Source of the DNA: Trichormus sp. M33_DOE_039
GTDB lineage: Bacteria; Cyanobacteriota; Cyanobacteriia; Cyanobacteriales; Nostocaceae
Direction: 5' to 3'
Assembly (NCBI GenBank): GCA_015296085.1
Contig: DVDT01000055.1
Coordinates: forward strand, 1 to 64,000
DNA: 64,000 bases
In this document: positions 1 to 64,000 of the stretch, in pieces
Layout: each line of letters begins with the position of its first letter
How positions within the stretch are numbered: position 1 is the first letter of the stretch
Translations under genes and position numbers: made by a program
The notes under the pieces: model-generated
Told to the model about the DNA's origin: nothing
The model's database searches: none
The model's input: the letters and a program-made list of their open reading frames with translations, nothing else

Positions 1-1
1 A

Positions 2-121
2 CCTGACCTGAATAACATTGAGCGATGTTGGTCTTGGTTGAAAAGTCGAATTCGTCAACAAATAGTCCTCTTTCACTGTCTTCGGGATGCTATGGAAGAC
101 GTTCTTCGTACCGCGTCCTAA
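2..121 (+). CDS. IS630-family transposase, C-terminal end (partial at window edge)
   Basis: An open frame runs in from the left edge and stops at TAA 119-121. Its 39 residues contain PDLNNIERCWSWLKSRIRQQ, the signature of the last part of IS630/Tc1-mariner-like transposases (DDE_3). The E in NNIE matches the third catalytic acidic residue. The frame then continues through a short amphipathic tail and ends in TAS. The N-terminal part lies outside the window, so I cannot tell whether the gene is intact. The element end probably lies just after the stop, before the converging recQ gene at 268, but I could not pair a terminal inverted repeat because the other end is not visible. Confidence 0.75.
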   Translation, partial: PDLNNIERCWSWLKSRIRQQIVLFHCLRDAMEDVLRTAS

Positions 122-267
122 CCGCCTTGTCCGTTGCTATAGATGAAAAATATTATGATAAATTGCATACACAAGTAGTGGCAATCATGGATAATTTCCG
201 CAATCAAATAGATAATTGTGAAACATCGAAAAATATTGTTAACCAGTACATTTTTACAAATAAAAAG

Positions 268-1713
268 CTAATTCCTACAATTATCACAATGTCCACAACG
301 CCAGTTATTTGCTTCTTTGTCAAAACCAAAAGCATTTAATAAAAATTGCCAACGGCATTGTTTAGTATTTAAATATTGAGTCATTTGTTGAGCAGCGTGT
401 AATTGTGTTGGTGGCTGATTTTTGCCTTTGTGTTCTATTTTGTAATGAAAGGGGTCAAGCCAGGTTAATTGACCGCTACTATGCAGTAAAGCTAGTGCGA
501 TCGCACTATCGGGAAATAGTTTATTGATGGCGTTAACTTCTCCCTGTTGTGGTAATTTTTTGATTAACTGCTGGGCTTTTTGCTGCTGCGATCGCATTTG
601 TTCTTGAAAAAATTGCTGTCTTTGTTGATCCTCTGGATCTAGCCACCCAGTAGGTTCACTCACCAGTGTCAAAGCCTCAGCAGGTTTACCATCTCTACCA
701 GCACGCCCAATTTCCTGCACATATTCAGATAATAAATGTGGTGCGTGATAATGGATAACCCACCGAACATTAGGCTTATTAATCCCCATTCCGAAGGCGC
801 AGGTACACACCACAAACAGAATTTTACCGCCCAGCCAGCTAGCTTCAACTTCCCGGCGTTCTGTTGCACCTAAACCCGCATGATAGCTTGCGGTTTTATA
901 ACCCATCTCTGCTAACCAAGCAGCTAAATTTTCACTATCTCGCCGAGTCCGCACGTAAATTAATCCGGCTTGTGTTGGTCGATTTTGAATAAATTTGATG
1001 AGTTGTTGTTTTCTTCCCCTTGGTGTCCAAGCAATGCGGACAGTAGGATGCAAATTTGGGCGGTAAGGATTGAGGCGAAATGTTTCTGGTTGATGTAATT
1101 GTAAAACTGTTTGAATAGTTTTTTGTGCTAAGGGGTCGGCAGTGGCAGTAAACGCAGCAATGCTGATTTTAGTCCCTGGTTGCTTATGCTTGAGTAATGC
1201 GGGTCTGACAGCCCCTAATCTGCGATAAGCTGGGCGAAAAGTTTCACCCCACTGTACTAAACAATGGGCTTCATCAAGTATCAAGCCGTTAATTTGCAAT
1301 TCGGGATGACATAATCTTTCCCAGACTGGCGGACTTAATAAAGTTTCTGGCGATAAATACAGTAATCTTAGTTGCTGTTTTTCTAATGCTTGCAAAGTTG
1401 CACGGCGTTGATATGTTGATAATTCACTGTGCAGTAATGCAGCTTTTTGCTGACGTTCAAGTAGTTCCTGTACTTGATTTTCCATCAGTGCTACTAATGG
1501 GGACACTACCAAAGTTAACCCTGTTTGTAGCAATGCCGGAAGCTGAAAACAAATTGATTTTCCGCCACCTGTCGGCATAATTATAAGTGCATCTTTTTGA
1601 GTTAATAAACTGTTGACGATTTCTCCCTGTGGCGAACGGAAATCTTCATAACCCCAAATTTTTTGAAAAGTGGTGAGAACTTCTTCCCAAGATTTTGTTT
1701 TGTGATTATTCAT
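268..1713 (-). CDS. recQ: RecQ-family ATP-dependent DNA helicase
   Basis: The 481-residue protein is a superfamily 2 DNA helicase that unwinds DNA 3'-5' in recombination and repair. Visible motifs are Walker A TGGGKS (48-53), the DEAH box in LILDEAHCLVQWG (about 147), a TATA motif and the helicase C-terminal QEIGRAGRDG motif. At the C-terminus four cysteines (CRW...WRCGHCDNC) form the RecQ zinc-binding subdomain. The protein ends two residues after the last Cys, so the winged-helix RQC and HRDC domains of E. coli RecQ (about 610 residues) are absent. This is a short cyanobacterial form. It is the last of three minus-strand genes (leuA, dapF-like, recQ), 87 bp below the dapF-like gene. Confidence 0.9.
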   Translation of the reverse strand: MNNHKTKSWEEVLTTFQKIWGYEDFRSPQGEIVNSLLTQKDALIIMPTGGGKSICFQLPALLQTGLTLVVSPLVALMENQVQELLERQQKAALLHSELSTYQRRATLQALEKQQLRLLYLSPETLLSPPVWERLCHPELQINGLILDEAHCLVQWGETFRPAYRRLGAVRPALLKHKQPGTKISIAAFTATADPLAQKTIQTVLQLHQPETFRLNPYRPNLHPTVRIAWTPRGRKQQLIKFIQNRPTQAGLIYVRTRRDSENLAAWLAEMGYKTASYHAGLGATERREVEASWLGGKILFVVCTCAFGMGINKPNVRWVIHYHAPHLLSEYVQEIGRAGRDGKPAEALTLVSEPTGWLDPEDQQRQQFFQEQMRSQQQKAQQLIKKLPQQGEVNAINKLFPDSAIALALLHSSGQLTWLDPFHYKIEHKGKNQPPTQLHAAQQMTQYLNTKQCRWQFLLNAFGFDKEANNWRCGHCDNCRN

Positions 1714-1800
1714 AAATAGTAGTAGATGCCCATGTGTTGAATTTACACTCTACTACCGAAATACTGGTTCAGTAATCTTCTCAGATATTGCTAACAGTTT

Positions 1801-2637
1801 TTATGCGAATAACTCTGCTGACAATTCTCCTTGGGCAACTTTCGTGACAGAACCGGTCATAGAGATATGAAAGTCATCTTGAATTTGAATTAAAATATCT
1901 CCCCCAGGCATTTTTACAGTAATATTAGAATCACATAAACCAAGTTTATGTGCAGTAGCCGCAGCCGCACTACTACTACTACCTGAAGCTAAAGTATAAC
2001 CAGCACCTCTTTCCCAAATTTCAATTTGAATAGTATTTCTATCTAAAAGTTTCATGAATTGTACATTAGTGCGATTAGGAAATAACGGATGAATTTCTAA
2101 AAGTGAACCATATTCTTTTGCAATGGCGGGACTAATTTCATCTAGAGGAATTATGCAGTGTGGATTACCAATTGTTGCTGCACAAAAAGAAAAAGTTTGA
2201 TCGCCAACAGTGATTTGTTCTTGGATTACTTCTCTCTCATCTCCTACTACTGGAATATCACGACTCCAAAAGCTGACTTTCCCCATCTCCACTTGGACTG
2301 TTTTACCTGCATCTTTGATCACAGATTCCACTATTCCACCCACAGTTTCAATTGAAAATGGTTCTTCATTCACGAGTCCCATGTCCCATAGATAACGGGA
2401 GAAAATCCGCAGTCCATTACCACTTTTTTCGGCTTCACTACCGTCAGGGTTGAAGATGCGTAAAGCGAATTGTGCTGTGTTTGATGGCAGCGGCCCTAAC
2501 AAAATTCCATCAGAGCCTATGCCAAAATTGCGATTGCAAATTATTTTAATTTTCTCAGGTGTTAGTGAAAATAATAAGTCTTGAGGATTGATTACTAAAT
2601 AATCATTACCTAGAGCGTGATATTTGTAAAACTTCAC
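1801..2637 (-). CDS. DapF-like epimerase family protein lacking both catalytic cysteines
   Basis: The protein (about 278 residues) has the diaminopimelate epimerase fold signatures: FYKYHALGNDYLVI at the N-terminus, IFNPDGSEAEKSGNGLRIF, TIGNPHC, and WERGAGYTLASGSSSS. In classical DapF the two racemising cysteines sit in CGNG and ACGTG; here these read SGNG and ASGSS, so both are serine. The usual GAGET is GAGYT. I infer a diverged subfamily whose activity may not be meso-DAP formation, so I withhold the symbol dapF. The start is set at GTG 2635-2637, which gives the standard MKFYKYHALGND N-terminus; a TTG three codons upstream is possible. It lies just below the leuA terminator. Confidence 0.8.
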   Translation of the reverse strand: MKFYKYHALGNDYLVINPQDLLFSLTPEKIKIICNRNFGIGSDGILLGPLPSNTAQFALRIFNPDGSEAEKSGNGLRIFSRYLWDMGLVNEEPFSIETVGGIVESVIKDAGKTVQVEMGKVSFWSRDIPVVGDEREVIQEQITVGDQTFSFCAATIGNPHCIIPLDEISPAIAKEYGSLLEIHPLFPNRTNVQFMKLLDRNTIQIEIWERGAGYTLASGSSSSAAAATAHKLGLCDSNITVKMPGGDILIQIQDDFHISMTGSVTKVAQGELSAELFA

Positions 2638-2668
2638 AATTAACAATGAGTAGTAGAAATTATAAATA

Positions 2669-2694
2669 AACCCAACTTGGTGAGAAGTTGGGTT
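2669..2694 (-). terminator. Hairpin terminator after leuA
   Basis: A perfect 10-bp inverted repeat, AACCCAACTT / AAGTTGGGTT with a 6-nt loop, lies 10 bp past the leuA stop. On the minus strand it is followed by TTATTTATAA. On the plus strand the following run is TTTTTT, so it may work in both directions. It should partly separate leuA from the dapF-like gene. Confidence 0.75.
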
Positions 2695-2703
2695 TTTTGA
2701 GTT

Positions 2704-4299
2704 CTATGCAGTTACTTCTGTTTGTTTCTCTTGCGTTTGCAAAGCTGCATATAGACGATTGAGTGCATTAACGTAGGCTTGTGCCGATGCAACTATGATA
2801 TCTGTATTTGCTGCATGACCTGAAAATACTCGCGATTCATGTCTCAAACGGATAGTTACTTCACCAATTGCATCTATTCCAGCTGTTACTGACTGTACAG
2901 AGAACTCAATCAACTGGTTAGGAACGTTTACCACACGGTTAATAGCTTTGTAAACTGCGTCTACTGGCCCTGTCCCAATGGCTGCGTCGGTGAGTTCTTC
3001 GCCTGTAGGGGTACGGAGGATAACTGTAGCTGTTGGTTGGGCGTTACTACCGCAGGAAACTTGGACTAATTCTACCCGGAATAAATCGGGAGCTTGTTGG
3101 ATTTCGTCGTTAACAATGGCTTCCAAGTCCCAATCAGAAATTTCTTTCTTTTTGTCAGCGACTTCTTTAAATCTGACGAAGGCTTTATTGAGTTCTGTTT
3201 CTGATAATTCAAAACCCAATTCTTTCAAGCGAGTGCGGAAGGCATTACGCCCAGAATGTTTGCCCAAAACTATTTGATTGTCTGTTAAACCAATCAATTG
3301 AGCATCCATAATTTCATAGGTGAGTTTATTTTTCAAAACTCCATCTTGGTGAATTCCTGACTCGTGAGCGAAAGCATTTGCGCCGACAATTGCTTTATTT
3401 GGCTGCACTAACATTCCCGTCAAATTGGAAACGAGACGGGATGTTTTATAAATTTGTTTGGTGTCAATATTTGTCAGGGGTTCTTCGGAATTTTCTGGTC
3501 TGCCCAAGAAGGGATTAAAATATTGTCGCCGGACGTGCATAGCCATAACTAATTCTTCTAAGGCAGCATTTCCGGCTCTTTCTCCGATACCGTTGATGGT
3601 ACATTCTAGCTGTCTTGCACCATTTTTCACAGCTTCTAAGAAGTTGGCAACTGCTAATCCTAAATCATTGTGACCATGAACCGAAATAATTGCTTGATCA
3701 ATGTTGGGGACATTTTCTTTAATCCCCTTAATGATTGCCCCAAATTCACTGGGTGTGGTGTAACCAACGGTATCGGGAATGTTAACTGTTGTTGCTCCAG
3801 CTGCGATCGCTCGCTCTAAAACTTGGTACAAAAATTCAGGATCAGAACGTCCTGCATCTTCGGGGGAAAATTCCACATCATTGGTGAAACTCTTGGCATA
3901 AGCTACCATTTCTTCGGCGATCGCAATTACTTCTGCTCTGCTTTTTTTGAGCTTATATTGTAGGTGGATATCAGAAGTGGCAATAAAGGTATGAATTCTG
4001 CCCTTAGCTGCGGGTTTAATTGCTTCAGCGGCAGCTTTGATATCATCATGTCTGGCTCTTGCCAAACTACAAATTACCGGGCCATTTTCTGTCCCGACAG
4101 TTTGAGCAATTTTGCTTACTGCTTCAAAATCTCCAGGACTAGCAAAAGCAAAACCAGCCTCGATAATATCTACACCCAGACGGGCTAATTGCTTGGCGAT
4201 CGCCAGCTTTTCGTCTATATTTAATGTCGCTCCCGGACACTGTTCGCCATCGCGGAGGGTCGTATCGAAAATAATGATTCTTTCTGATTTATTTGTCAT
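2704..4299 (-). CDS. leuA: 2-isopropylmalate synthase
   Basis: The 531-residue enzyme condenses acetyl-CoA with 2-ketoisovalerate, the first committed step of leucine synthesis in the cytosol. The N-terminal TIM barrel shows [12 protein letters not shown] (about 12-23), the metal-binding [12 protein letters not shown] (about 209) and [13 protein letters not shown]. The HESGIHQDG motif lies near residue 323. The C-terminal ~130 residues ([15 protein letters not shown] onward) match the LeuA regulatory domain that binds leucine. The length is normal. The start ATG at 4297-4299 gives [20 protein letters not shown]. It ends in the hairpin at 2669-2694; no attenuator or leader peptide is evident in the 85 bp upstream. 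Confidence 0.95.
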
Positions 4300-4384
4300 T
4301 TTGGCTCGTCAGTTTTACTTTTACTTTTAATATCGCTTACATTAGTTTTTCTAGGCTTAATTTTGTAAATAATTGCTAAGAGTA

Positions 4385-4906
4385 TTAACCTTCTGCTTTT
4401 TCTATTTGGTCTCTAATATCATTTAAATCTATATATCTGTCCGTGGCGTTGCGTAACTCTCTAGCAATCATTCCTTCTGTTGAAACTACCGTAATATGTG
4501 TATTTTTTGATCTTAATAGTTCAATTGCTCTTTCAAAGTCGCCATCACCACTAAATAAAACTACTCGGTCATACTGATCTACTGTATTAAACATATCTAC
4601 AACAATTTCAATATCTAAATTAGCTTTTTGCGAGTAGCGACCAGAGGAATCATCATAATATTCTTTGAGTATTTTCGTTCGGACTGTATATCCTAGGCTA
4701 ATTAGTGCGTCTCTAAAACCTCGTTGATCTTGCGGATCTTTTAAGCCAGTGTACCAAAACGCATTGATTAATGTTGTTTCTGACTGCTCGTGTTTGAAAT
4801 ATTCTAATACTCGTCTGGGATCAAAAAACCAACCATTTTTTTGTTGAGCATAGAACATATTATTTCCGTCTACAAAAATAGACAGACGATTCATTGGGGA
4901 ACCCAT
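4385..4906 (-). CDS. NYN-domain protein (LabA/DUF88-like putative RNase)
   Basis: This protein of about 173 residues has the PIN-like NYN fold: the opening IFVDGNNMFYAQ carries the first acidic metal ligand, ANLDIEIVVDMF a second acidic cluster, and VVLFSGDGDFERAIELL the conserved SGDGDF motif, followed by STEGMIARELRNATDRYIDL. NYN/LabA proteins are predicted metal-dependent RNases, and LabA of Synechococcus affects circadian output, but I cannot tell the substrate here. I place the start at ATG 4904-4906, preceded by an AGGTG Shine-Dalgarno-like sequence; a GTG four codons upstream and an ATG four codons downstream are alternatives. It is monocistronic, with a long non-coding stretch upstream. 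Confidence 0.85.
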   Translation of the reverse strand: MGSPMNRLSIFVDGNNMFYAQQKNGWFFDPRRVLEYFKHEQSETTLINAFWYTGLKDPQDQRGFRDALISLGYTVRTKILKEYYDDSSGRYSQKANLDIEIVVDMFNTVDQYDRVVLFSGDGDFERAIELLRSKNTHITVVSTEGMIARELRNATDRYIDLNDIRDQIEKAEG

Positions 4907-4918
4907 AGAAAAATACAC

Positions 4919-5572
4919 CTAACAATAGTAAAGAATTTAGATTGAACAATAGATTATAGCAATTCTCATTTGATAAATTTGCTAACGTCTTAAGGGTAGC
5001 TTGTCATGTATAGCTTTTATCTTACCTCTTGGAAAGCATAAAATTATCTGCACCCTAGGATTTTATGTGTTGGGCGTTGAACATTTTCACTCCCAATACT
5101 ATAAGAGATGCCCTGTAATCAAAATCTACCAATAAAATTGACTGATTAACAGGATGATTTACGATGGAGTCATCAAGTTTACTTCTAAAGACGTAAGGCA
5201 TAGGTTTGAGGATAGGATGGGACTAATGAAAAAAATCTATAGATTATGCAGTTAACAATATGTGCATCAACAGTAAACTATAGACGTTTTGTAAAAGCTA
5301 TACCCTGTGAATGAGGATATAAGCTAGGCACAGCTAAAAGCTGAGTCAGGATCTTTTCGGCTCAAATCATGGGGAAACTCTACTTGAGTCTCACTCACAA
5401 AGAAACTTTTGCCAAAGTTTGTGTGCAGATCTGCCTACTGAGTAGAGTTCGATGAATAATAAAAGTTATATTACAAATGTCTAAACTTCTCATTTAAGTA
5501 TTATTTCAATGTGGTTGTAGTATAAGTGGATCAAAATAAATCAAACAGTTGTACGTAAATTATTAACACGAT
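4919..5572. other. 654-bp intergenic region with one strong RNA fold
   Basis: This region separates the divergent NYN and CHASE2-kinase genes. I found no credible ORF or tRNA. The first 400 bp are AT-rich without clear repeats. The last 250 bp hold the structured segment listed at 5338-5450 and probably the promoter of the kinase gene. Confidence 0.6.
5338..5450 (+). ncRNA. Candidate structured RNA or 5' leader, family unknown
   Basis: A perfect 9-bp helix AACTCTACT (5376-5384) / AGTAGAGTT (5441-5449) encloses a second hairpin, CACAAA (5396-5401) / TTTGTG (5418-5423), extended by CTTT/AAAG around a TGCC loop. Just upstream, AAGCTGAGTC and a GGCTCAAATC stretch could add a further helix. There is no T-run directly after it and no ORF. 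It could be a small RNA or part of the kinase leader; I do not recognise a known riboswitch, 6S or Yfr RNA in it. The strand is assumed from the downstream gene; the hairpins fold on either strand. Confidence 0.4.
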
Positions 5573-7948
5573 ATGGCAGAAGAACCTACATCAACATCAA
5601 ATAAGAAATATGTCTCTACTGCCAATATAGCGTCAAGTAAACCAACGAAAGCAACTATCACTGCATCACTACGCCAGTCACAACGTGTGGTCGGACTGGG
5701 AAATATGCTCAACATTGTGTTCGCAATGGGAGCAGCTTTGCTAACAACTTCAGGGGTAGCTGTGGCTCAATGGTTGGAAAACCAAGTGGTATCTGCATTT
5801 TGGCAAATCAGAGGGCCGCTTGCACCGCCAGAAGATATTGTGATTTTAGCAATTGATGATCAGTCAATATCACTACCCGAACAGTACTATAGAACAGATC
5901 CGCAGAAAAATGCCTACCTAGAACCACTGAGAGCATTTCCTTTTCAACGTGCCGCCTATGCTCAGGTAGTTGCAAAATTAATGCAGGCGGGAGCGCGTGC
6001 TGTGGCTCTAGATATAGTTTTTGACACACCTGGCAGTTATGGTGCAGATGACGATCGCCAACTGCAAGCAGCATTACAAAAATACGGTAGCAAAGTTGCC
6101 TTAGCAGCACAATACGACGTATCCGAATCCCACCAAGGCACATTCATACAACAGAGGTTGCCTTACGAGCAGTTCAGGAAATACCCAGTTGCTATAGGTA
6201 CTGTTAATTTTCCGATTGAGGTAGACGGTAAAATTCATCGCTTCGCTAGTGAATTTACTAAACTGTTGGCAAGCAATGATCTACTGGCTGAAAAAGTACC
6301 GTCATTTGAGGAGGCAGTATTAAGGGCTGCATCATTCAAGTATCCTGTCAATCCCACCGTAGGCGATGGGCTACGCCCCACCGTAGGCGATCGCATTTAT
6401 TTTTGGGGGCCGACTGGTACATTTGAGCAGATTCCTTTTTGGTACGTCCTCGACCCACAAAACTGGAATACCTATTTACAGCAGGGCAAGGTATTTCAAA
6501 ACAAAATTGTCATCGTGGGAGCTACCGCCCAATTAGCCAACGATTATCATGCAGTAGCTATAGGCAGTAAGTGGTTAAATCCTGAACAGATGTCAGGAGT
6601 AGAAATTCACGCTAACGCTATTGCTACCTTGATGCAAGGTAAGGCGATCGCACAAGCAATTACCAGTCCCTTGCTGCGGGGATTGTTTGTGCTGGGCTTA
6701 GTTGGCGGTGCATCATTGATGATGCGTCAAAGTAAAAGTGGATTGAAACGATTTTTTATCAGTCTGGTTTTAGCTGGGATGTGGGGAAGTATTGGCTATA
6801 TTAGTTTTATTTATATACAGTTAATTTTGCCTACAACTGTACCGATACTCGCGATCGTCTTTGGTGGTACAGCTTATTTGGGAACAGAAATAGCGAAGGA
6901 AAAAATCAGAACCCGTCAATTAGTAGAAATATTTCAAAAGTATAAAACTTCCCCAGTTGTGCAAGAGATTATCAGTCAACAAAATGAGCTACAAGACCTA
7001 CTGCAAGAACGAGACTTAGCACTAGCGGGAAAGATTCTTGGTGGACGCTATCAAATTATCAAAGTTTTGGGCGCAGGCGGATTTAGCGAAACATACATTG
7101 CCGAAGATCTGCAACGTCCTGGTAATCCGCAATGTGTTGTCAAACAACTAAAACCTGCCAATACCCAAGCTAAAGGATTAGAACTAGCAAGACGTTTATT
7201 TGCATCAGAGGCACAAATCTTAGAAAAACTTGGTAAAAACTCCCAAATCCCTCAGCTATTAGCCTACTTTGAACAGGATGCAGAATTTTATTTAATCCAA
7301 GAATATATTATTGGTCATCCTCTCTCTCAGGAATTAGCAACAGGTAGAGGCATTTTAGAGACACAAGTCATCAAAATTGTCAAAGAACTACTACAAGTAT
7401 TAGTATTTGTTCATGAAAACAAAGTTATTCACCGCGATATTAAACCCAGTAATATTATCCGTCGTCACGCAGACAATCAATTAATCTTGATTGACTTTGG
7501 TGCAGTCAAAGAAATTTCTATCCCACACACAGAAAATAAAGAACAAATTCCTTTCACTATTGGGATTGGCACTAAAGGTTATGCACCCAGTGAACAATGT
7601 TTTGGTCGTCCTCAATATAATAGTGACATCTATGCAGTGGGAATGATCGGGATTAAAGCCTTAACTGGCATCGCTCCCCATGAGCTTCCTAGAGACTCAG
7701 ATGAAGAGGTAAAATGGATTGAGAAGGCACTCGTGAGTCATGGTTTCGCCCAAATTCTCACTAAAATGGTGCGGGACGATTACAAACAGCGATATCAATC
7801 TGCGTTAGAAGTATTAACTGCCATTGATGAATTAGAAAGCACTTCCAGTAAACAATCTTGGACATCAAACCAGTCATCAATGGAGACGTTAGTACCGTTA
7901 GATGATTCTGACCTGCCTACCGCACCTTGGCCAGAAGATTTTCCATAG
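5573..7948 (+). CDS. CHASE2-domain serine/threonine protein kinase
   Basis: The 791-residue membrane sensor kinase has, in order: a cytoplasmic N-terminal tail, a first membrane segment (about 44-65), an extracytoplasmic CHASE2 sensor (about 66-365, with the typical DIVILAIDDQSI start and ARAVALDIVFD), two or three membrane helices (about 370-438), and a Hanks-type kinase (about 487-765). Kinase motifs are GAGGFSETYIAED, the VVKQLKP lysine, HRDIKPSN (about 619-626), DFG (about 640) and GTKGYAPSEQ. The signal sensed by CHASE2 is unknown. A 24-bp duplication inside CHASE2 (6353-6391) adds about 8 residues. The gene stands alone; the convergent rhomboid gene starts 40 bp past its stop. Confidence 0.93.
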   Translation: MAEEPTSTSNKKYVSTANIASSKPTKATITASLRQSQRVVGLGNMLNIVFAMGAALLTTSGVAVAQWLENQVVSAFWQIRGPLAPPEDIVILAIDDQSISLPEQYYRTDPQKNAYLEPLRAFPFQRAAYAQVVAKLMQAGARAVALDIVFDTPGSYGADDDRQLQAALQKYGSKVALAAQYDVSESHQGTFIQQRLPYEQFRKYPVAIGTVNFPIEVDGKIHRFASEFTKLLASNDLLAEKVPSFEEAVLRAASFKYPVNPTVGDGLRPTVGDRIYFWGPTGTFEQIPFWYVLDPQNWNTYLQQGKVFQNKIVIVGATAQLANDYHAVAIGSKWLNPEQMSGVEIHANAIATLMQGKAIAQAITSPLLRGLFVLGLVGGASLMMRQSKSGLKRFFISLVLAGMWGSIGYISFIYIQLILPTTVPILAIVFGGTAYLGTEIAKEKIRTRQLVEIFQKYKTSPVVQEIISQQNELQDLLQERDLALAGKILGGRYQIIKVLGAGGFSETYIAEDLQRPGNPQCVVKQLKPANTQAKGLELARRLFASEAQILEKLGKNSQIPQLLAYFEQDAEFYLIQEYIIGHPLSQELATGRGILETQVIKIVKELLQVLVFVHENKVIHRDIKPSNIIRRHADNQLILIDFGAVKEISIPHTENKEQIPFTIGIGTKGYAPSEQCFGRPQYNSDIYAVGMIGIKALTGIAPHELPRDSDEEVKWIEKALVSHGFAQILTKMVRDDYKQRYQSALEVLTAIDELESTSSKQSWTSNQSSMETLVPLDDSDLPTAPWPEDFP
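6353..6391 (+). repeat. In-frame duplicated 15-mer inside the CHASE2 coding region
   Basis: CCCACCGTAGGCGAT occurs at 6353-6367 and again at 6377-6391, 24 bp apart, with GGGCTACGC between. It encodes PTVGDGLRPTVGD. The GTAGGCGATnnGCTACGCC style is typical of dispersed Nostoc repeats, and the second copy runs into a GCGATCGC octamer. Confidence 0.7.
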
Positions 7949-7987
7949 TCGAGTTTACGTTACTATATTTCTAGCAGCTTGATTTAA

Positions 7988-8707
7988 TTATCTATACCAA
8001 GATTCTTCCTTTGGTTTATCACTAAATAAACCCAACAATGGGCCAAGAATCGCACCGAAGATAAAGCCACCAGCATGGGCCCAATAGGCAATACCGCCGC
8101 TTTCCATACCGATATTAGTGCGTGTTTCTAAGCTGGCTAGTCCGTAGAAAGACTGTTGCAAAAACCAAAAGCCCAAAAAGAAATAGGCGGGAACGCGGAA
8201 AGTGGGGAAGAAAAAGCCTAGAGGTACAACGCCGAGAATTTCGGCTTGGGGAAAGCGGAGGATATATGCGCCCATCACACCTGCGATCGCACCACTAGCA
8301 CCCAAAGAAGGAATGCTAGAATCTTGGGAAAAGAACCACTGTGTCAAGGCTGCTAAAACACCACAAGACAAATAAAACAGTAAATACTTAGCATGACCTA
8401 ATTTATCTTCTACATTGTTACCAAAAATCCATAGAAACAACATATTTCCACCCAGGTGCAGCAAACCACCGTGCAGAAATTGTGAAGTGATTAAGGTGGC
8501 CAACTCCGGTACAGGTTGATGTACATCAACCCCCGCAAAGCTCAAACTAAGTTCTTGCGGTACTACAGCAGCTAAATGTAGAAACCCGTCTAATGCTTGC
8601 GGAGGAAGACTCGCTTCATAAAGAAACACCAGAACATTAACTGCAATTAATCCAAAAGTTACATAAGGTGTGATTTCGGTGGGATTATTATCTCTAATTG
8701 GAACCAC
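7988..8707 (-). CDS. Rhomboid-family intramembrane serine protease
   Basis: The 239-residue multi-pass membrane protein cleaves substrates within membrane segments. The catalytic dyad is visible: Ser138 in GASGAIAG and His211 in YWAHAGGFIFG. HGGLLHLGGNMLFLWIFGNNVED is the conserved HxxxN region of TM2. About six hydrophobic segments are present, as expected for the basic bacterial rhomboid core. The start is GTG at 8705-8707 (MVPIRDNNP, the usual rhomboid N-terminus VPLRDxNP). It converges with the CHASE2 kinase gene; no operon partner is seen. The physiological substrate cannot be deduced. Confidence 0.93.
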   Translation of the reverse strand: MVPIRDNNPTEITPYVTFGLIAVNVLVFLYEASLPPQALDGFLHLAAVVPQELSLSFAGVDVHQPVPELATLITSQFLHGGLLHLGGNMLFLWIFGNNVEDKLGHAKYLLFYLSCGVLAALTQWFFSQDSSIPSLGASGAIAGVMGAYILRFPQAEILGVVPLGFFFPTFRVPAYFFLGFWFLQQSFYGLASLETRTNIGMESGGIAYWAHAGGFIFGAILGPLLGLFSDKPKEESWYR

Positions 8708-9134
8708 GGTTTTGACTTGATTTTTGAAACACCAAACTTACAATACTGAATCCTGTTGGTAGTTTCTTCTACCTCATGTATGACTTATACCAGTTTAGCT
8801 TTAGAGATAGCGATCGCACTTTCGGGGCTATTGCTTTTGCTCATCGACTGCTTTCAACCCCTGCTCAAATTCGTCAATAGCTTGAAGTGAATCTGAGATT
8901 GCAAACATTGTTCTAGCAAGGAGATCTCTAATTCTGATTCATTAATTTAGTTCTTTTATGCTGCTAACCATTGTCATCTCTCCTGGTCATTGTTGAGATA
9001 AATGTGATTTCTGCGTTTATCCTCATTAGCATCAGAACCCCGCGTTCTTCAAGGAAGGCGAGGTTCTTAATGTAAGGTTATTTAAGCTGATGCGACTATT
9101 TTAATAATAGATGCTTGACTAAATTAGATGCAGC
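8708..9134. other. 427-bp region with decayed small ORFs, no intact gene
   Basis: On the minus strand a Shine-Dalgarno AGGAGAG precedes an ATG frame (MTMVSSIKELN, stop near 8950), and a second short frame (MFAISDSLQAIDEFEQGLK...) ends near 8830. They look like pieces of one small protein broken by frame changes, but I cannot name the family. The promoter region of the rhomboid gene and the hairpin past rpsU also lie here. Confidence 0.35.
9035..9066 (-). terminator. Hairpin downstream of rpsU
   Basis: GAACCCCGC (9035-9043) pairs with GCGAGGTTC (9058-9066) with one C/A mismatch and a 14-nt loop. It lies about 70 bp past the rpsU stop. No T-run follows on the minus strand, so terminator function is tentative. 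Confidence 0.35.
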
Positions 9135-9329
9135 TTACCTGTAGCGAGAGCGGTTTCTGTGATTTTGCTTATGTCTAGCAACTGCTTTACGCTTTTCTTT
9201 TTCTAAAGGTGTCTCAAAGTGACGTTTCTTCCTCATGTCTTGGAAAATTCCCGCTTTGGAAACTTCCCGCTTAAATCTCCGTAATGCTGAATCAATGCCT
9301 TCGTTCTCCCCTAAAACTACTTGTGTCAT
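9135..9329 (-). CDS. rpsU: 30S ribosomal protein bS21
   Basis: The protein has about 64 residues and matches bS21, a small basic protein of the 30S platform near the anti-Shine-Dalgarno region. [20 protein letters not shown] is the family start, and the very basic C-terminus ([19 protein letters not shown]) is typical. I place the start at ATG 9327-9329 because AAAGGAGG lies 7 nt upstream; another ATG two codons earlier overlaps that ribosome-binding site. It is downstream of rbpA1 with a terminator-like hairpin between, a gene pair known from Anabaena, so it may be expressed by readthrough as well as from its own promoter. Confidence 0.95.
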
Positions 9330-9373
9330 TCTCATTCCTCCTTTATGTGGATGAATAGTTGAAGACTGGAGAC

Positions 9374-9418
9374 AAAAAAATATTCCAGCAGAGTCGAGCC
9401 TTTGGCTTTATCTGCTGG
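9374..9418 (-). terminator. Intrinsic terminator/attenuator between rbpA1 and rpsU
   Basis: On the minus strand CCAGCAGA...TCTGCTGG (9411-9418 with 9385-9392) forms an 8-bp stem whose interior adds an AGCC/GGCT stem. It is followed by ATATTTTTTTG. This is a full intrinsic terminator 32 bp past the rbpA1 stop and 45 bp before the rpsU start, so it probably sets the ratio of rbpA1 to rbpA1-rpsU transcripts. Confidence 0.75.
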
Positions 9419-9449
9419 AGACTCTGGAGTTAATGTTCTAGAAAAATCT

Positions 9450-9761
9450 CTAGTAGCGGCGACCACCGCGATTGTTATTACCCCAACCGCCGCCACCACC
9501 ACCACGAGGGCTTCTCTCTTCGCGGGGTTTAGCTTTGTTGACTTTCAGATCGCGCCCCATCCATTCAGCTCCATCAAGGGCTTCAATGGCAGCACTTTCT
9601 TCCGCCTCTGTTTCCATTTCTACAAAGGCAAACCCGCGAGGACGACCTGTTTCACGATCAGTTGGTAGCTGAACGCGATTAACCTTGCCATATTCTGCAA
9701 AGGCAAGCTTCAGGTCTTCCTCTGTAACTTGATAGGACAAGTTACCGATGTAAATTGACAT
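9450..9761 (-). CDS. rbpA1: RRM-type RNA-binding protein (RbpA1-like), glycine-rich tail
   Basis: The 103-residue protein has a single RRM: RNP2 is IYIGNLSYQ (3-11) and RNP1 is RGFAFVEME (about 43-51). A C-terminal tail rich in Gly, Arg and Asn (PRGGGGGGWGNNNRGGRRY) follows. Such cyanobacterial Rbp proteins bind RNA, and several are induced by cold. Its position directly before rpsU matches the rbpA1-rpsU arrangement described in Anabaena variabilis, hence the symbol; a sibling Rbp with the same neighbour cannot be excluded. The Shine-Dalgarno GGAGA lies in a leader hairpin (9767-9809), which suggests control of translation start. Confidence 0.9.
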   Translation of the reverse strand: MSIYIGNLSYQVTEEDLKLAFAEYGKVNRVQLPTDRETGRPRGFAFVEMETEAEESAAIEALDGAEWMGRDLKVNKAKPREERSPRGGGGGGWGNNNRGGRRY

Positions 9762-9766
9762 ACAAT

Positions 9767-9809
9767 GTCTCCGAATTGAACAAGTGTAGAGAGTTAAATT
9801 CGGAGAGAC
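9767..9809 (-). promoter_or_regulatory. Leader hairpin covering the rbpA1 ribosome-binding site
   Basis: On the minus strand GTCTCTCCGAATT pairs with AATTCGGAGAC (one bulged base), with a loop of about 19 nt. The right arm holds the GGAGA Shine-Dalgarno 7 nt before the ATG. The fold would hide the ribosome-binding site, a layout that fits temperature- or protein-controlled translation. The 5' UTR of rbpA1 has been reported to act in cold regulation in Anabaena; this hairpin is my reading. Confidence 0.6.
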
Positions 9810-9951
9810 GCTTTTTATAAATCAAAAGTAGTTACTCAACCGAAAATAATTCTTATATTCATAAGCATAACATAGCGATTTAAGATTCGCTCGAAGGAAG
9901 TAGCCAATATAAATGAAAATCCCAGGGCAGTGAATGACCAGGAAAGTTTTG

Positions 9952-10830
9952 CTAATTTAAGGTCTCTGCTAGCTGCTCTAATATTCTTGCTGCTTCTTGA
10001 CACAGGGTTTTGTGATGCTGAGTGTTACTAGCGAGTAAACCACCCCATTGATTTATATCGCCAGTATCATATTGTAGCAGATTCCCATTGAAATGAGTAA
10101 ACTGCCCGCCGGCTTCTGTCAAAATCAGTTCTGGTGCTGCTATATCCCAATCTTTAGGTGCAGATTTACCAGAAAGGGAAATGTAAATGTCTGCTTGCTG
10201 TTCCAGAATGGTGGCGATTTTACAACCAACGCTACCTACGGATTTTTGATGGCGCAAGGGTAAGTTTTGCAGCAAATACTCTAAGCGTTGATTGCGGTGA
10301 GAGCGACTGGCAACTAAGATTAAATCTTCAATAGGCTTAGTGTTGGGGCTAGCTAGCAGGTTGATGGGTACAACACAATCGCGAGTTTCGACAAATGTAC
10401 CGCCGTCTTTAGTTGCATAGTACAATTTTCCTGTTTCTGGTACAGCTACTACTGCTAAAACTGGTCTATTGGCTTGAACTAGGGCAATATGAACGGCGTA
10501 ATCTCCAGTTTTATCAATAAAATCACGCGTTCCATCTAAAGGATCAATTATCCAAACTCCAGCAGTTGCAGATTGATGATTTTGGCTAAGTTGAGATTTA
10601 TAGGTTTCTTCACTAATGTAGGCAAAATCTTCGTTACCCAAGGCGGCTTGTAGCTTTTGGAGGATGTATTGACTTACAGCGACATCAGCAACAGTTACAG
10701 GTTCATTTTGCTGATATTGGATGTTCAGGTTAGAGTCTGTGGTAGTACCGTGATAGTAGGATTGTAATATCTCTGCTGCACCCCAACCGATGGCACGAGC
10801 GATCGCTAGTATTTCTTGTAAGTCTTTCAT
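9952..10830 (-). CDS. CysQ-like 3'(2'),5'-bisphosphate nucleotidase / inositol monophosphatase family
   Basis: The 292-residue protein belongs to the lithium-sensitive Mg-dependent phosphatase family. It shows the metal-binding motifs ISEE (72-75), IIDPLDGTRDF (94-104) and WDIAAPELILTEAGG (about 228-242). The spacing and the NEPVTVADVAVSQYIL segment resemble CysQ, which removes the 3'-phosphate of PAP from sulfate assimilation, more than inositol monophosphatase, but the substrate is not certain. Its ATG overlaps the end of the upstream PfkB-kinase gene by 4 bp (ATGA), so the two are co-transcribed and probably translationally coupled. Confidence 0.85.
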   Translation of the reverse strand: MKDLQEILAIARAIGWGAAEILQSYYHGTTTDSNLNIQYQQNEPVTVADVAVSQYILQKLQAALGNEDFAYISEETYKSQLSQNHQSATAGVWIIDPLDGTRDFIDKTGDYAVHIALVQANRPVLAVVAVPETGKLYYATKDGGTFVETRDCVVPINLLASPNTKPIEDLILVASRSHRNQRLEYLLQNLPLRHQKSVGSVGCKIATILEQQADIYISLSGKSAPKDWDIAAPELILTEAGGQFTHFNGNLLQYDTGDINQWGGLLASNTQHHKTLCQEAARILEQLAETLN

Positions 10831-11699
10831 TCCTGCTCACTCCTTAAATCCATCCAGCGACGCGTACCAAAATGTTTACAAGCTTCAGCCGCAATTTTCG
10901 CTGCTTGATCAAGAGCATGAGTAAAATCGGCTTGTAAAATATAGTGGCAAAAAGCACCGTGAAAAATGTCTCCAGCCCCTAGTGTATCAACTGGCTGGAT
11001 GGAAGGTACAGCTATAGTCCCAAATTGACCACGACTGGAGTAGGTGATTGGTTGTTCTCCGTGGGTAACGGCGATGTGGGGAACTCCCAAAGCTTGGAGA
11101 TAGGCGAAAACTTCTGTTTCGGAGTGACAATTAGGAGGGTGAAAGTTGGCGGAACAAATAGCGTAATCTCCTAATGGTAAGACTTGCTCAAATCCAGTTT
11201 TCCAGCTACCACCATCGATAACTACAGGGATATGATGAGCCTTTGCCATTTTAGCGATCGCATATCCCACTTGCATCTGATGACCATCGATGAGGACGAT
11301 ATCTATATTATTTAAGATATCTGCTGGAATTGAAGCAACATCGGCTGGAGTTTTCACTGCATTGATAGAAATTACCGCTCTTTCGCCTGTGGCTTGGGTG
11401 ACAATAATTGAAGATACTGGCGGTGCTGTATTGATGTGAGGTGCAAGATCAGCGATCGCTACATTATATTTAGTTAAATCTCCTCGGATTAACTGTGTCA
11501 TGGGATGCGAACCCAATACACCTAAAACTGTGGCTTGATTACCTAAATAACTAAAAGTTACAGATGCGTTAGTAGCCGGGCCACCTGCTGCTACAGTGTA
11601 GTCAGATGCCACTAACTTTTGATTATTTTGCGGCGCAGATTCAGCTAAGTAAATTAAATCTAAGGTGATTAAACCAACAAATAAGGCGTGATTAGTCAT
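10827..11699 (-). CDS. PfkB-family carbohydrate kinase
   Basis: The 290-residue kinase has the ribokinase fold. The N-terminal AAGGPATNASVTFSYLG (37-53) is PfkB signature 1, and DTLGAGDIFHGAF (238-250) is signature 2 with the anion hole and the catalytic Asp244. The C-terminus is short. The substrate (a sugar, nucleoside or sugar phosphate) cannot be told from the sequence. It is the first gene of a two-gene operon with the CysQ-like phosphatase (4-bp overlap), which suggests that both act on a related phosphorylated metabolite; this is inference. The upstream region has TTAGTTA heptamer repeats and is shared with rsmI in divergent orientation. Confidence 0.85.
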   Translation of the reverse strand: MTNHALFVGLITLDLIYLAESAPQNNQKLVASDYTVAAGGPATNASVTFSYLGNQATVLGVLGSHPMTQLIRGDLTKYNVAIADLAPHINTAPPVSSIIVTQATGERAVISINAVKTPADVASIPADILNNIDIVLIDGHQMQVGYAIAKMAKAHHIPVVIDGGSWKTGFEQVLPLGDYAICSANFHPPNCHSETEVFAYLQALGVPHIAVTHGEQPITYSSRGQFGTIAVPSIQPVDTLGAGDIFHGAFCHYILQADFTHALDQAAKIAAEACKHFGTRRWMDLRSEQE

Positions 11700-11825
11700 T
11701 AGTCATTAGTTATTAGTTATTAGTTATTAATTCCCCCAATGCCTAATTCCCCATGCCCTATGAGCAAAATTCTTTAATTTTGAATTGATTAGCCCAATCC
11801 CCAATCCCCAATCCCTAGTCCCCAT
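11696..11825. repeat. Heptamer tandem repeats between PfkB gene and rsmI
   Basis: The start codon region of the PfkB gene is followed by TTAGTCA/TTAGTTA heptamers (about 11696-11731), and CCAATCC heptamers occur at about 11793-11820. These are cyanobacterial STRR-type repeats in a divergent promoter region of 128 bp. Confidence 0.7.
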
Positions 11826-11827
11826 TC

Positions 11828-12685
11828 ATGCAGACAGATCCCAAGCCAGGAACACTTTATATTGTTGGTACACCCATTGGTAACTTAGAAGATATTACCT
11901 TGCGGGCGGTGAGGATTTTGCAGAATGTGGATTTGATTGCGGCTGAGGATACGCGCCACACGGGGAAACTACTACAACATTTACAGGTGAAAACACCCCA
12001 GACAAGTTACCACGAACATAATCGTAGTAGTCGCATCCCAGAATTATTAGAGCATTTGCAGAATGGGAAAGCGATCGCTTTAGTTAGTGATGCAGGTATG
12101 CCGGGAATTTCAGATCCGGGGTATGAATTGGTGAAGGCTTGTATTGAGGCGGAGATTCCTGTAGTTCCGATTCCTGGGGCGAGTGCAGCGATTACGGCGT
12201 TGAGTGCGGCGGGACTACCCACAGACAAGTTTGTGTTTGAGGGGTTTTTACCTGCTAAAAGTCAACAACGAAGAGAACATTTGGAGACTTTGCAGACAGA
12301 ATCTCGCACTATCATTTTCTACGAATCGCCTCACCGTTTGCGAGATACTTTACAAGACTTAGCAGATATATGGGGAAGCGATCGCCAAATTGTGTTGGCG
12401 AGGGAGTTGACTAAGTTGTATGAGGAATTTTGGCGGGGGAGTATCGAAGAAGCGATCGCCCACTATCAACAACGAGAACCCCAAGGGGAATATACTCTAG
12501 TAGTTGCAGGTCATCCACCCAGTCAAACACTACTGACAGAAGCACAACTCAAAGCCGAATTAGAACAATTAATCCGTCAAGGTATATCGCGATCGCAAGC
12601 TAGCCGACAATTAACTAAATATACTGCCCTAAATCGTCGTCAAGTTTATCAAATTGCTCTGGCGATTGATATTAATCCTGAGTAG
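11828..12685 (+). CDS. rsmI: 16S rRNA (cytidine(1402)-2'-O)-methyltransferase
   Basis: The 285-residue enzyme 2'-O-methylates C1402 in the decoding centre of 16S rRNA using S-adenosylmethionine. It is a tetrapyrrole-methylase-fold protein with the RsmI signatures GTLYIVGTPIGNLEDITLRA (8-27), AAEDTRHTGKLL (38-49), SDAGMPGISDPGYELV (about 86-101) and PGASAAITALSAAGLPTD. The length is that of the family. The ATG follows a CCCCATTC stretch without a clear Shine-Dalgarno. It stands alone on the plus strand, divergent from the PfkB gene. No oddity was seen. Confidence 0.95.
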   Translation: MQTDPKPGTLYIVGTPIGNLEDITLRAVRILQNVDLIAAEDTRHTGKLLQHLQVKTPQTSYHEHNRSSRIPELLEHLQNGKAIALVSDAGMPGISDPGYELVKACIEAEIPVVPIPGASAAITALSAAGLPTDKFVFEGFLPAKSQQRREHLETLQTESRTIIFYESPHRLRDTLQDLADIWGSDRQIVLARELTKLYEEFWRGSIEEAIAHYQQREPQGEYTLVVAGHPPSQTLLTEAQLKAELEQLIRQGISRSQASRQLTKYTALNRRQVYQIALAIDINPE

Positions 12686-12746
12686 CAACAACAGCTATTG
12701 ACAAATATTGCTAGGCTAAACTTATAGGATTGAGACACTTGCTGGC

Positions 12747-13042
12747 ATGTCTGTAGCTAAAGATTTAACAATTGCAGAATATGTTATCTTTCCTTCAGGG
12801 GATTCATACAGTGATGAGCCGCCTTTGGAAAGTGATGTACATTTACGGCTATGGAGTCAGCAACTAGAGTTATGTTTAGGGGTTGAGCAAAAAAATCTAC
12901 GTTTTTATAATGCTGAAGGGGAACTTGTTCTGACACCAGCAGAAATTACACACCTGGAAATGCAGCGTTTTGAACAAAAAACAACGCAGCGATCGCTTGG
13001 AGGCGAAGCTGCGAGAATTAGTTATATATCCAAATACTATTG
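12747..13042 (+). pseudogene. Decayed Uma2-family gene (internal deletion and frameshift)
   Basis: The frame from ATG 12747 starts with a typical Uma2 N-terminus (FPSGDSYSDEPPLESDVHLR), then jumps straight into Uma2 C-terminal sequence (LCLGVEQKNLRFYNAEGELVLTPAE). The PD-(D/E)XK-like core of about 120 residues that normally lies between is missing. Near 12970-12990 the frame shifts: the usual Uma2 tail (SDRLEAKLRELVIYPNTIE) continues in the next reading frame, to about 13042. Uma2 proteins are abundant in cyanobacteria and of unclear function. This copy cannot make a normal product; the first frame would give a 98-residue fragment. Confidence 0.7.
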
Positions 13043-13058
13043 AATGTTCCAGGTGTAT

Positions 13059-13259
13059 TTACTGTTCGTCTGGAAAAACCCATTTTGGAGGTTCTGTCAT
13101 TTTGCGCCTGAGACGTTCTTCCGCAATTTCTAGCATTTTATCTAAAGAAGTCTCAGCAATAAATTTTGATGCAGCCTCCCTATACTCAATGTTTGGGCAT
13201 TTATCCCCTAAAACACAACCGTTAATGCAGGCTTGAGCGCAGTTAATTTTCTGCTCCAC
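13059..13259 (-). CDS. Small cysteine-containing conserved protein
   Basis: A protein of about 66 residues, MEQKINCAQACINGCVLGDKCPNIEYREAASKF... I do not recognise a named family; similar short proteins occur in cyanobacteria. Four cysteines in the first 25 residues (C-x3-C-x3-C-x5-C) could bind a metal, and the rest is helical and charged. The start is set at GTG 13257-13259, with AGAGGA about 7 nt upstream; a TTG two codons earlier lies too close to that site. Its 3' end faces the decayed Uma2 gene. The 246 bp upstream contain only A-rich heptamer-like repeats. Confidence 0.7.
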   Translation of the reverse strand: MEQKINCAQACINGCVLGDKCPNIEYREAASKFIAETSLDKMLEIAEERLRRKMTEPPKWVFPDEQ

Positions 13260-13511
13260 TGTCAATTCCTCTCTGACTTGAAAATAGGGACAAGAAAGGC
13301 AAAAGGCAAAAGTAAAAAGAAAAGGATCTTTTACCTTGTTGCTGTGTACTTTTAACTTTTTCTAGAGACTGGGGACTAGGAAAAGTAGATCTTTATTCCC
13401 TTTTTGTGATTTTCTACTTTACAGATAAATTTTACCTTGCTATATGATCTCAAATTAGTCTAAATACTTACCATTTGAGAATAAATCCCAATGCCCAATT
13501 TCCCTTGATAT

Positions 13512-14903
13512 ATGTCTCAACTGTTAGCTACAACTGGAACTATCGCCGCGATCGCTACTGCTGTCGTTCCCCAACAAGGTAGTGTGGGTATTGTGCGGGT
13601 GTCTGGTGTTCACTCAATCGCCATTGCTCAAACTCTGTTTTCTGCCCCAGGACGGCAAGTTTGGGAAAGTCACCGTATTCTCTACGGTTATATTCGCCAT
13701 CCCCAAACACGACAGCTAGTAGATGAGGCTTTGTTACTAATTATGCAAGCACCCCGTTCCTTCACCCGTGAGGATGTGGTGGAATTTCATTGTCATGGCG
13801 GAATTATGGCTGTGCAGCAGGTGTTGCAATTGTGCTTAGAAAATGGTGCAAGGCTGGCACAACCGGGAGAATTTACTCTCCGTGCTTTTTTGAATGGCAG
13901 ATTAGATTTAACTCAAGCGGAAAGTATTGCTGATTTAGTCGGGGCTAAATCACCTCAAGCTGCTCAAACTGCTTTAGCTGGTTTACAGGGAAAATTAGCC
14001 CACCCTATCCGTCAGTTACGCGCTAACTGTTTGGATATCTTGGCAGAGATTGAAGCTCGGATCGATTTTGAGGAAGACCTACCTCCGTTGGATGATAAAC
14101 AGATAATATCAGATATTGATGGCATCGCCGCAGAAATTACTAAGTTATTGGCAACTAAAGATCAAGGTGAACTTTTACGAACAGGATTAAAAGTGGCGAT
14201 TGTGGGTCGTCCGAATGTGGGCAAATCCAGCTTGTTGAATGCGTGGAGTCAAAGCGATCGCGCCATTGTCACAGACTTACCTGGCACAACCCGTGATGTA
14301 GTGGAATCGCAGCTAGTGGTGGGAGGAATTCCAGTCCAGGTGCTAGATACAGCTGGGATTCGGGAAACAGCCGACCAAGTAGAGAAAATTGGCGTTGAGC
14401 GATCGCGCCGCGCCGCCAACACAGCCGATTTAGTCTTATTTACCATCGATGCTTCCACCGGTTGGACAGATGACGACCAAGAAATCTACGAACAGGTAAA
14501 ACACCGTCCATTAATTCTTGTGATTAATAAAATCGACTTGACAGCACAACAATTAATGAGTTCTTTAGGATATCCCCAAAATATTAATCACATCGTTCAC
14601 ACAGCCGCAGCCCAAAATCAAGGTATTGATGCCTTAGAAACGTCTATTTTAGATATAGTTCAAGCCGGAAAAGTGCAAGCTGCTGATATGGATTTAGCTA
14701 TTAATCAAAGGCAAGCTGCCGCGCTAACTCAAGCTAAAATTGCTTTAGCACAAGTACAAATCACAATTGCCCAACAGTTACCTCTAGATTTTTGGACAAT
14801 TGATTTAAGAGGAGCAATTCAAGCACTAGGAGAAATCACTGGCGAGGAAGTGACTGAATCCGTCCTTGATAGAATTTTTAGCAGATTTTGTATTGGTAAA
14901 TAA
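13512..14903 (+). CDS. mnmE: tRNA uridine-5-carboxymethylaminomethyl modification GTPase MnmE
   Basis: The 463-residue GTPase works with MnmG (GidA) to modify U34 of tRNAs that read NNA/NNG codons. The N-terminal domain ([23 protein letters not shown]) binds the folate cofactor. The inserted G domain has G1 GRPNVGKSS, the G2 region [10 protein letters not shown]3 DTAGIRET and G4 NKID. The C-terminus FCIGK carries the conserved catalytic Cys. The length is typical. It begins what looks like a three-gene unit: a 71-residue gene follows after 30 bp and an SDR gene 12 bp after that. Confidence 0.96.
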
Positions 14904-14933
14904 ATTATCAATTTCAAAAATAATCAAAATATC

Positions 14934-15149
14934 ATGTTTGATCATATTCCAGTTAGAGTTCTTGCTTGTCTCAGACCAGGAGAAATTACAGTCATTGCAC
15001 TTCCTGGTGCTGGTATGGTAGACGGAGGTATTTTATGGGAAATCCCTACTGAGATGATTCCCTTGTCGCTCAGAATGCCCAATAGTGAATTTATAGTAGT
15101 TTATGATCGACAAAGTGATAATTTTATAGAAGTTTTACCTAAATCATAA
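14934..15149 (+). CDS. Small hypothetical protein between mnmE and SDR gene
   Basis: A 71-residue acidic protein (MFDHIPVRVLACLRPGEITVIALPG...). I do not recognise a family. It has no signal peptide, membrane segment or metal-binding cluster. A beta-rich pattern (ITVIALPGAGMVDGG, SEFIVVYDRQ) suggests a small barrel-like fold. It begins 30 bp after mnmE and ends 12 bp before the SDR gene on the same strand, so it is probably co-transcribed with both; this conserved-looking spacing is the best evidence that it is a real gene. Confidence 0.65.
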   Translation: MFDHIPVRVLACLRPGEITVIALPGAGMVDGGILWEIPTEMIPLSLRMPNSEFIVVYDRQSDNFIEVLPKS

Positions 15150-15161
15150 AGTGATATAAAT

Positions 15162-15932
15162 ATGTCCTATTTTAATGAAATCAATCATGTAAATGCCCTA
15201 ATTGTAGGAGCAAGCCAAGGTATTGGGTTAGGTTTTGTCAAAAAGTTGTTGCAAGATGATAAATTAACCCAAATTTACGCCACTTATCGCCAACCAGAAT
15301 CTGCTTCAGATTTGCTAGATTTATCAGAAAAATATTCTAGTCGTATCACTTGTTTAATGTTAGATATTACCGATGAATTACAAATTGCTGAAGCTATCCA
15401 AAAAATACGCACTCAAACCGATAAATTACATTTAGTAATTAATTGTGTAGGATTACTACACGATGGAGATTTACAACCTGAGAAAAGTTTAAGACAAATT
15501 AATGCAGATAATTTATTACGTTACTTCCAAGTCAATAGTATTGGTGCTGTACTATTAGCTAAACATCTTTTGTCATTGTTTCGCAATGATGAGCCTGCTG
15601 TATTTGCTACCATATCAGCTAAATTAGCCAGCATTGGTGATAACCACCTTGGTGGATGGTATGGATACCGCGCCTCTAAAACTGCACTCAATATGTTTAT
15701 GAAAAATGTAGCGATTGAGTATAGCAGAAGCTGTCCTAATACTGTGGTTGTAACTTTACATCCTGGTACAACTGATACACAACTTTCTCGCCCATTTCAA
15801 CGCAATGTAGCTGCGGAGAAATTATTCTCAGTGGAACGCACTGTTACTCAATTATTAGCTGTGATTGAACAATTACAAAAGAGTGATAACGGTCAATTTT
15901 TCGCATGGGATGGCAATAGATTACCTTGGTAA
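15162..15932 (+). CDS. Short-chain dehydrogenase/reductase (CsgA/C-factor-like)
   Basis: The 256-residue Rossmann-fold oxidoreductase has the NAD(P)-binding VGASQGIGLGFVKKLL near the N-terminus, the LVINCVG motif (NAG equivalent) and the catalytic YxxxK in YGYRASKTALNMFMK. LHPGTTDTQLSRPF after it is typical of C-factor-type SDRs. The substrate is unknown. It starts 12 bp after the 71-residue gene in the apparent mnmE operon and converges with the double-glycine peptide gene, whose stop lies 21 bp away. Confidence 0.88.
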   Translation: MSYFNEINHVNALIVGASQGIGLGFVKKLLQDDKLTQIYATYRQPESASDLLDLSEKYSSRITCLMLDITDELQIAEAIQKIRTQTDKLHLVINCVGLLHDGDLQPEKSLRQINADNLLRYFQVNSIGAVLLAKHLLSLFRNDEPAVFATISAKLASIGDNHLGGWYGYRASKTALNMFMKNVAIEYSRSCPNTVVVTLHPGTTDTQLSRPFQRNVAAEKLFSVERTVTQLLAVIEQLQKSDNGQFFAWDGNRLPW

Positions 15933-15952
15933 AATTCACTATAATATTTTTT

Positions 15953-16243
15953 CTAAATTGGATAAGTATCTTTCAAAGTACAAGAAAAAATAAGTTGCCC
16001 AGTCAACTCATCAAAATAAGAGGTACATTGGCCAAATTTATTACTAAAAGTTTGATTTGGTGTTACTTTTCCAAGTTCGACACGAATTTTTGCATTAGCA
16101 TTGTTAATACTGATGTTAGTGGAACTCTTGACAGATTCATTATCGGAGGATATTTTAACACCACCCATTATATTAGCCTCTTCTTCTGGAGTGAGTCTAC
16201 TCAAAAGTTCTTCAGGAGAAGGTAAGATAATTTCATCAAACAT
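15953..16243 (-). CDS. Peptide with double-glycine leader (putative secreted or RiPP-like precursor)
   Basis: A 96-residue protein. The first 28 residues look like a bacteriocin-type leader: an acidic, helical stretch (SPEELLSRLTPEEEANI) ending in MGG (26-28), the GG cleavage site used by C39-peptidase ABC exporters. The remaining 68 residues are Ser/Asn/Thr-rich with two Cys (about 71 and 86) that could form a disulfide. I do not recognise the core. No transporter or modifying enzyme lies next to it; cyanobacterial precursors are often encoded away from their exporters. It is convergent with the SDR gene. Confidence 0.6.
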   Translation of the reverse strand: MFDEIILPSPEELLSRLTPEEEANIMGGVKISSDNESVKSSTNISINNANAKIRVELGKVTPNQTFSNKFGQCTSYFDELTGQLIFSCTLKDTYPI

Positions 16244-16393
16244 AATTATTAACTCTATTTAAATAATTACTAAAATATTCCATGTTTTTAATCTAAGTAT
16301 TGTTTAGAATAAATTCATAAGCCAAAAGACATAAAATAAATTAAGTACATGGATAGAGGCATAACTCCTTACAACTCTAATTAATTGGTAACT

Positions 16394-16500
16394 TATATCA
16401 ATTCTCTATGAAGTTGTACCAAATAAATGATGTAGAGACGTTGCATGCAACGTCTCTACAGTGCAGAATAAAGTGCATCTTCATTAAGAAACGGTATTAG
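16394..16500. repeat. MITE-like dispersed repeat, copy A
   Basis: About 107 bp with imperfect terminal inverted repeats (ATTCTCTATGAAGTTGTAC against GTTTCTTAATGAAGATGCAC) and a perfect 30-bp palindrome in the centre (16431-16460, TGTAGAGACGTTGCA and its complement). A second, diverged copy lies at 58064-58152. No ORF. It sits just below the RNA ligase gene. The rest of 16244-16522 holds nothing I can name. Confidence 0.75.
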
Positions 16501-16522
16501 ATACAAAAATCTATAATTAATA

Positions 16523-17173
16523 TTACTCCCAATATGACTCCCAATCATGCTGGAAACATTGCTGTAATTTTTGCATATAAGCATATGTTTTAATTTTCAC
16601 CATCCATACATTATTTTGATTACTAACTCCTTTACAGACAACACCTTCATTTACACCATATTTACCTGCACGAACATCATCAATAAATTGACCAGTTAGT
16701 TTACCGCGATAAACCACTCTTGCAATTTTTAAGTGATGGAAGTCTTGCAGAAATTGTTCAGGAGGAATAATAGATTTATCAATTTGCACATCAAAAAGAA
16801 TTAATTGTTTAGGCTCATCTGGTTTGTGCATTCCCGCAAATGAGTTCATCCCGCAAAATTCGGTAAATACAGTAATTTCAGGAGAGTGATAATTAGTGTT
16901 TTCTTGAAATACTGTTTCCAAAGGAGTGGCAAAATCTCTGTGAAAAATCTCAGTAGCAGTTTCTAATCCTGGATGAGCTGTATTGAATTGTGCAATTCCC
17001 ATATCGTCGAAATCGAAGCGATCGCGACGTGTACCAAAAGCATACCAACTCAGTTCACTATCCCAAACCCAATGGAGATTTGTGCCATCATATTTCTCGA
17101 AAGCTATACAGCGTTCCCAAGGACTATTTTTACTGTCTGGGATTTTAGGATAAGCAAGCTGCACTCGTACCAT
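16523..17173 (-). CDS. Compact RNA ligase-family nucleotidyltransferase
   Basis: The 216-residue protein shows all covalent nucleotidyltransferase motifs in order: motif I EKYDGTN (26-32; Lys27 would be adenylylated), motif III TVFTEFCG (101-108), IIIa ILFDV (125-129), IV NEGVVCKG (175-182) and V WMVKIKT (190-196). The order and the FxEKYDGTN context fit Rnl2-like RNA ligases more than DNA ligases. It lacks any extra C-terminal domain, so it is a minimal catalytic unit. Role unknown: RNA repair is likely. It is monocistronic; a 3' repeat element follows its stop by 23 bp. Confidence 0.85.
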   Translation of the reverse strand: MVRVQLAYPKIPDSKNSPWERCIAFEKYDGTNLHWVWDSELSWYAFGTRRDRFDFDDMGIAQFNTAHPGLETATEIFHRDFATPLETVFQENTNYHSPEITVFTEFCGMNSFAGMHKPDEPKQLILFDVQIDKSIIPPEQFLQDFHHLKIARVVYRGKLTGQFIDDVRAGKYGVNEGVVCKGVSNQNNVWMVKIKTYAYMQKLQQCFQHDWESYWE

Positions 17174-17239
17174 TTTTTATAGAGGGTGATATTTGTAAGG
17201 TCTGTATTACAATTATACTACTGGAGCAATACAGCCATG

Positions 17240-17278
17240 AAATACCCCCAGTTTTGTGAATTAAAACTGGGGGTATTT
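17240..17278. terminator. Strong bidirectional hairpin after the PRC-barrel gene
   Basis: A 16-bp perfect stem AAATACCCCCAGTTTT (17240-17255) / AAAACTGGGGGTATTT (17263-17278) with a 7-nt loop. It lies 12 bp past the stop of the minus-strand PRC-barrel gene and closes the smc-PRC unit; on the minus strand it ends in ATTTCATGG. Confidence 0.75.
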
Positions 17279-17290
17279 CTGCAAAGCTTG

Positions 17291-18274
17291 TTAATATCCG
17301 CTTTCTTCTTCGTATTCTGGCTGTCTTTCTTTCACTTTTTTGGGAATATTCACTGGTTGTGGGGGTGCATCTTCCCAAGCATCGCCTTCTACATCATCAT
17401 AATCGTCGTAATCGTCGGTATAAGGCTGGGGTTTATAGGGTTGTGATGGTGGTTCTTGATATCTGTCCTTACCTGTGGCTTCACTCCAGTTATCTTCTTC
17501 GTCTTCTTCGTATTGAATGGACTCGTAAGACCGCGCCTTCATAACTTCGCGCCTCGGTCTTTCTTCTTCTACGTAGTCCTCATTCCATTCTTCTTCTAAA
17601 GCTACTGGTTCGGGAGTGCGGACTTTGGGCTTGGGTGGCTGTAATGGTGTTCCACTGGGAAGTTGATTGGAGGGTGCAACAGCACGGGGGGCAGAATAGC
17701 CGTATTCTTCCTGTTCTCCCCTTTCCCAAGGTGCTTTACCAATACCCAGTCTTTCTAAAACACCGACTGTTAACTGGTTGACGCGTTCTTCAGCACCTTC
17801 AAACACAATCAATCTACTAGGGCCAGTGCTGACAACTTCTTCTATTGATATCTCGTAGGTACTCAAAAACTGGTCAGGGATTTGCGGCACTCCCAAAGAT
17901 GCGATGATGATGGAGCTTAATTTGCCTGTTTCAGCTTCAAATTTGAAGCCCCGCACTCTACCTAAAACTTCACCTGTTTCTGTAATGACTTCCCAGTTCA
18001 TCAGGTTACTCAGAGCTTCAACCTCAATGTCTTCGATGACATCTTCGTTATCCACCAGGATAACATCACCAAATTGGTTGATGCTGTTCAGGTACATATA
18101 GCGCGGCAGACCAGAGATAGAGATCAGGCTGTCTCGCAAACTAAGAGCCACAACCTCTCTTTGATCAATATCTACCCAAACTTGGCTGACTATGCCTAAT
18201 CGTTTGCCATTGTCGCGGGTAATTACCTGGGTATTTAATATGTCGGAACGCCTAATTATTTGTTCAGAGGTCAT
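17291..18274 (-). CDS. PRC-barrel domain protein with long acidic tail
   Basis: The 327-residue protein has two PRC-barrel-like units: residues about 5-80 (RRSDILNTQVITRDNGKRLGIVSQVWVD...) and about 90-160 (NLMNWEVITETGEVLGRVRGFKFE...). From residue 190 on the sequence is low-complexity and rich in Glu, Asp, Pro and Tyr, likely disordered. PRC barrels act in RNA processing (RimM), photosynthetic complex assembly and cell division; I cannot say which applies. It follows smc by 58 bp on the same strand and shares its terminator, so a link with chromosome segregation or division is plausible. Confidence 0.8.
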   Translation of the reverse strand: MTSEQIIRRSDILNTQVITRDNGKRLGIVSQVWVDIDQREVVALSLRDSLISISGLPRYMYLNSINQFGDVILVDNEDVIEDIEVEALSNLMNWEVITETGEVLGRVRGFKFEAETGKLSSIIIASLGVPQIPDQFLSTYEISIEEVVSTGPSRLIVFEGAEERVNQLTVGVLERLGIGKAPWERGEQEEYGYSAPRAVAPSNQLPSGTPLQPPKPKVRTPEPVALEEEWNEDYVEEERPRREVMKARSYESIQYEEDEEDNWSEATGKDRYQEPPSQPYKPQPYTDDYDDYDDVEGDAWEDAPPQPVNIPKKVKERQPEYEEESGY

Positions 18275-18332
18275 TCTATACGGAGTCCTGATCTCGAATC
18301 CGGTTTATCTATACACTATTATTAACAAAAAC

Positions 18333-21300
18333 TCAAGCAGATGTATTGGAGGATTGTAATTTAATTCCCAAAACTTGGGTGTAAGCTCCCCTGGCTTGAG
18401 TAACACCAATGGTGCGTTCGGCTGATTCTATCATCGGACGACGCAAACTCACAACTATGAACTGGGCTTGTTGTGCCTGTTTCTTGATCATTCTTGATAA
18501 TCGCTCAACGTTTGCGCCATCGAGAAACATATCCACTTCATCAAAGGCGTAGAAGGGTGAGGGGCGGTAGCGTTGGAGGGCGAATATAAAGCTTAATGCA
18601 GTGAGGGATTTTTCTCCCCCAGACATAGAGGCGAGTCTTTGGACTGGTTTACCTTTGGGGTGGGCGACTAAATTTAAGCCACTGGCGAAGGGATCTTCAG
18701 GATTATCCAGTTGCAGATAGCCGTCACCGTCAGAAAGAGTGGCGAAAATTCCTTGAAAGTTTTCGTTGACAGCATCGAAGGCTTCTTTAAAGGCTTGTTG
18801 GCGCAGCGTGGTAAAGTTCTCAATCCGCAAGAGTAATTCTGTACGTTCTGCTTCTAATGTCTGCAATTTTTGACTGAGTTCTTCGAGGCGGTTTTGAGTG
18901 CGTTCGTATTCTTCCAAAGCCAACATATTCACAGGTTCCATCGCTTGCAAGCGTTTGGCTAGCGATCGCAATTCTTTCTGCAATTCTTCTAAGTCTACCT
19001 GATCTGGTACTTCTGGTAAGGGATTGGGTAATTCGGGGGCGAGTTCTTGGATTTGGGTTTGCAAAGCTGCTAAGTCTTCCCGACGCTTCAGTTGGCTTTC
19101 TTCCAGCTTTTGGATTTCCCATTCTAATTGTTGCTGACGTAGGAGGTGCGATCGCACTTGCTGTTCTAGTGCATCGCGTTTTTGTTTTTCTTCACCCAGA
19201 TTCTTTTCCATTTCACTCATTTGAGCGCGGGTGGCGGCTATTTGAGTGCTGAGTGCTGAGTGCTGAGTGCTGAGGGTGGCGATTTGAGTTTGTTGAGTTT
19301 GTTGCTCTTGTTGATATTGAGTAATGCGTTGTTCAGCTTCTTGGATGCGTTCTTGGAGACGTTGTTGTTGATTTTCGAGGTTCTTTAATCTTTGTTCGGC
19401 TTCTCTAAAGGCGGTTTCTCTTTGCTGTAATTGCTGTTCTTGAATTTTTATTGTTGCTTGGATTTGTTGCCATTCACTGGGGGTTTGGGAAGCTTCTAAA
19501 TCGGCTAGGGTGTGGCGTAATTGCTGTAATTGGGTTTCTTGTCCTGGGAGTTCATTATCTAGGATTTCCAGGCGAGACTGGGCGGTGTGAAATTTTTCGG
19601 TGTTTTGGGTGAGTTGCGATCGCGTTCCTTCTAACTGCGCTGTTAAACTCTTAATCTCTTTTTGCAATTGTTCTAATTGCAATTGCTGTTCTCGCCGTGC
19701 TTGACGGGCTTCGGTGAGTTCTTGGGATAATTGTTTGCTTCTAGATGATAAAGTGGCGATCGCTTCGGTACAACGATCTAAAACTTTGTCAATATCCTGC
19801 AAACGCTGTTTTAAAGCTACCGCTTCGTCTGATTCCGCCGCTTCTCCCTTTCCAAAGCGTAATGATGAACGCTGATTCATACTACCGCCAGTCATCGCGC
19901 CACTGGTTTCTAGTAATTCGCCGTCTAAGGTGACGATGCGATATAAGCCGAGATTTTTCCGCGCCTGTTCTAAAGTACTGAATACGACTGTGTTACCGAA
20001 AACATAATTAAATACATCCCGATAACGGCGATCGCATTCTACTAAGTTCACTGCATAACTAACAAAGCCGTTAGCTAATCGTAATGTCGCATCTTGGGTA
20101 ATTCTGGGAGCTTGAATTTTGTTTAATGGTAAAAAAGTCGCTCTCCCCGCCCGTTTTTGTTTCAGCAGTTCAATGCCAGCGGCGGCGATACCGTCATCGT
20201 CCACTACAATATGTCCTAACCGCGCCCCAGCCGCAATTTCCAACGCTAACTGATAACGGGGTTCAACGCGTCCCAAATGCACCACCAAGCCGCAAACTCC
20301 AGGTAATCCTGATTGAATAATTACTTTACTGGCTTGCGTTCCCTGGACTTCTTGCTGGGCTTGGGTTTGTGCATCAATTTTATCTAACTGACGCTGTTTT
20401 TCTCGTTGTTCTTGCAACAACCGCTTTTGAGTTTCCTGTTGAATTTGTAATTCCTGATCTGTGGCGGTGAGATTTTGAGCTAAATCTTGGATGGGTTCAC
20501 TAGAAGTATTAAACTCGGCTTCTAACCTGGTACACTCAGCTTGTTTTTCTGCCAACTGCGGCTCTAAATTGGCAATTAACTGTGTTTCCTCTTCAATTAA
20601 CTCCTGTAATTGATTATTCCGTTCTCTAAGTTGGGCTTGTTCAGTACGCTGCGGTTCTAGAGTTTGCAGCAAAGTTTCTATTTGACGGTTGAGTGCAGTT
20701 TGTTGCTGTACCCAAGCTTCCGAAGCCGTGGCGATGGCTGCGGCGGCTTCACGGGACTTTTCCAAGACTTGTTGAGCTTCATCCCGTTGCTGCTGACAAT
20801 AGACGATGGATTGCTGTTCTAACCCCTGCGCTTGGGCGATTTCATTCAACCCCTGGTGCTGCTGTTGAATTTCTTGCTGAGTTTGCGCCAACCGCCTTGC
20901 AGTTTCTTGGGAAGTTGTGTTTAACTCTGCTTGCTGACGTTCCAGTTGCTTCCGTTCTGCTTCTTGGGTAGCCAGGGTAGATTGTACAGCTAATAGTTCT
21001 TCTTCACCCAAAGCTTTGACGTGAGCATTAAGTTGTTCTAATTCCGCTGTTTTTTGAGCAATTTCTGTATTGAGACTTGTGAGTTGAGTTGTGAGTTCAC
21101 CATAATTGCGATCGCCTGCTTGTATTTCCGTGGCTAACTTTTCCTGCTGCGCTTGCAGAGAACGCCAAGATAACACCGCCTCCCAAGATTGCTTATGCAA
21201 GTATTCTGTTCGTAGTTTTTGATACTTCTCCGCCTTCGCTTTATCTTGAGACAGGCGATCGCGCTGTAAAGTTAATTCATTCTCAATGATTCGACAACTA

Positions 21301-21980
21301 TCTTCTTTTTCTTTAACTTCATCTAAAGTCGCCTTAGCTTGATGAATTTTGCGATCAAACGCTGCTACCCCAGCCAATTCATCAATAATTTCCCGCCGTT
21401 CCTTAGCATTCATCGAGATAATACTAGTCACGTCCCCTTGCAGCACCACGTTATACCCTTCCGGGTAAATCCGCAGATTCTCCAACTGCTCATGCAACTC
21501 CGTCAAAGTACAGGATGCACCATTGATATAGTAATTCGACGTATAAGTCCCCTGATGAGTTACCCGTAACTTCCGAGTCACACTCCATTCTGTAGGTTTG
21601 TGACCATTACCATTGCCATTGACAGTTGGCTGTGCTTCTGTTGGCTCTTCATTTTGTAATAATTCTTCATCATGGCTGACCACTGACAATTGATCATTGA
21701 CATCTATCAAATCAGATAAATCAAAAGTCACAGTCACACTAGCCTCAACCGCCGCGCGACTTTTAGCCGTTTGAGTATTATTCACCAAATCCGGTAGGCG
21801 ATCTGCGCGCATTCCCTTAGAACTAGCCAGTCCCAAACAAAACAGCAGCGCATCCAGAATATTCGACTTCCCCGAACCATTTGGCCCAGAGATGACAGTG
21901 AACCCCGGTAGTAGAGGGACTGAAGTAGTACCACCGAAGGATTTAAAGTTGGTAAGTTCGACGCGCTTAATATGCACCAT
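18333..21980 (-). CDS. smc: Chromosome segregation protein SMC
   Basis: The 1215-residue ATPase organises and segregates chromosomes as a dimer with ScpA/ScpB. Walker A GPNGSGKS (32-39) lies in the N-terminal head. Two long coiled-coil arms flank the hinge (about 530-660, with LPGVCGLVVHLGRVEP...). The C-terminal head has the signature LASMSGGEKSLTALSF and Walker B FYAFDEVDMFLDG. Length is normal for the family. Two insertions look repeat-derived: a heptamer array in the coiled coil (19243-19274) and an Asn/Gly-rich segment (TVNGNGNGHKPTEW) before the WSVTRKLRV region. The PRC-barrel gene follows directly. Confidence 0.97.
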   Translation of the reverse strand: MVHIKRVELTNFKSFGGTTSVPLLPGFTVISGPNGSGKSNILDALLFCLGLASSKGMRADRLPDLVNNTQTAKSRAAVEASVTVTFDLSDLIDVNDQLSVVSHDEELLQNEEPTEAQPTVNGNGNGHKPTEWSVTRKLRVTHQGTYTSNYYINGASCTLTELHEQLENLRIYPEGYNVVLQGDVTSIISMNAKERREIIDELAGVAAFDRKIHQAKATLDEVKEKEDSCRIIENELTLQRDRLSQDKAKAEKYQKLRTEYLHKQSWEAVLSWRSLQAQQEKLATEIQAGDRNYGELTTQLTSLNTEIAQKTAELEQLNAHVKALGEEELLAVQSTLATQEAERKQLERQQAELNTTSQETARRLAQTQQEIQQQHQGLNEIAQAQGLEQQSIVYCQQQRDEAQQVLEKSREAAAAIATASEAWVQQQTALNRQIETLLQTLEPQRTEQAQLRERNNQLQELIEEETQLIANLEPQLAEKQAECTRLEAEFNTSSEPIQDLAQNLTATDQELQIQQETQKRLLQEQREKQRQLDKIDAQTQAQQEVQGTQASKVIIQSGLPGVCGLVVHLGRVEPRYQLALEIAAGARLGHIVVDDDGIAAAGIELLKQKRAGRATFLPLNKIQAPRITQDATLRLANGFVSYAVNLVECDRRYRDVFNYVFGNTVVFSTLEQARKNLGLYRIVTLDGELLETSGAMTGGSMNQRSSLRFGKGEAAESDEAVALKQRLQDIDKVLDRCTEAIATLSSRSKQLSQELTEARQARREQQLQLEQLQKEIKSLTAQLEGTRSQLTQNTEKFHTAQSRLEILDNELPGQETQLQQLRHTLADLEASQTPSEWQQIQATIKIQEQQLQQRETAFREAEQRLKNLENQQQRLQERIQEAEQRITQYQQEQQTQQTQIATLSTQHSALSTQIAATRAQMSEMEKNLGEEKQKRDALEQQVRSHLLRQQQLEWEIQKLEESQLKRREDLAALQTQIQELAPELPNPLPEVPDQVDLEELQKELRSLAKRLQAMEPVNMLALEEYERTQNRLEELSQKLQTLEAERTELLLRIENFTTLRQQAFKEAFDAVNENFQGIFATLSDGDGYLQLDNPEDPFASGLNLVAHPKGKPVQRLASMSGGEKSLTALSFIFALQRYRPSPFYAFDEVDMFLDGANVERLSRMIKKQAQQAQFIVVSLRRPMIESAERTIGVTQARGAYTQVLGIKLQSSNTSA
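19243..19274. repeat. Heptamer STRR array within smc
   Basis: TGAGTGC is repeated four times (19243-19270) plus TGAG. On the coding strand it encodes ALSTQHSALSTQ in the second coiled-coil arm. The reading frame is kept because flanking changes make up the difference. Confidence 0.85.
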
Positions 21981-22294
21981 AGGTGCTAAATCACAGGGAT
22001 AATGAAGAACAAGTGTATCAATTAATTAAAAATTAGCAAGTAGTTTATACCAGAGAATCCAGATTTTTTCACTCCAGGGACTCACAAGCCAGGATTTACC
22101 AGTCTGTTTATACTACAACATCCCTCCCGATTGACAATGCGGGATGAGTGATTATAGCTAAATTATGGGATGGAGGTGGAGCGATCGCTTGTTTAAATGA
22201 TTCAGACTCTTCATGTTTTCACTCCAAATAAAAGTAAAAACTACCAATAATTTATCTTAATTGATGCAATTTGTTGAGAAAATAAGCTTCGTTT
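21981..22294. other. 314-bp intergenic region upstream of smc
   Basis: It is AT-rich, with one GCGATCGC octamer near 22182. I see no ORF, tRNA or clear hairpin. It should hold the smc promoter and the 3' end of the transcript of the gene starting above it. Confidence 0.5.
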
Positions 22295-23653
22295 TTAAAA
22301 TCGGCAAGCCTGAATAAATCTATCGAGTGAAGCTTCAATATTAATGATTTCATCTATCCATTGATCCATTTCATCTGGTCGAAATTGTATACTTTTTGAA
22401 GTAACAGGAACCACAAATTGATCGCCCAAAACAACAGGTGGTAGCTGCATAGTGGTTTGTAATAAGTTTTCCATTGAAAGTGTGTTTTGTCCCCAAATAC
22501 CTCTTTGCACAAAGTTATATCTTCCTATAGAAAGTAATAGTCTTAACTTATTTGAGTATCTACCATCTAAAATCTCATATTCCAATTCCTGCATTTGAGT
22601 ATAAGCCAAATTATGGATAGTTTCCAAATCAGGAAGTCCAGCATTAATAAGTGCGTCTGTTAACCAATCTTCAACGGATAAACTATTATGATATTTAGGT
22701 GCTCTCTTGGCAATAGTCAGAAAAGCAAAGCCAGGATCTGCAAGCTCCTTAAGCGATTTCGTTCGGTCTTGCCAGATACTAAACTCCTCTGGTTCAATTA
22801 AAGAATCAAATAATGTCTTAGATAAATTTAAACAAAAAGTTGCTAATGCAGATGAAAGTTCGTAAGCTTTTAAAACTTCATCCAGTTCAATACAATTAGC
22901 CAAGCAGTGGGTCGCAACTGAGTAAATTGCTAGTTTGGAATTATATAAATTCTGCCGTATCTTAGACTCCAGATGAGACTGTTCTACTAACCTAGAGTTC
23001 TCATTAAGAAGTGTTAGAGCTTGACCTTTAACCTTTAACTCCGCATGAGTTGCATTAGATTCCGTTAACGAAAAGACACTGAAAGGAACACGGCAGAGAC
23101 GCTCACCTATAAAGTTTGAGAAAATAGTGAAAACAAAAGGTCTATCCGGTCTAGGCCGCCCATCAATCCCAAACTCTAAAGCAGATCCAAATTTATATTG
23201 CCAAGGGGTAATAATTGATTCTTGCTGCTCTACTTTATATTCTTCTGTGTAATAGGTTGCAAGCCTTGCTCTACGCCGTTCAGAATTAGCAAGTATAATT
23301 CTCCAGAAGTCATTCTCATTTTGATTAGTCCAGGCATTGATGGCGTTGTAAATTAGAACAAGCTGCCTTTGCCCCCACAAAGTAGATGTATGATCTAACC
23401 AGTGTGTTAGCTCATGTATGCACGTTGAATAAAATTGTGTTATTGATTCATATTTTTCCTCCAGATTGTTTTTTGGTTGATCTTGGAATTATTGAAAAAT
23501 TTGGAAGAAACTTTCCTTGTTTAAATAATCAATTAAAACTGTCTGCGAGAAATCATCATAGGAACCAATTTGTTCTAGGTTAGGAAATATACTCAAGTTT
23601 TTTGCATAATGTTTCAGCGTTTGAATAGCCTTCTGACTTTCAGTTCTTCTCAT
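22295..23653 (-). pseudogene. HExxH metallopeptidase-like protein, interrupted by an in-frame TAA
   Basis: One reading frame runs from ATG 23651-23653 to the stop at 22295 (452 codons with the internal one) and is broken only by TAA at 23489-23491 (codon 55). Before it are 54 codons (MRRTESQKAIQTLKHYAK...FFQIFQ). After it come 36 codons without a start (FQDQPKNN...) that contain CIHELTHWLDH, an HExxH zinc-peptidase motif at residues 80-84, then 361 more. The rest matches nothing I can name. The downstream part alone, from TTG 23378-23380, would miss the HExxH site. Either a nonsense mutation (CAA to TAA would fit), a sequencing error or readthrough. Confidence 0.7.
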
Positions 23654-23865
23654 AGCTTTATTTTTTATACATGGAACTTGCTTATATGCTTAACGATGAT
23701 TTGCTAGAACTAAGTACGTCATAGACTATTGAGATAAATTTCGCAGAATCTATCGTTAAAACGAGAGCGCAGCCATAAATGAATCTCATTTGCTTACTCT
23801 GAAGATTTGGCATTACCAGCTTATCCATTTCAGCCAAGTCCTGAAAAAACCTCACTTTTAACCTA

Positions 23866-23911
23866 CACAAAAAACGCAGAGGCACTCATCAAACTCTCTG
23901 CGCCTCTGCGT
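23866..23911 (-). terminator. Intrinsic terminator of secA
   Basis: On the minus strand ACGCAGAGGC and GCCTCTGCGT (23902-23911 with 23874-23883) form a perfect 10-bp stem, followed by TTTTTTGTGT. It starts 21 bp past the secA stop. The stem sequence belongs to a GCGCCTCTGCG-type repeat common in Nostoc, here serving as terminator. The rest of 23654-23865 shows no gene. Confidence 0.85.
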
Positions 23912-23931
23912 CTTTGCGTAAAATTATTCCC

Positions 23932-26724
23932 TTACACCATCTCAGAAGAAGTTTGCACCATCGGCTGAGGCTGAGGCTGGAACATGAACAGTGAGTAAAC
24001 CACATCCCGACGGATGTTTACCATCATATCCAAGAACAACTCGTAACCCTCACTCTTATACTCAATAAGCGGGTCTTTCTGTCCATAACCGCGTAAACCA
24101 ACCGACTCACGCAAAGCATCCATTTGTTGCAAGTGTTCCCGCCACAGGGTATCAATGCGCTGCAAGATGAAGAAACGTTCAGCTTGACGCATCAGTCCGG
24201 GCTGAATTTGGTCAATTTGCGCTTCCTTGAGGTCATAGGCAATTCTGACTTGTTCATGCAGAAAGGCTTTAATTTCGCCGACTCCCATGTCTTCTAATTG
24301 ACTAGCCTGCATATCAGACAGTAAATAGACAAACTCCTTAACTTTGTCTACCAACTTATCTAATTCCCACTCTTCTGAGGGCAAATCAGCGTTGATGTAG
24401 TAGTCAACGATGTCATCCATCGTTTTTTCGGCGTACTTAATCACCTGTTCTTTCAAGTCTTGACCTTCCAACACCCGGCGACGTTCGGCGTAGATGGCGC
24501 GGCGTTGGTTGTTCATCACCTCGTCATACTCAAACACCTGTTTACGGATGTCGTAGTAGTAGGTTTCAACTTTCTTTTGCGCGCCTTCCAAGCTGCGGGT
24601 CAGCATACCAGATTCAATAGGCATATCGTCTTCAACATTGAAGGCTTCCATTAAACCCGCAACGCGATCGCCACCAAAAATCCGCAGTAGGTTATCCTCT
24701 AAACTCAGGAAGAATCTTGTCGAACCAGGGTCGCCTTGTCGCCCGGCACGTCCCCGCAACTGGTTATCAATCCGCCGTGATTCGTGGCGTTCTGTACCAA
24801 TGACGTGCAGACCACCCCGTTCTACAACTTCATTATGTTCTCGTTCCGTAAATTCTTCGTATTCCTGCTTCACACGTTTGTAAGCATTTCGCAATTTCTG
24901 AATTACGGGGTCTTCTGTGGGGGCTTTCTCGGCGGCGACAGCTATCTTATCTTCTGCTTCCAGTTCTGGTAAACTCCGTTCACCATACTCACGTACCGCG
25001 AAATCTACAGCTTCTTTTAATAACTGTTCTGCTTCTTTAGAAAGCTGGGTAGGGAAAATCTCCGGGGAAGCCTTCCATGTTTTAACTTTTTTACCAGGAA
25101 TGAAGCCTTGACCACCACCATGTCCTGTAGGTAATCCCGCCGCCCTTTGTACGCCAAACACGTCTTCATCATCTGGTCTGACGATCCGGGGCATTAAGTA
25201 TTCTCGCAGTTTCAACCGCGCCATGTATTCGGAGTTACCACCGAGGATGATATCTGTACCGCGCCCCGCCATGTTGGTAGCAATAGTGACAGCACCCCTG
25301 CGTCCAGCCTGAGCGACAATTTCCGCTTCCCGCTCCACATTCTCTGGTCGTGCATTCAGTAATTCGTGGGGAATGCCTTGGGCTTTGAGTAATTGGCTGA
25401 GATATTCCGACTTTTCTACACTAGTAGTTCCCACTAGAACGGGTCTGCCTTGTTCGTGCATTTCGGCACATTCATTGGCGATCGCCCGCCATTTGCCTGT
25501 CTCTTTCTTAAATACCAAATCAGACAAATCTTCCCGTTTTCTGATTCTGTTAGTGGGAATGATTGTGACTTCTAATTTGTAAATTTTTTCAAACTCTGCT
25601 TCCTCTGTCTTCGCTGTTCCTGTCATCCCCGCCAATTTGGGATACAGCAAGAACAAGTTTTGATAAGTAATTGTCGCTAGAGTTTGGGTTTCCGGTTGAA
25701 TTTCTACGTGTTCTTTGGCTTCAATAGCTTGGTGTAAGCCATCACTCCAACGCCTTCCCGGTAACACCCGTCCGGTAAATTCATCGACAATTACTACTTC
25801 CCCATTGCGGACGATGTAGTTCACATCTTTGAGGAACAGTTCTTTAGCTTTAATCGCATTAAAAACAAAGTGCGCCCAAGGGTCTTCCGGGTCAAATAAA
25901 TCTGTAACTCCCAAAAGTTGCTCTGCTTCCGCAAAACCTTCATCTGTTAACAGCACGTTACGGGCTTTTTCATCCACCTCATAATGCTCTTCAGGTTGCA
26001 GCGTCAAAGCGATTTCTGCCGCTTGGAGATACTTTTCTGTTGGTCTTTCTACCTGACCGGAAATAATTAAAGGTGTCCTTGCCTCATCAATTAAGATTGA
26101 GTCTACTTCGTCAATGACACAGTAGTTAAAAGGACGCTGTACTACATCAGCCATTGATGTAGCCATATTATCCCGCAGATAGTCAAAGCCAACTTCGCTG
26201 TTAGTAACGTAAGTTATATCACAATCATAATTTTTCTTACGTTCAGAGGGAGTCATGGTCGCCTGAATTAACCCCACACTCAAACCCAGGAACCGATGCA
26301 CCTGTCCCATCCATTCTGCGTCCCGACGAGCCAGGTAATCGTTGACTGTGACCACGTGTACACCCTTACCTGTGAGTGCATTTAAATAACTAGGTAAGGT
26401 AGCTACCAGGGTTTTACCTTCGCCGGTTTTCATTTCCGCAATTTGCCCAGTGTGCAGAATTGCACCGCCCAATAGCTGGACATCAAAATGTCGCAACCCT
26501 AAGACTCGTCTTCCTGCCTCTCTGACTACAGCAAAGGCTTCTGGCAGGATATCATCCAGGGTTTCGCCTTTGGCAAGCCTCTGTTTAAACTCTGCTGTTT
26601 TGCCTTTCAAATCCTCATCAGCAAGACCTTTAATGTCTTCTTCTAAGAGATTAATTTCTGTAATGTAGGGTTGGTATTTTTTCAGCTTACGAGCGTTGGG
26701 GTCGCCCAACAAGAGTTTTAGCAT
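23932..26724 (-). CDS. secA: Preprotein translocase ATPase SecA
   Basis: The 930-residue motor drives proteins through SecYEG across the plasma and thylakoid membranes. Motifs are Walker [11 protein letters not shown] (about 98-107), [19 protein letters not shown], the helicase II region [15 protein letters not shown] and [29 protein letters not shown] split over the second nucleotide-binding fold, then the helical scaffold ([27 protein letters not shown]). The C-terminus ends [14 protein letters not shown] without the CxCxSGxx-CH zinc motif of E. coli SecA, as is usual in cyanobacteria. It is monocistronic with a strong terminator. Confidence 0.97.
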
Positions 26725-27084
26725 GGCAGATTATGGAACTAAATTGAGGGGATGGGAATTAAAAGGGTTTGATTATTCTATTGATTATAAGAATTTAACC
26801 CAACCCAGCCATTGTAAGTAATAGATGGGTATGAGATGAAAATTAACTCAAAAACAGCAAAAATGACATTCAATCTATGTATTTAGATGATCCGTTTGAT
26901 TTCGCAGTTTAAATTAGAAACTCTCTTAATAGTATCATTTCACCCCCAGATGAGGCAGAGAACTCCGACTATACTCAAGTAGCAATACCCGATTGGGCAT
27001 TGGGAAGGGAGTATTGAGTTTTTTATTCCCCTGCCCCTCCGCAATTGCTCCCTGCATCCCCTGCTTCTTCTCCCTCCTCAGTCT
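26725..27084. other. 360-bp intergenic region, secA upstream
   Basis: AT-rich near secA, then a C-rich stretch (27025-27085) of CCCCTGC-type low-complexity repeats next to the cytochrome gene end. I see no ORF, RNA gene or good terminator. Confidence 0.5.
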
Positions 27085-27627
27085 CTACTTATCCCACTCT
27101 GAACTCAAGCGACGGAAATTATACCCCTGCGCACTGGGATGACAAATGACACAACTACTGATTTGCACAGGACGCGGTAACTCTACTTGAGGATGTAAGG
27201 CTTTAAAATACCGAGAATTATTAACTCGATAGGGAGTTTCTTCATTTTGTAGCTGGGAGCGTGAGAAGGTGGAAAGATACTTCCAAACTAGAGTACGGCT
27301 TGGATCTAATAGTGGTTTGAGAGTTGCGCCGTAGTGTTGTGAGTCTTCTAATAGGTTTTTCCACGTTTGGGTAGGGAAAACTTCAGGTGGCAATGCAATG
27401 TGACAACTAGCACAATTTTCCTGATATAGTTCTTGCCCTAGTTGGTATCTGGCGGGAACTACGTCAACTGTACCAATTTCTGATACTGGGGTGGCACCTT
27501 GCACGTTAGTTGCTAAGGCTAACAACCAGCCCATCACCAGACTCCAAACCAGAATGGTGAGAATTAATCCTAGAGGCCGGCGTTTGAGTGTGGGTTTACG
27601 GGATTTACGTTTAACCAGATTTGACAT
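27085..27627 (-). CDS. Membrane-anchored diheme cytochrome c
   Basis: The 180-residue protein has two CxxCH heme c sites, CASCH (72-76) and CVICH (159-163). A basic N-terminus followed by a hydrophobic segment (about 20-42, LILTILVWSLVMGWLLALA) is a signal anchor, so the hemes face the lumen or periplasm. The spacing and the GQELYQENCASCHIALPPEVFPTQTWKNLL segment fit the small diheme cytochromes (DHC-like) seen in cyanobacteria. Its electron partners are not known. No operon partner is visible, and no terminator is evident. Confidence 0.85.
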   Translation of the reverse strand: MSNLVKRKSRKPTLKRRPLGLILTILVWSLVMGWLLALATNVQGATPVSEIGTVDVVPARYQLGQELYQENCASCHIALPPEVFPTQTWKNLLEDSQHYGATLKPLLDPSRTLVWKYLSTFSRSQLQNEETPYRVNNSRYFKALHPQVELPRPVQISSCVICHPSAQGYNFRRLSSEWDK

Positions 27628-28052
27628 TCCTCACATTCCCAGATACTGAAATTTATCCATTGTTGCTCATAATAAGACTTAAACATCTTTAGTGATGTTG
27701 TGGATAAAAATAACTATTTTAATTTTTTACCAAATAAGACTTATATTCCAATATGGTTCAGTTAAGGTTACAAGAAGACGGCTTGAGAAGGAAGCAAAAG
27801 TTCATAGTAATGACTTTAGTCCGTACTACGAAGCAGACTCAAATACTTGTAAATGATTCAACTTAGATAAATCAGTTGGTATTTAGTACTTTTACCTTTT
27901 TGGATATTACTGTTGTGAACTCTCACCTTATAAACAAAATATTCTGGGAATTGGGGACTGGGAAAGAGAGATTGTCATGTTTAGTTTGGGAATTTTCCCC
28001 ACACCCCTACACCCCTACACCCCTACACCCTTATACCCCCATCCCCTCAATG
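27628..28052. other. 425-bp region with CACCCCTA tandem repeats
   Basis: AGTAATGACTTTAGTCCGTACT near 27806 is an imperfect short hairpin of a type also seen at 58041-58060. At 27997-28043 an array of CACCCCTA octamers occurs just past the end of the exported-protein gene. Short plus-strand frames over the array are not credible genes. Confidence 0.6.
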
Positions 28053-28622
28053 TTATGTACTTATAGCAGAGTTAGCCATTTTAATTAGAGATTCTCGTTT
28101 CCCAGCTTTCAGCCCTAGAGTATACTGCACACCCTTTTGTCGCCAAGTTAGGGTAGCATCTGAGCAGTTAGCACCACAACGAAAATCTCTAAAATAACCA
28201 GTTATCCCCTTGGCCAAAGTAACAGGTTTACCAGTGAGGCGTGGTGTTTTGTGGGTGACGGCTTCAGCTGTAACTACACCTAAACGACAAGCTGTTCCAC
28301 CAGTGCAGTTAGGAGTAAAACCTAAGAGAATTTCGTATTTTTTGGTTGTAGCAGTTTCTATAATGGCGTAAATTGGGTTTGTACCGTCTTCTTCAGGAAT
28401 ATATTTGGGTAATAAGATTTTAATTTGGCTTTTTTGTTTTAATTTGGGCAGAATAGATTTAAAAACAGGGTGTGGCTGAGAATTAGCGGTTTTAAGTGGC
28501 TGTTGCGCTAATATTTGGCTCTGATGGTTTGTATTAGCTATAGCTGACTGATGGATGCTGCTAGCACTCAGCAATAAGATGGCCGCACAGACATGACTGA
28601 TATTTTTCAAGCGTAAAATCAT
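28053..28622 (-). CDS. Exported hypothetical protein
   Basis: A protein of about 189 residues with a signal peptide (MILRLKNISHVCAAILLLSASSIHQSAIA, cleavage near ANT). The mature part has a beta-rich domain with four Cys (FTPNCTGGTACRLG and FRCGANCSDATLTW), probably two disulfides. I do not recognise a family. The start is set at ATG 28620-28622; a TTG three codons upstream is the other choice. Its 3' end meets the CACCCCTA array. No operon partner. Confidence 0.7.
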   Translation of the reverse strand: MILRLKNISHVCAAILLLSASSIHQSAIANTNHQSQILAQQPLKTANSQPHPVFKSILPKLKQKSQIKILLPKYIPEEDGTNPIYAIIETATTKKYEILLGFTPNCTGGTACRLGVVTAEAVTHKTPRLTGKPVTLAKGITGYFRDFRCGANCSDATLTWRQKGVQYTLGLKAGKRESLIKMANSAIST

Positions 28623-28776
28623 TGTGTCCAAACCTATTTTTTGGAAAATACTTAACTTGTATTTCCCATTTTTTGGCTGAAATTACGGATGAGTTAAAAA
28701 AATTATCTCCAACTAACTAGAGATAATCGCTTCTCAATTATCCAATCTGAGTAGCGAGGTTGTTAACGATTAAGAG

Positions 28777-30396
28777 TTAAAAATTTAAAATATCGATTGA
28801 TGCCATAATTTCTAACTCCAGGATTCTGTCTTTTGCATCTTTGAGTCCTGCTAAATTTCCTTCTTGATGATAGATGTTTGCTGCTTTTTGAAAGTCCATG
28901 ATTGCTGCTTGCAGATTTTTCATGCCAGCATAGATATTGCCGCGATTGTAATACGCATCAGCATAATTAGGATTAATTTGAATTGCCTGGGTATAATCTG
29001 CGATCGCGCCTTCTTCGTCACCTAAATCACAATGCACATTCCCCCGATTATAATACACATCAGCAAGATGAGGATTAATCTGTAGTGCTTGGGTATAATC
29101 TGCAATCGCGCCTTGGTAATCGCCAATATCCGCACGCACGTTACCACGATTTTTATAAGCATTGGCATCGTGGGAGTTGATGGGAACTGCTTGGTTAAAT
29201 CCTGACTGATTCTTGGTAATGTAACGAGCAATATCGGGATTTTTATATATATCTGCATACTGCGGATTAATTTTAATTGCCTGAGTATAATCTTCAATCG
29301 CTCCTTGATTATCGCCTAAGCAAGAACGTGCTTCGGCACGGTTTTTATAAGTAATAGCAATATGAGGATTGATGAGAATTGACTGGGTGTAATCATTAAT
29401 TGCTGCTTCATAAGCTCCCATTTGTGATAGAGCTAGTCCCCGTTTATGGTAAGCTTTGGCATCAGTGGTATTGAAACTTATAACTTGAGAATAGTCTGCG
29501 ATCGCTTTTTCGTAATCGCCTATTTGATAATACGCTGAACCGCGTTGATAATACAATTCTGGGTTTTGTAAATTTAGCTTTAAGGCTTGGTTATAATGGC
29601 TGATAGATGCTGAATACTCTCCTTTCAATAGACATTCATCACCCAGTTTTTTATGATCTATATCGAAATCTTGGGAACTAGATAGTGTGGCAGTTCTAGA
29701 AACAGATTGTTTGACAATTTTCTGATGTGTTGATTCTGACTGATTATGATGTTTATATAGAATATATGGCTGACTAATTACATGATGCTTATTTTTATTT
29801 TGTAAAAATTCCAAATAGGAATATAAACCACCAGCGTACAATAATTGCTCAATGCCAAAAGATATACTGCCAGTTTTCAGTTTAATCATTTGTGTAGGGA
29901 GAAATCCGGCTAAGAACAAATGGTATTCGGATTGTGCTTCGTGTACGGGTTCTTGAATTAAAATGCAAACTACCACTGCATTTTTTTCCACTTCTTCAGA
30001 ACTAATTGACCATCTCACTTTATCAATACTACCGTGACGGGATTTTACTTCAACACCAATAGATGGGTCAGATGTGAGGGTAAAATCTATCTTGCCATCA
30101 CCACCAAATCGCTTTTCATAGTCTACTTCTGTAATCAGATCAGCCAAACGTTCTTTAACAACTTCCTCACCTAATTTCCCTTTCAAGTAGCTAATAAAAA
30201 CATCCCGGACTGGCGAAACGCGTTTATATTTTTCTGCCATTTGCCAACAAAAATTCCGCAAGGCTTTGAGTCTATCGCCAGAGATGACTGTTAACTCACT
30301 GTATTGACCTTCTGTTTCGCAATGCAGTAAACAACCAGATGATAACCTTTTAATGAAATCAGACTGTAGCGATCGCAGTAGTGTAATCCAGTCCAT
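28777..30396 (-). CDS. PD-(D/E)XK nuclease-like domain fused to TPR repeats
   Basis: The 539-residue protein has an N-terminal domain (about 1-200) with the layout of a PD-(D/E)XK nuclease: GKLGEEVVKERL (Glu77/78), IDFTL (Asp104) and VEVKSRHG (Glu116, Lys118), so the three catalytic positions are present. A linker (200-245) leads to about eight TPR units (245-525; e.g. AYYNRGNIYAGMKNLQAAIMDF), one of them eroded (IYKNPDIARYITKNQSG). The fusion suggests a nuclease-fold protein guided by protein contacts. The role is unknown: defence, DNA repair or regulation. It lies alone. Confidence 0.7.
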   Translation of the reverse strand: MDWITLLRSLQSDFIKRLSSGCLLHCETEGQYSELTVISGDRLKALRNFCWQMAEKYKRVSPVRDVFISYLKGKLGEEVVKERLADLITEVDYEKRFGGDGKIDFTLTSDPSIGVEVKSRHGSIDKVRWSISSEEVEKNAVVVCILIQEPVHEAQSEYHLFLAGFLPTQMIKLKTGSISFGIEQLLYAGGLYSYLEFLQNKNKHHVISQPYILYKHHNQSESTHQKIVKQSVSRTATLSSSQDFDIDHKKLGDECLLKGEYSASISHYNQALKLNLQNPELYYQRGSAYYQIGDYEKAIADYSQVISFNTTDAKAYHKRGLALSQMGAYEAAINDYTQSILINPHIAITYKNRAEARSCLGDNQGAIEDYTQAIKINPQYADIYKNPDIARYITKNQSGFNQAVPINSHDANAYKNRGNVRADIGDYQGAIADYTQALQINPHLADVYYNRGNVHCDLGDEEGAIADYTQAIQINPNYADAYYNRGNIYAGMKNLQAAIMDFQKAANIYHQEGNLAGLKDAKDRILELEIMASIDILNF

Positions 30397-31046
30397 GTAA
30401 AGTTCTGCGAATTTTTTGCTAAAGTTATTTTAATAATATATTAAGTCAAAGTAAACCTAGTCCGAATTATTTCCTGTCTTCTGCAAAGGAACTTGGATTT
30501 TCAAGTCTTACAAGTTGCACCTATTTAACAAACAATAAAAATCTATAATTTTCTTAAAATTAACTCTTGTATTGGTAAAATCAAAATCAAAATGTGTGTC
30601 TTGATACAATAAATTCATAGTGGCTGTTATATGCTTTCAAAGCCCTTTACTTTTACCCTAATGGCGGACATACCGCTAAAATAGCACCAGAATGTCGGGA
30701 AATTTACTTCAAATCAGTACGATTGGATCTGAGTCAACAGCAACAATTGTGACATGAGGTCAGTGTTTTTCAACATTCTGGTGATTTACTTAGTTTATTA
30801 ATTTTTGATAACAATTAACTTGGATTTTACAAGTATTTTTTTTACTTGCTGCTGCGTCTGATTTCGGTATTGACTATATCTGCAATGTTCCTAGTTATCT
30901 ATATCGTGGCGATCGCCTCATCATCGCTGATAATTTCTACCTTACCTTTTTTTAATCACAGATAACTCAAAATATCATTAACCACATTAAAATCAATTTG
31001 CTGGGATACTCAGCATCATACTAAATTTATTGAATTTTGTTGCCCT
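30397..31046. other. 650-bp region upstream of miaE, possible gene remnants
   Basis: No intact gene. Two protein-like stretches on the plus strand, near 30650-30745 (YPNGGHTAKIAPECREIYFK) and 30840-30955 (ASDFGIDYICNVPSYLYRGD), lie in different frames and may be remains of a lost gene; I cannot name it. A GCGATCGC octamer lies at 30909. Confidence 0.35.
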
Positions 31047-31646
31047 GTGCTTACTTCCGTGTTAACAACTATCAATACCCTCAAGCAACCTACTAGTGAT
31101 GCTTGGGTAGAACAAGCGATCACTAATCTAGACATCATCTTGCTTGATCATTCCCACTGTGAACGCAAAGCTGCTGGTGTGGCGTTAAACTTTATGTTTC
31201 GTTACCCTTCTAATACTAAAATGGTGAGGGAATTAACTGCGATCGCCCGTGAAGAACTCGAACATTTTGAATTGGTAAATCAGTGGCTAGAAAAACGCAA
31301 TATACCCCTAGCACCCTTACCGCCACCTCCCTACGGTGCAGGATTAAAAGCGGCTGTCCGTCCGCAAGAACCAGAACGGTTTTTAGATTCCTTACTGGTA
31401 ACAGGTCTAATTGAAGCCCGTAGCCATGAACGCCTGGGGCTATTAGCGACACACTGTCCTGATTTAGAATTAGCTAAGTTTTATAAAAGTTTAATGGCCT
31501 CTGAAGCACGGCACTTTGGTACTTATTGGGTTTTAGCTGATACTTACTTTGACCGGGAAATTGTCAATCAACGTCTAGATGAATTATCAATAATTGAAAG
31601 CGAGTTGCTTGCCAATTTACATCCAGAACCTAGAATTCATAGTTAG
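31047..31646 (+). CDS. miaE: tRNA-(ms2io6A)-hydroxylase
   Basis: The 199-residue diiron enzyme hydroxylates the isopentenyl group of ms2i6A37 in tRNA. The ferritin-like iron ligands are visible in HCERKAAGVALNFMF, AREELEHFELV, IEARSHERLGLL and SEARHFGTYW. The PPPPYGAGLK segment is typical of MiaE. I keep the GTG at 31047-31049 as start; a GTG at 31062 is also possible, and neither has a clear Shine-Dalgarno. The VOC-fold gene follows 18 bp later on the same strand, so they are probably co-transcribed. Confidence 0.93.
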   Translation: MLTSVLTTINTLKQPTSDAWVEQAITNLDIILLDHSHCERKAAGVALNFMFRYPSNTKMVRELTAIAREELEHFELVNQWLEKRNIPLAPLPPPPYGAGLKAAVRPQEPERFLDSLLVTGLIEARSHERLGLLATHCPDLELAKFYKSLMASEARHFGTYWVLADTYFDREIVNQRLDELSIIESELLANLHPEPRIHS

Positions 31647-31664
31647 TCAAATCACACGTTATTT

Positions 31665-32072
31665 ATGTTTCTACAATTAACACATATTAGGTTGCTTGTC
31701 TCCAATTACAAAGACTGTTTTCTCTTTTACCGGGACGTGTTGGGATTTGTTATAGATTGGGGTGATGAAAATAGCGGTTACGCAGAGTTACATACAGGAG
31801 ACCATATTAAACTGGCTTTATTTAGAAAAGAGTTAATGGCGGAAGCTGTTCCTAGTGCTTATCAACCATCAGCGATGGAATGTCAAAACAAAATGGCTTT
31901 GGTGTTCGCCGTAGATAATGTAGATGAGTTGTATTATCATCTCAAAGAGAATAACGCCGTCATCGTGACCCAACCAATGGATCGTCCAGAATGGGGATTA
32001 AGAACAGCCCATTTTCGTGATCCTGATGGCAATTTAATTGAAATTTTTAGCAATATGAGTAGTTTAAATTAG
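31665..32072 (+). CDS. VOC-family (glyoxalase/bleomycin resistance-like) protein
   Basis: The 135-residue protein has the paired beta-alpha-beta-beta-beta modules of the vicinal-oxygen-chelate fold: THIRLLVSNYKDCFLFYRDVLGF (N-terminal metal His and the FYRDVLGF signature) and, at the end, WGLRTAHFRDPDGNLIEIF with the RDPDGNLIEI signature including the Glu ligand. The substrate or chelated metal is not evident; candidates are glyoxalase-type enzymes or antibiotic-binding proteins. It starts 18 bp after miaE, with which it likely shares a transcript. Confidence 0.88.
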   Translation: MFLQLTHIRLLVSNYKDCFLFYRDVLGFVIDWGDENSGYAELHTGDHIKLALFRKELMAEAVPSAYQPSAMECQNKMALVFAVDNVDELYYHLKENNAVIVTQPMDRPEWGLRTAHFRDPDGNLIEIFSNMSSLN

Positions 32073-32151
32073 GATACTGCTGTTTGCTATATGACAAATC
32101 GAGGGTGAAAATCTCACAATCAAGGTATCAAAAGAAGTCCGCACAGAAAGG

Positions 32152-32182
32152 AGTTTGATCGGTAGAAACTGTCGATCAAACT
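32152..32182. terminator. Hairpin after the VOC gene
   Basis: AGTTTGATCG (32152-32161) and CGATCAAACT (32173-32182) form a perfect 10-bp stem with an 11-nt loop, 80 bp past the VOC stop. No strong T-run follows on either strand, so this is a possible terminator only. Confidence 0.4.
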
Positions 32183-32300
32183 TCATCAAGGTAGTAGAGA
32201 ATTCGCTATGACTTTTCCTCATGGCCTTTTATTGGTCAGCTGATCTGAAGGTGTGGATAATTTATACTTTGTTAACGCATCGCAGCGTAAGGCGATCGCA

Positions 32301-32933
32301 TTACTCCTCAACGGATTTTGACTTTGACCAAGAATTGAGAATTGTCGTCACCATAGAACATCCCAAACCAACAGTTAAAATCCCTGATATGGCAGATCCC
32401 CAAAAACCTGGTGCAACAATATGGGTACTAGACTTAAAATGAAACAGGCCAAATGCACCTCCTAGTAAGTTTAATGCACCTAGGAAAAGCCCAAATTGAG
32501 AGCGGCTTTGCCGACCAGCAACCAACAAACCCCACCCTAGGCAAAAATAACTAATTCTTGGATTGAAAACCGTGAATGGTATAACTGGAAGAACAGCAAA
32601 GTAATGACCAGAAAATGCCAATTTTATTCCAGAGAAAATGGTAAAGCCAGCAACAATCAGACCGTAGCATTTACATAATCCGGGAAGTAAAGATAATACT
32701 AATACTATTAGTACATAATAAATTGGTATCTGGAAAAACCAAATTGCATAGATAAATAGAATTAATGGGACAAGAACAATAATTAATAATATTGCCCATC
32801 CCAGAAGATTGTTGAGGTTATATTTACTAGTTGTGGTAAAAGTCTCTGTTATTCTTTTGTTTAATTCTGCCTCAGCCACCTTGGCTTTTTTGTAGCGTTC
32901 AGAATTGTTGTCGTACTTGGTAGTTTTTTTCAT
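32301..32933 (-). CDS. Multi-pass membrane protein, unknown
   Basis: A protein of about 210 residues: a charged N-terminus (MKKTTKYDNNSERYKKAKVAEAELNKRI), then four or five hydrophobic helices (about 45-205). No family is recognised. The start is placed at ATG 32931-32933 because AAGGAA lies about 10 nt upstream inside a longer frame that would begin at a GTG eight codons earlier. The last part (TILNSWSKSKSVEE) is polar. It converges with the miaE/VOC pair and has no operon partner. Confidence 0.65.
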   Translation of the reverse strand: MKKTTKYDNNSERYKKAKVAEAELNKRITETFTTTSKYNLNNLLGWAILLIIVLVPLILFIYAIWFFQIPIYYVLIVLVLSLLPGLCKCYGLIVAGFTIFSGIKLAFSGHYFAVLPVIPFTVFNPRISYFCLGWGLLVAGRQSRSQFGLFLGALNLLGGAFGLFHFKSSTHIVAPGFWGSAISGILTVGLGCSMVTTILNSWSKSKSVEE

Positions 32934-33556
32934 GGTAGGTAGTTCCTTGTATACCACACCTGCTTAATTCGAGCCGTATTACCTACTGGGCTTGTTCTGT
33001 ATACTCAGAAAATGTTTTGTGTTTTGGCCGCATTTTTAAGTTCCCGATCACTTTTTTGTCGCTATGATTCCTCTAGCCCCACAATTTCTCTCCTTTTCAA
33101 GAAGTATATTGTTCTAGATTTGATATTGGATACTTGCAGGCAATGTCACAATTACACCTGTATGGCTTGATTTTCTGAATAAATACTGTTTACGCTGAAA
33201 CTTAAGTTATTAAACTCAGGGATTTTACAGTTAATATACCTGACTATACAGTAAATTTGCGAGAAAATACCCAACTAATAGACTTTTGGGGAAGAAAAAC
33301 TCATGGACGTGTGACATCCGCATAGTGTGGAAATAACTGAAACACAAAAATGAAGTTACGGAATCAGGATTTGATTCCGATCGCATTTATCTCCAACTCC
33401 AACCAAAACCTTGGCTTGCTGACTATTAAGCATAGGCAAAATTCATGCTACGAAAGCTTTACCTAAGTTAAAATCAGCTAGAGAAGCTATACGCTGGGTA
33501 AAATGCGGGAATAAATCCAGAAGACTTTTCTGTACACACCTGACCCACAAACAGTA
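32934..33556. other. 623-bp intergenic region, possible eroded gene end
   Basis: No ORF of normal size. Near 33440-33530 a plus-strand frame reads IHATKALPKLKSAREAIRWV, which looks like a coding remnant; I cannot assign it. Nothing else is recognisable except the upstream region of the GNAT gene. Confidence 0.35.
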
Positions 33557-34042
33557 ATGCACAGCTACTACAAGGACTTCTTAATTCGTAACTGGCAAAA
33601 AAGCGATCGCACTAAAGCCGCCGCTGTCATTAGTTACGTATTATCAGAATACGGTTTGGGTTGGGAACCCAAAGGTGCTGACCGCGATGTGCTGGAAGTA
33701 GAAGAATGTTACTTAGGCACAGGTGGTGAGTTTTGGGTAATTGAACACCAAAGCCAAATAGTCGGTACGGGGGCATACTATCCCACCCATCGAGGAGAAA
33801 ATGCCATTGAAATCAGGAAAATGTATCTTTTGCCGAGTGTTAGGGGATTAGGGTTAGGGAAATATTTGTTACAACAGTTAGAAGCAGCGATCGCTGACCG
33901 TGGTTTTGACCAAATTTGGATAGAAACCGCCAGTGTGCTAGTAGAAGCAGTCAAGTTATATGAACACAACGGCTATCAGTCAGCTACAGGCGTAGAAACC
34001 TCACGCTGCGATCGCGTTTATGTGAAATACCTACAGAGGTGA
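33557..34042 (+). CDS. GNAT-family N-acetyltransferase
   Basis: The 161-residue enzyme transfers an acetyl group from acetyl-CoA to an amine. The GNAT core shows IVGTGAYYPTHRGENAIEIRKMYLLPSVRGLGLGKYLLQQLE, containing motif A (RxxGLGxxLL) that binds the pyrophosphate of CoA, and motif B WIETASVLVEAVKLYEHNGYQ. The acceptor is not predictable. The start is ATG at 33557. It reads towards the CACCCCTA arrays and the comF-like gene, which may be co-transcribed through them. Confidence 0.88.
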   Translation: MHSYYKDFLIRNWQKSDRTKAAAVISYVLSEYGLGWEPKGADRDVLEVEECYLGTGGEFWVIEHQSQIVGTGAYYPTHRGENAIEIRKMYLLPSVRGLGLGKYLLQQLEAAIADRGFDQIWIETASVLVEAVKLYEHNGYQSATGVETSRCDRVYVKYLQR

Positions 34043-34069
34043 TGGGTGACGGTGAAGAGAGGGAATTAA

Positions 34070-34332
34070 GGGTGTAGGGGTGTGGGGGTGTAAGGGTGTA
34101 GGGGTTTTAAAATATACCCGTATATCTGTATACCCCTATACCCCCATACTGACAGGTGTAGGTTTTTAATAGAGCAGTGAGTGATGACTATCAAACCAAC
34201 GACAGAATCATATTTTCATCCACACCTACACCCCTACACCCCTACACCCCTATACCCCTATACCCCTACACCCCTATACCCTTACACCCTTACACCCCTA
34301 CACCTGTGAGATACCCCCATACCCCTACACCT
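34070..34332. repeat. Inverted arrays of CACCCCTA-type octamers upstream of comF
   Basis: At 34070-34105 the plus strand is G-rich (GTGTAGGG/GGTGTAAG units). At 34220-34332 it is C-rich, with about a dozen CACCCCTA / TACCCCTA units. The arrays are complementary and could pair into a long stem around 34106-34219. The C-rich arm is open in one frame, giving a Pro/Thr repeat ORF that I regard as accidental. This makes up most of the 316-bp gap before comF. Confidence 0.85.
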
Positions 34333-34358
34333 CTATCCATAAATGAGGCTCTCAAATA

Positions 34359-35030
34359 ATGCTCAAAGGGTTTTTGGACTTATTTTTGCAATCTCACTGT
34401 CCTTTGTGTCAGCGTTCTACGTCTGGCGTGATTTGCGAAAACTGCGCCAGACAATTGCAAAAATGTCATCACCCACAGCCTCAAGCTTTATGGAAACCGC
34501 CAATACCTGTATTTAGTTGGGGGGTATATGGTGGTTTGATCAAACGAGCGATCGCTGTGATGAAGTACGACAATCAGCCCCAAATTGCGCGTCCTCTGGG
34601 ACAATGGCTAGGGGAAGCGTGGTTATTACATTCCCTTCATCGAGAGCAACAAATTGTAGTTATCCCAATTCCTATGCACGCCACCAAACACAAACAACGG
34701 GGTTACAATCAAGCGGCGTTGATTGCCCAAAGTTTTTGTCAAACAACAGGATTAAAATTAAAGCTAAATGGTCTGACAAGAGTGCGCGAGACTCAAGCGC
34801 AGTTTAGTTTATCGGGATCTGAACGAGAAAAAAACTTGGCTGAAGCTTTTGCCATTGGGTCAGATTTCCTCAAAAGCCATAAAAATGCGTCAGTATTGTT
34901 AGTAGATGACATTTACACTACTGGTGCAACTGCAAAGTCTGCTGTACAAACACTGCGTCAATCAGGAATTGCCGTCTTAGGATTAGCCACAGTCGCTATT
35001 CCTAGCAAAGACAAAAGCATCAAAAATTAA
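34359..35030 (+). CDS. comF: ComF-family phosphoribosyltransferase-like protein
   Basis: The 223-residue protein has an N-terminal zinc-finger (CPLCQRSTSGVICENCARQL) and a C-terminal phosphoribosyltransferase domain with the PRPP motif SVLLVDDIYTTGATAKSA. HKQRGYNQAALIAQ is typical of ComF/GntX proteins. In transformable bacteria ComF helps natural DNA uptake; the enzymatic reaction is unknown. The symbol is by family. The ATG at 34359 follows AATA; no strong Shine-Dalgarno is seen. The PPC-domain gene follows after 69 bp. Confidence 0.9.
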   Translation: MLKGFLDLFLQSHCPLCQRSTSGVICENCARQLQKCHHPQPQALWKPPIPVFSWGVYGGLIKRAIAVMKYDNQPQIARPLGQWLGEAWLLHSLHREQQIVVIPIPMHATKHKQRGYNQAALIAQSFCQTTGLKLKLNGLTRVRETQAQFSLSGSEREKNLAEAFAIGSDFLKSHKNASVLLVDDIYTTGATAKSAVQTLRQSGIAVLGLATVAIPSKDKSIKN

Positions 35031-35099
35031 TGGTCAAGTTATCTCTGAAAAATCTATAATTAACCAAATTACCCTGTGATCTTGGGAACATCCCCTACT

Positions 35100-35561
35100 A
35101 TGCTCAGTAAATTTATTATTAAAAATTTCAGTAGAATCATCATATTTCCTGCAACATTATTTGTAATTAGTATCACTACAACAGCAACTTTTGCTCAAAA
35201 CAGTAAGTTGTACAGTCCCATTATGTTGACTGACTTTAAAGAAATTAGCGATACGCTCTCAGAAAAAGATATTCCTACAGGTCAGGGTGGATTTGCTCGT
35301 GATTATGCAGTGAAGTTGACTAAGGGTGATAACTTAGCAGTTGATTTAAGTTCTGAGAGTTTTGATAGCATCATCACACTGTTAGCACCCGATGGTTCGA
35401 CATTAGCTGAAAATGATGATGGCCCTGATGGGACTAGCAATTCTTTACTTTTTACCCGTATCAATGAAACAGGGACTTTTATTATTCGTGTCCGTTCTTT
35501 CGGAGAAACTGGAGTCGGGCCTTTTAAATTAAAAGTCACGAAATTACAACCAATGAAGTAG
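35100..35561 (+). CDS. Exported PPC-domain protein
   Basis: A protein of about 153 residues with a signal peptide (MLSKFIIKNFSRIIIFPATLFVISITTTATFAQ). The mature part is one pre-peptidase C-terminal (PPC) domain: FARDYAVKLTKGDNLAVDLSSESFDSIITLLAPDGSTLAENDDG and GTFIIRVRSF are its typical strands. Such domains often sit at the end of secreted proteases; here it stands alone with no catalytic domain. I choose ATG 35100-35102; a GTG eight codons upstream is possible. It ends 13 bp before the convergent cobS stop. Confidence 0.8.
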   Translation: MLSKFIIKNFSRIIIFPATLFVISITTTATFAQNSKLYSPIMLTDFKEISDTLSEKDIPTGQGGFARDYAVKLTKGDNLAVDLSSESFDSIITLLAPDGSTLAENDDGPDGTSNSLLFTRINETGTFIIRVRSFGETGVGPFKLKVTKLQPMK

Positions 35562-35573
35562 AGGTTTGACTGG

Positions 35574-36347
35574 TTACAGAGTGGTGATGACACAAAGAAA
35601 TAAAGCTTCAGTCCACTCTACGACTGCGCCGTAGGTATCACCTGTGTGTCCGCCTAATTTGTGGTTGAACCAAGCACCTGTACAAATAGCGATCGCACTT
35701 CCAGTCAGCACCATTGCTAGTGCTAAAACTAATCTACGTCCATCTAGCAACCAAACTAAGCTACTAACAGCCAACATTAACAACAGTCCTGGTAGTAAAT
35801 CTCGGTAAGAACGGATGGCTTGTTTGTGTAATGCTCCTTTACCTGTGGGTTTTAAGTAAGGATAACAGGAAATTGCTAGCTGTTGTCCCCAACGTCCCCA
35901 GCCACATGCGGCCATCAATACTAGCCACCGATTGTCTGTGATATCTGACAATGCGGTGGTTTTTAATAAAATAATAGCGATCGCCGTCATTGCACCGAAT
36001 GCACCTGTAGCGCTATCCGCCATCACTTCCAGTCTGCGTTCTGGATTACCCACAGCCAAGCCATCAGCCGTATCCATCGCCCCATCTAAATGCAGTCCAC
36101 CAGTGATACCCATCCAAAAAACAACAATCAAAGCACTACGAGTCAGTACGGATGCACCCAAATAATTCATTCCCACATCCAAACAGCCCAAAATTCCGCC
36201 AATCAGCAAGCCGACAAATGGTACAAACCGCGATACATCATGAAACTCTAAACCTTTAATGTAGGGCAAAGGAATAGTTGTATAAAATACAATGCTTGCT
36301 AATAAATTTAAGAGTATTTTTTTCCACCATTGGAATAGATCAAACAT
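35574..36347 (-). CDS. cobS: Adenosylcobinamide-GDP ribazoletransferase
   Basis: The 257-residue integral membrane enzyme joins adenosylcobinamide-GDP and alpha-ribazole in the last steps of cobalamin synthesis (CobS/CobV). The conserved [14 protein letters not shown] near the N-terminus and [36 protein letters not shown] with the metal-binding aspartates are clear. Several hydrophobic helices follow, and [18 protein letters not shown] closes the C-terminus. No cobalamin riboswitch is visible in the 93 bp upstream. The PPC-domain gene converges on it. No other cob genes are in the window. Confidence 0.94.
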
Positions 36348-36440
36348 ATTGATAATTCAATACAGTTCATTTAAAGTTTATCTGTGTAGATAATTGATAT
36401 TATCAGACTCTATTCATCGCATTTCTAATAAGTAATAAAC

Positions 36441-37589
36441 TTACCGCAATCTTTGCCTCAACCACAAAGCTAATAAAGGCATTGCCAACTTATAACCTTG
36501 TTCAGAACCATAAATCAAGCCCTTATGCTGTAAACCTGTCAACGCCCCTTGTAGACTACCACCTCTAGATAAACCATGTTTTTTAATGTAGTCCTTACTC
36601 TGAGGTTTTTCTGTTGGATATAAAGCTAAACTTTCCAAAAGATGCACCTGATTTGCTGGTAATATCATCAATAAAGATTCATAAGTCATCGACAAATCCT
36701 TGAGCAATTCTGTGATTGCTTTCTCTACATCTTTCTCTGTGACTAATCCATCAGAATGACACAAACTTTGCAAACGCCGAATTAGTACCATTGCATCCCC
36801 AATATGCCCCTGTACAGCCTCTAAAAAGATTTGCAATGCTTGCGATCGGGGGTCAAAAGTTAGTCCTTCGTTATGCAATATTTCTCTTGCCCACATTGCC
36901 AAAACATCATTAGCTAAAGGTGGCAATTGTAAAATTTCCAGGGGATGATTATTTTCATCTAAATAATTACCTGTCTCGGCAATAGTCGCAATCAATACAT
37001 AACTAACATCACTATCTTGATTAATTTTTTGCCGAAATGTCATTTCCCATAAACTATGACGATCCCAAGAGCGAATGTGAGGGAAACTATGTAAAATCAG
37101 CACTACTCGCTGATGTAAATCTACAGCGATGATTTGTGGTAATTCTAGTAGTAATTCAAATGTTTGCCAGAGTTGCTTTTGATTGAGACTACGTAAAACT
37201 TTGAGTTTATTCTCAGGGTGAAAAATCAACAACTCTTGAGCCTTCTTCTCTACCCAAGCTTGAATTTTTGCTGCGTCCCAGTTTTGGCTAATTGCTTCTG
37301 CTAATAATTGTAAAAACCTTTCCCCATCCGTAGCGCGGATACAATCTATCTCCAGTACAACCGCTCCTACTTCCTGCGCTCCTCCCCTGGCTAGGGTACG
37401 TCTTCCACTCCCAGGGACTCCAGTGATTAACAAGTCACCATCCTGGGCTAGCACTTCTACAATGCGCTGAAACTCTATTGAGCGTCCAATCAACTGCAAT
37501 GGAGTAGACAAATCCAAACTCACAACTTTTTCGCCTTCGGGTTTAATCCTGACTGTATTGGCAAGCATACTCGATTTTTGGGTAAGCAT
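36441..37589 (-). CDS. AAA-type NTPase-like protein with degenerate P-loop
   Basis: The 382-residue protein resembles STAND/ORC-type ATPases: LIGRSIEFQRIVEVLAQDGDLLITGVPGSGRRTLA contains the Walker A region (57-65), but the usual Lys is Arg63 and the following Ser/Thr is Arg64, then Thr65. The Walker B position reads VVLILHSFPHI, without the DE pair. VSYVLIATIAETGNYL resembles sensor 1, and a winged-helix domain (about 310-382) ends in RQRLR. ATP binding or hydrolysis may be impaired. It is divergent from the P-type ATPase gene, 108 bp away. Confidence 0.7.
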   Translation of the reverse strand: MLTQKSSMLANTVRIKPEGEKVVSLDLSTPLQLIGRSIEFQRIVEVLAQDGDLLITGVPGSGRRTLARGGAQEVGAVVLEIDCIRATDGERFLQLLAEAISQNWDAAKIQAWVEKKAQELLIFHPENKLKVLRSLNQKQLWQTFELLLELPQIIAVDLHQRVVLILHSFPHIRSWDRHSLWEMTFRQKINQDSDVSYVLIATIAETGNYLDENNHPLEILQLPPLANDVLAMWAREILHNEGLTFDPRSQALQIFLEAVQGHIGDAMVLIRRLQSLCHSDGLVTEKDVEKAITELLKDLSMTYESLLMILPANQVHLLESLALYPTEKPQSKDYIKKHGLSRGGSLQGALTGLQHKGLIYGSEQGYKLAMPLLALWLRQRLR

Positions 37590-37697
37590 TGAGGGTGATT
37601 ATAGTAATAATCGATTTTTATTAGTGTCAAAAAATATTTTGCACTAAATTTTAGTGCTATTGTTTATTCAGCACTTATTCATGGAAATTTAATAATT

Positions 37698-40448
37698 ATG
37701 GTTCAAGCTGTATCTACCGTTGCGACACCAGAAGAGAGACAGCCGACAATTTGGCATTCCTTAGAGATTAGGGAAGCGATCGCGCGTTTGCAAACTGATG
37801 CAGAGGCGGGTTTAAGTAGTAATAAAGCCGAAAATTTATTAACGGAGGTGGGAGCAAACGAACTCACCGCCAAGAAAACCAAGCCTTGGTGGTTAAAGTT
37901 TCTGTTGCAATTCAACCAACCACTATTGATTATTTTGTTATGTGCAGGTTTAGTGAAAGCCTTTACTGGTAGCTTTGTCAACGCGGGGGTAATTTGGGGC
38001 GTAACTACTACCAATGCCATTATCGGATTTATCCAAGAATCAAAAGCTGAAAGTGCCATCTCTGCGTTAGCTAAAGCCATTACCACCGAAGCCACAATCT
38101 TACGTGATGGGCAGAAAGTCCGTGTACCCTCACGGGAATTAGTACCTGGGGATGTGGTGTTGTTGACTTCCGGTGATAAAGTACCCGCAGACTTACGTTT
38201 AATTCAAGTCCGCAATTTGCAAATTGATGAATCTGCTCTCACTGGTGAATCGGTAGCTGTTGAAAAAGATACACGGATTCTCAAGCTAGATACACCTCTA
38301 GCAGAACGGAAAAACATGGCCTATGCAGGTGGCTTTGTCACCTTCGGACAAGGTACTGGAATTGTAGTAGCCACAGGTAACACCACCGAAACAGGGCGCA
38401 TTTCCCAGTTAATGGAGCAGCATACTGATATTTCTACACCATTAACTCGCAAATTTAATAAATTCAGCCAAAATTGGCTGTATATGGTGTTAGGACTGGC
38501 GACTCTTTGCTTCGTCGTCGGATTGAGCTTTAGAGGTGTGAACGAAGCTCTAGAAGCTGCTGTTGCATTAACAGTTAGTGCTATCCCAGAAGGTTTACCA
38601 GCAGTAGTAACTGTTACTTTAGCCATCGGGGTTTCTCGGATGGCACGCCGTAACGCTATCATTCGCAAATTACCAGCTGTCGAGACTTTGGGTAGTGCAA
38701 CTGTTATATGTTCCGATAAAACCGGGACATTGACAGAAAACCAAATGACAGTCCAAGCCATCTACGCAGGAGGACATCAATATGTAATCACAGGCGTAGG
38801 TTACGCACCAGATGGGGAAATTTTCATTGATGAACAACCAGTAGATTTAAATAGCGATAAGGGTTTACAAGAATGTCTGATAGCTGGATTACTCTGCAAT
38901 GATTCCCACCTAGAAGCGAAAAACGGGAGATGGGTAGTCATGGGAGATCCCACAGAAGGGGCTTTGATTGCATCAGCCAATAAAGTTGGTTTTAGCCAGC
39001 CTACCTTAACCCAGCAAATGCCCAGACTAGATGGGATTCCCTTCGAGTCAGATTATCAGTACATGGCTACTTTGCATGACACCCCCAGGGGTAACACTAT
39101 CTATGTGAAGGGTTCTGTAGAGGCGATTTTACAACGCTGTCACCTGATTCTCAATACCGAAGGACAACCCCATCCTCTAGATTGTGTGGAAAAATTATCA
39201 CGAGCCAAAATTGAACGGGAAGTAAATATCATGGCGCGTCAAGGCTTGCGAGTTTTAGCCTTGGCAAAAAAGCCTGTGGATGAAGAGCAAAATACAGTAG
39301 ATCATCCAGATATTGCGGAGGGGTTAATCTTCTTAGGATTGCAGGGAATGATTGATCCACCTCGTGAGAGTGCGATTCAAGCGGTGCAAGCCTGTCAATC
39401 AGCAGGGATTCAGGTAAAGATGATCACGGGAGATCATGCTGTAACAGCGCAGGCGATCGCTCGGAGGATGGGAATCAACAAAAATGGCTCAGTTCTAGCT
39501 TTTACTGGTGCAGAACTCGCCCAAATGGATAAAACCGAACTTGCTCAAGTTGCAGACGAAGGCGTAGTCTTCGCCCGTGTTGCACCAGAGCAAAAACTGC
39601 GTCTAGTCGAAGCCCTACAATCCAAAGGTGAAGTCGTCGCCATGACTGGGGATGGTGTCAACGATGCACCAGCTTTGAAACAAGCAGACATTGGGATTGC
39701 AATGGGAGGCGCAGGTACAGAAGTAGCTAAAGAAGCTTCCGATATGCTACTCACCGATGATAATTTTGCTTCCATTGAAGCGGCGGTAGAAGAAGGAAGA
39801 GCAGTTTATAAAAATCTCTTGAAAGCGATTTGTTTTATTCTCCCTGTGAATGGTGGGGAGTCAATGACAATTTTAATTAGTACATTATTAGCTAGAGATT
39901 TGCCGATTTTATCTCTACAGGTTCTCTGGTTAAATATGTTAAATTCCATCACCATGACAGTGCCTTTGGCATTTGAACCCAAAGGACAAAACGTGATGCA
40001 ACAACCACCACGTCATCCCAACGAACCTTTATTATCAGGCAGTCGGATACAGCGAATTTTAGCAATCTCTCTATTTAACTGGATTGTGATCTTCGGAGTT
40101 TTTGAATACATCCGTCAGACAACAGGCAATATAGATTTAGCCCGAACAATGGCAATTAACTCTCTGATTGCTGGGCGGATATTTTATCTGTTGAGTATCA
40201 GCCAATTAATTCCGAATCTCATTGCTAAAATGGACGGAACTATGAAAGAGAATGTTGATATTCCTGCTATTGGGTTTGGGATTGTAGGAGCAATTCTTTT
40301 ACAGATTGTCTTTGCTCATGTGCCATTGATTAATGAAGTCTTTGAAACAGCACCATTAACTCTACAACAGTGGTTATTCTGTTTAGGAGTAGGTTCTCCG
40401 ATGATTTTGTGGGCGACAGTTGTGAATCGTTTAGATCCACCTAACTAA
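37698..40448 (+). CDS. P-type cation ATPase (calcium-type, P2 family)
   Basis: The 916-residue pump has the N-terminal actuator segment (LVPGDVVLLTSGDKVPADLR, TGES), TM4 motif IPEGLPAVVTVTLA (about 294-306), the phosphorylated Asp340 in SDKTGTLTENQMT and the hinge MTGDGVNDAPALKQADIGIAMG. About ten membrane helices are present. The IPEGLP and VNGGESMTILIS context fits P2A Ca2+-ATPases such as PacL, but P2 pumps for Na+/K+ or Mn2+ share it, so the ion is an inference. It is monocistronic, with a strong terminator 29 bp past the stop. Confidence 0.9.
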   Translation: MVQAVSTVATPEERQPTIWHSLEIREAIARLQTDAEAGLSSNKAENLLTEVGANELTAKKTKPWWLKFLLQFNQPLLIILLCAGLVKAFTGSFVNAGVIWGVTTTNAIIGFIQESKAESAISALAKAITTEATILRDGQKVRVPSRELVPGDVVLLTSGDKVPADLRLIQVRNLQIDESALTGESVAVEKDTRILKLDTPLAERKNMAYAGGFVTFGQGTGIVVATGNTTETGRISQLMEQHTDISTPLTRKFNKFSQNWLYMVLGLATLCFVVGLSFRGVNEALEAAVALTVSAIPEGLPAVVTVTLAIGVSRMARRNAIIRKLPAVETLGSATVICSDKTGTLTENQMTVQAIYAGGHQYVITGVGYAPDGEIFIDEQPVDLNSDKGLQECLIAGLLCNDSHLEAKNGRWVVMGDPTEGALIASANKVGFSQPTLTQQMPRLDGIPFESDYQYMATLHDTPRGNTIYVKGSVEAILQRCHLILNTEGQPHPLDCVEKLSRAKIEREVNIMARQGLRVLALAKKPVDEEQNTVDHPDIAEGLIFLGLQGMIDPPRESAIQAVQACQSAGIQVKMITGDHAVTAQAIARRMGINKNGSVLAFTGAELAQMDKTELAQVADEGVVFARVAPEQKLRLVEALQSKGEVVAMTGDGVNDAPALKQADIGIAMGGAGTEVAKEASDMLLTDDNFASIEAAVEEGRAVYKNLLKAICFILPVNGGESMTILISTLLARDLPILSLQVLWLNMLNSITMTVPLAFEPKGQNVMQQPPRHPNEPLLSGSRIQRILAISLFNWIVIFGVFEYIRQTTGNIDLARTMAINSLIAGRIFYLLSISQLIPNLIAKMDGTMKENVDIPAIGFGIVGAILLQIVFAHVPLINEVFETAPLTLQQWLFCLGVGSPMILWATVVNRLDPPN

Positions 40449-40476
40449 TGATTATACATTTAAAACAAAGCTGAAG

Positions 40477-40509
40477 AGAGGTAGGTTTAATTATCCTACC
40501 TCTTTTTTA
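40477..40509 (+). terminator. Intrinsic terminator of the P-type ATPase gene
   Basis: AGAGGTAGG (40477-40485) and CCTACCTCT (40495-40503) form a perfect 9-bp stem with a 9-nt loop, followed by TTTTTT AA. Confidence 0.92.
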
Positions 40510-40692
40510 ATAACACTATTTTTATCTATTTTTTAACCAAGCTTCTAAATCAGCATCTGATAAATTTGAACATTCTTATTCAATCATAAAGATATTACCG
40601 ACTAGAGAGAAATTTAACTATACTAGTGTTTCATCGGAAAATTTTTTTGAGAGCTATCTCTCTCTTTACATAACTCCACAAAAGGGGCATTT

Positions 40693-41121
40693 ATGTATAA
40701 AAAAATATTACTTTTTTTAGCTGCAACTTCTCTTAATATTATAGTTTTACCGAAATCTAGTTTCGCGCAAACAACAGGTTTTCAAACACCTACAGGTAAT
40801 ATTCACTGCGAGTTAGTCGGGGAAGAACAGGAAAATTTGCGCTGTGAAATTGGTAGTTTACTAAAACCTAGACCACCTCAACCATATCGAGGATTTTGTG
40901 AGTTTGATTGGGGAGGAGGTTTATTATTATCTGATGTAGGCAAACCTAATATTTTATGTATTAGTGATACTATTCGCGATCGCAATAAATATGTACTTCC
41001 TTATGGACGTAGTTGGAGTAATGGCGGATTTACTTGTGTATCACGCAGCACTGGGTTGACTTGTACTAATACTACTGGAAATGGTTTTTTCCTGAGCCGT
41101 GAAAAATGGCGAGTATTCTAG
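40693..41121 (+). CDS. Exported small protein with FQTPTGNIHC motif
   Basis: The 142-residue protein has a signal peptide (MYKKILLFLAATSLNIIVLPKSSFAQ). The mature domain FQTPTGNIHCEL...RCEIGSLLKPRPPQPY...CEFDWGG...LCISD...GFTCVSRSTGLTCTN has six cysteines, probably three disulfides, and resembles a short secreted-domain family (DUF6636-like; recalled, not searched). The function is unknown. It is monocistronic and ends in a perfect hairpin terminator 35 bp past the stop. Confidence 0.75.
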   Translation: MYKKILLFLAATSLNIIVLPKSSFAQTTGFQTPTGNIHCELVGEEQENLRCEIGSLLKPRPPQPYRGFCEFDWGGGLLLSDVGKPNILCISDTIRDRNKYVLPYGRSWSNGGFTCVSRSTGLTCTNTTGNGFFLSREKWRVF

Positions 41122-41155
41122 TCTTTAATAAAAGTTTGCCATTAAATATCATTAT

Positions 41156-41179
41156 ATGGGCGCAAGGTTTTGCGCCCAT
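41156..41179 (+). terminator. Perfect hairpin after the exported-protein gene
   Basis: ATGGGCGCAA / TTGCGCCCAT, 10 bp, with a 4-nt loop, followed by CTCCCTGT. It is strong in GC but has a weak T-run. Confidence 0.7.
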
Positions 41180-41353
41180 CTCCCTGTAAAAATGTAATAC
41201 ATATAACATTGATAAAAAATTAATTTTTGACAAAAATCAATCTTAAGATAGGGAAATTTTACGATATTTTTTAGAGAATATTACGAAAAATCATATCTGT
41301 TAGCTATGACAAATTCCGAGACATAAAAGTATATATATGAGTAATGTAATGTT

Positions 41354-41593
41354 ATGAAGTTGTTAGCATCATCATTAGTATCGCCAACACCAATTCAAGA
41401 AACTCCATTACCTGAGAAGCAACAAGATCCACTGATTGCTCACGGTTTACAGCAAGAGCAATATGTCGGCATTATAGGACTAGCGATCGCTCTCATTGCT
41501 GCCGTGGGATTGTTGAGTCGCAGAATTGAATATGCAATTATCATGGCTTTGATTCTGAGTACGATTCTCATTGCCTTCTTTTTATTCATATAG
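41354..41593 (+). CDS. Small membrane protein, unknown
   Basis: A 79-residue protein: a Pro-rich, polar N-terminal half (SPTPIQETPLPEKQQDP), then two hydrophobic helices (about 38-54 VGIIGLAIALIAAVGLL and 59-79 YAIIMALILSTILIAFFLFI) with a Arg-Arg turn between. It resembles no family I can name. The start is ATG at 41354; the region before it is AT-rich. It converges with the long hybrid-kinase gene (stop 38 bp away). Evidence that it is real is the clean two-helix pattern. Confidence 0.6.
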   Translation: MKLLASSLVSPTPIQETPLPEKQQDPLIAHGLQQEQYVGIIGLAIALIAAVGLLSRRIEYAIIMALILSTILIAFFLFI

Positions 41594-41631
41594 CAAATGT
41601 GCCACTCTTTGCCTTTATATCTCAATACGGT

Positions 41632-44600
41632 TTAGTGAATAGGAATCTGTATTGTGAACTCAGTTCCTTGATTTAGCTCAGACCATACATTTAAGCTACC
41701 ACCATGTTTTTCTACCACAATTTGACGGGCGATCGCTAATCCCAATCCCGTACCTTTCCCCACAGCTTTGGTAGTAAATAAATGGTCAAATATTTTCTCT
41801 TGTAACTCTTGTGTGATACCTTTGCCATTATCGCGGATACGGATATACACCTGGTTTGATATCACTTCAGTACGAATGGTAATTTTTTGGGGATTGGCTT
41901 CCAGTTCTTGGAAGGATTGAGTTTGAGCCATCTCGTCAAACATATCAATAGCATTCGCCAGGATATTCATAAATACCTGGTTTAACTGTCCAGGGAAGCA
42001 TTTGATTGGGGGTAAATATCCAAAGTCTTGTATGACTTGAATCGCTGGACGGTGTTCATTAGCTTTGAGGCGATATTTCAAAATTAACAACGTGCTATCG
42101 AGTCCTTCATGGATATTGGCACTGATTTTATATTCTGTATCGGCACGGGAGAAGGTACGGAGGCTATTACTGATACTGTTGATGCGATTCGTTGCTCCTT
42201 TCATCGAATCAAGTAACTTTGGTAAGTCTTCCAAGAGAAATTCTAAGTCGATATCTTGAGCATTGTCTTGAATTACCTCAACTGGATTGGGATAGTGCTG
42301 TTGATAAAGTGCTAAGTGTCCAAGTAAATCTTGCACACATTCTTTGCTGTTGTTGATGCTGCCATTGAGGAAACCAATGGGGTTGTTGATTTCATGGGCA
42401 ACCCCAGCTACCAGATTTCCCAGAGATGCCATTTTTTCGCTTTGTACTACCTGCAATTGGGATTGCTCAAGCTGTTGGGTATAGGTTTGCGCCTGTTGAT
42501 AGAGACGGGCATTTTCTAGACAGATGGCAGCTTGGGTGCAGAGGAAGTTGAGAATCAAGAGGCGATCGCGGGTGAAAACACCGCTGGTGAGGTGATTTTT
42601 GAGGTATAAAATACCAATCAGATGACCTTGATTCAGCAGTGGTAGACACAGAATGCTCTTGGGTTGACGTTCCCTGAGATAGTCATCAATTACCGGTAAA
42701 TCAGTTTTGAGTTCATCAATCACCACAGTTTCTTGAGTATTTTTAACATACTGAATTAATTTGATCGGGATATTGGGATTATTGGTGAGAGGTTCAGCAA
42801 TAAGTTGTACATAATTAGGTGTGGCGATGGCTCGCACTTGCCATTCTCCAGTTTCATCAGGGAACACCAACGCACAGCGATCGCCTCCTGAATTGTGCAA
42901 AATAATTTGGGTGAGTTTCTGTAGTAGCTCATCCAGTTGAATGGTTCTGGAAAGGGCCTGAGAAGCTTTGAGGATAGTAGCAAAATCGAGAGATTGATAG
43001 ATGCCGGTACTGCTGAAACTGCCATCAGTGTCATAATGAACCGATACCGCAGGTGCAGCAATGGTCATCAGCGTGGTCAACACATCAGCCGATGTCACTG
43101 TTTGTTGCAGGATGGGGCGCAGCAATTCGGGATAGTGGGTTTCCAAGTCGGCAACTTTTGCTTTGGCACCCCAGCGACTGTAACAGTAGTAAGCTTCTTG
43201 TATGTAGCCTGCGGCAAACTTATCTTTGCCCCAACTGAGATAAAATTTGGCAGCTAGTTCGTTGGACAGAGCTTCATCTTGGATGAATCCGTTGGCTTTT
43301 GCTCCTGCAATGGCGCAATCAAAAAATTCCATAGCGTCTGCTCGTTTACCCAAGCCATGTAAACGCACTGCTTCTATTAAGTGATATTTATGCTGATAAT
43401 TCACTGGAGCAGCATTCACGTAAACCAAGAGGTTTTTCTGGTTGGAATCAACTTGCGATAAAAGCTCCTCCTGAGATGAAGCATCAAGATTGGAATCATA
43501 TAAATTTAAACGGGTTAATGAATCATAGTAGTAGTAAGCTGGTGCCGATGGCATACTGATACCAGCATTAAGATATTGAACTCCTTGATCTGCTATCTGA
43601 ATCGCAGTCTCAATACAACCGAATGAATAACTTAGTATTAATTTACTCAAGTAAAATAGATGCAGAGCTAACTCATCATTTTCTGTGAGTAGAGTAGATA
43701 ATATTTCATTTTCAGCATCAACCGACCCCAGACAATCTGGATTGTTACTCAACTCAGTAAAATTATGAATAGATGATCGAATAATATGTACCCAAGTCAG
43801 GAAATGTTGGCTAGTTGCAAATTTTGATTGGTAAACTTCAACCTCTGCTAATAAATCTGGTAAAGGTTTTTCTCCACTCAAATACGAGTAGCACAATCTA
43901 AAAGAAGTCGAAACAAGAGCGTGAATAGAATCGCCTGTTTCTATGGCAACTTCGTAGGATTTATTTAATAAAGAAATGGCGTTCCGTATATTTTGTTGAT
44001 TGGATTGATTAAATGCGGCAAATTTAAACAGAACCATGCTCTGAACAGAACTTTCATTAAATTTCTCCATTAACTGGAGTGCAAGCTGTCCAAAACGATA
44101 ACCTGCTTCTATTTGATGCAACACAGAGCTAACAATAATGCCAAAATCTGCATATCCTGGCGCAGAGAAAAGTGAGTTACCATATTGCAGGGATAGATTA
44201 ACTTCTTCACAGGCAACAATTGGAAATAACAGGGGATTAGCCTGATGAATCGAAGGGACTAAACTCGTCATGATTCGCGCTGCCGCCGTAGCAGTCGCAT
44301 CCTGGGCGATCGGTAAATTAATTAAGTCTTCTAGGGTGTAGTTTAATAGCTGAGTCAGTGTGTGTTGTACCCGTTGTTGAACATCTGAAATTGTAATAGA
44401 TTCTGGTAGTATAACTCCTAGCTTTTGCAGGATTTCCCGTCCGATTTTAATCGCCTGCATCTGCTGATTTTGTACTTGATAAGCTTGAAGTTTTATTTCA
44501 TAAACCTTGACTTGTTCCAACAAGTTATTTGTGTTTTTTAGAACTATCTGAATTAAAATATCCATCTTTTCAAAATCACAGCTAAGTAATGCAACTTCTG

Positions 44601-47022
44601 CTGCTGATTCGTAAATGCAACGGTTCAAATCGTAGTTTTTATCCCAGCTATCCGTCGGCAGAAATTGCATTCCTTTGTCGAAATAATTTAAGGCTGCATT
44701 ATATGCAGTAGAGTTTTTAGCTTTGTAACCTGCTTGTAAATTTAATTGAGCATATTGATAACATTGTTCTAATTCTGTAATCAGTGAAATACCACAATTT
44801 AACTGATGAACAATTTCAAATAAATGACTATCTTGGAAAGAGGAATTACTATTTTCTAATAGCAATTTGCCAATAGTGAGGTGTGTCGCCTGTTTTTGGT
44901 CATCAAGAATCAAAGAGTAAGCAGCTTGTTGGACGCGATCGTGCAGAAAACGATAATTGAGGGTTTCCTGTGGGGTGTGCTGCATTGCTTGCGCTTCTCC
45001 CAAATAGAATTTGTACAGATCGCTTTGCGGCAGAATCAACCCTTCTTGTAATGCTTTCCACAATGTCATTGCCACTTCTGTTTGAGATTGCTGTGAAACA
45101 ATCGCTAGTGTGTTTAAATCAAACTGTGCGCCAATACAAGCCGCAAGTTTTAAAATCTCTTGCGTTGCTTCCGGCAGCTTTTGCAATTGCTGCGCCATCA
45201 ATTCAACCACATCATCGGTCAAAGCCACATCTCGGACTTGCACAATATCAGACTGCCAATGCCCTGCATCTGGGTCAAAGGTAATTAACTTGTCTTGATG
45301 TAATGCCTTGAGAAACTGGGTAGCAAAGAAGGGATTACCCTGGGTTTTCTGCATTACCAGTTCTGTCAGAGGTTGCACCACGGATGTGTGAGTATGAAGG
45401 GTATCTGCAATCAGGTGATTGAGACTAGTAAAATCCAGGGGTTGTAGGGTGATGGTATGGATTTTTGCCCCAGCTTTTTCCATACCATCGAGGGTCAACA
45501 TCAATGGGTGGGCGGCAAACACCTCATTATCCCGATACGCGCCCACAAGTAATAAACAGCCCGTTTGCGACTCAGACATTAACACCTGAATCAAATTCAG
45601 CGAAGCCGAATCTGCCCACTGTAAATCATCCACAGACATCACCAACGGGTGTGCGGGGGTGGTAAAGACTTGGATGAATCTTTGAAACAACAAATGAAAC
45701 CGATTTTGGGCTGCGCTTCCGGATAATTCGGGTGCTGGGGGTTGCGCTCCAATAATCCGCTCCAGTTCGGGAATCAGTTCTACAATCACTTGGGCATTTT
45801 CTCCCAATGCTGCTGAAATCTGATTTCTCCAGTGTTGCAATTGAGTATCGCTTTCACTGAGTAATTGCCCAACTAAATCCCGAAAGGCTTGCACAAACGC
45901 AGAAAAGGGAATGTTGCGATTAAATTGGTCAAACTTGCCTTTGATAAAGTAACCCCGTTGCTTAACGATAGGCTTATGCACTTCATTGACAACGGCTGTT
46001 TTCCCAATGCCCGAAAAACCAGCCACCAGCATCATTTCTGATGACCCTTGGGCAACCCGTTCAAAAGCATCTAGCAGTGTTTGGACTTCGGTTTCCCTGC
46101 CATAGAGTTTTTCCGGGATAAGGAAGCGATCGCACAGATCCCTCTGTCCCAATTCAAACTCAGCAATTGATCCTGTTTGTTTCCATTGGCTTAAACACTC
46201 ATCTAAATCATACTTAAGTCCCAAGGCACTTTGGTAGCGGTCTTCGGCATTTTTCGCCATCAGTTTGGCGACAATTGCCCCTACCATTTCCGGCACTTCG
46301 GTCTTTACTAGATGGACAGGTGTGGCAATTTTAGCGATGTGACAATGCACCAGTTCTAAGGGGTCATGAGCAAAGAAGGGTAAGCAGCCTGTTAGCAATT
46401 GATACAGAGTGACACCGAGGGCATAAAAATCACTACGATAATCTATACCGCGATTCATTCGTCCCGTTTGTTCCGGTGCCAGATATGCCAAGGTTCCTTC
46501 CAGATTGTTGTGGTTTTGGATTTCCTGGGTTTCTTTGGGCAACACCGAAGCAATACTAAAGTCAATCAGTTTAATTTCCTTGGATTCTGGGTGAATTAAG
46601 ATGTTGGCGGGCTTGATGTCTTTGTGGATAACTCGATGTTGGTGCAAATCATGGAGGATGTCAGCCAGTTAACTAAAAATTCCTAATGTTTCTGCTAGGT
46701 CTAATGGCTGTTGCTGGATATATATTTCCAGGGATATACCACCCCCATCAGCCATGACTAGGGCATAGCCATTACCAAATGGTTCTAGGCTCAGGGGTTG
46801 GATAATGCCAGCAATGGGCAGATTTTTAGTGATCGCATACTGATTGCTAAACTGTACTAATTCTCCAAATGTTGGATACTCTCGTTGCATCACCTTAATG
46901 ACAACGGGTAATCTCTGGCTATTTAGTATTGCTCGATACACTGTAGTGCGTGAACCACGATAAAGTTCTTCGATGATAGTGTAGCCATAAATTTCCGGGA
47001 ATTGAGGTGCTGCGGATGTCAT
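41632..47022 (-). pseudogene. Hybrid Ser/Thr kinase - AAA - GAF - histidine kinase, interrupted by in-frame TAA
   Basis: A frame of 1,797 codons is broken once by TAA at 46669-46671 (codon 118). It starts with a kinase domain: an N-lobe (MTSAAPQFPEIYGYTIIEELYRG, VIKVM lysine), and, after the stop, LADILHD then HRVIHKDIKPANIL (Asp135) and DFS in place of DFG. There follow an AAA ATPase (GFSGIGKTAVV, about 330), a long helical region, a GAF domain and a histidine kinase with His1543 in VAHEINNPIGF, DNGKGI and GTGLGLAIARQ. After the stop the next start is TTG 46645-46647. It is a nonsense mutation, recoding or sequencing error; CAA to TAA would restore a normal sequence. Confidence 0.85.
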
Positions 47023-47779
47023 AACCTGGAGAACTGATAATTGCTTTGGGAAATTATTACTGTTACTAAAATGCCCAATAATATCAGTAAGCTAACAATT
47101 TTGGGCGTTGCATAATATCAAGTAGAGATGAATTGATGCTTTCTACTGTGCATTGTCTTTACTGTAAGTTTACACAGATCAAAAAAATGGCAGCCGTCGA
47201 GGTAGACTTCCATCACATTCATGTTAAGTGTTGTCGCCAATTTATTGATATCTATGGATTAATTGCTTTTGTCACGCTGCCTAATATCAATTCACAAAAA
47301 ATTTGATACAGATGCAAACACTAAAGGCTATGCTAAGTCTCAGTTCCTTAATTTTGAATTTTGTAGGCGTAGGCCTTCTCTGAGAGACGCTGACGCGAAC
47401 GCTCGTAATGAAATCTTATATTTAATCATGCCTACCTACTTATTAACATTTTTGACGTTATCCCGAACCTATACCCTACACTCAATCATTGTCAGCCTGA
47501 AAGTCTTATTAATCTTCATTTCTAGATGTTGAGTACATTACTAATATTTGTGAATAAATATATTTTTGTAGATGAGATAATAGTGTACGAAGTATTTTGT
47601 CAGCTAAATTAATAGCCACTAGCCACATTTAATATTGATATAATTAAGCATAATTCCTAGTGTAAATGTTTAATTTTATATTCTGAAATCGCATATACAA
47701 TTGCAAACTTCCTGGCTCTGGCTATTTTTGATGCTTCTATTCATGGGTTCTCTGCATCCAAATTGACCATAAAGAGAAG
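47023..47779. other. 757-bp intergenic region with Nostoc repeat sequence
   Basis: It separates the hybrid-kinase gene from nifJ. At about 47365-47402 is a GTAGGCGTAGGCCTTCTCTG-type repeat common in Nostoc. Two short plus-strand frames (starting 47187 and 47263) overlap it and are not convincing. The nifJ promoter probably lies in the last 200 bp. Confidence 0.55.
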
Positions 47780-47800
47780 TTGAGACAGGGAGACACATTA

Positions 47801-50800
47801 ATGAATAAAACCTTTGCTACGATTGACGGCAATGAAGCTGTTGCCCGTGTAGCTTACAAATTAAATGAAGTAGTAGCTATCTATCCTATTACACCCTCCT
47901 CTGCAATGGGTGAATGGGCGGATGCTTGGATGGCGGAAAGTCGTCCTAATCTGTGGGGAACTATTCCCAGTGTGGTGCAGATGCAAAGCGAAGGCGGGGC
48001 GGCTGGTGCGGTACATGGGGCGTTACAAACGGGTGCTTTGAGTACCACTTTCACCGCATCCCAGGGACTCTTATTAATGATTCCCAACCTCTACAAAATT
48101 GCGGGGGAATTAACTAGCACTGTAGTTCATGTTGCAGCTAGGTCTTTGGCTACCCATGCGCTGTCTATTTTCGGTGATCATAGCGATGTGATGGCAGCTC
48201 GTGGTACTGGTTTTGCTATGCTGTGTTCGGCTTCCGTACAGGAGAGTCACGATTTTGCGCTGATAGCCCATGCGGCTACTTTAGAAGCGCGAGTTTCCTT
48301 TTTACACTTCTTTGATGGTTTTCGTACCTCCCATGAAGTGCAGAAAGTCGAGCTATTGTCAGATAATGATTTGCGATCGCTCATTAACGAAGACAAAATT
48401 TTCGCCCATCGCGCCCGCGCCCTGACTCCAGAACGCCCATTACTGCGCGGGACAGCCCAAAACCCTGATGTTTACTTCCAAGCCCGTGAAGGTGCAAACC
48501 CCTACTACAACGCTTGTCCTGAAATTGTCCAAGGAATTATGGATAAATTTGGGGAGCGTACAGGCAGATTTTACCAGCTTTATGAATATCACGGCGCGAG
48601 TGATGCTGATCGCGTCATTATCATCATGGGTTCTGGCTGTGAAACTGTCCATGAAACTGTAGATTACCTCAATTCCAGAGGTGAAAAAGTCGGTGTTCTC
48701 AAAGTCAGACTGTATCGCCCCTTTGATGTAGAGAGATTTATCCAGGCTTTACCTAATAGTGTAAAAGCGATCGCAGTCCTCGACCGCAGCAAAGAACCAG
48801 GAAGTGCGGGTGAACCTTTATATCAAGATGTAGTCACCGCTATCCATGAAGCCAATCCAAAATCCAAAATCCAAAATCTAAAATCGGTCGTTGGTGGACG
48901 ATATGGGTTGTCATCAAAGGAATTTACGCCGGCGATGGTAAAGGCTGTGTTTGATAACTTAGCCCAGGCTACGCCGAAAAATCACTTTACTATCGGGATT
49001 AATGACGATGTTACCCAAACATCCTTAAGCTTTGATCCCAATTTCTCGACTGAACCCGATAGCGTTGTCCGGGCGATGTTCTATGGTTTGGGTTCTGATG
49101 GGACTGTGGGGGCTAACAAAAACTCTATTAAGATTATTGGGGAAGGAACAGACAACTATGCCCAAGGCTATTTTGTCTATGACTCCAAAAAATCAGGCTC
49201 AATGACCGTTTCTCACCTGCGCTTCGGTTCTCAACTCATCCGTTCTACTTACTTAATTGACCAAGCTAACTTTATCGGTTGTCATCACTGGGGATTTTTG
49301 GAACGCATAGATGTATTAAAAGCGGCTGCAACTGGGGCGACTATTTTAATTAATAGTCCCTATGATGCGGATGCTGTCTGGGAACATCTCCCACTAAAAG
49401 TGCGGCGACAAATTTTAGACAAGCAACTAAAACTCTACGTCATCAACGCCAATCAAGTTGCCCGTAATAGTGGTATGGGTGGCAGAATCAATACTATTAT
49501 GCAGGTGTGCTTCTTTGCTTTGGCGGGGGTATTGCCACAAGAGCAGGCGATCGCCAAAATTAAACAAGCCATTGAAAAGACTTACGGTAAAAAAGGCGCG
49601 GAAGTTGTCCGCATGAACCTACAAGCCGTAGACCAAACCCTAGATAATTTACATCAGGTACAAATCCCTGTTGAGGAAAAAGGCAAATGGATAGATATAG
49701 AACAATCTACCCAAAACCCCTTTCCCAGCAGCGTTCCGGCATTTGTACAGGAAGTTCTGGGGAAAATTATGGTGTGGCAAGGTGATGACTTACCTGTCAG
49801 TACACTACCACCAGATGGGACATTTCCCACAGGAACGGCGAAATGGGAAAAACGCAACGTTGCTCAAGAAATCCCTGTCTGGGATGGAGATGTCTGCGTT
49901 CAGTGCAGTAAATGCGTTATGGTTTGTCCCCACGCTGCAATTCGCGCTAAGGTTTATCAACCGAATGAATTACTGAATGCGCCGCCTAACTTCAAATCAG
50001 TCAATGCCAAAGATAGAGACTTTGCTAACCAAAAATTTACTATCCAGGTAGCCCCAGAAGATTGTACAGGCTGCGCTATTTGTGTGAATGTCTGCCCAGC
50101 CAAAAATAAGTCTGAGCCATCACTGAAAGCGATTAACATGGCGCAGCAATTACCTTTACGGGAACAGGAAAGGGAAAATTGGGATTTCTTCTTGAGTTTA
50201 CCAAACCCTGACCGAAAAAAGCTAAAAATCAACCAAATTCGCCAACAACAACTGCAAGAGCCGTTATTTGAATTTTCTGGTGCTTGTGCTGGTTGTGGTG
50301 AGACACCTTACCTAAAATTATTAACACAACTATTTGGCGATCGCGCAGTCATTGCTAACGCCACAGGTTGTTCCTCAATTTATGGCGGAAATCTCCCCAC
50401 CACCCCTTGGACGAAAAACGCCGATGGACGCGGCCCCGCATGGTCGAATAGTTTATTTGAAGATAATGCCGAGTTTGGTTTTGGCTATCGTCTCTCATTA
50501 GATAAGCAAGCGGAATTTGCAGCGGAACTCTTACAACAGTTCAGCACCGAAGTAGGGGATAACTTAGTGCAGTCTCTCCTCAAAGCTGAACAAAAAACCG
50601 AAGCTGAGATTTGGGAACAACGCGAACGTGTGACACTGCTACGTCAGGAATTAGATCAACTCCTGATTACAGAATTAGATCCCAAACGCCAGTCGCAAAT
50701 TCACATCCTCAAATCCCTGGCTGATTACTTAGTGAAGAAAAGCGTCTGGATTATTGGCGGTGATGGTTGGGCTTATGATATCGACTTTGGTGGTATTGAT

Positions 50801-51379
50801 CATGTGTTAGCCAGTGGTCGCAATGTCAATATTTTGGTGATGGATACAGAAGTGTATTCCAACACCGGCGGACAATCCTCCAAAGCCACTCCACGCGCCG
50901 CCGTCGCCAAATTCGCCGCCAGTGGAAAGCCTGCACCTAAGAAAGACTTGGGTTTAATGGCGATGAACTACGGCAATGTTTACGTGGCGAGTGTAGCGTT
51001 AGGTGCAAAAGATGATCAAACACTTAAAGCCTTTGTAGAAGCAGAAGCTTTTGACGGGCCATCGCTAATTATTGCTTACAGCCATTGCATCGCCCACGGT
51101 ATCAACATGACTACAGGGATGAACCACCAGAAAGCCTTAGTAGAATCAGGACGCTGGTTATTGTATCGCCATAACCCATTGTTACGAGAACAGGGTAAAA
51201 ATCCCTTACAGTTAGATATGCGATCGCCTACTCAATCAGTAGAGCCATCCATGTATCAAGAAAATCGCTTCAAAATGCTCACCAAGAGTAAACCAGAGTT
51301 AGCTAAACAATTGCTAGCACAAGCACAAGCTGAAGTTGATGCCCGTTGGCAAATGTATCAATATTTAGCTAATAGATAA
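47801..51379 (+). CDS. nifJ: Pyruvate:ferredoxin (flavodoxin) oxidoreductase
   Basis: The protein of about 1192 residues oxidises pyruvate to acetyl-CoA and CO2 and reduces ferredoxin or flavodoxin, e.g. for nitrogenase. Domain I starts NKTFATIDGNEAVARVAYKLNEVVAIYPITPSS. Two 4Fe-4S clusters lie in CVQCSKCVMVCPHAAI (about 698) and CTGCAICVNVCPAKN; the thiamine diphosphate domain has FSGACAGCGETPYLK and DGWAYDIDFGGIDH. The start is ATG 47801-47803, with CAGGGAG upstream. A heptamer repeat adds about 9 residues at 48855-48882. PFOR is oxygen-sensitive, so it works in heterocysts or anoxia. Confidence 0.96.
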   Translation: MNKTFATIDGNEAVARVAYKLNEVVAIYPITPSSAMGEWADAWMAESRPNLWGTIPSVVQMQSEGGAAGAVHGALQTGALSTTFTASQGLLLMIPNLYKIAGELTSTVVHVAARSLATHALSIFGDHSDVMAARGTGFAMLCSASVQESHDFALIAHAATLEARVSFLHFFDGFRTSHEVQKVELLSDNDLRSLINEDKIFAHRARALTPERPLLRGTAQNPDVYFQAREGANPYYNACPEIVQGIMDKFGERTGRFYQLYEYHGASDADRVIIIMGSGCETVHETVDYLNSRGEKVGVLKVRLYRPFDVERFIQALPNSVKAIAVLDRSKEPGSAGEPLYQDVVTAIHEANPKSKIQNLKSVVGGRYGLSSKEFTPAMVKAVFDNLAQATPKNHFTIGINDDVTQTSLSFDPNFSTEPDSVVRAMFYGLGSDGTVGANKNSIKIIGEGTDNYAQGYFVYDSKKSGSMTVSHLRFGSQLIRSTYLIDQANFIGCHHWGFLERIDVLKAAATGATILINSPYDADAVWEHLPLKVRRQILDKQLKLYVINANQVARNSGMGGRINTIMQVCFFALAGVLPQEQAIAKIKQAIEKTYGKKGAEVVRMNLQAVDQTLDNLHQVQIPVEEKGKWIDIEQSTQNPFPSSVPAFVQEVLGKIMVWQGDDLPVSTLPPDGTFPTGTAKWEKRNVAQEIPVWDGDVCVQCSKCVMVCPHAAIRAKVYQPNELLNAPPNFKSVNAKDRDFANQKFTIQVAPEDCTGCAICVNVCPAKNKSEPSLKAINMAQQLPLREQERENWDFFLSLPNPDRKKLKINQIRQQQLQEPLFEFSGACAGCGETPYLKLLTQLFGDRAVIANATGCSSIYGGNLPTTPWTKNADGRGPAWSNSLFEDNAEFGFGYRLSLDKQAEFAAELLQQFSTEVGDNLVQSLLKAEQKTEAEIWEQRERVTLLRQELDQLLITELDPKRQSQIHILKSLADYLVKKSVWIIGGDGWAYDIDFGGIDHVLASGRNVNILVMDTEVYSNTGGQSSKATPRAAVAKFAASGKPAPKKDLGLMAMNYGNVYVASVALGAKDDQTLKAFVEAEAFDGPSLIIAYSHCIAHGINMTTGMNHQKALVESGRWLLYRHNPLLREQGKNPLQLDMRSPTQSVEPSMYQENRFKMLTKSKPELAKQLLAQAQAEVDARWQMYQYLANR
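48855..48882 (+). repeat. Heptamer STRR inside nifJ
   Basis: ATCCAAA occurs three times plus one ATCTAAA, encoding NPKSKIQNLKS in a surface linker. The unit is 28 bp, and the frame is open through it. Confidence 0.85.
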
Positions 51380-51393
51380 TAGCTATTAGCTAT

Positions 51394-51421
51394 TAGGTAA
51401 TGGGTCATGACCTATTACCTA
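51394..51421. terminator. Palindrome after nifJ
   Basis: TAGGTAATGGGTCATGACCTATTACCTA is nearly a perfect palindrome of 28 bp, 15 bp past the nifJ stop, next to TAGCTAT repeats. It could be a terminator but lacks a T-run. The rest of 51422-51587 shows no gene. Confidence 0.4.
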
Positions 51422-51587
51422 TAATCATTAATTTGGCTAACAGAACAATTTCAATGTCCTTTTTATTCATGCAACAAAGGCTGACGGCGTAAGCCGAGCG
51501 GGTGTAGTGTTTTGAGTTCAGTATAATAAAGCGGAAAAATCAAACTATGTAAAGACAAGTGAAATAGGCTGAAACCTTCCTCGCTCC

Positions 51588-54176
51588 TTATTCAGTGGCG
51601 AAAGGGAGTGTAAACCAGAAAGTTAAACCTCGTTTACGATGACTAATCACCCCAATCTCGCCACCATGTGCTTGAATAATTTGCCGACAGAGATACATTT
51701 GTAAACTGATAGCAGTGGAACAGGGGGCCTGAGGATCACGCACATACAAATCAAATAAGCGATCGCACTCTAGTTTATTCATGCTGACACCATTCTCTTG
51801 GATATAGGTGCGAATCATCCTATTTTCTCGTTTGGCTTTGACAGTAAATTTGAGTCCTGGGGGATTATGTTGCAGGCTATGAGTAAATAAATTCAGCAAT
51901 ACTTTCCGCAATTTGGCAGTATCAACCGTCACTAACGGCAAATTTTCTGAGATTAAATTTTGGATAGTGGCTTGATTTTGGCTCAATAAAGGTTGTAAAT
52001 CACGGACGATTCTCTCAAACAGGTTACTAAACTGCACTAATTCCCGGTGCAGAGTCATACCTTTAGCTTCACAAGTATGAATTTCTAACAATGAATCCAG
52101 CATTTCCAGTTGTCGATCATTGCCTTGAAGCATCCGCTCAATAATTGCACTAGGAACGGGAATGGGGAATTGGGCATTGGGGAGGCAGTGCGTTGAGGTC
52201 TCCTGAAGAGGAGGAACTGCCGTTATTGGGGATTGGGCATTGTATTTTTCTTCCCTTGCTTCCCTTGCACCTCTATTCCCAGTCCCCATTCCTTGAAGAT
52301 TTTTCAAGACCATCAAGTTACCCATGACGGAGGTACGTAAATCATGGGCAACGGTGTGTAATACAACGTCTTTGACACGTTGCATTTCTGCCAATTCCTG
52401 GATTTTTTGTTGCAATTGGGCGGTGCGTTCTTCTACTTGCTGCTCTAAATTGGCGTTGAGGTCGGCTAATTCTTGGTAGAGTTTGACTTGCTGAATGGCG
52501 ATCGCTAGTTGTGCTGAGATTCGCTGTAATAAGTTAATTTCGATGGGTTGCCAATTGCGAGTTCCAGAACATTGATGAGCCACCAACACACCAAATAATT
52601 TCTCTCCCACAAAGATAGGAACAGCTAGGGTAGCTTTGGTATGGAATTGTTGATAAATATGATGTAATTGTGGAGATACGTCAATTTTACTCACATCTGC
52701 TACCGCTCGCACCCCATTGGACATGAACATAGTGCGTAACTCTTGCAGATAGCTATCATTACCGCTTGACCAATTCAAAACTTGCGGATATTGCGGATTG
52801 ACTGATTCGGCAACAATTTTCGCGCCGAATTGGGGATCATCAATACCAATCAATACTCGGTCTGTTTGCAGAAATTGCCGGATTTCCGTGACAGTGGTTT
52901 GTAGGATTTCTTCTAAATTCAGGGAAGAACGAATTCTGACTAGCGTTTCGGTTAAGATGCGATCGCGGTTTGCTGCTAGTTGTTGTTCTGTGATGTCGTG
53001 ATTGACGGCGATAATGTGAGGTACTCCATCTAAATCCATCACTTCCGCCGAAATTATCGATGTAATCACCTCACCAGATTTGCACCGAAATGATAAAACT
53101 TGGTTGCGGACTGATCCCTGAGTCTGCAATTGTTGAATTAATTTTGCGCGATCGCACTCGTCCACCCAAATATTTAAATCAAAGGCTGTACGACCGACCG
53201 CTTCATGGCGTTCATAACCGGAGAGTTTGACAAAACTATCATTCACTTCTACGTAGCGTCCTTCCTTGAAGGTGCTGATAGTAATTGGGTCAGGACTACA
53301 ATTAAAAGCTTTAGCAAACTTTTGTGCTAAGTTTTCTAAGTTACTTTCTGATTGCTTGCGTTCAGTAATATCTCTGACAATAGCTAATACTTCATCATGA
53401 CCACTCACCACTAAACGCGCTTCATAATCTCGCCGCCCTAGAGGCGTTGGTAGTTGATATTCGCAGGTTTGCAAATCACCTGTATCTAAGGTTTTGTGAA
53501 TCATTTCCTGACCGATAGCAGCGACATCACTAGGTAAAACCTCCTGTAAGTTTTTACCAATGATGGCTTCTCTCGGTAAACGAACATTTGCTACGTCGCC
53601 TTTCAAATCTAGATATTCACCATCTCGACTGATGCGAAACATTAAATCAGGAATGGCATCCAAAATTGCTTGATATCGTATTTCAGTTGCTTGCAATTGC
53701 AATTGTGCTTGTTTGCGGTCTGTGATGTCCATAACCAAACCATCCCAAAGCTGATCGCCGTTAGCCTGAAGTTCTAGTTGGGAAGTACAGTCAATCCATT
53801 TAAGTTGACCGCTAGGCGTAATGATCCGACCTTGCCAATGCCAAGGTTGTAATGTAGCGGCTGCTATAGCCATAGATTCTGCAAAGCTGTTCACATCTTC
53901 TGGATGTACCAGTGCAGCCAATGCTTGCCAGTCAGCTTGAAGGACTTCTGGTGCTAATTCACAGAGTTTTTGACTACCAGAACTCACATATAAGACATAC
54001 CGATAACCATCTGGTTGGCAGAGAAACCGAAAAATTATCCCCGGTAAATTGGCTGCAATTCTTTCTACCCAAGAGACTGTTTGCTGTTGACAATCCCCCG
54101 GAGTCCAGAATTTCAAGGTTTCATCCACTCTTTGACCCTTTAGTGTGCAAGTAATTGGTATCTGGTTAACGGTCAT
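51588..54176 (-). CDS. PAS/GAF sensor histidine kinase-like protein
   Basis: The 862-residue protein has three PAS units (about 35-155, 165-275 and 285-400; each ends in DITDRK, DITERK or DITEQQ), a GAF domain (about 405-570), a coiled coil, and a transmitter with His611 in HTVAHDLRTSVMGN. The ATPase part is weak: the N box reads NLFTHSLQHN, G1 is ENGVS in place of DNGxG, and no G2 is evident. A 45-residue low-complexity insert (GTGNRGAREAREEKYNAQ...) splits the dimerisation helices. No membrane segment is seen, so it is a cytoplasmic sensor; the partner response regulator is not in the window. Confidence 0.85.
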   Translation of the reverse strand: MTVNQIPITCTLKGQRVDETLKFWTPGDCQQQTVSWVERIAANLPGIIFRFLCQPDGYRYVLYVSSGSQKLCELAPEVLQADWQALAALVHPEDVNSFAESMAIAAATLQPWHWQGRIITPSGQLKWIDCTSQLELQANGDQLWDGLVMDITDRKQAQLQLQATEIRYQAILDAIPDLMFRISRDGEYLDLKGDVANVRLPREAIIGKNLQEVLPSDVAAIGQEMIHKTLDTGDLQTCEYQLPTPLGRRDYEARLVVSGHDEVLAIVRDITERKQSESNLENLAQKFAKAFNCSPDPITISTFKEGRYVEVNDSFVKLSGYERHEAVGRTAFDLNIWVDECDRAKLIQQLQTQGSVRNQVLSFRCKSGEVITSIISAEVMDLDGVPHIIAVNHDITEQQLAANRDRILTETLVRIRSSLNLEEILQTTVTEIRQFLQTDRVLIGIDDPQFGAKIVAESVNPQYPQVLNWSSGNDSYLQELRTMFMSNGVRAVADVSKIDVSPQLHHIYQQFHTKATLAVPIFVGEKLFGVLVAHQCSGTRNWQPIEINLLQRISAQLAIAIQQVKLYQELADLNANLEQQVEERTAQLQQKIQELAEMQRVKDVVLHTVAHDLRTSVMGNLMVLKNLQGMGTGNRGAREAREEKYNAQSPITAVPPLQETSTHCLPNAQFPIPVPSAIIERMLQGNDRQLEMLDSLLEIHTCEAKGMTLHRELVQFSNLFERIVRDLQPLLSQNQATIQNLISENLPLVTVDTAKLRKVLLNLFTHSLQHNPPGLKFTVKAKRENRMIRTYIQENGVSMNKLECDRLFDLYVRDPQAPCSTAISLQMYLCRQIIQAHGGEIGVISHRKRGLTFWFTLPFATE

Positions 54177-54325
54177 CTTAGCTTGCTATTTGCATTATTA
54201 ATCACAACATCAAAACCCTGTCTTATTTCAGGTTAATTTGTGACGTGGCGATCGCATTCACCCAATTGGGTGAACCATGAATATTCATAACTAACAAAAT
54301 GAGATTTTTCGTTGGGGGAGAAACT

Positions 54326-57300
54326 TTATTGCCATTCACCCTGTAAAGTGAAAGCTGCCCAGTAATATGGCGCAGAGTAGTTTTGACTTTGCGACATTTC
54401 TATTTGTGCTGCTCTGAGTGCTGCCGCAGGTTTCAAGCCATCTTGTAACATCTTCTGATAAAAATTTTTCATCAGTATAGAGGTTGCCTCATCGTCCACA
54501 TTCCACAAACTCACGACAACTCTGGGACTACCAGCATACATAAAGCCTCTGGTTAAGCCAACTAATCCTTCTCCTCTGACTTGTTCGCCTAAGCCAGTTT
54601 GACAGGCACTCAAAACAACTAGTTGGGCTGAGAGTTTGAGATTAAAAATATCATGCAGACGCAAAAAGCCATTTTGGGGATTGCCTGTTTGATCAAACAA
54701 TGACAAAACTAATCCTGATAACTCTGGATGTACGGTGTTGAGGATGCCATGAGTGGCAAAATGGATAATTCGGTATTGGCTCAAGTCTTGATTCAGTGCT
54801 GTTTCCCTGTTCGCGGCAAAGTCTAATGCCTGCTTTCTAATACTAGGCGATACCAGTTTGAGAATTTGCTCGGCTTCTTGGCGGGTAAATGGTAAACGAT
54901 CAAAAGTAATATTGAATTCTTTGACAGAACGTGTTAATTGCTGCTGAGATATCTGTTGACTGTATTGAGAAGATTGCTGTTTTTCTGACTGAATACGCTG
55001 ATCATCATGGGAAAATATGGGATCAGCAATCACAGCTAACATCTTAGAAGGTGTTTGGCGATGGGTTATTTGTTGCCTCAGAATGGCGATTGTAGATGCT
55101 GACGGCAAATTGATAATTTCATGACGCGTTGCCAATGGCTGAGGTGAGTCTGGGAGGCTCAAGGCGGCAAACGGTACATATTGCAAAGCTCCATGACTCA
55201 CAATTACTAAACGTTGCGGTTGGAGCTGCTGGGCTACTGGTGCGAGTATGAGCTGAGATAAAACAGACGCAGTTTTGGCTGTGTTTGCTCTTTGAATTGG
55301 GCTGGTGATACTCTTGCGGAACTGTCGCGCCGCCAGTTCTATGTCTGCACGTTTAGGTAATTCATAACTAGTTATAGTTTTTTTGGTAACTGCCCAAAGA
55401 TAGCTACGCTCTTCCCCTAGGTAATATTCTAAAAGCAGGGTGTTATCATCCAGCACTGAAGACTGAATTTGTTTTACAGACAGCGATTGGGGTTGAGTCA
55501 AAGCTGCATAACCAGGACTAGCGGTGCGAATCTGTGCTTGCAATTGTTGATATTTTTCCAACAGTTCGGCAATTTTTTTTTCTAAAGCTGGCGTTTGATT
55601 CTGCTTATCAGTTAATGACTGTATCCGCAGCTTTTCTAAAGCATTCAGTTCTTGTTGCAATGCGCGTTCTGCTGCTAGTAATTTTGGATCTACGCCTTGA
55701 CGGATATCTGCATTAGCTTCCGTCAGCAGATCCAAAAGACTCCGAGCGCGGGCTTGTTCACTTACTTGTAATGCTAGTGCATCGTAACCTTTGGATGGTT
55801 GTTGTTGGTGCAGGCGCATTAACAAATCAATGTAAAACTCATAATACTTCTGTACAGTGGCAAAGTAGGAAGTACGCAGTTGTTGACTACTAACTCTGGT
55901 ACGTATATCTTCAATAATTTTAATAGTTGTCTCGATATTGGTGCGAGAGGCGTTGAGATTACCTTGATTGCGGAAGGCTATCGCTATATTGTAAAGTGTT
56001 TCTGCTTTCCCTGCCAAGTCTCCCAATTCTTGCCGTAAATTCAATTCCCGACGGTAATTTCGAATTGCCTGTTGAGGGTTTCCAGATAAATTGTAAGCTT
56101 TGCCAATATTACCAATAACATTAGCTTCCGCATTCTTAATTCCTAGTTTTTTAAACTTATGGACTGACTGATTTAATGAATCTAAAGCTTGAGAATAATC
56201 TGCTTTTGATAAATACACCCTGCCTAAAAGAGCAAGAGCAGAAGCTTCCATAAAACTGTCTTGTTGTTTTTTCGCCAACAATAAACTCTGCTCGGCAGTA
56301 GCTAAGGCTTGAGGATAATCTGACAATGATTCATAAACTCTAATAATTCCTGTCAGTGTAGTGAATTCCTGCAAATGCCCTCCCAACTCCTGCCACAATT
56401 GCAAAGCTTGTTTGTAATAATTCAGTGCTTCTTGATGATTTGCTGCTGCTTGATAAACGCTACCAACATGATCAAGAGTTTGAGCTATACTGCTGCGGTC
56501 TTGTACTATCTGAAATATTTCTAAAGCTTGGTTATAAGTTTGCAGACTTAGTTGATAATCACCTAGCGATTTATAAACTCTGGCAATATAGCTGAGTGTA
56601 TTCGCTTCTCCTTGACGCTCTTTGAGTTGCCGTTGCAAAGTTATTGCTTGGTTATACAAATCTAAGGCTTTTTGATACTCTCCTAATGATTCGTAAATTT
56701 CAGCCATGTTACTCAGAGTAAAAGCCTCTCTAGAAGAGAATTTATTAGCTCGCTGTAAAATTAATGCTTGGGTTAGTGAGTCGAGTGCTTGCTGTTTTCT
56801 ACCTAACCTATTGTAAATAAAACTCATTTGTTCTAAGACTTCAGCCTCATCATAACTATTTTGTGATTTTTGTAGTAATGAACGGGCTTGATGTAAATAG
56901 TCTAAGCCCTGCTCATAATCCCCAATAGCTGAATCTGTGCTGCTTAGAGCCATAAAAGTTATCACTTGGCTACTAATATTAATTCCTGGTGTAGTTTTTT
57001 GCAATTCCAGTAATAAATTAAAAACTGCTTGAGCTTTTTGATTTTCACCTAATGATGTATATAGTAAACCAATCAAGTTAAGTGTATCAATTTCACCTAT
57101 TGAATTTTTAGTTTGGCGTTGAATTTCTAGAGCTTGATTTAAGGCATCTAGTGCCTTTTTAGCCTCTCCCAGTTGCATATAAGCTTGCCCAATAGTTTGG
57201 AGAGTATCAGCTTGTCCTATTAAATCTTTCTGAGAAACTTGCAGTGATAGTGCTTGATGATAAGAATCTAGTGCTTTTTTACTTTCACCTAAACTGAAAT

Positions 57301-57949
57301 ATATTCTGCCAATACTAATAAATATTTGAGATATAAAATCATTTTTTTTCTCTGCTTGAAATAATGATAAAGCTTGCTTGTAATATGTTAGTGCTGTTAA
57401 TTTATCATCTAATCGAAAGTAAGAATTAGCGATTGATTGAAGTGCAATAGCTTCTTCAAAGCGGTTTTTAAGTTCACGTCTAATTACTAGTACTTGACGA
57501 TAGTATGTTAATGCTTTTTGCTGCTCATTTTGTAGATGGTAAATAGTACCAATACGGAAAAGAGTGGTTGCTGCTTCAGGACGCGCGCCTAGTTGTTGCC
57601 AAATTTCCAATGCTTGCAAGTATTTAGCAAGTGCTTCTTTGCGAGAGATGACTGTTCCTTGTTGAAAGAGTTTGTCTGCTGCTTGTAATAAATTTTTGCC
57701 TTGTATATAGCTTGGCTGATTTTCGGTATTAACTTGGTTTGTTTTAGAAGTAAGTACCTGCACTAATCTCAAATTTTTTGCATGCACGGCTATTCCACTT
57801 GATGCAAAAAAAATTACAGTAAAAATTAGTAAAAATAGAGTATTTTTGTGGAAAAACTGACTCAATCGGCATTTCATTGAATGTTTGCCTTTTTTCATCA
57901 AACTGGATACACTGCCACTGCATTTTAACTTTTGATACAGCTTTGTCAA
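54326..57949 (-). CDS. Exported TPR-CHAT domain protein
   Basis: The 1207-residue protein has a membrane or signal segment (about 35-57), then about 14 TPR units (70-660), a helical linker (660-900) and a CHAT domain (about 940-1207). The caspase-like His-Cys dyad is present: His1067 in HFATHG and Cys1116 in [10 protein letters not shown], followed by [31 protein letters not shown]. The family may be peptidase or scaffold; here the location suggests periplasmic action. Other Met codons near residues 18 and 25 could be the start. It lies 187 bp past the next gene on the same strand. Confidence 0.88.
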
Positions 57950-58063
57950 TTTAATAGTTAATTTATATCAAGTTCTATTGATTACTTATAATGTGATACG
58001 ATTCAGTTAAGAGAATATAGTATGAGCGAGTATAGTTTTTAGTAAGGACTTTAGTCCTTATTT

Positions 58064-58152
58064 TAATTCTCTATGAAGTTGCACCAAATAAATGATGTGG
58101 AGATGTTATATGCAAAGTCTCTAAAGTGCATCTTCATTAAGAAACGGTATTA
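58064..58152. repeat. MITE-like repeat, copy B, overlaps a stop codon
   Basis: It resembles copy A at 16394-16500 over almost its full length (TTCTCTATGAAGTT...CATCTTCATTAAGAAACGG), but its central palindrome is eroded. On the minus strand its right end encodes the last four codons and stop (NTVS-TAA) of the coiled-coil/TPR gene above it. A hairpin TAAGGACT TT AGTCCTTA lies just left (58043-58060). Confidence 0.75.
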
Positions 58153-60410
58153 CCTTTGGATTCGTTAGTCGCTCTTGGAGGTTTGGGGTTTATTAATTTC
58201 CTAAAATCTTCATTATCGGCAATTTCATCAAAATCTATATCATTGGTAGCGTCTTCTTGATATCTAGGATTGAGATTAATTGCTTGTTGCAAATTTTCTA
58301 AAGCCAAATCCACTTGTCTTTGGAGTGCATAACAAGCAGCTTTGTTATAGAAAGCACTAGCATAATCTGGTTTAATTGCTAATGCTTTATCAAAGGCAAT
58401 AATGGCTTCATCGTCCTTACCTAATCTAACAAGAGTATAACCGCGTTTATCCCAAATTTTGGGAGATTCTGGTTGAAATTTCAAGGCTTCATCAAAAGAA
58501 GTGATTGCTTCTTCATATTGTTCTAATTCTATTAATGCTAAACCGCGATTTGTCCAAGCCACTGCATCTTCTGGTTTGATTTTTATAGCTTGATCAAAAG
58601 ATTTAAAAGCGTCTTGGTGTCGTAGTAAATAACCAAAAGCAACACCGCGATCGCACCATGCTTGATGATACTCTGGCTGAATTTTAATCGCACGATTGTA
58701 CGATGCGATCGCTTGTTTATAACGTTTCAATCTAGCAAAAGTAAGACCACATTTAAACCAGAGGATAGCATCATCAGGGTTGATTTTTACTGCTTGCTCA
58801 TAAGCTGCGATCGCCTCTGCATATTGCTTTTGGGAAAAGAAGTTATCTCCCTGCTGGATATAATCATCAGATGTGAATTTTGGCAGGTCGTTTTCTGTTG
58901 CTGGCTGAGGTGCTGGCGATGATGTTCCTATCGTAATTACCGCAGGTTTAGCTTCTGCTAATTCTTGTAAAATTACATTTTTGCGCTGTTGAGCATCTAA
59001 TTGCAATTCCGATAGTTGTGAAACAAACTCTGTTTCTAATTTCTCTAATTTTTCTAGAATCAGTAATTTTTGCTGTTGAGCATTGAATTGCAATTCTGAA
59101 AATTGTGAAACAAAATCTGAACCTGATTTTTCTAAATCTTCTAAAATTTGCTCTTGGCGATTTTGAGCACCTATCTGTAATTCAGCTAGCTGAGATGCAA
59201 ACTCTGATTTCAGCTTTCTTAACTCTTGTTGAATTTGTAACTGTGATTCACTTATTTGGGTTTTAAATAAATTTTCTAATTCTTGGAGATTTTGTAATAT
59301 CCTATCTTTTTGGGTGTTAACTTCTGACTGGGAGTTAGATAATTGCTGTGTAAACTCTGCTTGTATCTTTGTTAAATTCTCCCACAGAATATCTTTGTGT
59401 CTTTGAGTATCTTCTGTCAGTCCTAATATTTGAGACTGGAATTGAACTTCTATGGCTTGGATGTTTTCTAATTTGATATTTTTTTGCTGCTGTACATCTG
59501 ACTGTAATGTAGATAGCTGCTCATTAAATTCTGTTTGTAAATTATTCAAACCTGCAATTATATTATTTTGCTGCTGTTGAGTATCAGCATATAAATTTCC
59601 TAGTTGCGTATTAAATTCTAACTTGGATGTATCTAAATTTTCTAAAATTAATCCCTGGTGACTTACAACATCTTTTTGTAATTCAGTCAGTTGATTGACA
59701 AATCCTGATTCCATCTTGTCTATATTTGTTAGAGTTATATCTCTTTTTTGTTGCGTATCTAACTCTAATTGAGACAGATGGCTAGCGAAATCAGATACTA
59801 AACTTTCAATTTTCGTTTGAAAATTTGCGACTTCCGAAGATATTTTGGCTAAATTATCAGCCTTGGCTTGCAAGATTTCTGATGTTACAAGAGATAAATT
59901 ATCTTGCTCCGTTATGATTTTTTGCTGTAAGTTTTCTGCTTCTCTTTCTAAAGCGCGAGTAATTCCTTTCGCTTCTTGAATGAGATTTTCCGCATCTTGC
60001 TTAACTAGTGTTAGTTGTCCTTCCAGTTTCTCCACGCCTTGTAACTGTGACATGGCCCTATCAACAATTTCACGGATAGCCACCCGTCGCAGTAGCCAAA
60101 ATAAAGCAATCATCGCTACTGGAAATAAACTCAAGATAACTAACCAAATATTCAACAGAATAGTTGTCCGACTAAAAGCTTGCTCAAAATCAGCTTTTAT
60201 CTGCTCTAAAACCCGTTTTTCCGTTTGCAGTTGGCTTAATGTTTGTCCTGGTTGATTCGGTATGGCTTGAGCAGTAATTTGTTGACGAGAAGTGGATGGT
60301 GTCGTTTGTCCACTACTGAACTCAGCGGACAGCAGCAAGGGTGAAAAGACGATGACACTTTTCAAAACGAGGGATAATACAAATTTATTGTTGCTCTTCA
60401 TCACAACCAT
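58137..60410 (-). CDS. Membrane protein with 29-residue coiled-coil repeats and C-terminal TPRs
   Basis: The 757-residue protein has a signal-like segment (about 10-30), a second membrane helix (83-108), a coiled-coil region and a TPR domain (about 515-740, six units such as AEAIAAYEQAVKINPDDAI). Residues 208-490 hold ten tandem repeats, nine of 29 residues and one of 22 (F-x2-QL-x2-L-x5-QQ pattern). It has no catalytic motif. M4 (60401) has AGGA upstream and may be the real start. The C-terminus comes from a MITE-like repeat. It probably shares a transcript with the TPR-CHAT gene. Confidence 0.75.
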   Translation of the reverse strand: MVVMKSNNKFVLSLVLKSVIVFSPLLLSAEFSSGQTTPSTSRQQITAQAIPNQPGQTLSQLQTEKRVLEQIKADFEQAFSRTTILLNIWLVILSLFPVAMIALFWLLRRVAIREIVDRAMSQLQGVEKLEGQLTLVKQDAENLIQEAKGITRALEREAENLQQKIITEQDNLSLVTSEILQAKADNLAKISSEVANFQTKIESLVSDFASHLSQLELDTQQKRDITLTNIDKMESGFVNQLTELQKDVVSHQGLILENLDTSKLEFNTQLGNLYADTQQQQNNIIAGLNNLQTEFNEQLSTLQSDVQQQKNIKLENIQAIEVQFQSQILGLTEDTQRHKDILWENLTKIQAEFTQQLSNSQSEVNTQKDRILQNLQELENLFKTQISESQLQIQQELRKLKSEFASQLAELQIGAQNRQEQILEDLEKSGSDFVSQFSELQFNAQQQKLLILEKLEKLETEFVSQLSELQLDAQQRKNVILQELAEAKPAVITIGTSSPAPQPATENDLPKFTSDDYIQQGDNFFSQKQYAEAIAAYEQAVKINPDDAILWFKCGLTFARLKRYKQAIASYNRAIKIQPEYHQAWCDRGVAFGYLLRHQDAFKSFDQAIKIKPEDAVAWTNRGLALIELEQYEEAITSFDEALKFQPESPKIWDKRGYTLVRLGKDDEAIIAFDKALAIKPDYASAFYNKAACYALQRQVDLALENLQQAINLNPRYQEDATNDIDFDEIADNEDFRKLINPKPPRATNESKGNTVS

Positions 60411-60528
60411 CCTGATGTGTTAGTCAGTTTTTGCGGTGTGCTTATCTCCTAATCTATAACAGAAACACAGGTGATAGGTGACAGTTAACAGGCGATCGCT
60501 TATTTACTGAAAATTACGTAGTAATTTA

Positions 60529-61269
60529 TTATACAATTAACAGCGAAGCCAAAAGCTCAGGACAAGATAAATGTGGGCAATGTCCAGAATCTAGCTCAAT
60601 AGCATCGACCCCTAAACGCTGGCGTACAGCATAGCGTGACCATACTGGAGATAGGATTCTATCTTTGGTGCAAACAATATATTTACACTCAATTGAAGGT
60701 AAAGCTTTGAGTGGATTTGGTTCATAAACATAAGCCATAGACTGTTGTAAACGACTTTTCGAGATTGCCCATTGTGCTACATCCGGTTGACAATCATGGA
60801 GGAATAAATCCATTAATACTGCTTTGTCAGTAAAGTCTCTTCCCAGTGATGCTGGTTCATACATCTGAGGCTCAGAATGAAATTGTTCCAGTTGACTGGG
60901 GTCTTGTGGCTGGTAATTTAAGGATTTGAGCGTATCAGCATCAAGATGATGGGAAAATTGGTCGAGTGTACTAATTCCAGGATACGGAATTAGCGCAGCC
61001 ACAAATACTAGTTGACGCACTTTTACCGCTTCTGCAACTAGGGTAATGATAGTCCCAGCCATTGAGTGACCAACTAGGATAATATCTTCATCAGTTTTTG
61101 GCAGTGCTTCAATTACCGTATCCGCAAATTGGGACAAAGTCGCAGAAGCATTGTCAATGGGTAAATCCATTGCTACGGTTTTGTGACCCTGCGCTGCTAA
61201 GTAGGGAATGAGTAAATCCCAACACCAGCTACCTTGGAATGCACCGTGAACTAAACAAAAAAGACTCAT
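60529..61269 (-). CDS. Alpha/beta hydrolase
   Basis: A protein of about 246 residues with the alpha/beta hydrolase fold: FCLVHGAFQGSWCWDLLIPYL (oxyanion-hole HGAF), the nucleophile Ser in LVGHSMAGTIITLV, an acidic residue in VCTKDRILSP and the catalytic His in ELDSGHCPHLSCPELLA. It resembles the MES/hydroxynitrile-lyase type of esterases. The natural substrate is unknown. The start is set at the ATG 61267-61269 (MSLFCLVHGAF); a longer frame upstream reads through the repeat-like region. It is divergent from the FAD oxidoreductase gene. Confidence 0.85.
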   Translation of the reverse strand: MSLFCLVHGAFQGSWCWDLLIPYLAAQGHKTVAMDLPIDNASATLSQFADTVIEALPKTDEDIILVGHSMAGTIITLVAEAVKVRQLVFVAALIPYPGISTLDQFSHHLDADTLKSLNYQPQDPSQLEQFHSEPQMYEPASLGRDFTDKAVLMDLFLHDCQPDVAQWAISKSRLQQSMAYVYEPNPLKALPSIECKYIVCTKDRILSPVWSRYAVRQRLGVDAIELDSGHCPHLSCPELLASLLIV

Positions 61270-61478
61270 AAACAGGAAACGGGAATGGGGAATGGTAAAA
61301 AATAAGCCACCCATTCGTTAGAGAAGTTTAACAGTATCATCATCCATAATGGATGCTCTCTATCAACCAGATCCTACCTGTTACCTCTGATCTGTCACCT
61401 GTCCCCAATCCTTGCCATGAACATTCCTGTAATGGTAACGTCTACAAGTTCGCACAGAGTAGAAGCATTTCTCAAACC

Positions 61479-63512
61479 ATGAAGCGTAGACAAAAAGTAG
61501 CCTCACTGATTAGTCTTACCTTAATCTCTGGCTACCTCGTACCAAATACCGCTATCATCGCCGCCCCACCCAGAAGTCCAGACAAAACTATTAATTGTGA
61601 AATTTTAGTTGTAGGTGGCGGACTCTCCGGTGTAGCTACAGCTTATGAGGGTTTGTTAGCCGGAAAAAGGGTTTGCTTAACAGAAATCACTGACTGGTTA
61701 GGAGGACAAATTTCTTCACAAGGAACATCTGCATTAGATGAACGACCAACTCAACGCAGTCGCCAGTTTTATTCTCGTGGCTATCTAGAACTACGCAACC
61801 GTATCCAAAAAAAATACGGTGAACTCAACCCTGGAGACTGTTGGGTAAGTGATTCCTGTTTTCTACCGCGAGATGCTCATACAATTCTGGAGCAAATGCT
61901 CAAGGATGCGGAAAAACGGGGTAAAGGTAAGTTGGAATGGTTTCCCAACACAGTAATTAAAGAGTTAGAAGTCTCTGGGAAAAATAATAATACCAGTGGA
62001 CAGTTAATTAATAGCGCGATCGCTATCCAACATCAACCAGCAAAAGGCGCACCACCCCTCAACACCTTTCCCCTATCACAAACAATAGACGACGCTTATC
62101 GCTACAACAACTCGTCTCGCTTCACTAAAACTATTATTCGTTTCGTCCCTAAGCAAACTAAAGGTAAAGTACCCTGGTATGTTGTAGACGCTAGTGAAAC
62201 CGGAGAGATTATTGCTTTAGCTGATGTCCCCTACCGCTTAGGTATTGATGGACGCTCCTTCCTAGAACCCTCTTCTTCTAGCAACAGCAATGACCCCTAC
62301 TGCACTCAAGGATTTACCTACACCTTTGCAATGGAGGCCACTAAAGACCCGCAGCCGCAGAAAATGCCGCCCTATTATCTGCAATACTCTCCTTACTTCA
62401 GCTATGAGTTAGAGCGGTTAGCCGATTTTGGCTTAGTATTTACCTATCGTCGCATTTGGAGTCCCAACCAAGGACAACCCACTACCTTCAGAGGAGTCAA
62501 CTTTACCGCCCCCACTCCAGGGGATATATCCATGCAAAACTGGACTTGGGGTAATGACTACCGACCTGGGACTGCCAAGGATAATCTAGTCTATACTCGC
62601 CAGCAGTTGCAAGCTAGAGGACAATTAAAACCCGGTGGTTGGATGGGTGGACTCAGAACAGAAACTTTTCGGAAAGCCGAAGAACACGCCCTTTCTTACT
62701 ATTACTGGCTAGTAGCTGGAACAACCGACTCCCAATTAGGAACGGGTGTGAAAAAGCAACAAACCAATAACCGCTTTTTATCTGGTTTAAATTCCCCAAT
62801 GGGGACGGTGCATGGCTTATCTAAATATCCCTATATGCGGGAAGGGCGACGTATCATCGGCCGTCCCAGTTGGGGTCAACCAGGAGGTTTTACTATTTGG
62901 GAAATAGATATTTCCCGCCGCAACTACAACGATGAATATTACCGCAAAACTCTGCCGGCCAATATGTATCGTCAGTTAACAGCCGCATTGGCAGGTTTAG
63001 AAGCCACATCGGTAATTGCTGGTCAAGTTTCGCCAGATAAAGCTATGCGTCGCACTCGTTCTACTATTTTCCCTGATGCTGTGGGTATTGGTCACTATGC
63101 CATTGACTTTCATCCTTGTATGACGAAAAGCCCACCAGAAGCAGCCGGTAATACAGAACGACCAGGAGAAAGACGCGGCGGCGGACAAGCTTATCCCTTC
63201 CAAATTGCACTGAGGGCAATGATTCCCCAAAAAGTTGACAATTTAATCGTCGGTGGTAAAAGTATTGCTACCAGTCATATAGCGGCGGCGGCTTACCGGG
63301 TTCATTCCTTTGAATGGTCTGCTGGCGCGGCGGCTGGAACGGTTGCAGCTTTTGCCCTCAAAAATAACATCCCACCTTACCAACTAGTAGATGATTTGCC
63401 CAAGTCAGAACCGCAACTACAAGCTTTGAAACGTCTATTAGAAAAGAATGGCAATCCCACAGCTTTTCCTGATACTTCCATTTTTAATCAAAACTGGGAA
63501 GATTGGCGGTAG
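61479..63512 (+). CDS. FAD-dependent oxidoreductase, exported
   Basis: A protein of about 677 residues with a signal peptide (MKRRQKVASLISLTLISGYLVPNTAIIA) followed by the dinucleotide-binding motif CEILVVGGGLSGVATAYEGLLAGK and the ITDWLGGQISSQG segment of the FAD-dependent PF12831-like family. C-terminal motifs are YPFQIALRAMIPQKVDNLIVGGKSIATSHIAAAAYRVH and ATS-like sequences. The reaction is unknown. I start at ATG 61479 because the signal peptide begins there; the open frame extends 42 codons further upstream to 61353. It lies alone. Confidence 0.8.
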   Translation: MKRRQKVASLISLTLISGYLVPNTAIIAAPPRSPDKTINCEILVVGGGLSGVATAYEGLLAGKRVCLTEITDWLGGQISSQGTSALDERPTQRSRQFYSRGYLELRNRIQKKYGELNPGDCWVSDSCFLPRDAHTILEQMLKDAEKRGKGKLEWFPNTVIKELEVSGKNNNTSGQLINSAIAIQHQPAKGAPPLNTFPLSQTIDDAYRYNNSSRFTKTIIRFVPKQTKGKVPWYVVDASETGEIIALADVPYRLGIDGRSFLEPSSSSNSNDPYCTQGFTYTFAMEATKDPQPQKMPPYYLQYSPYFSYELERLADFGLVFTYRRIWSPNQGQPTTFRGVNFTAPTPGDISMQNWTWGNDYRPGTAKDNLVYTRQQLQARGQLKPGGWMGGLRTETFRKAEEHALSYYYWLVAGTTDSQLGTGVKKQQTNNRFLSGLNSPMGTVHGLSKYPYMREGRRIIGRPSWGQPGGFTIWEIDISRRNYNDEYYRKTLPANMYRQLTAALAGLEATSVIAGQVSPDKAMRRTRSTIFPDAVGIGHYAIDFHPCMTKSPPEAAGNTERPGERRGGGQAYPFQIALRAMIPQKVDNLIVGGKSIATSHIAAAAYRVHSFEWSAGAAAGTVAAFALKNNIPPYQLVDDLPKSEPQLQALKRLLEKNGNPTAFPDTSIFNQNWEDWR

Positions 63513-63542
63513 TTATTTGGTTGGCAATGTGAATAAGAATAT

Positions 63543-63567
63543 CCCCGACTTTTCTAAAAAATCGGGG
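63543..63567. terminator. Hairpin between convergent genes
   Basis: CCCCGA (63543-63548) and TCGGGG (63562-63567), extended by TTTT/AAAA, forms the shared end of the FAD oxidoreductase and the small exported-protein genes. Confidence 0.65.
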
Positions 63568-63593
63568 AGCTAAACCTCTCGATTTTTACAGCA

Positions 63594-63893
63594 TCAAGAA
63601 CATTCTGGTAAATTTTTATTGGCGTAATTGCAATCAAAATAAACCAGAGCTTCTCTACTAGAAGAGAATCCCATAGATGTATAGTATGGGTCATTTTCGG
63701 GGCTTGCTTCTTGTAACCAAATTTTCAAGTAATAAGAGTCACCATTATCACTCTGCCATAATTCATAACGATAGTTACCCCCTGCGCCTTGACTAGTTAA
63801 ATAGTCAGCTAATGCTGTATTAGATGTAGAAACCAGGCTGAGTGTAGTTAAAACAGAAATGGTAGCTAATTTAAATAGTTGGCTTAACTTCAT
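63594..63893 (-). CDS. Small exported protein
   Basis: A 99-residue protein with a signal peptide (MKLSQLFKLATISVLTTLSLVSTSNTALA, cleavage before DYL). The mature ~70 residues (SQGAGGNYRYELWQSDNGDSYYLKIWL...) are aromatic-rich with two Cys near the end (FDCNYANKNLPECS), probably one disulfide. No family is recognised. It faces the FAD oxidoreductase gene; no operon partner lies inside the window. Confidence 0.65.
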   Translation of the reverse strand: MKLSQLFKLATISVLTTLSLVSTSNTALADYLTSQGAGGNYRYELWQSDNGDSYYLKIWLQEASPENDPYYTSMGFSSSREALVYFDCNYANKNLPECS

Positions 63894-64000
63894 AGATGCA
63901 CATACAATAAATTCTCTTGTTCTAGCTTCCTAGACCGATGTATATTTTTCAATCAGTAATCATCGGGAATGTTGTGTGAAGATATCTTGAATGGCGAATG

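Follow-up and report, generated by a model that had tools for sequence, protein, structure and literature searches.

A predicted membrane-anchored TPR protein of cyanobacteria contains a tandem 29-residue coiled-coil repeat with conserved helical phase and variable length

Here, we present an analysis of a gene in a 64-kb window (the whole stretch of 64,000 nucleotides under study) that encodes a protein with a TM helix, a coiled-coil rod containing an array of tandem repeats, and a TPR domain (Table 1). The initial annotation proposed that the array forms a nearly straight rod of fixed length between the membrane and the TPR domain. The locus raises the question of whether such an array maintains a length or a helical geometry, and what a rod of this kind might do. 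Our computations show that the protein contains a tandem 29-residue repeat, that the pitch of its hydrophobic stripe matches that of an undistorted helix, and that length changes mostly keep this pitch. We favor, as the most likely reading and with some reservation, that the protein is a membrane-tethered cytoplasmic scaffold or spacer that carries its TPR domain at a distance of tens of nanometers.

Table 1. Features of the rod protein gene and of the neighboring genes in the window
Feature	Residues	Positions	Strand	Basis or remark
Rod protein gene	1-757	58137..60410	minus	757 aa: hydrophobic N-terminal segment, TM helix, coiled-coil rod, TPR domain
Hydrophobic N-terminus	1-35	60306..60410	minus	Signal peptide or first TM
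TM helix	88-106	60093..60149	minus	Arg-rich segment on its C-terminal side (positive inside)
Membrane-proximal helix	110-207	59790..60083	minus	Without clear 29-residue units
Array	208-490	58941..59789	minus	Ten units in tandem, nine with 29 residues and one with 22
22-residue unit	382-403	59202..59267	minus	Lacks unit positions 14-20 (seven residues)
Pro-containing linker	491-513	58872..58940	minus	Model: low confidence, no helix
TPR domain	514-713	58272..58871	minus	Pfam TPR families, model, PDB TPR matches
TPR end-of-group domain NF047558	686-741	58188..58355	minus	89.9 bits, cut-off 32
CHAT-domain TPR protein		54326-57949	minus	CHAT 246 bits; 187 bp downstream of the rod gene, same strand
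FAD-dependent oxidoreductase		61353-63512	plus	Upstream of the rod gene, opposite strand

The division of the array into ten units was exact as first described, with units starting at residues 208, 237, 266, 295, 324, 353, 382 (the short unit), 404, 433, and 462. Autocorrelation of residues 201 to 495 was highest at lag 29 (z = 14.5 relative to 300 shuffles, 32% identity), followed by lags 58 (z = 11.6) and 87 (z = 7.6); at the DNA level, Tandem Repeats Finder detected an 87-bp period at 58985-59147 and 58953-59169. The period is kept in homologs: lag 29 was among the top three in all 72 that could be measured among the 77 named homologs. Both refuting outcomes named in the initial annotation, an array with no peak at 29 and homologs lacking the period, are thus contradicted. 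The array is Gln-rich and net acidic (43 Asp/Glu versus 24 Lys/Arg) and contains seven Gly and a single Pro, at residue 489. The rods of four homologs (L053, L168, L184, and L188) had a top period of 51 or 50 (z = 18.4, 23.8, 13.4, and 14.8, respectively) and not 29 or 58; of these two values, 51 equals 29 plus 22. In the rods of L093 and L124, the top period was 18 (z = 9.7 and 9.4), with lag 29 ranking third.

The strong hydrophobic residues of the array gave a power peak of 27.7 at 3.63 residues per turn, compared with a maximum of 12.7 in 1,000 shuffles; the power was 0.7 at the heptad value of 3.5 and 2.6 at the hendecad value of 3.667. The median peak was also 3.63 (5-95% range, 3.62-3.64) across 116 rows comprising the window protein and 115 homolog frames, 14 of the rows being incomplete. 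This period equals that of an undistorted helix, given as 3.63 residues per turn in a passage of PMC9858780; therefore, little supercoil is expected, and the earlier suggestion of a nearly straight rod is supported. Because any 29-residue helical repeat peaks near the harmonic 8/29, the Fourier peak alone does not establish that the helix is continuous. According to the family profile (effective number 63), unit positions 1, 5, 8, 12, 19, 20, 23, and 26 are hydrophobic, with position 12 often being Ala; the nominal core slot 16 is mostly Lys, Arg, or Gln, and positions 15, 16, and 22 are polar, giving two stutters in a 7+11+11 pattern and core steps of 4-3-4-(4-3)-4-3-4 along the unit. Positions 1, 5, 8, 12, 19, 23, and 26 fall within 37 degrees of one direction, whereas positions 16, 20, and 3 lie at 50, 87, and −161 degrees, respectively; the positions flanking the core are rich in Gln and Glu. 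The hydrophobic positions, together with the polar slot 16, bear out the 7+11+11 reading of the initial annotation, and the core of the array is 7+11+11 and not four heptads plus a skip. With a helical hydrophobic stripe that has the core spacing of coiled coils, the region is a long coiled coil.

The claim that did not hold is that of a fixed length. The TM-to-TPR span, linker included, is between 319 and 744 residues (median, 464.5) in 102 complete sequences including the window protein, and between 326 and 666 residues in 72 named homologs; on this length variation, a fixed-length rod is ruled out. Differences in length also separate close relatives, with coils that are 95% identical and 116 residues apart in length (L065/L121) or 94% (L105/L106) and 92% (L087/L090) identical and 58 residues apart, although some near-identical pairs of unequal rod length come from draft assemblies in which repeats may have collapsed. 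The 14 incomplete rows were excluded from the span count that gave the 102 complete sequences as well as from the gap, cyclic-profile, anchor, topology, and proline counts below.

What is conserved instead emerges from the gaps between aligned homologs, scored as in phase if their length deviates by no more than 0.12 turn from an integral number of helical turns, for which uniform lengths would give 24%. Across 420 overlapping pairs whose coils are 50% identical or more, 699 of the 998 gaps within the coil were in phase compared with 212 of the 1,096 outside it; among gaps that are out of phase when taken singly, lengths of 3 (116/998) and 1 (48/998) were frequent. Because overlapping pairs are not independent, we used 41 disjoint pairs, in which 24 of 36 gaps in the coil but only 8 of 47 elsewhere were in phase (Fisher p = 5e-6); once gaps shorter than 5 residues were left out, the numbers were 23 of 29 and 1 of 17. 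The commonest gap lengths in these pairs were 58 (seven times), 7 (five times), 29 (three times), and 2 (three times). Because the aligner favors gaps of repeat length, we also removed the twelve multiples of 29 from the 29 coil gaps that are 5 residues or longer, leaving 11 of 17 in phase, and used an anchor test that involves no pairwise alignment. In this test, the unit motif was found in 59 of the 102 sequences, of which 45 were kept and 23 non-redundant ones used; the spacings between the TM helix and the final unit motif cluster around a period of 3.625 (R = 0.67), and the 18 distinct lengths gave R = 0.58 (p = 0.0012). A cyclic-profile count did not show quantized jumps, 149 of its 782 jumps being 7, 11, 18, or 22; this count was set aside because it penalized jumps only lightly and because the parse of the window protein placed jumps in the non-repeat flanks as well. 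Based on the gap and anchor analyses, what the sequences conserve is the phase and the period of the helix and not the length of the rod.

The placement between membrane and TPR domain is supported: a TM helix precedes the array and a TPR domain follows it. The predicted helix begins at the membrane, approximately 100 residues ahead of the array. AlphaFold2, run with the window protein and 28 homologs, predicted one helix over residues 82-484 and TPR helices from residue 514; the model is of a monomer, with moderate confidence in the rod (means of 10-residue blocks of about 43-77). Residues 110-207, which the model joins to the array in the same helix, have a hydrophobic peak at 3.565 that is weaker than that of the array. 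The TPR part of the model matches designed TPR and O-GlcNAc transferase structures, and with TPR families above their Pfam cut-offs and a TPR fold in the model, the window protein is a TPR protein. No solved relatives of the rod were found by sequence at E ≤ 0.1, and the structure searches were uninformative on the rod because TPR and TPR-like proteins dominate the best 50 matches. A hydrophobic segment lies ahead of the TM helix in 98 of the 102 complete sequences, window protein included; no cleavage site was predicted in residues 1-35 of the window protein. Lys and Arg are more numerous after than before the TM helix in 90 of the 102 sequences, equal in 12, and fewer in none. Because positive residues favor the post-TM side and no additional TM-like stretch was found in these sequences, the rod and the TPR domain are probably on the cytoplasmic side, as judged solely from charge counts.

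In distant homologs, prolines mark the same register. Interior prolines, defined as lying over 90 residues past the TM helix and over 60 residues short of the end of the stretch, are present in 37 of 52 non-redundant homologs and absent from 15 as well as from the window protein. Successive prolines are spaced by exactly 58 residues in 52 of 85 cases (random placements: mean, 0.6; maximum, 5; n = 2,000), and of 200 Pro-Pro distances, 143 are divisible by 29. The prolines occur most often within [ED]-F-[AST]-P-Q-L, in which F occupies unit position 1; Pro consequently occupies position 3, which faces outward. With offsets measured from the counterpart of residue 110 of the window protein, 14 of the 37 homologs have their first interior proline at offset 129; in the window protein, this offset corresponds to Asn 239, likewise at unit position 3. 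By this comparison of sequences, a register from the membrane is common to those proline-bearing homologs and the window protein, and the latter lost, or never had, the 58-spaced prolines.

Matches to the rod protein were found in all 13 genomes of the genus, including the window's own, in at least 113 of 243 genomes in the order sample, and in at least 67 of 386 in the phylum sample; absences in the latter two are soft because only six (order) or three (phylum) candidates were scored per genome, and the weakest matches there span only the region around the TM helix. A scan with patterns from nine near relatives yielded the 77 named loci, all with cyanobacterial titles; the titles that give a genus give heterocyst-forming genera such as Nostoc, Anabaena, and Scytonema. 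Regarding a viral origin, 30 stretches matched a pattern and none was confirmed as a relative. A limited literature search, covering its sources in part, did not find a description of the family. No conserved partner gene was found near the 77 named homologs, many of whose contigs end inside the searched flank: the FAD oxidoreductase was near 17 (>1,000 bits), an alpha/beta hydrolase gene near one, and the CHAT gene near none (tblastn, E ≤ 1e-5), so that an operon with the CHAT-TPR gene is not supported. Elsewhere in the window, tandem repeats with 7- or 8-bp units lie at 11691-11824, 19243-19274, 27997-28039, 34070-34304, 48854-48885, and 51366-51401; such short repeats are often found in filamentous cyanobacteria. 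A 102-bp tandem repeat of about two copies (28936-29151) is within a frame (28870-29304) with a match to the rod protein's TPR domain.

In the scaffold or spacer model that we favor, residues 110-490 would form one continuous helix, about 57 nm long if fully helical, that pairs with its own copies as a nearly straight coiled coil in a putative oligomer. The rod would start at the inner face of a membrane and extend into the cytoplasm, with the TPR domain at its distal end; the TM segment would fix the position, the rod would set distance and valency, and the TPR domain would bind a putative partner. The core would be left undisturbed by the gain or loss of entire units (29 or 58 residues) or of pieces that preserve phase (7, 11, 18, or 22), and evolution would therefore alter the reach of the rod and not its structure. 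In distant relatives, an outward proline per 58 residues may provide one face of the rod with regularly placed weak points or binding sites.

These prolines could also be taken to mean that the helix is interrupted at the borders between units and that the units fold back on each other, as helical hairpins or as a bundle. In the proline-bearing homolog L067, with prolines near residues 212, 270, and 328, a low-confidence model contains helices at 56-267, 269-427, and 435-557, and one of the three prolines lies at a break (breaks at 268 and 428-434). However, the window protein is modeled as one unbroken helix, loops do not need insertions and deletions that keep phase, and neither the window protein nor 15 of the 52 non-redundant homologs have interior prolines, making hairpins very unlikely. 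A single amphipathic helix lying on the membrane via a straight hydrophobic stripe, by analogy with apolipoproteins, is even harder to accept. A pitch near 11/3 suits a flat surface, and PF01442 matched 7 of ten rods at E < 1, with at most 40.7 bits relative to a cut-off of 90; nevertheless, the acidity of the array and the Gln and Glu flanking its core argue against such a location. Finally, the signal-peptide-like N-terminus could suggest a bridge across the envelope, with the rod and the TPR domain in the periplasm, but the charge bias around the TM helix is never reversed, and the TM-to-TPR spans would measure 47-110 nm if fully helical, which is long for a periplasm. Consequently, we consider this location highly improbable.

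A different role for the rod, which we regard as possible but doubtful, is that of a cytoskeletal part in which parallel dimers overlap and pack sideways into fine, membrane-attached filaments decorated by TPR domains. The analogy is with SF-assemblin, which forms 2-nm filaments and has the period of 29 in common with the rod. SF-assemblin/beta-giardin (PF06705, from eukaryotic striated-root fibers) is the best Pfam match of residues 1-503 of the window protein, yet at 9.6 bits (E = 0.74) this match is below the cut-off of 30.6. Among ten homolog rods, which were hand-picked, mostly long and proline-bearing, and from other GTDB families in nine cases and the window's family in one, all matched PF06705 at E < 1 and five exceeded the cut-off, with up to 53.6 bits. 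The match of the L113 rod was lost in all four altered versions (one residue per 29 removed, shuffled, class-shuffled, and reversed). In genome scans, PF06705 was above the cut-off in 7 of 20 distant genomes, chosen mostly for carrying long members of the family, and there only within rod-family genes, compared with 0 of 14 control genomes and 0 of 20 near relatives. Against this, matches at E ≤ 1 were also found in 18 of the 20 near relatives and 8 of the 14 controls; L066, L028, and L040, above the cut-off as rods, were not above it in the scan of distant genomes; and Apolipoprotein outranked SF-assemblin in two of the ten rods. Moreover, repetitive rods also pass unrelated cut-offs, as for L087 with Baculo_PEP_C (39.0; cut-off, 38) and L040 with DUF7605 (29.8; cut-off, 27), and so does the reversed L113 control with Thiamine_BP (31.9; cut-off, 24.9). 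Three other stretches with weak PF06705 matches had top lags of 18, 7, and 11, not 29; by their sequences, two of them resemble membrane-fusion-type proteins and one a sensor kinase. Support for polymerization comes from All4981 of Anabaena, likewise a cyanobacterial TPR protein and here compared by description, which an extract of PMC7002697 describes as filament-forming, as studied among coiled-coil-rich proteins, and as having predicted coiled coils that domain searches read as TPRs. Conversely, a variable rod length suits a fixed axial repeat poorly. From these comparisons, we conclude that the rod appears to be built like an assemblin rod, and we do not conclude that it is one. We also speculate, and think it unlikely, that cyanobacteria have their own membrane-anchored, assemblin-like 29-residue rods, by descent or convergence, some with membrane-registered, 58-spaced outer prolines, that form fine filaments or a molecular ruler set by copy number.

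Returning to the membrane-tethered scaffold or spacer, the protein represents, for cyanobacteria, a widespread candidate for linking membrane and cytoplasm. A natural family in which pitch is held and length varies provides a test of the insertions that a rod tolerates, and of whether 29-residue repeats give straight rods. Among known bacterial systems, FilP and Scy, actinobacterial DivIVA-like rods with hendecads, resemble this protein in being long rods of varying length; in the sections of PMC9858780 that deal with them, they have extended 11-residue repeats, an expectation of little supercoil, and homologs that vary in length. By contrast, the cyanobacterial protein has a period of 29 and not 11, a membrane anchor, and a TPR domain, and it has no Pfam match to the DivIVA family and lacks an N-terminal DivIVA-like motif. 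SF-assemblin, according to portions of PMC8435291 and PMC6070942, consists of a head and an alpha-helical domain of approximately 240 residues with consecutive 29-residue coiled-coil motifs, each of four heptads and one skip residue. The cyanobacterial protein has the 29-residue coiled-coil repeat but differs in its 7+11+11 core, and its TM anchor, TPR domain, and variable length depart from the head-plus-rod architecture. Because this 29-residue design is also that of eukaryotic striated-fiber proteins, a bacterial counterpart becomes testable.
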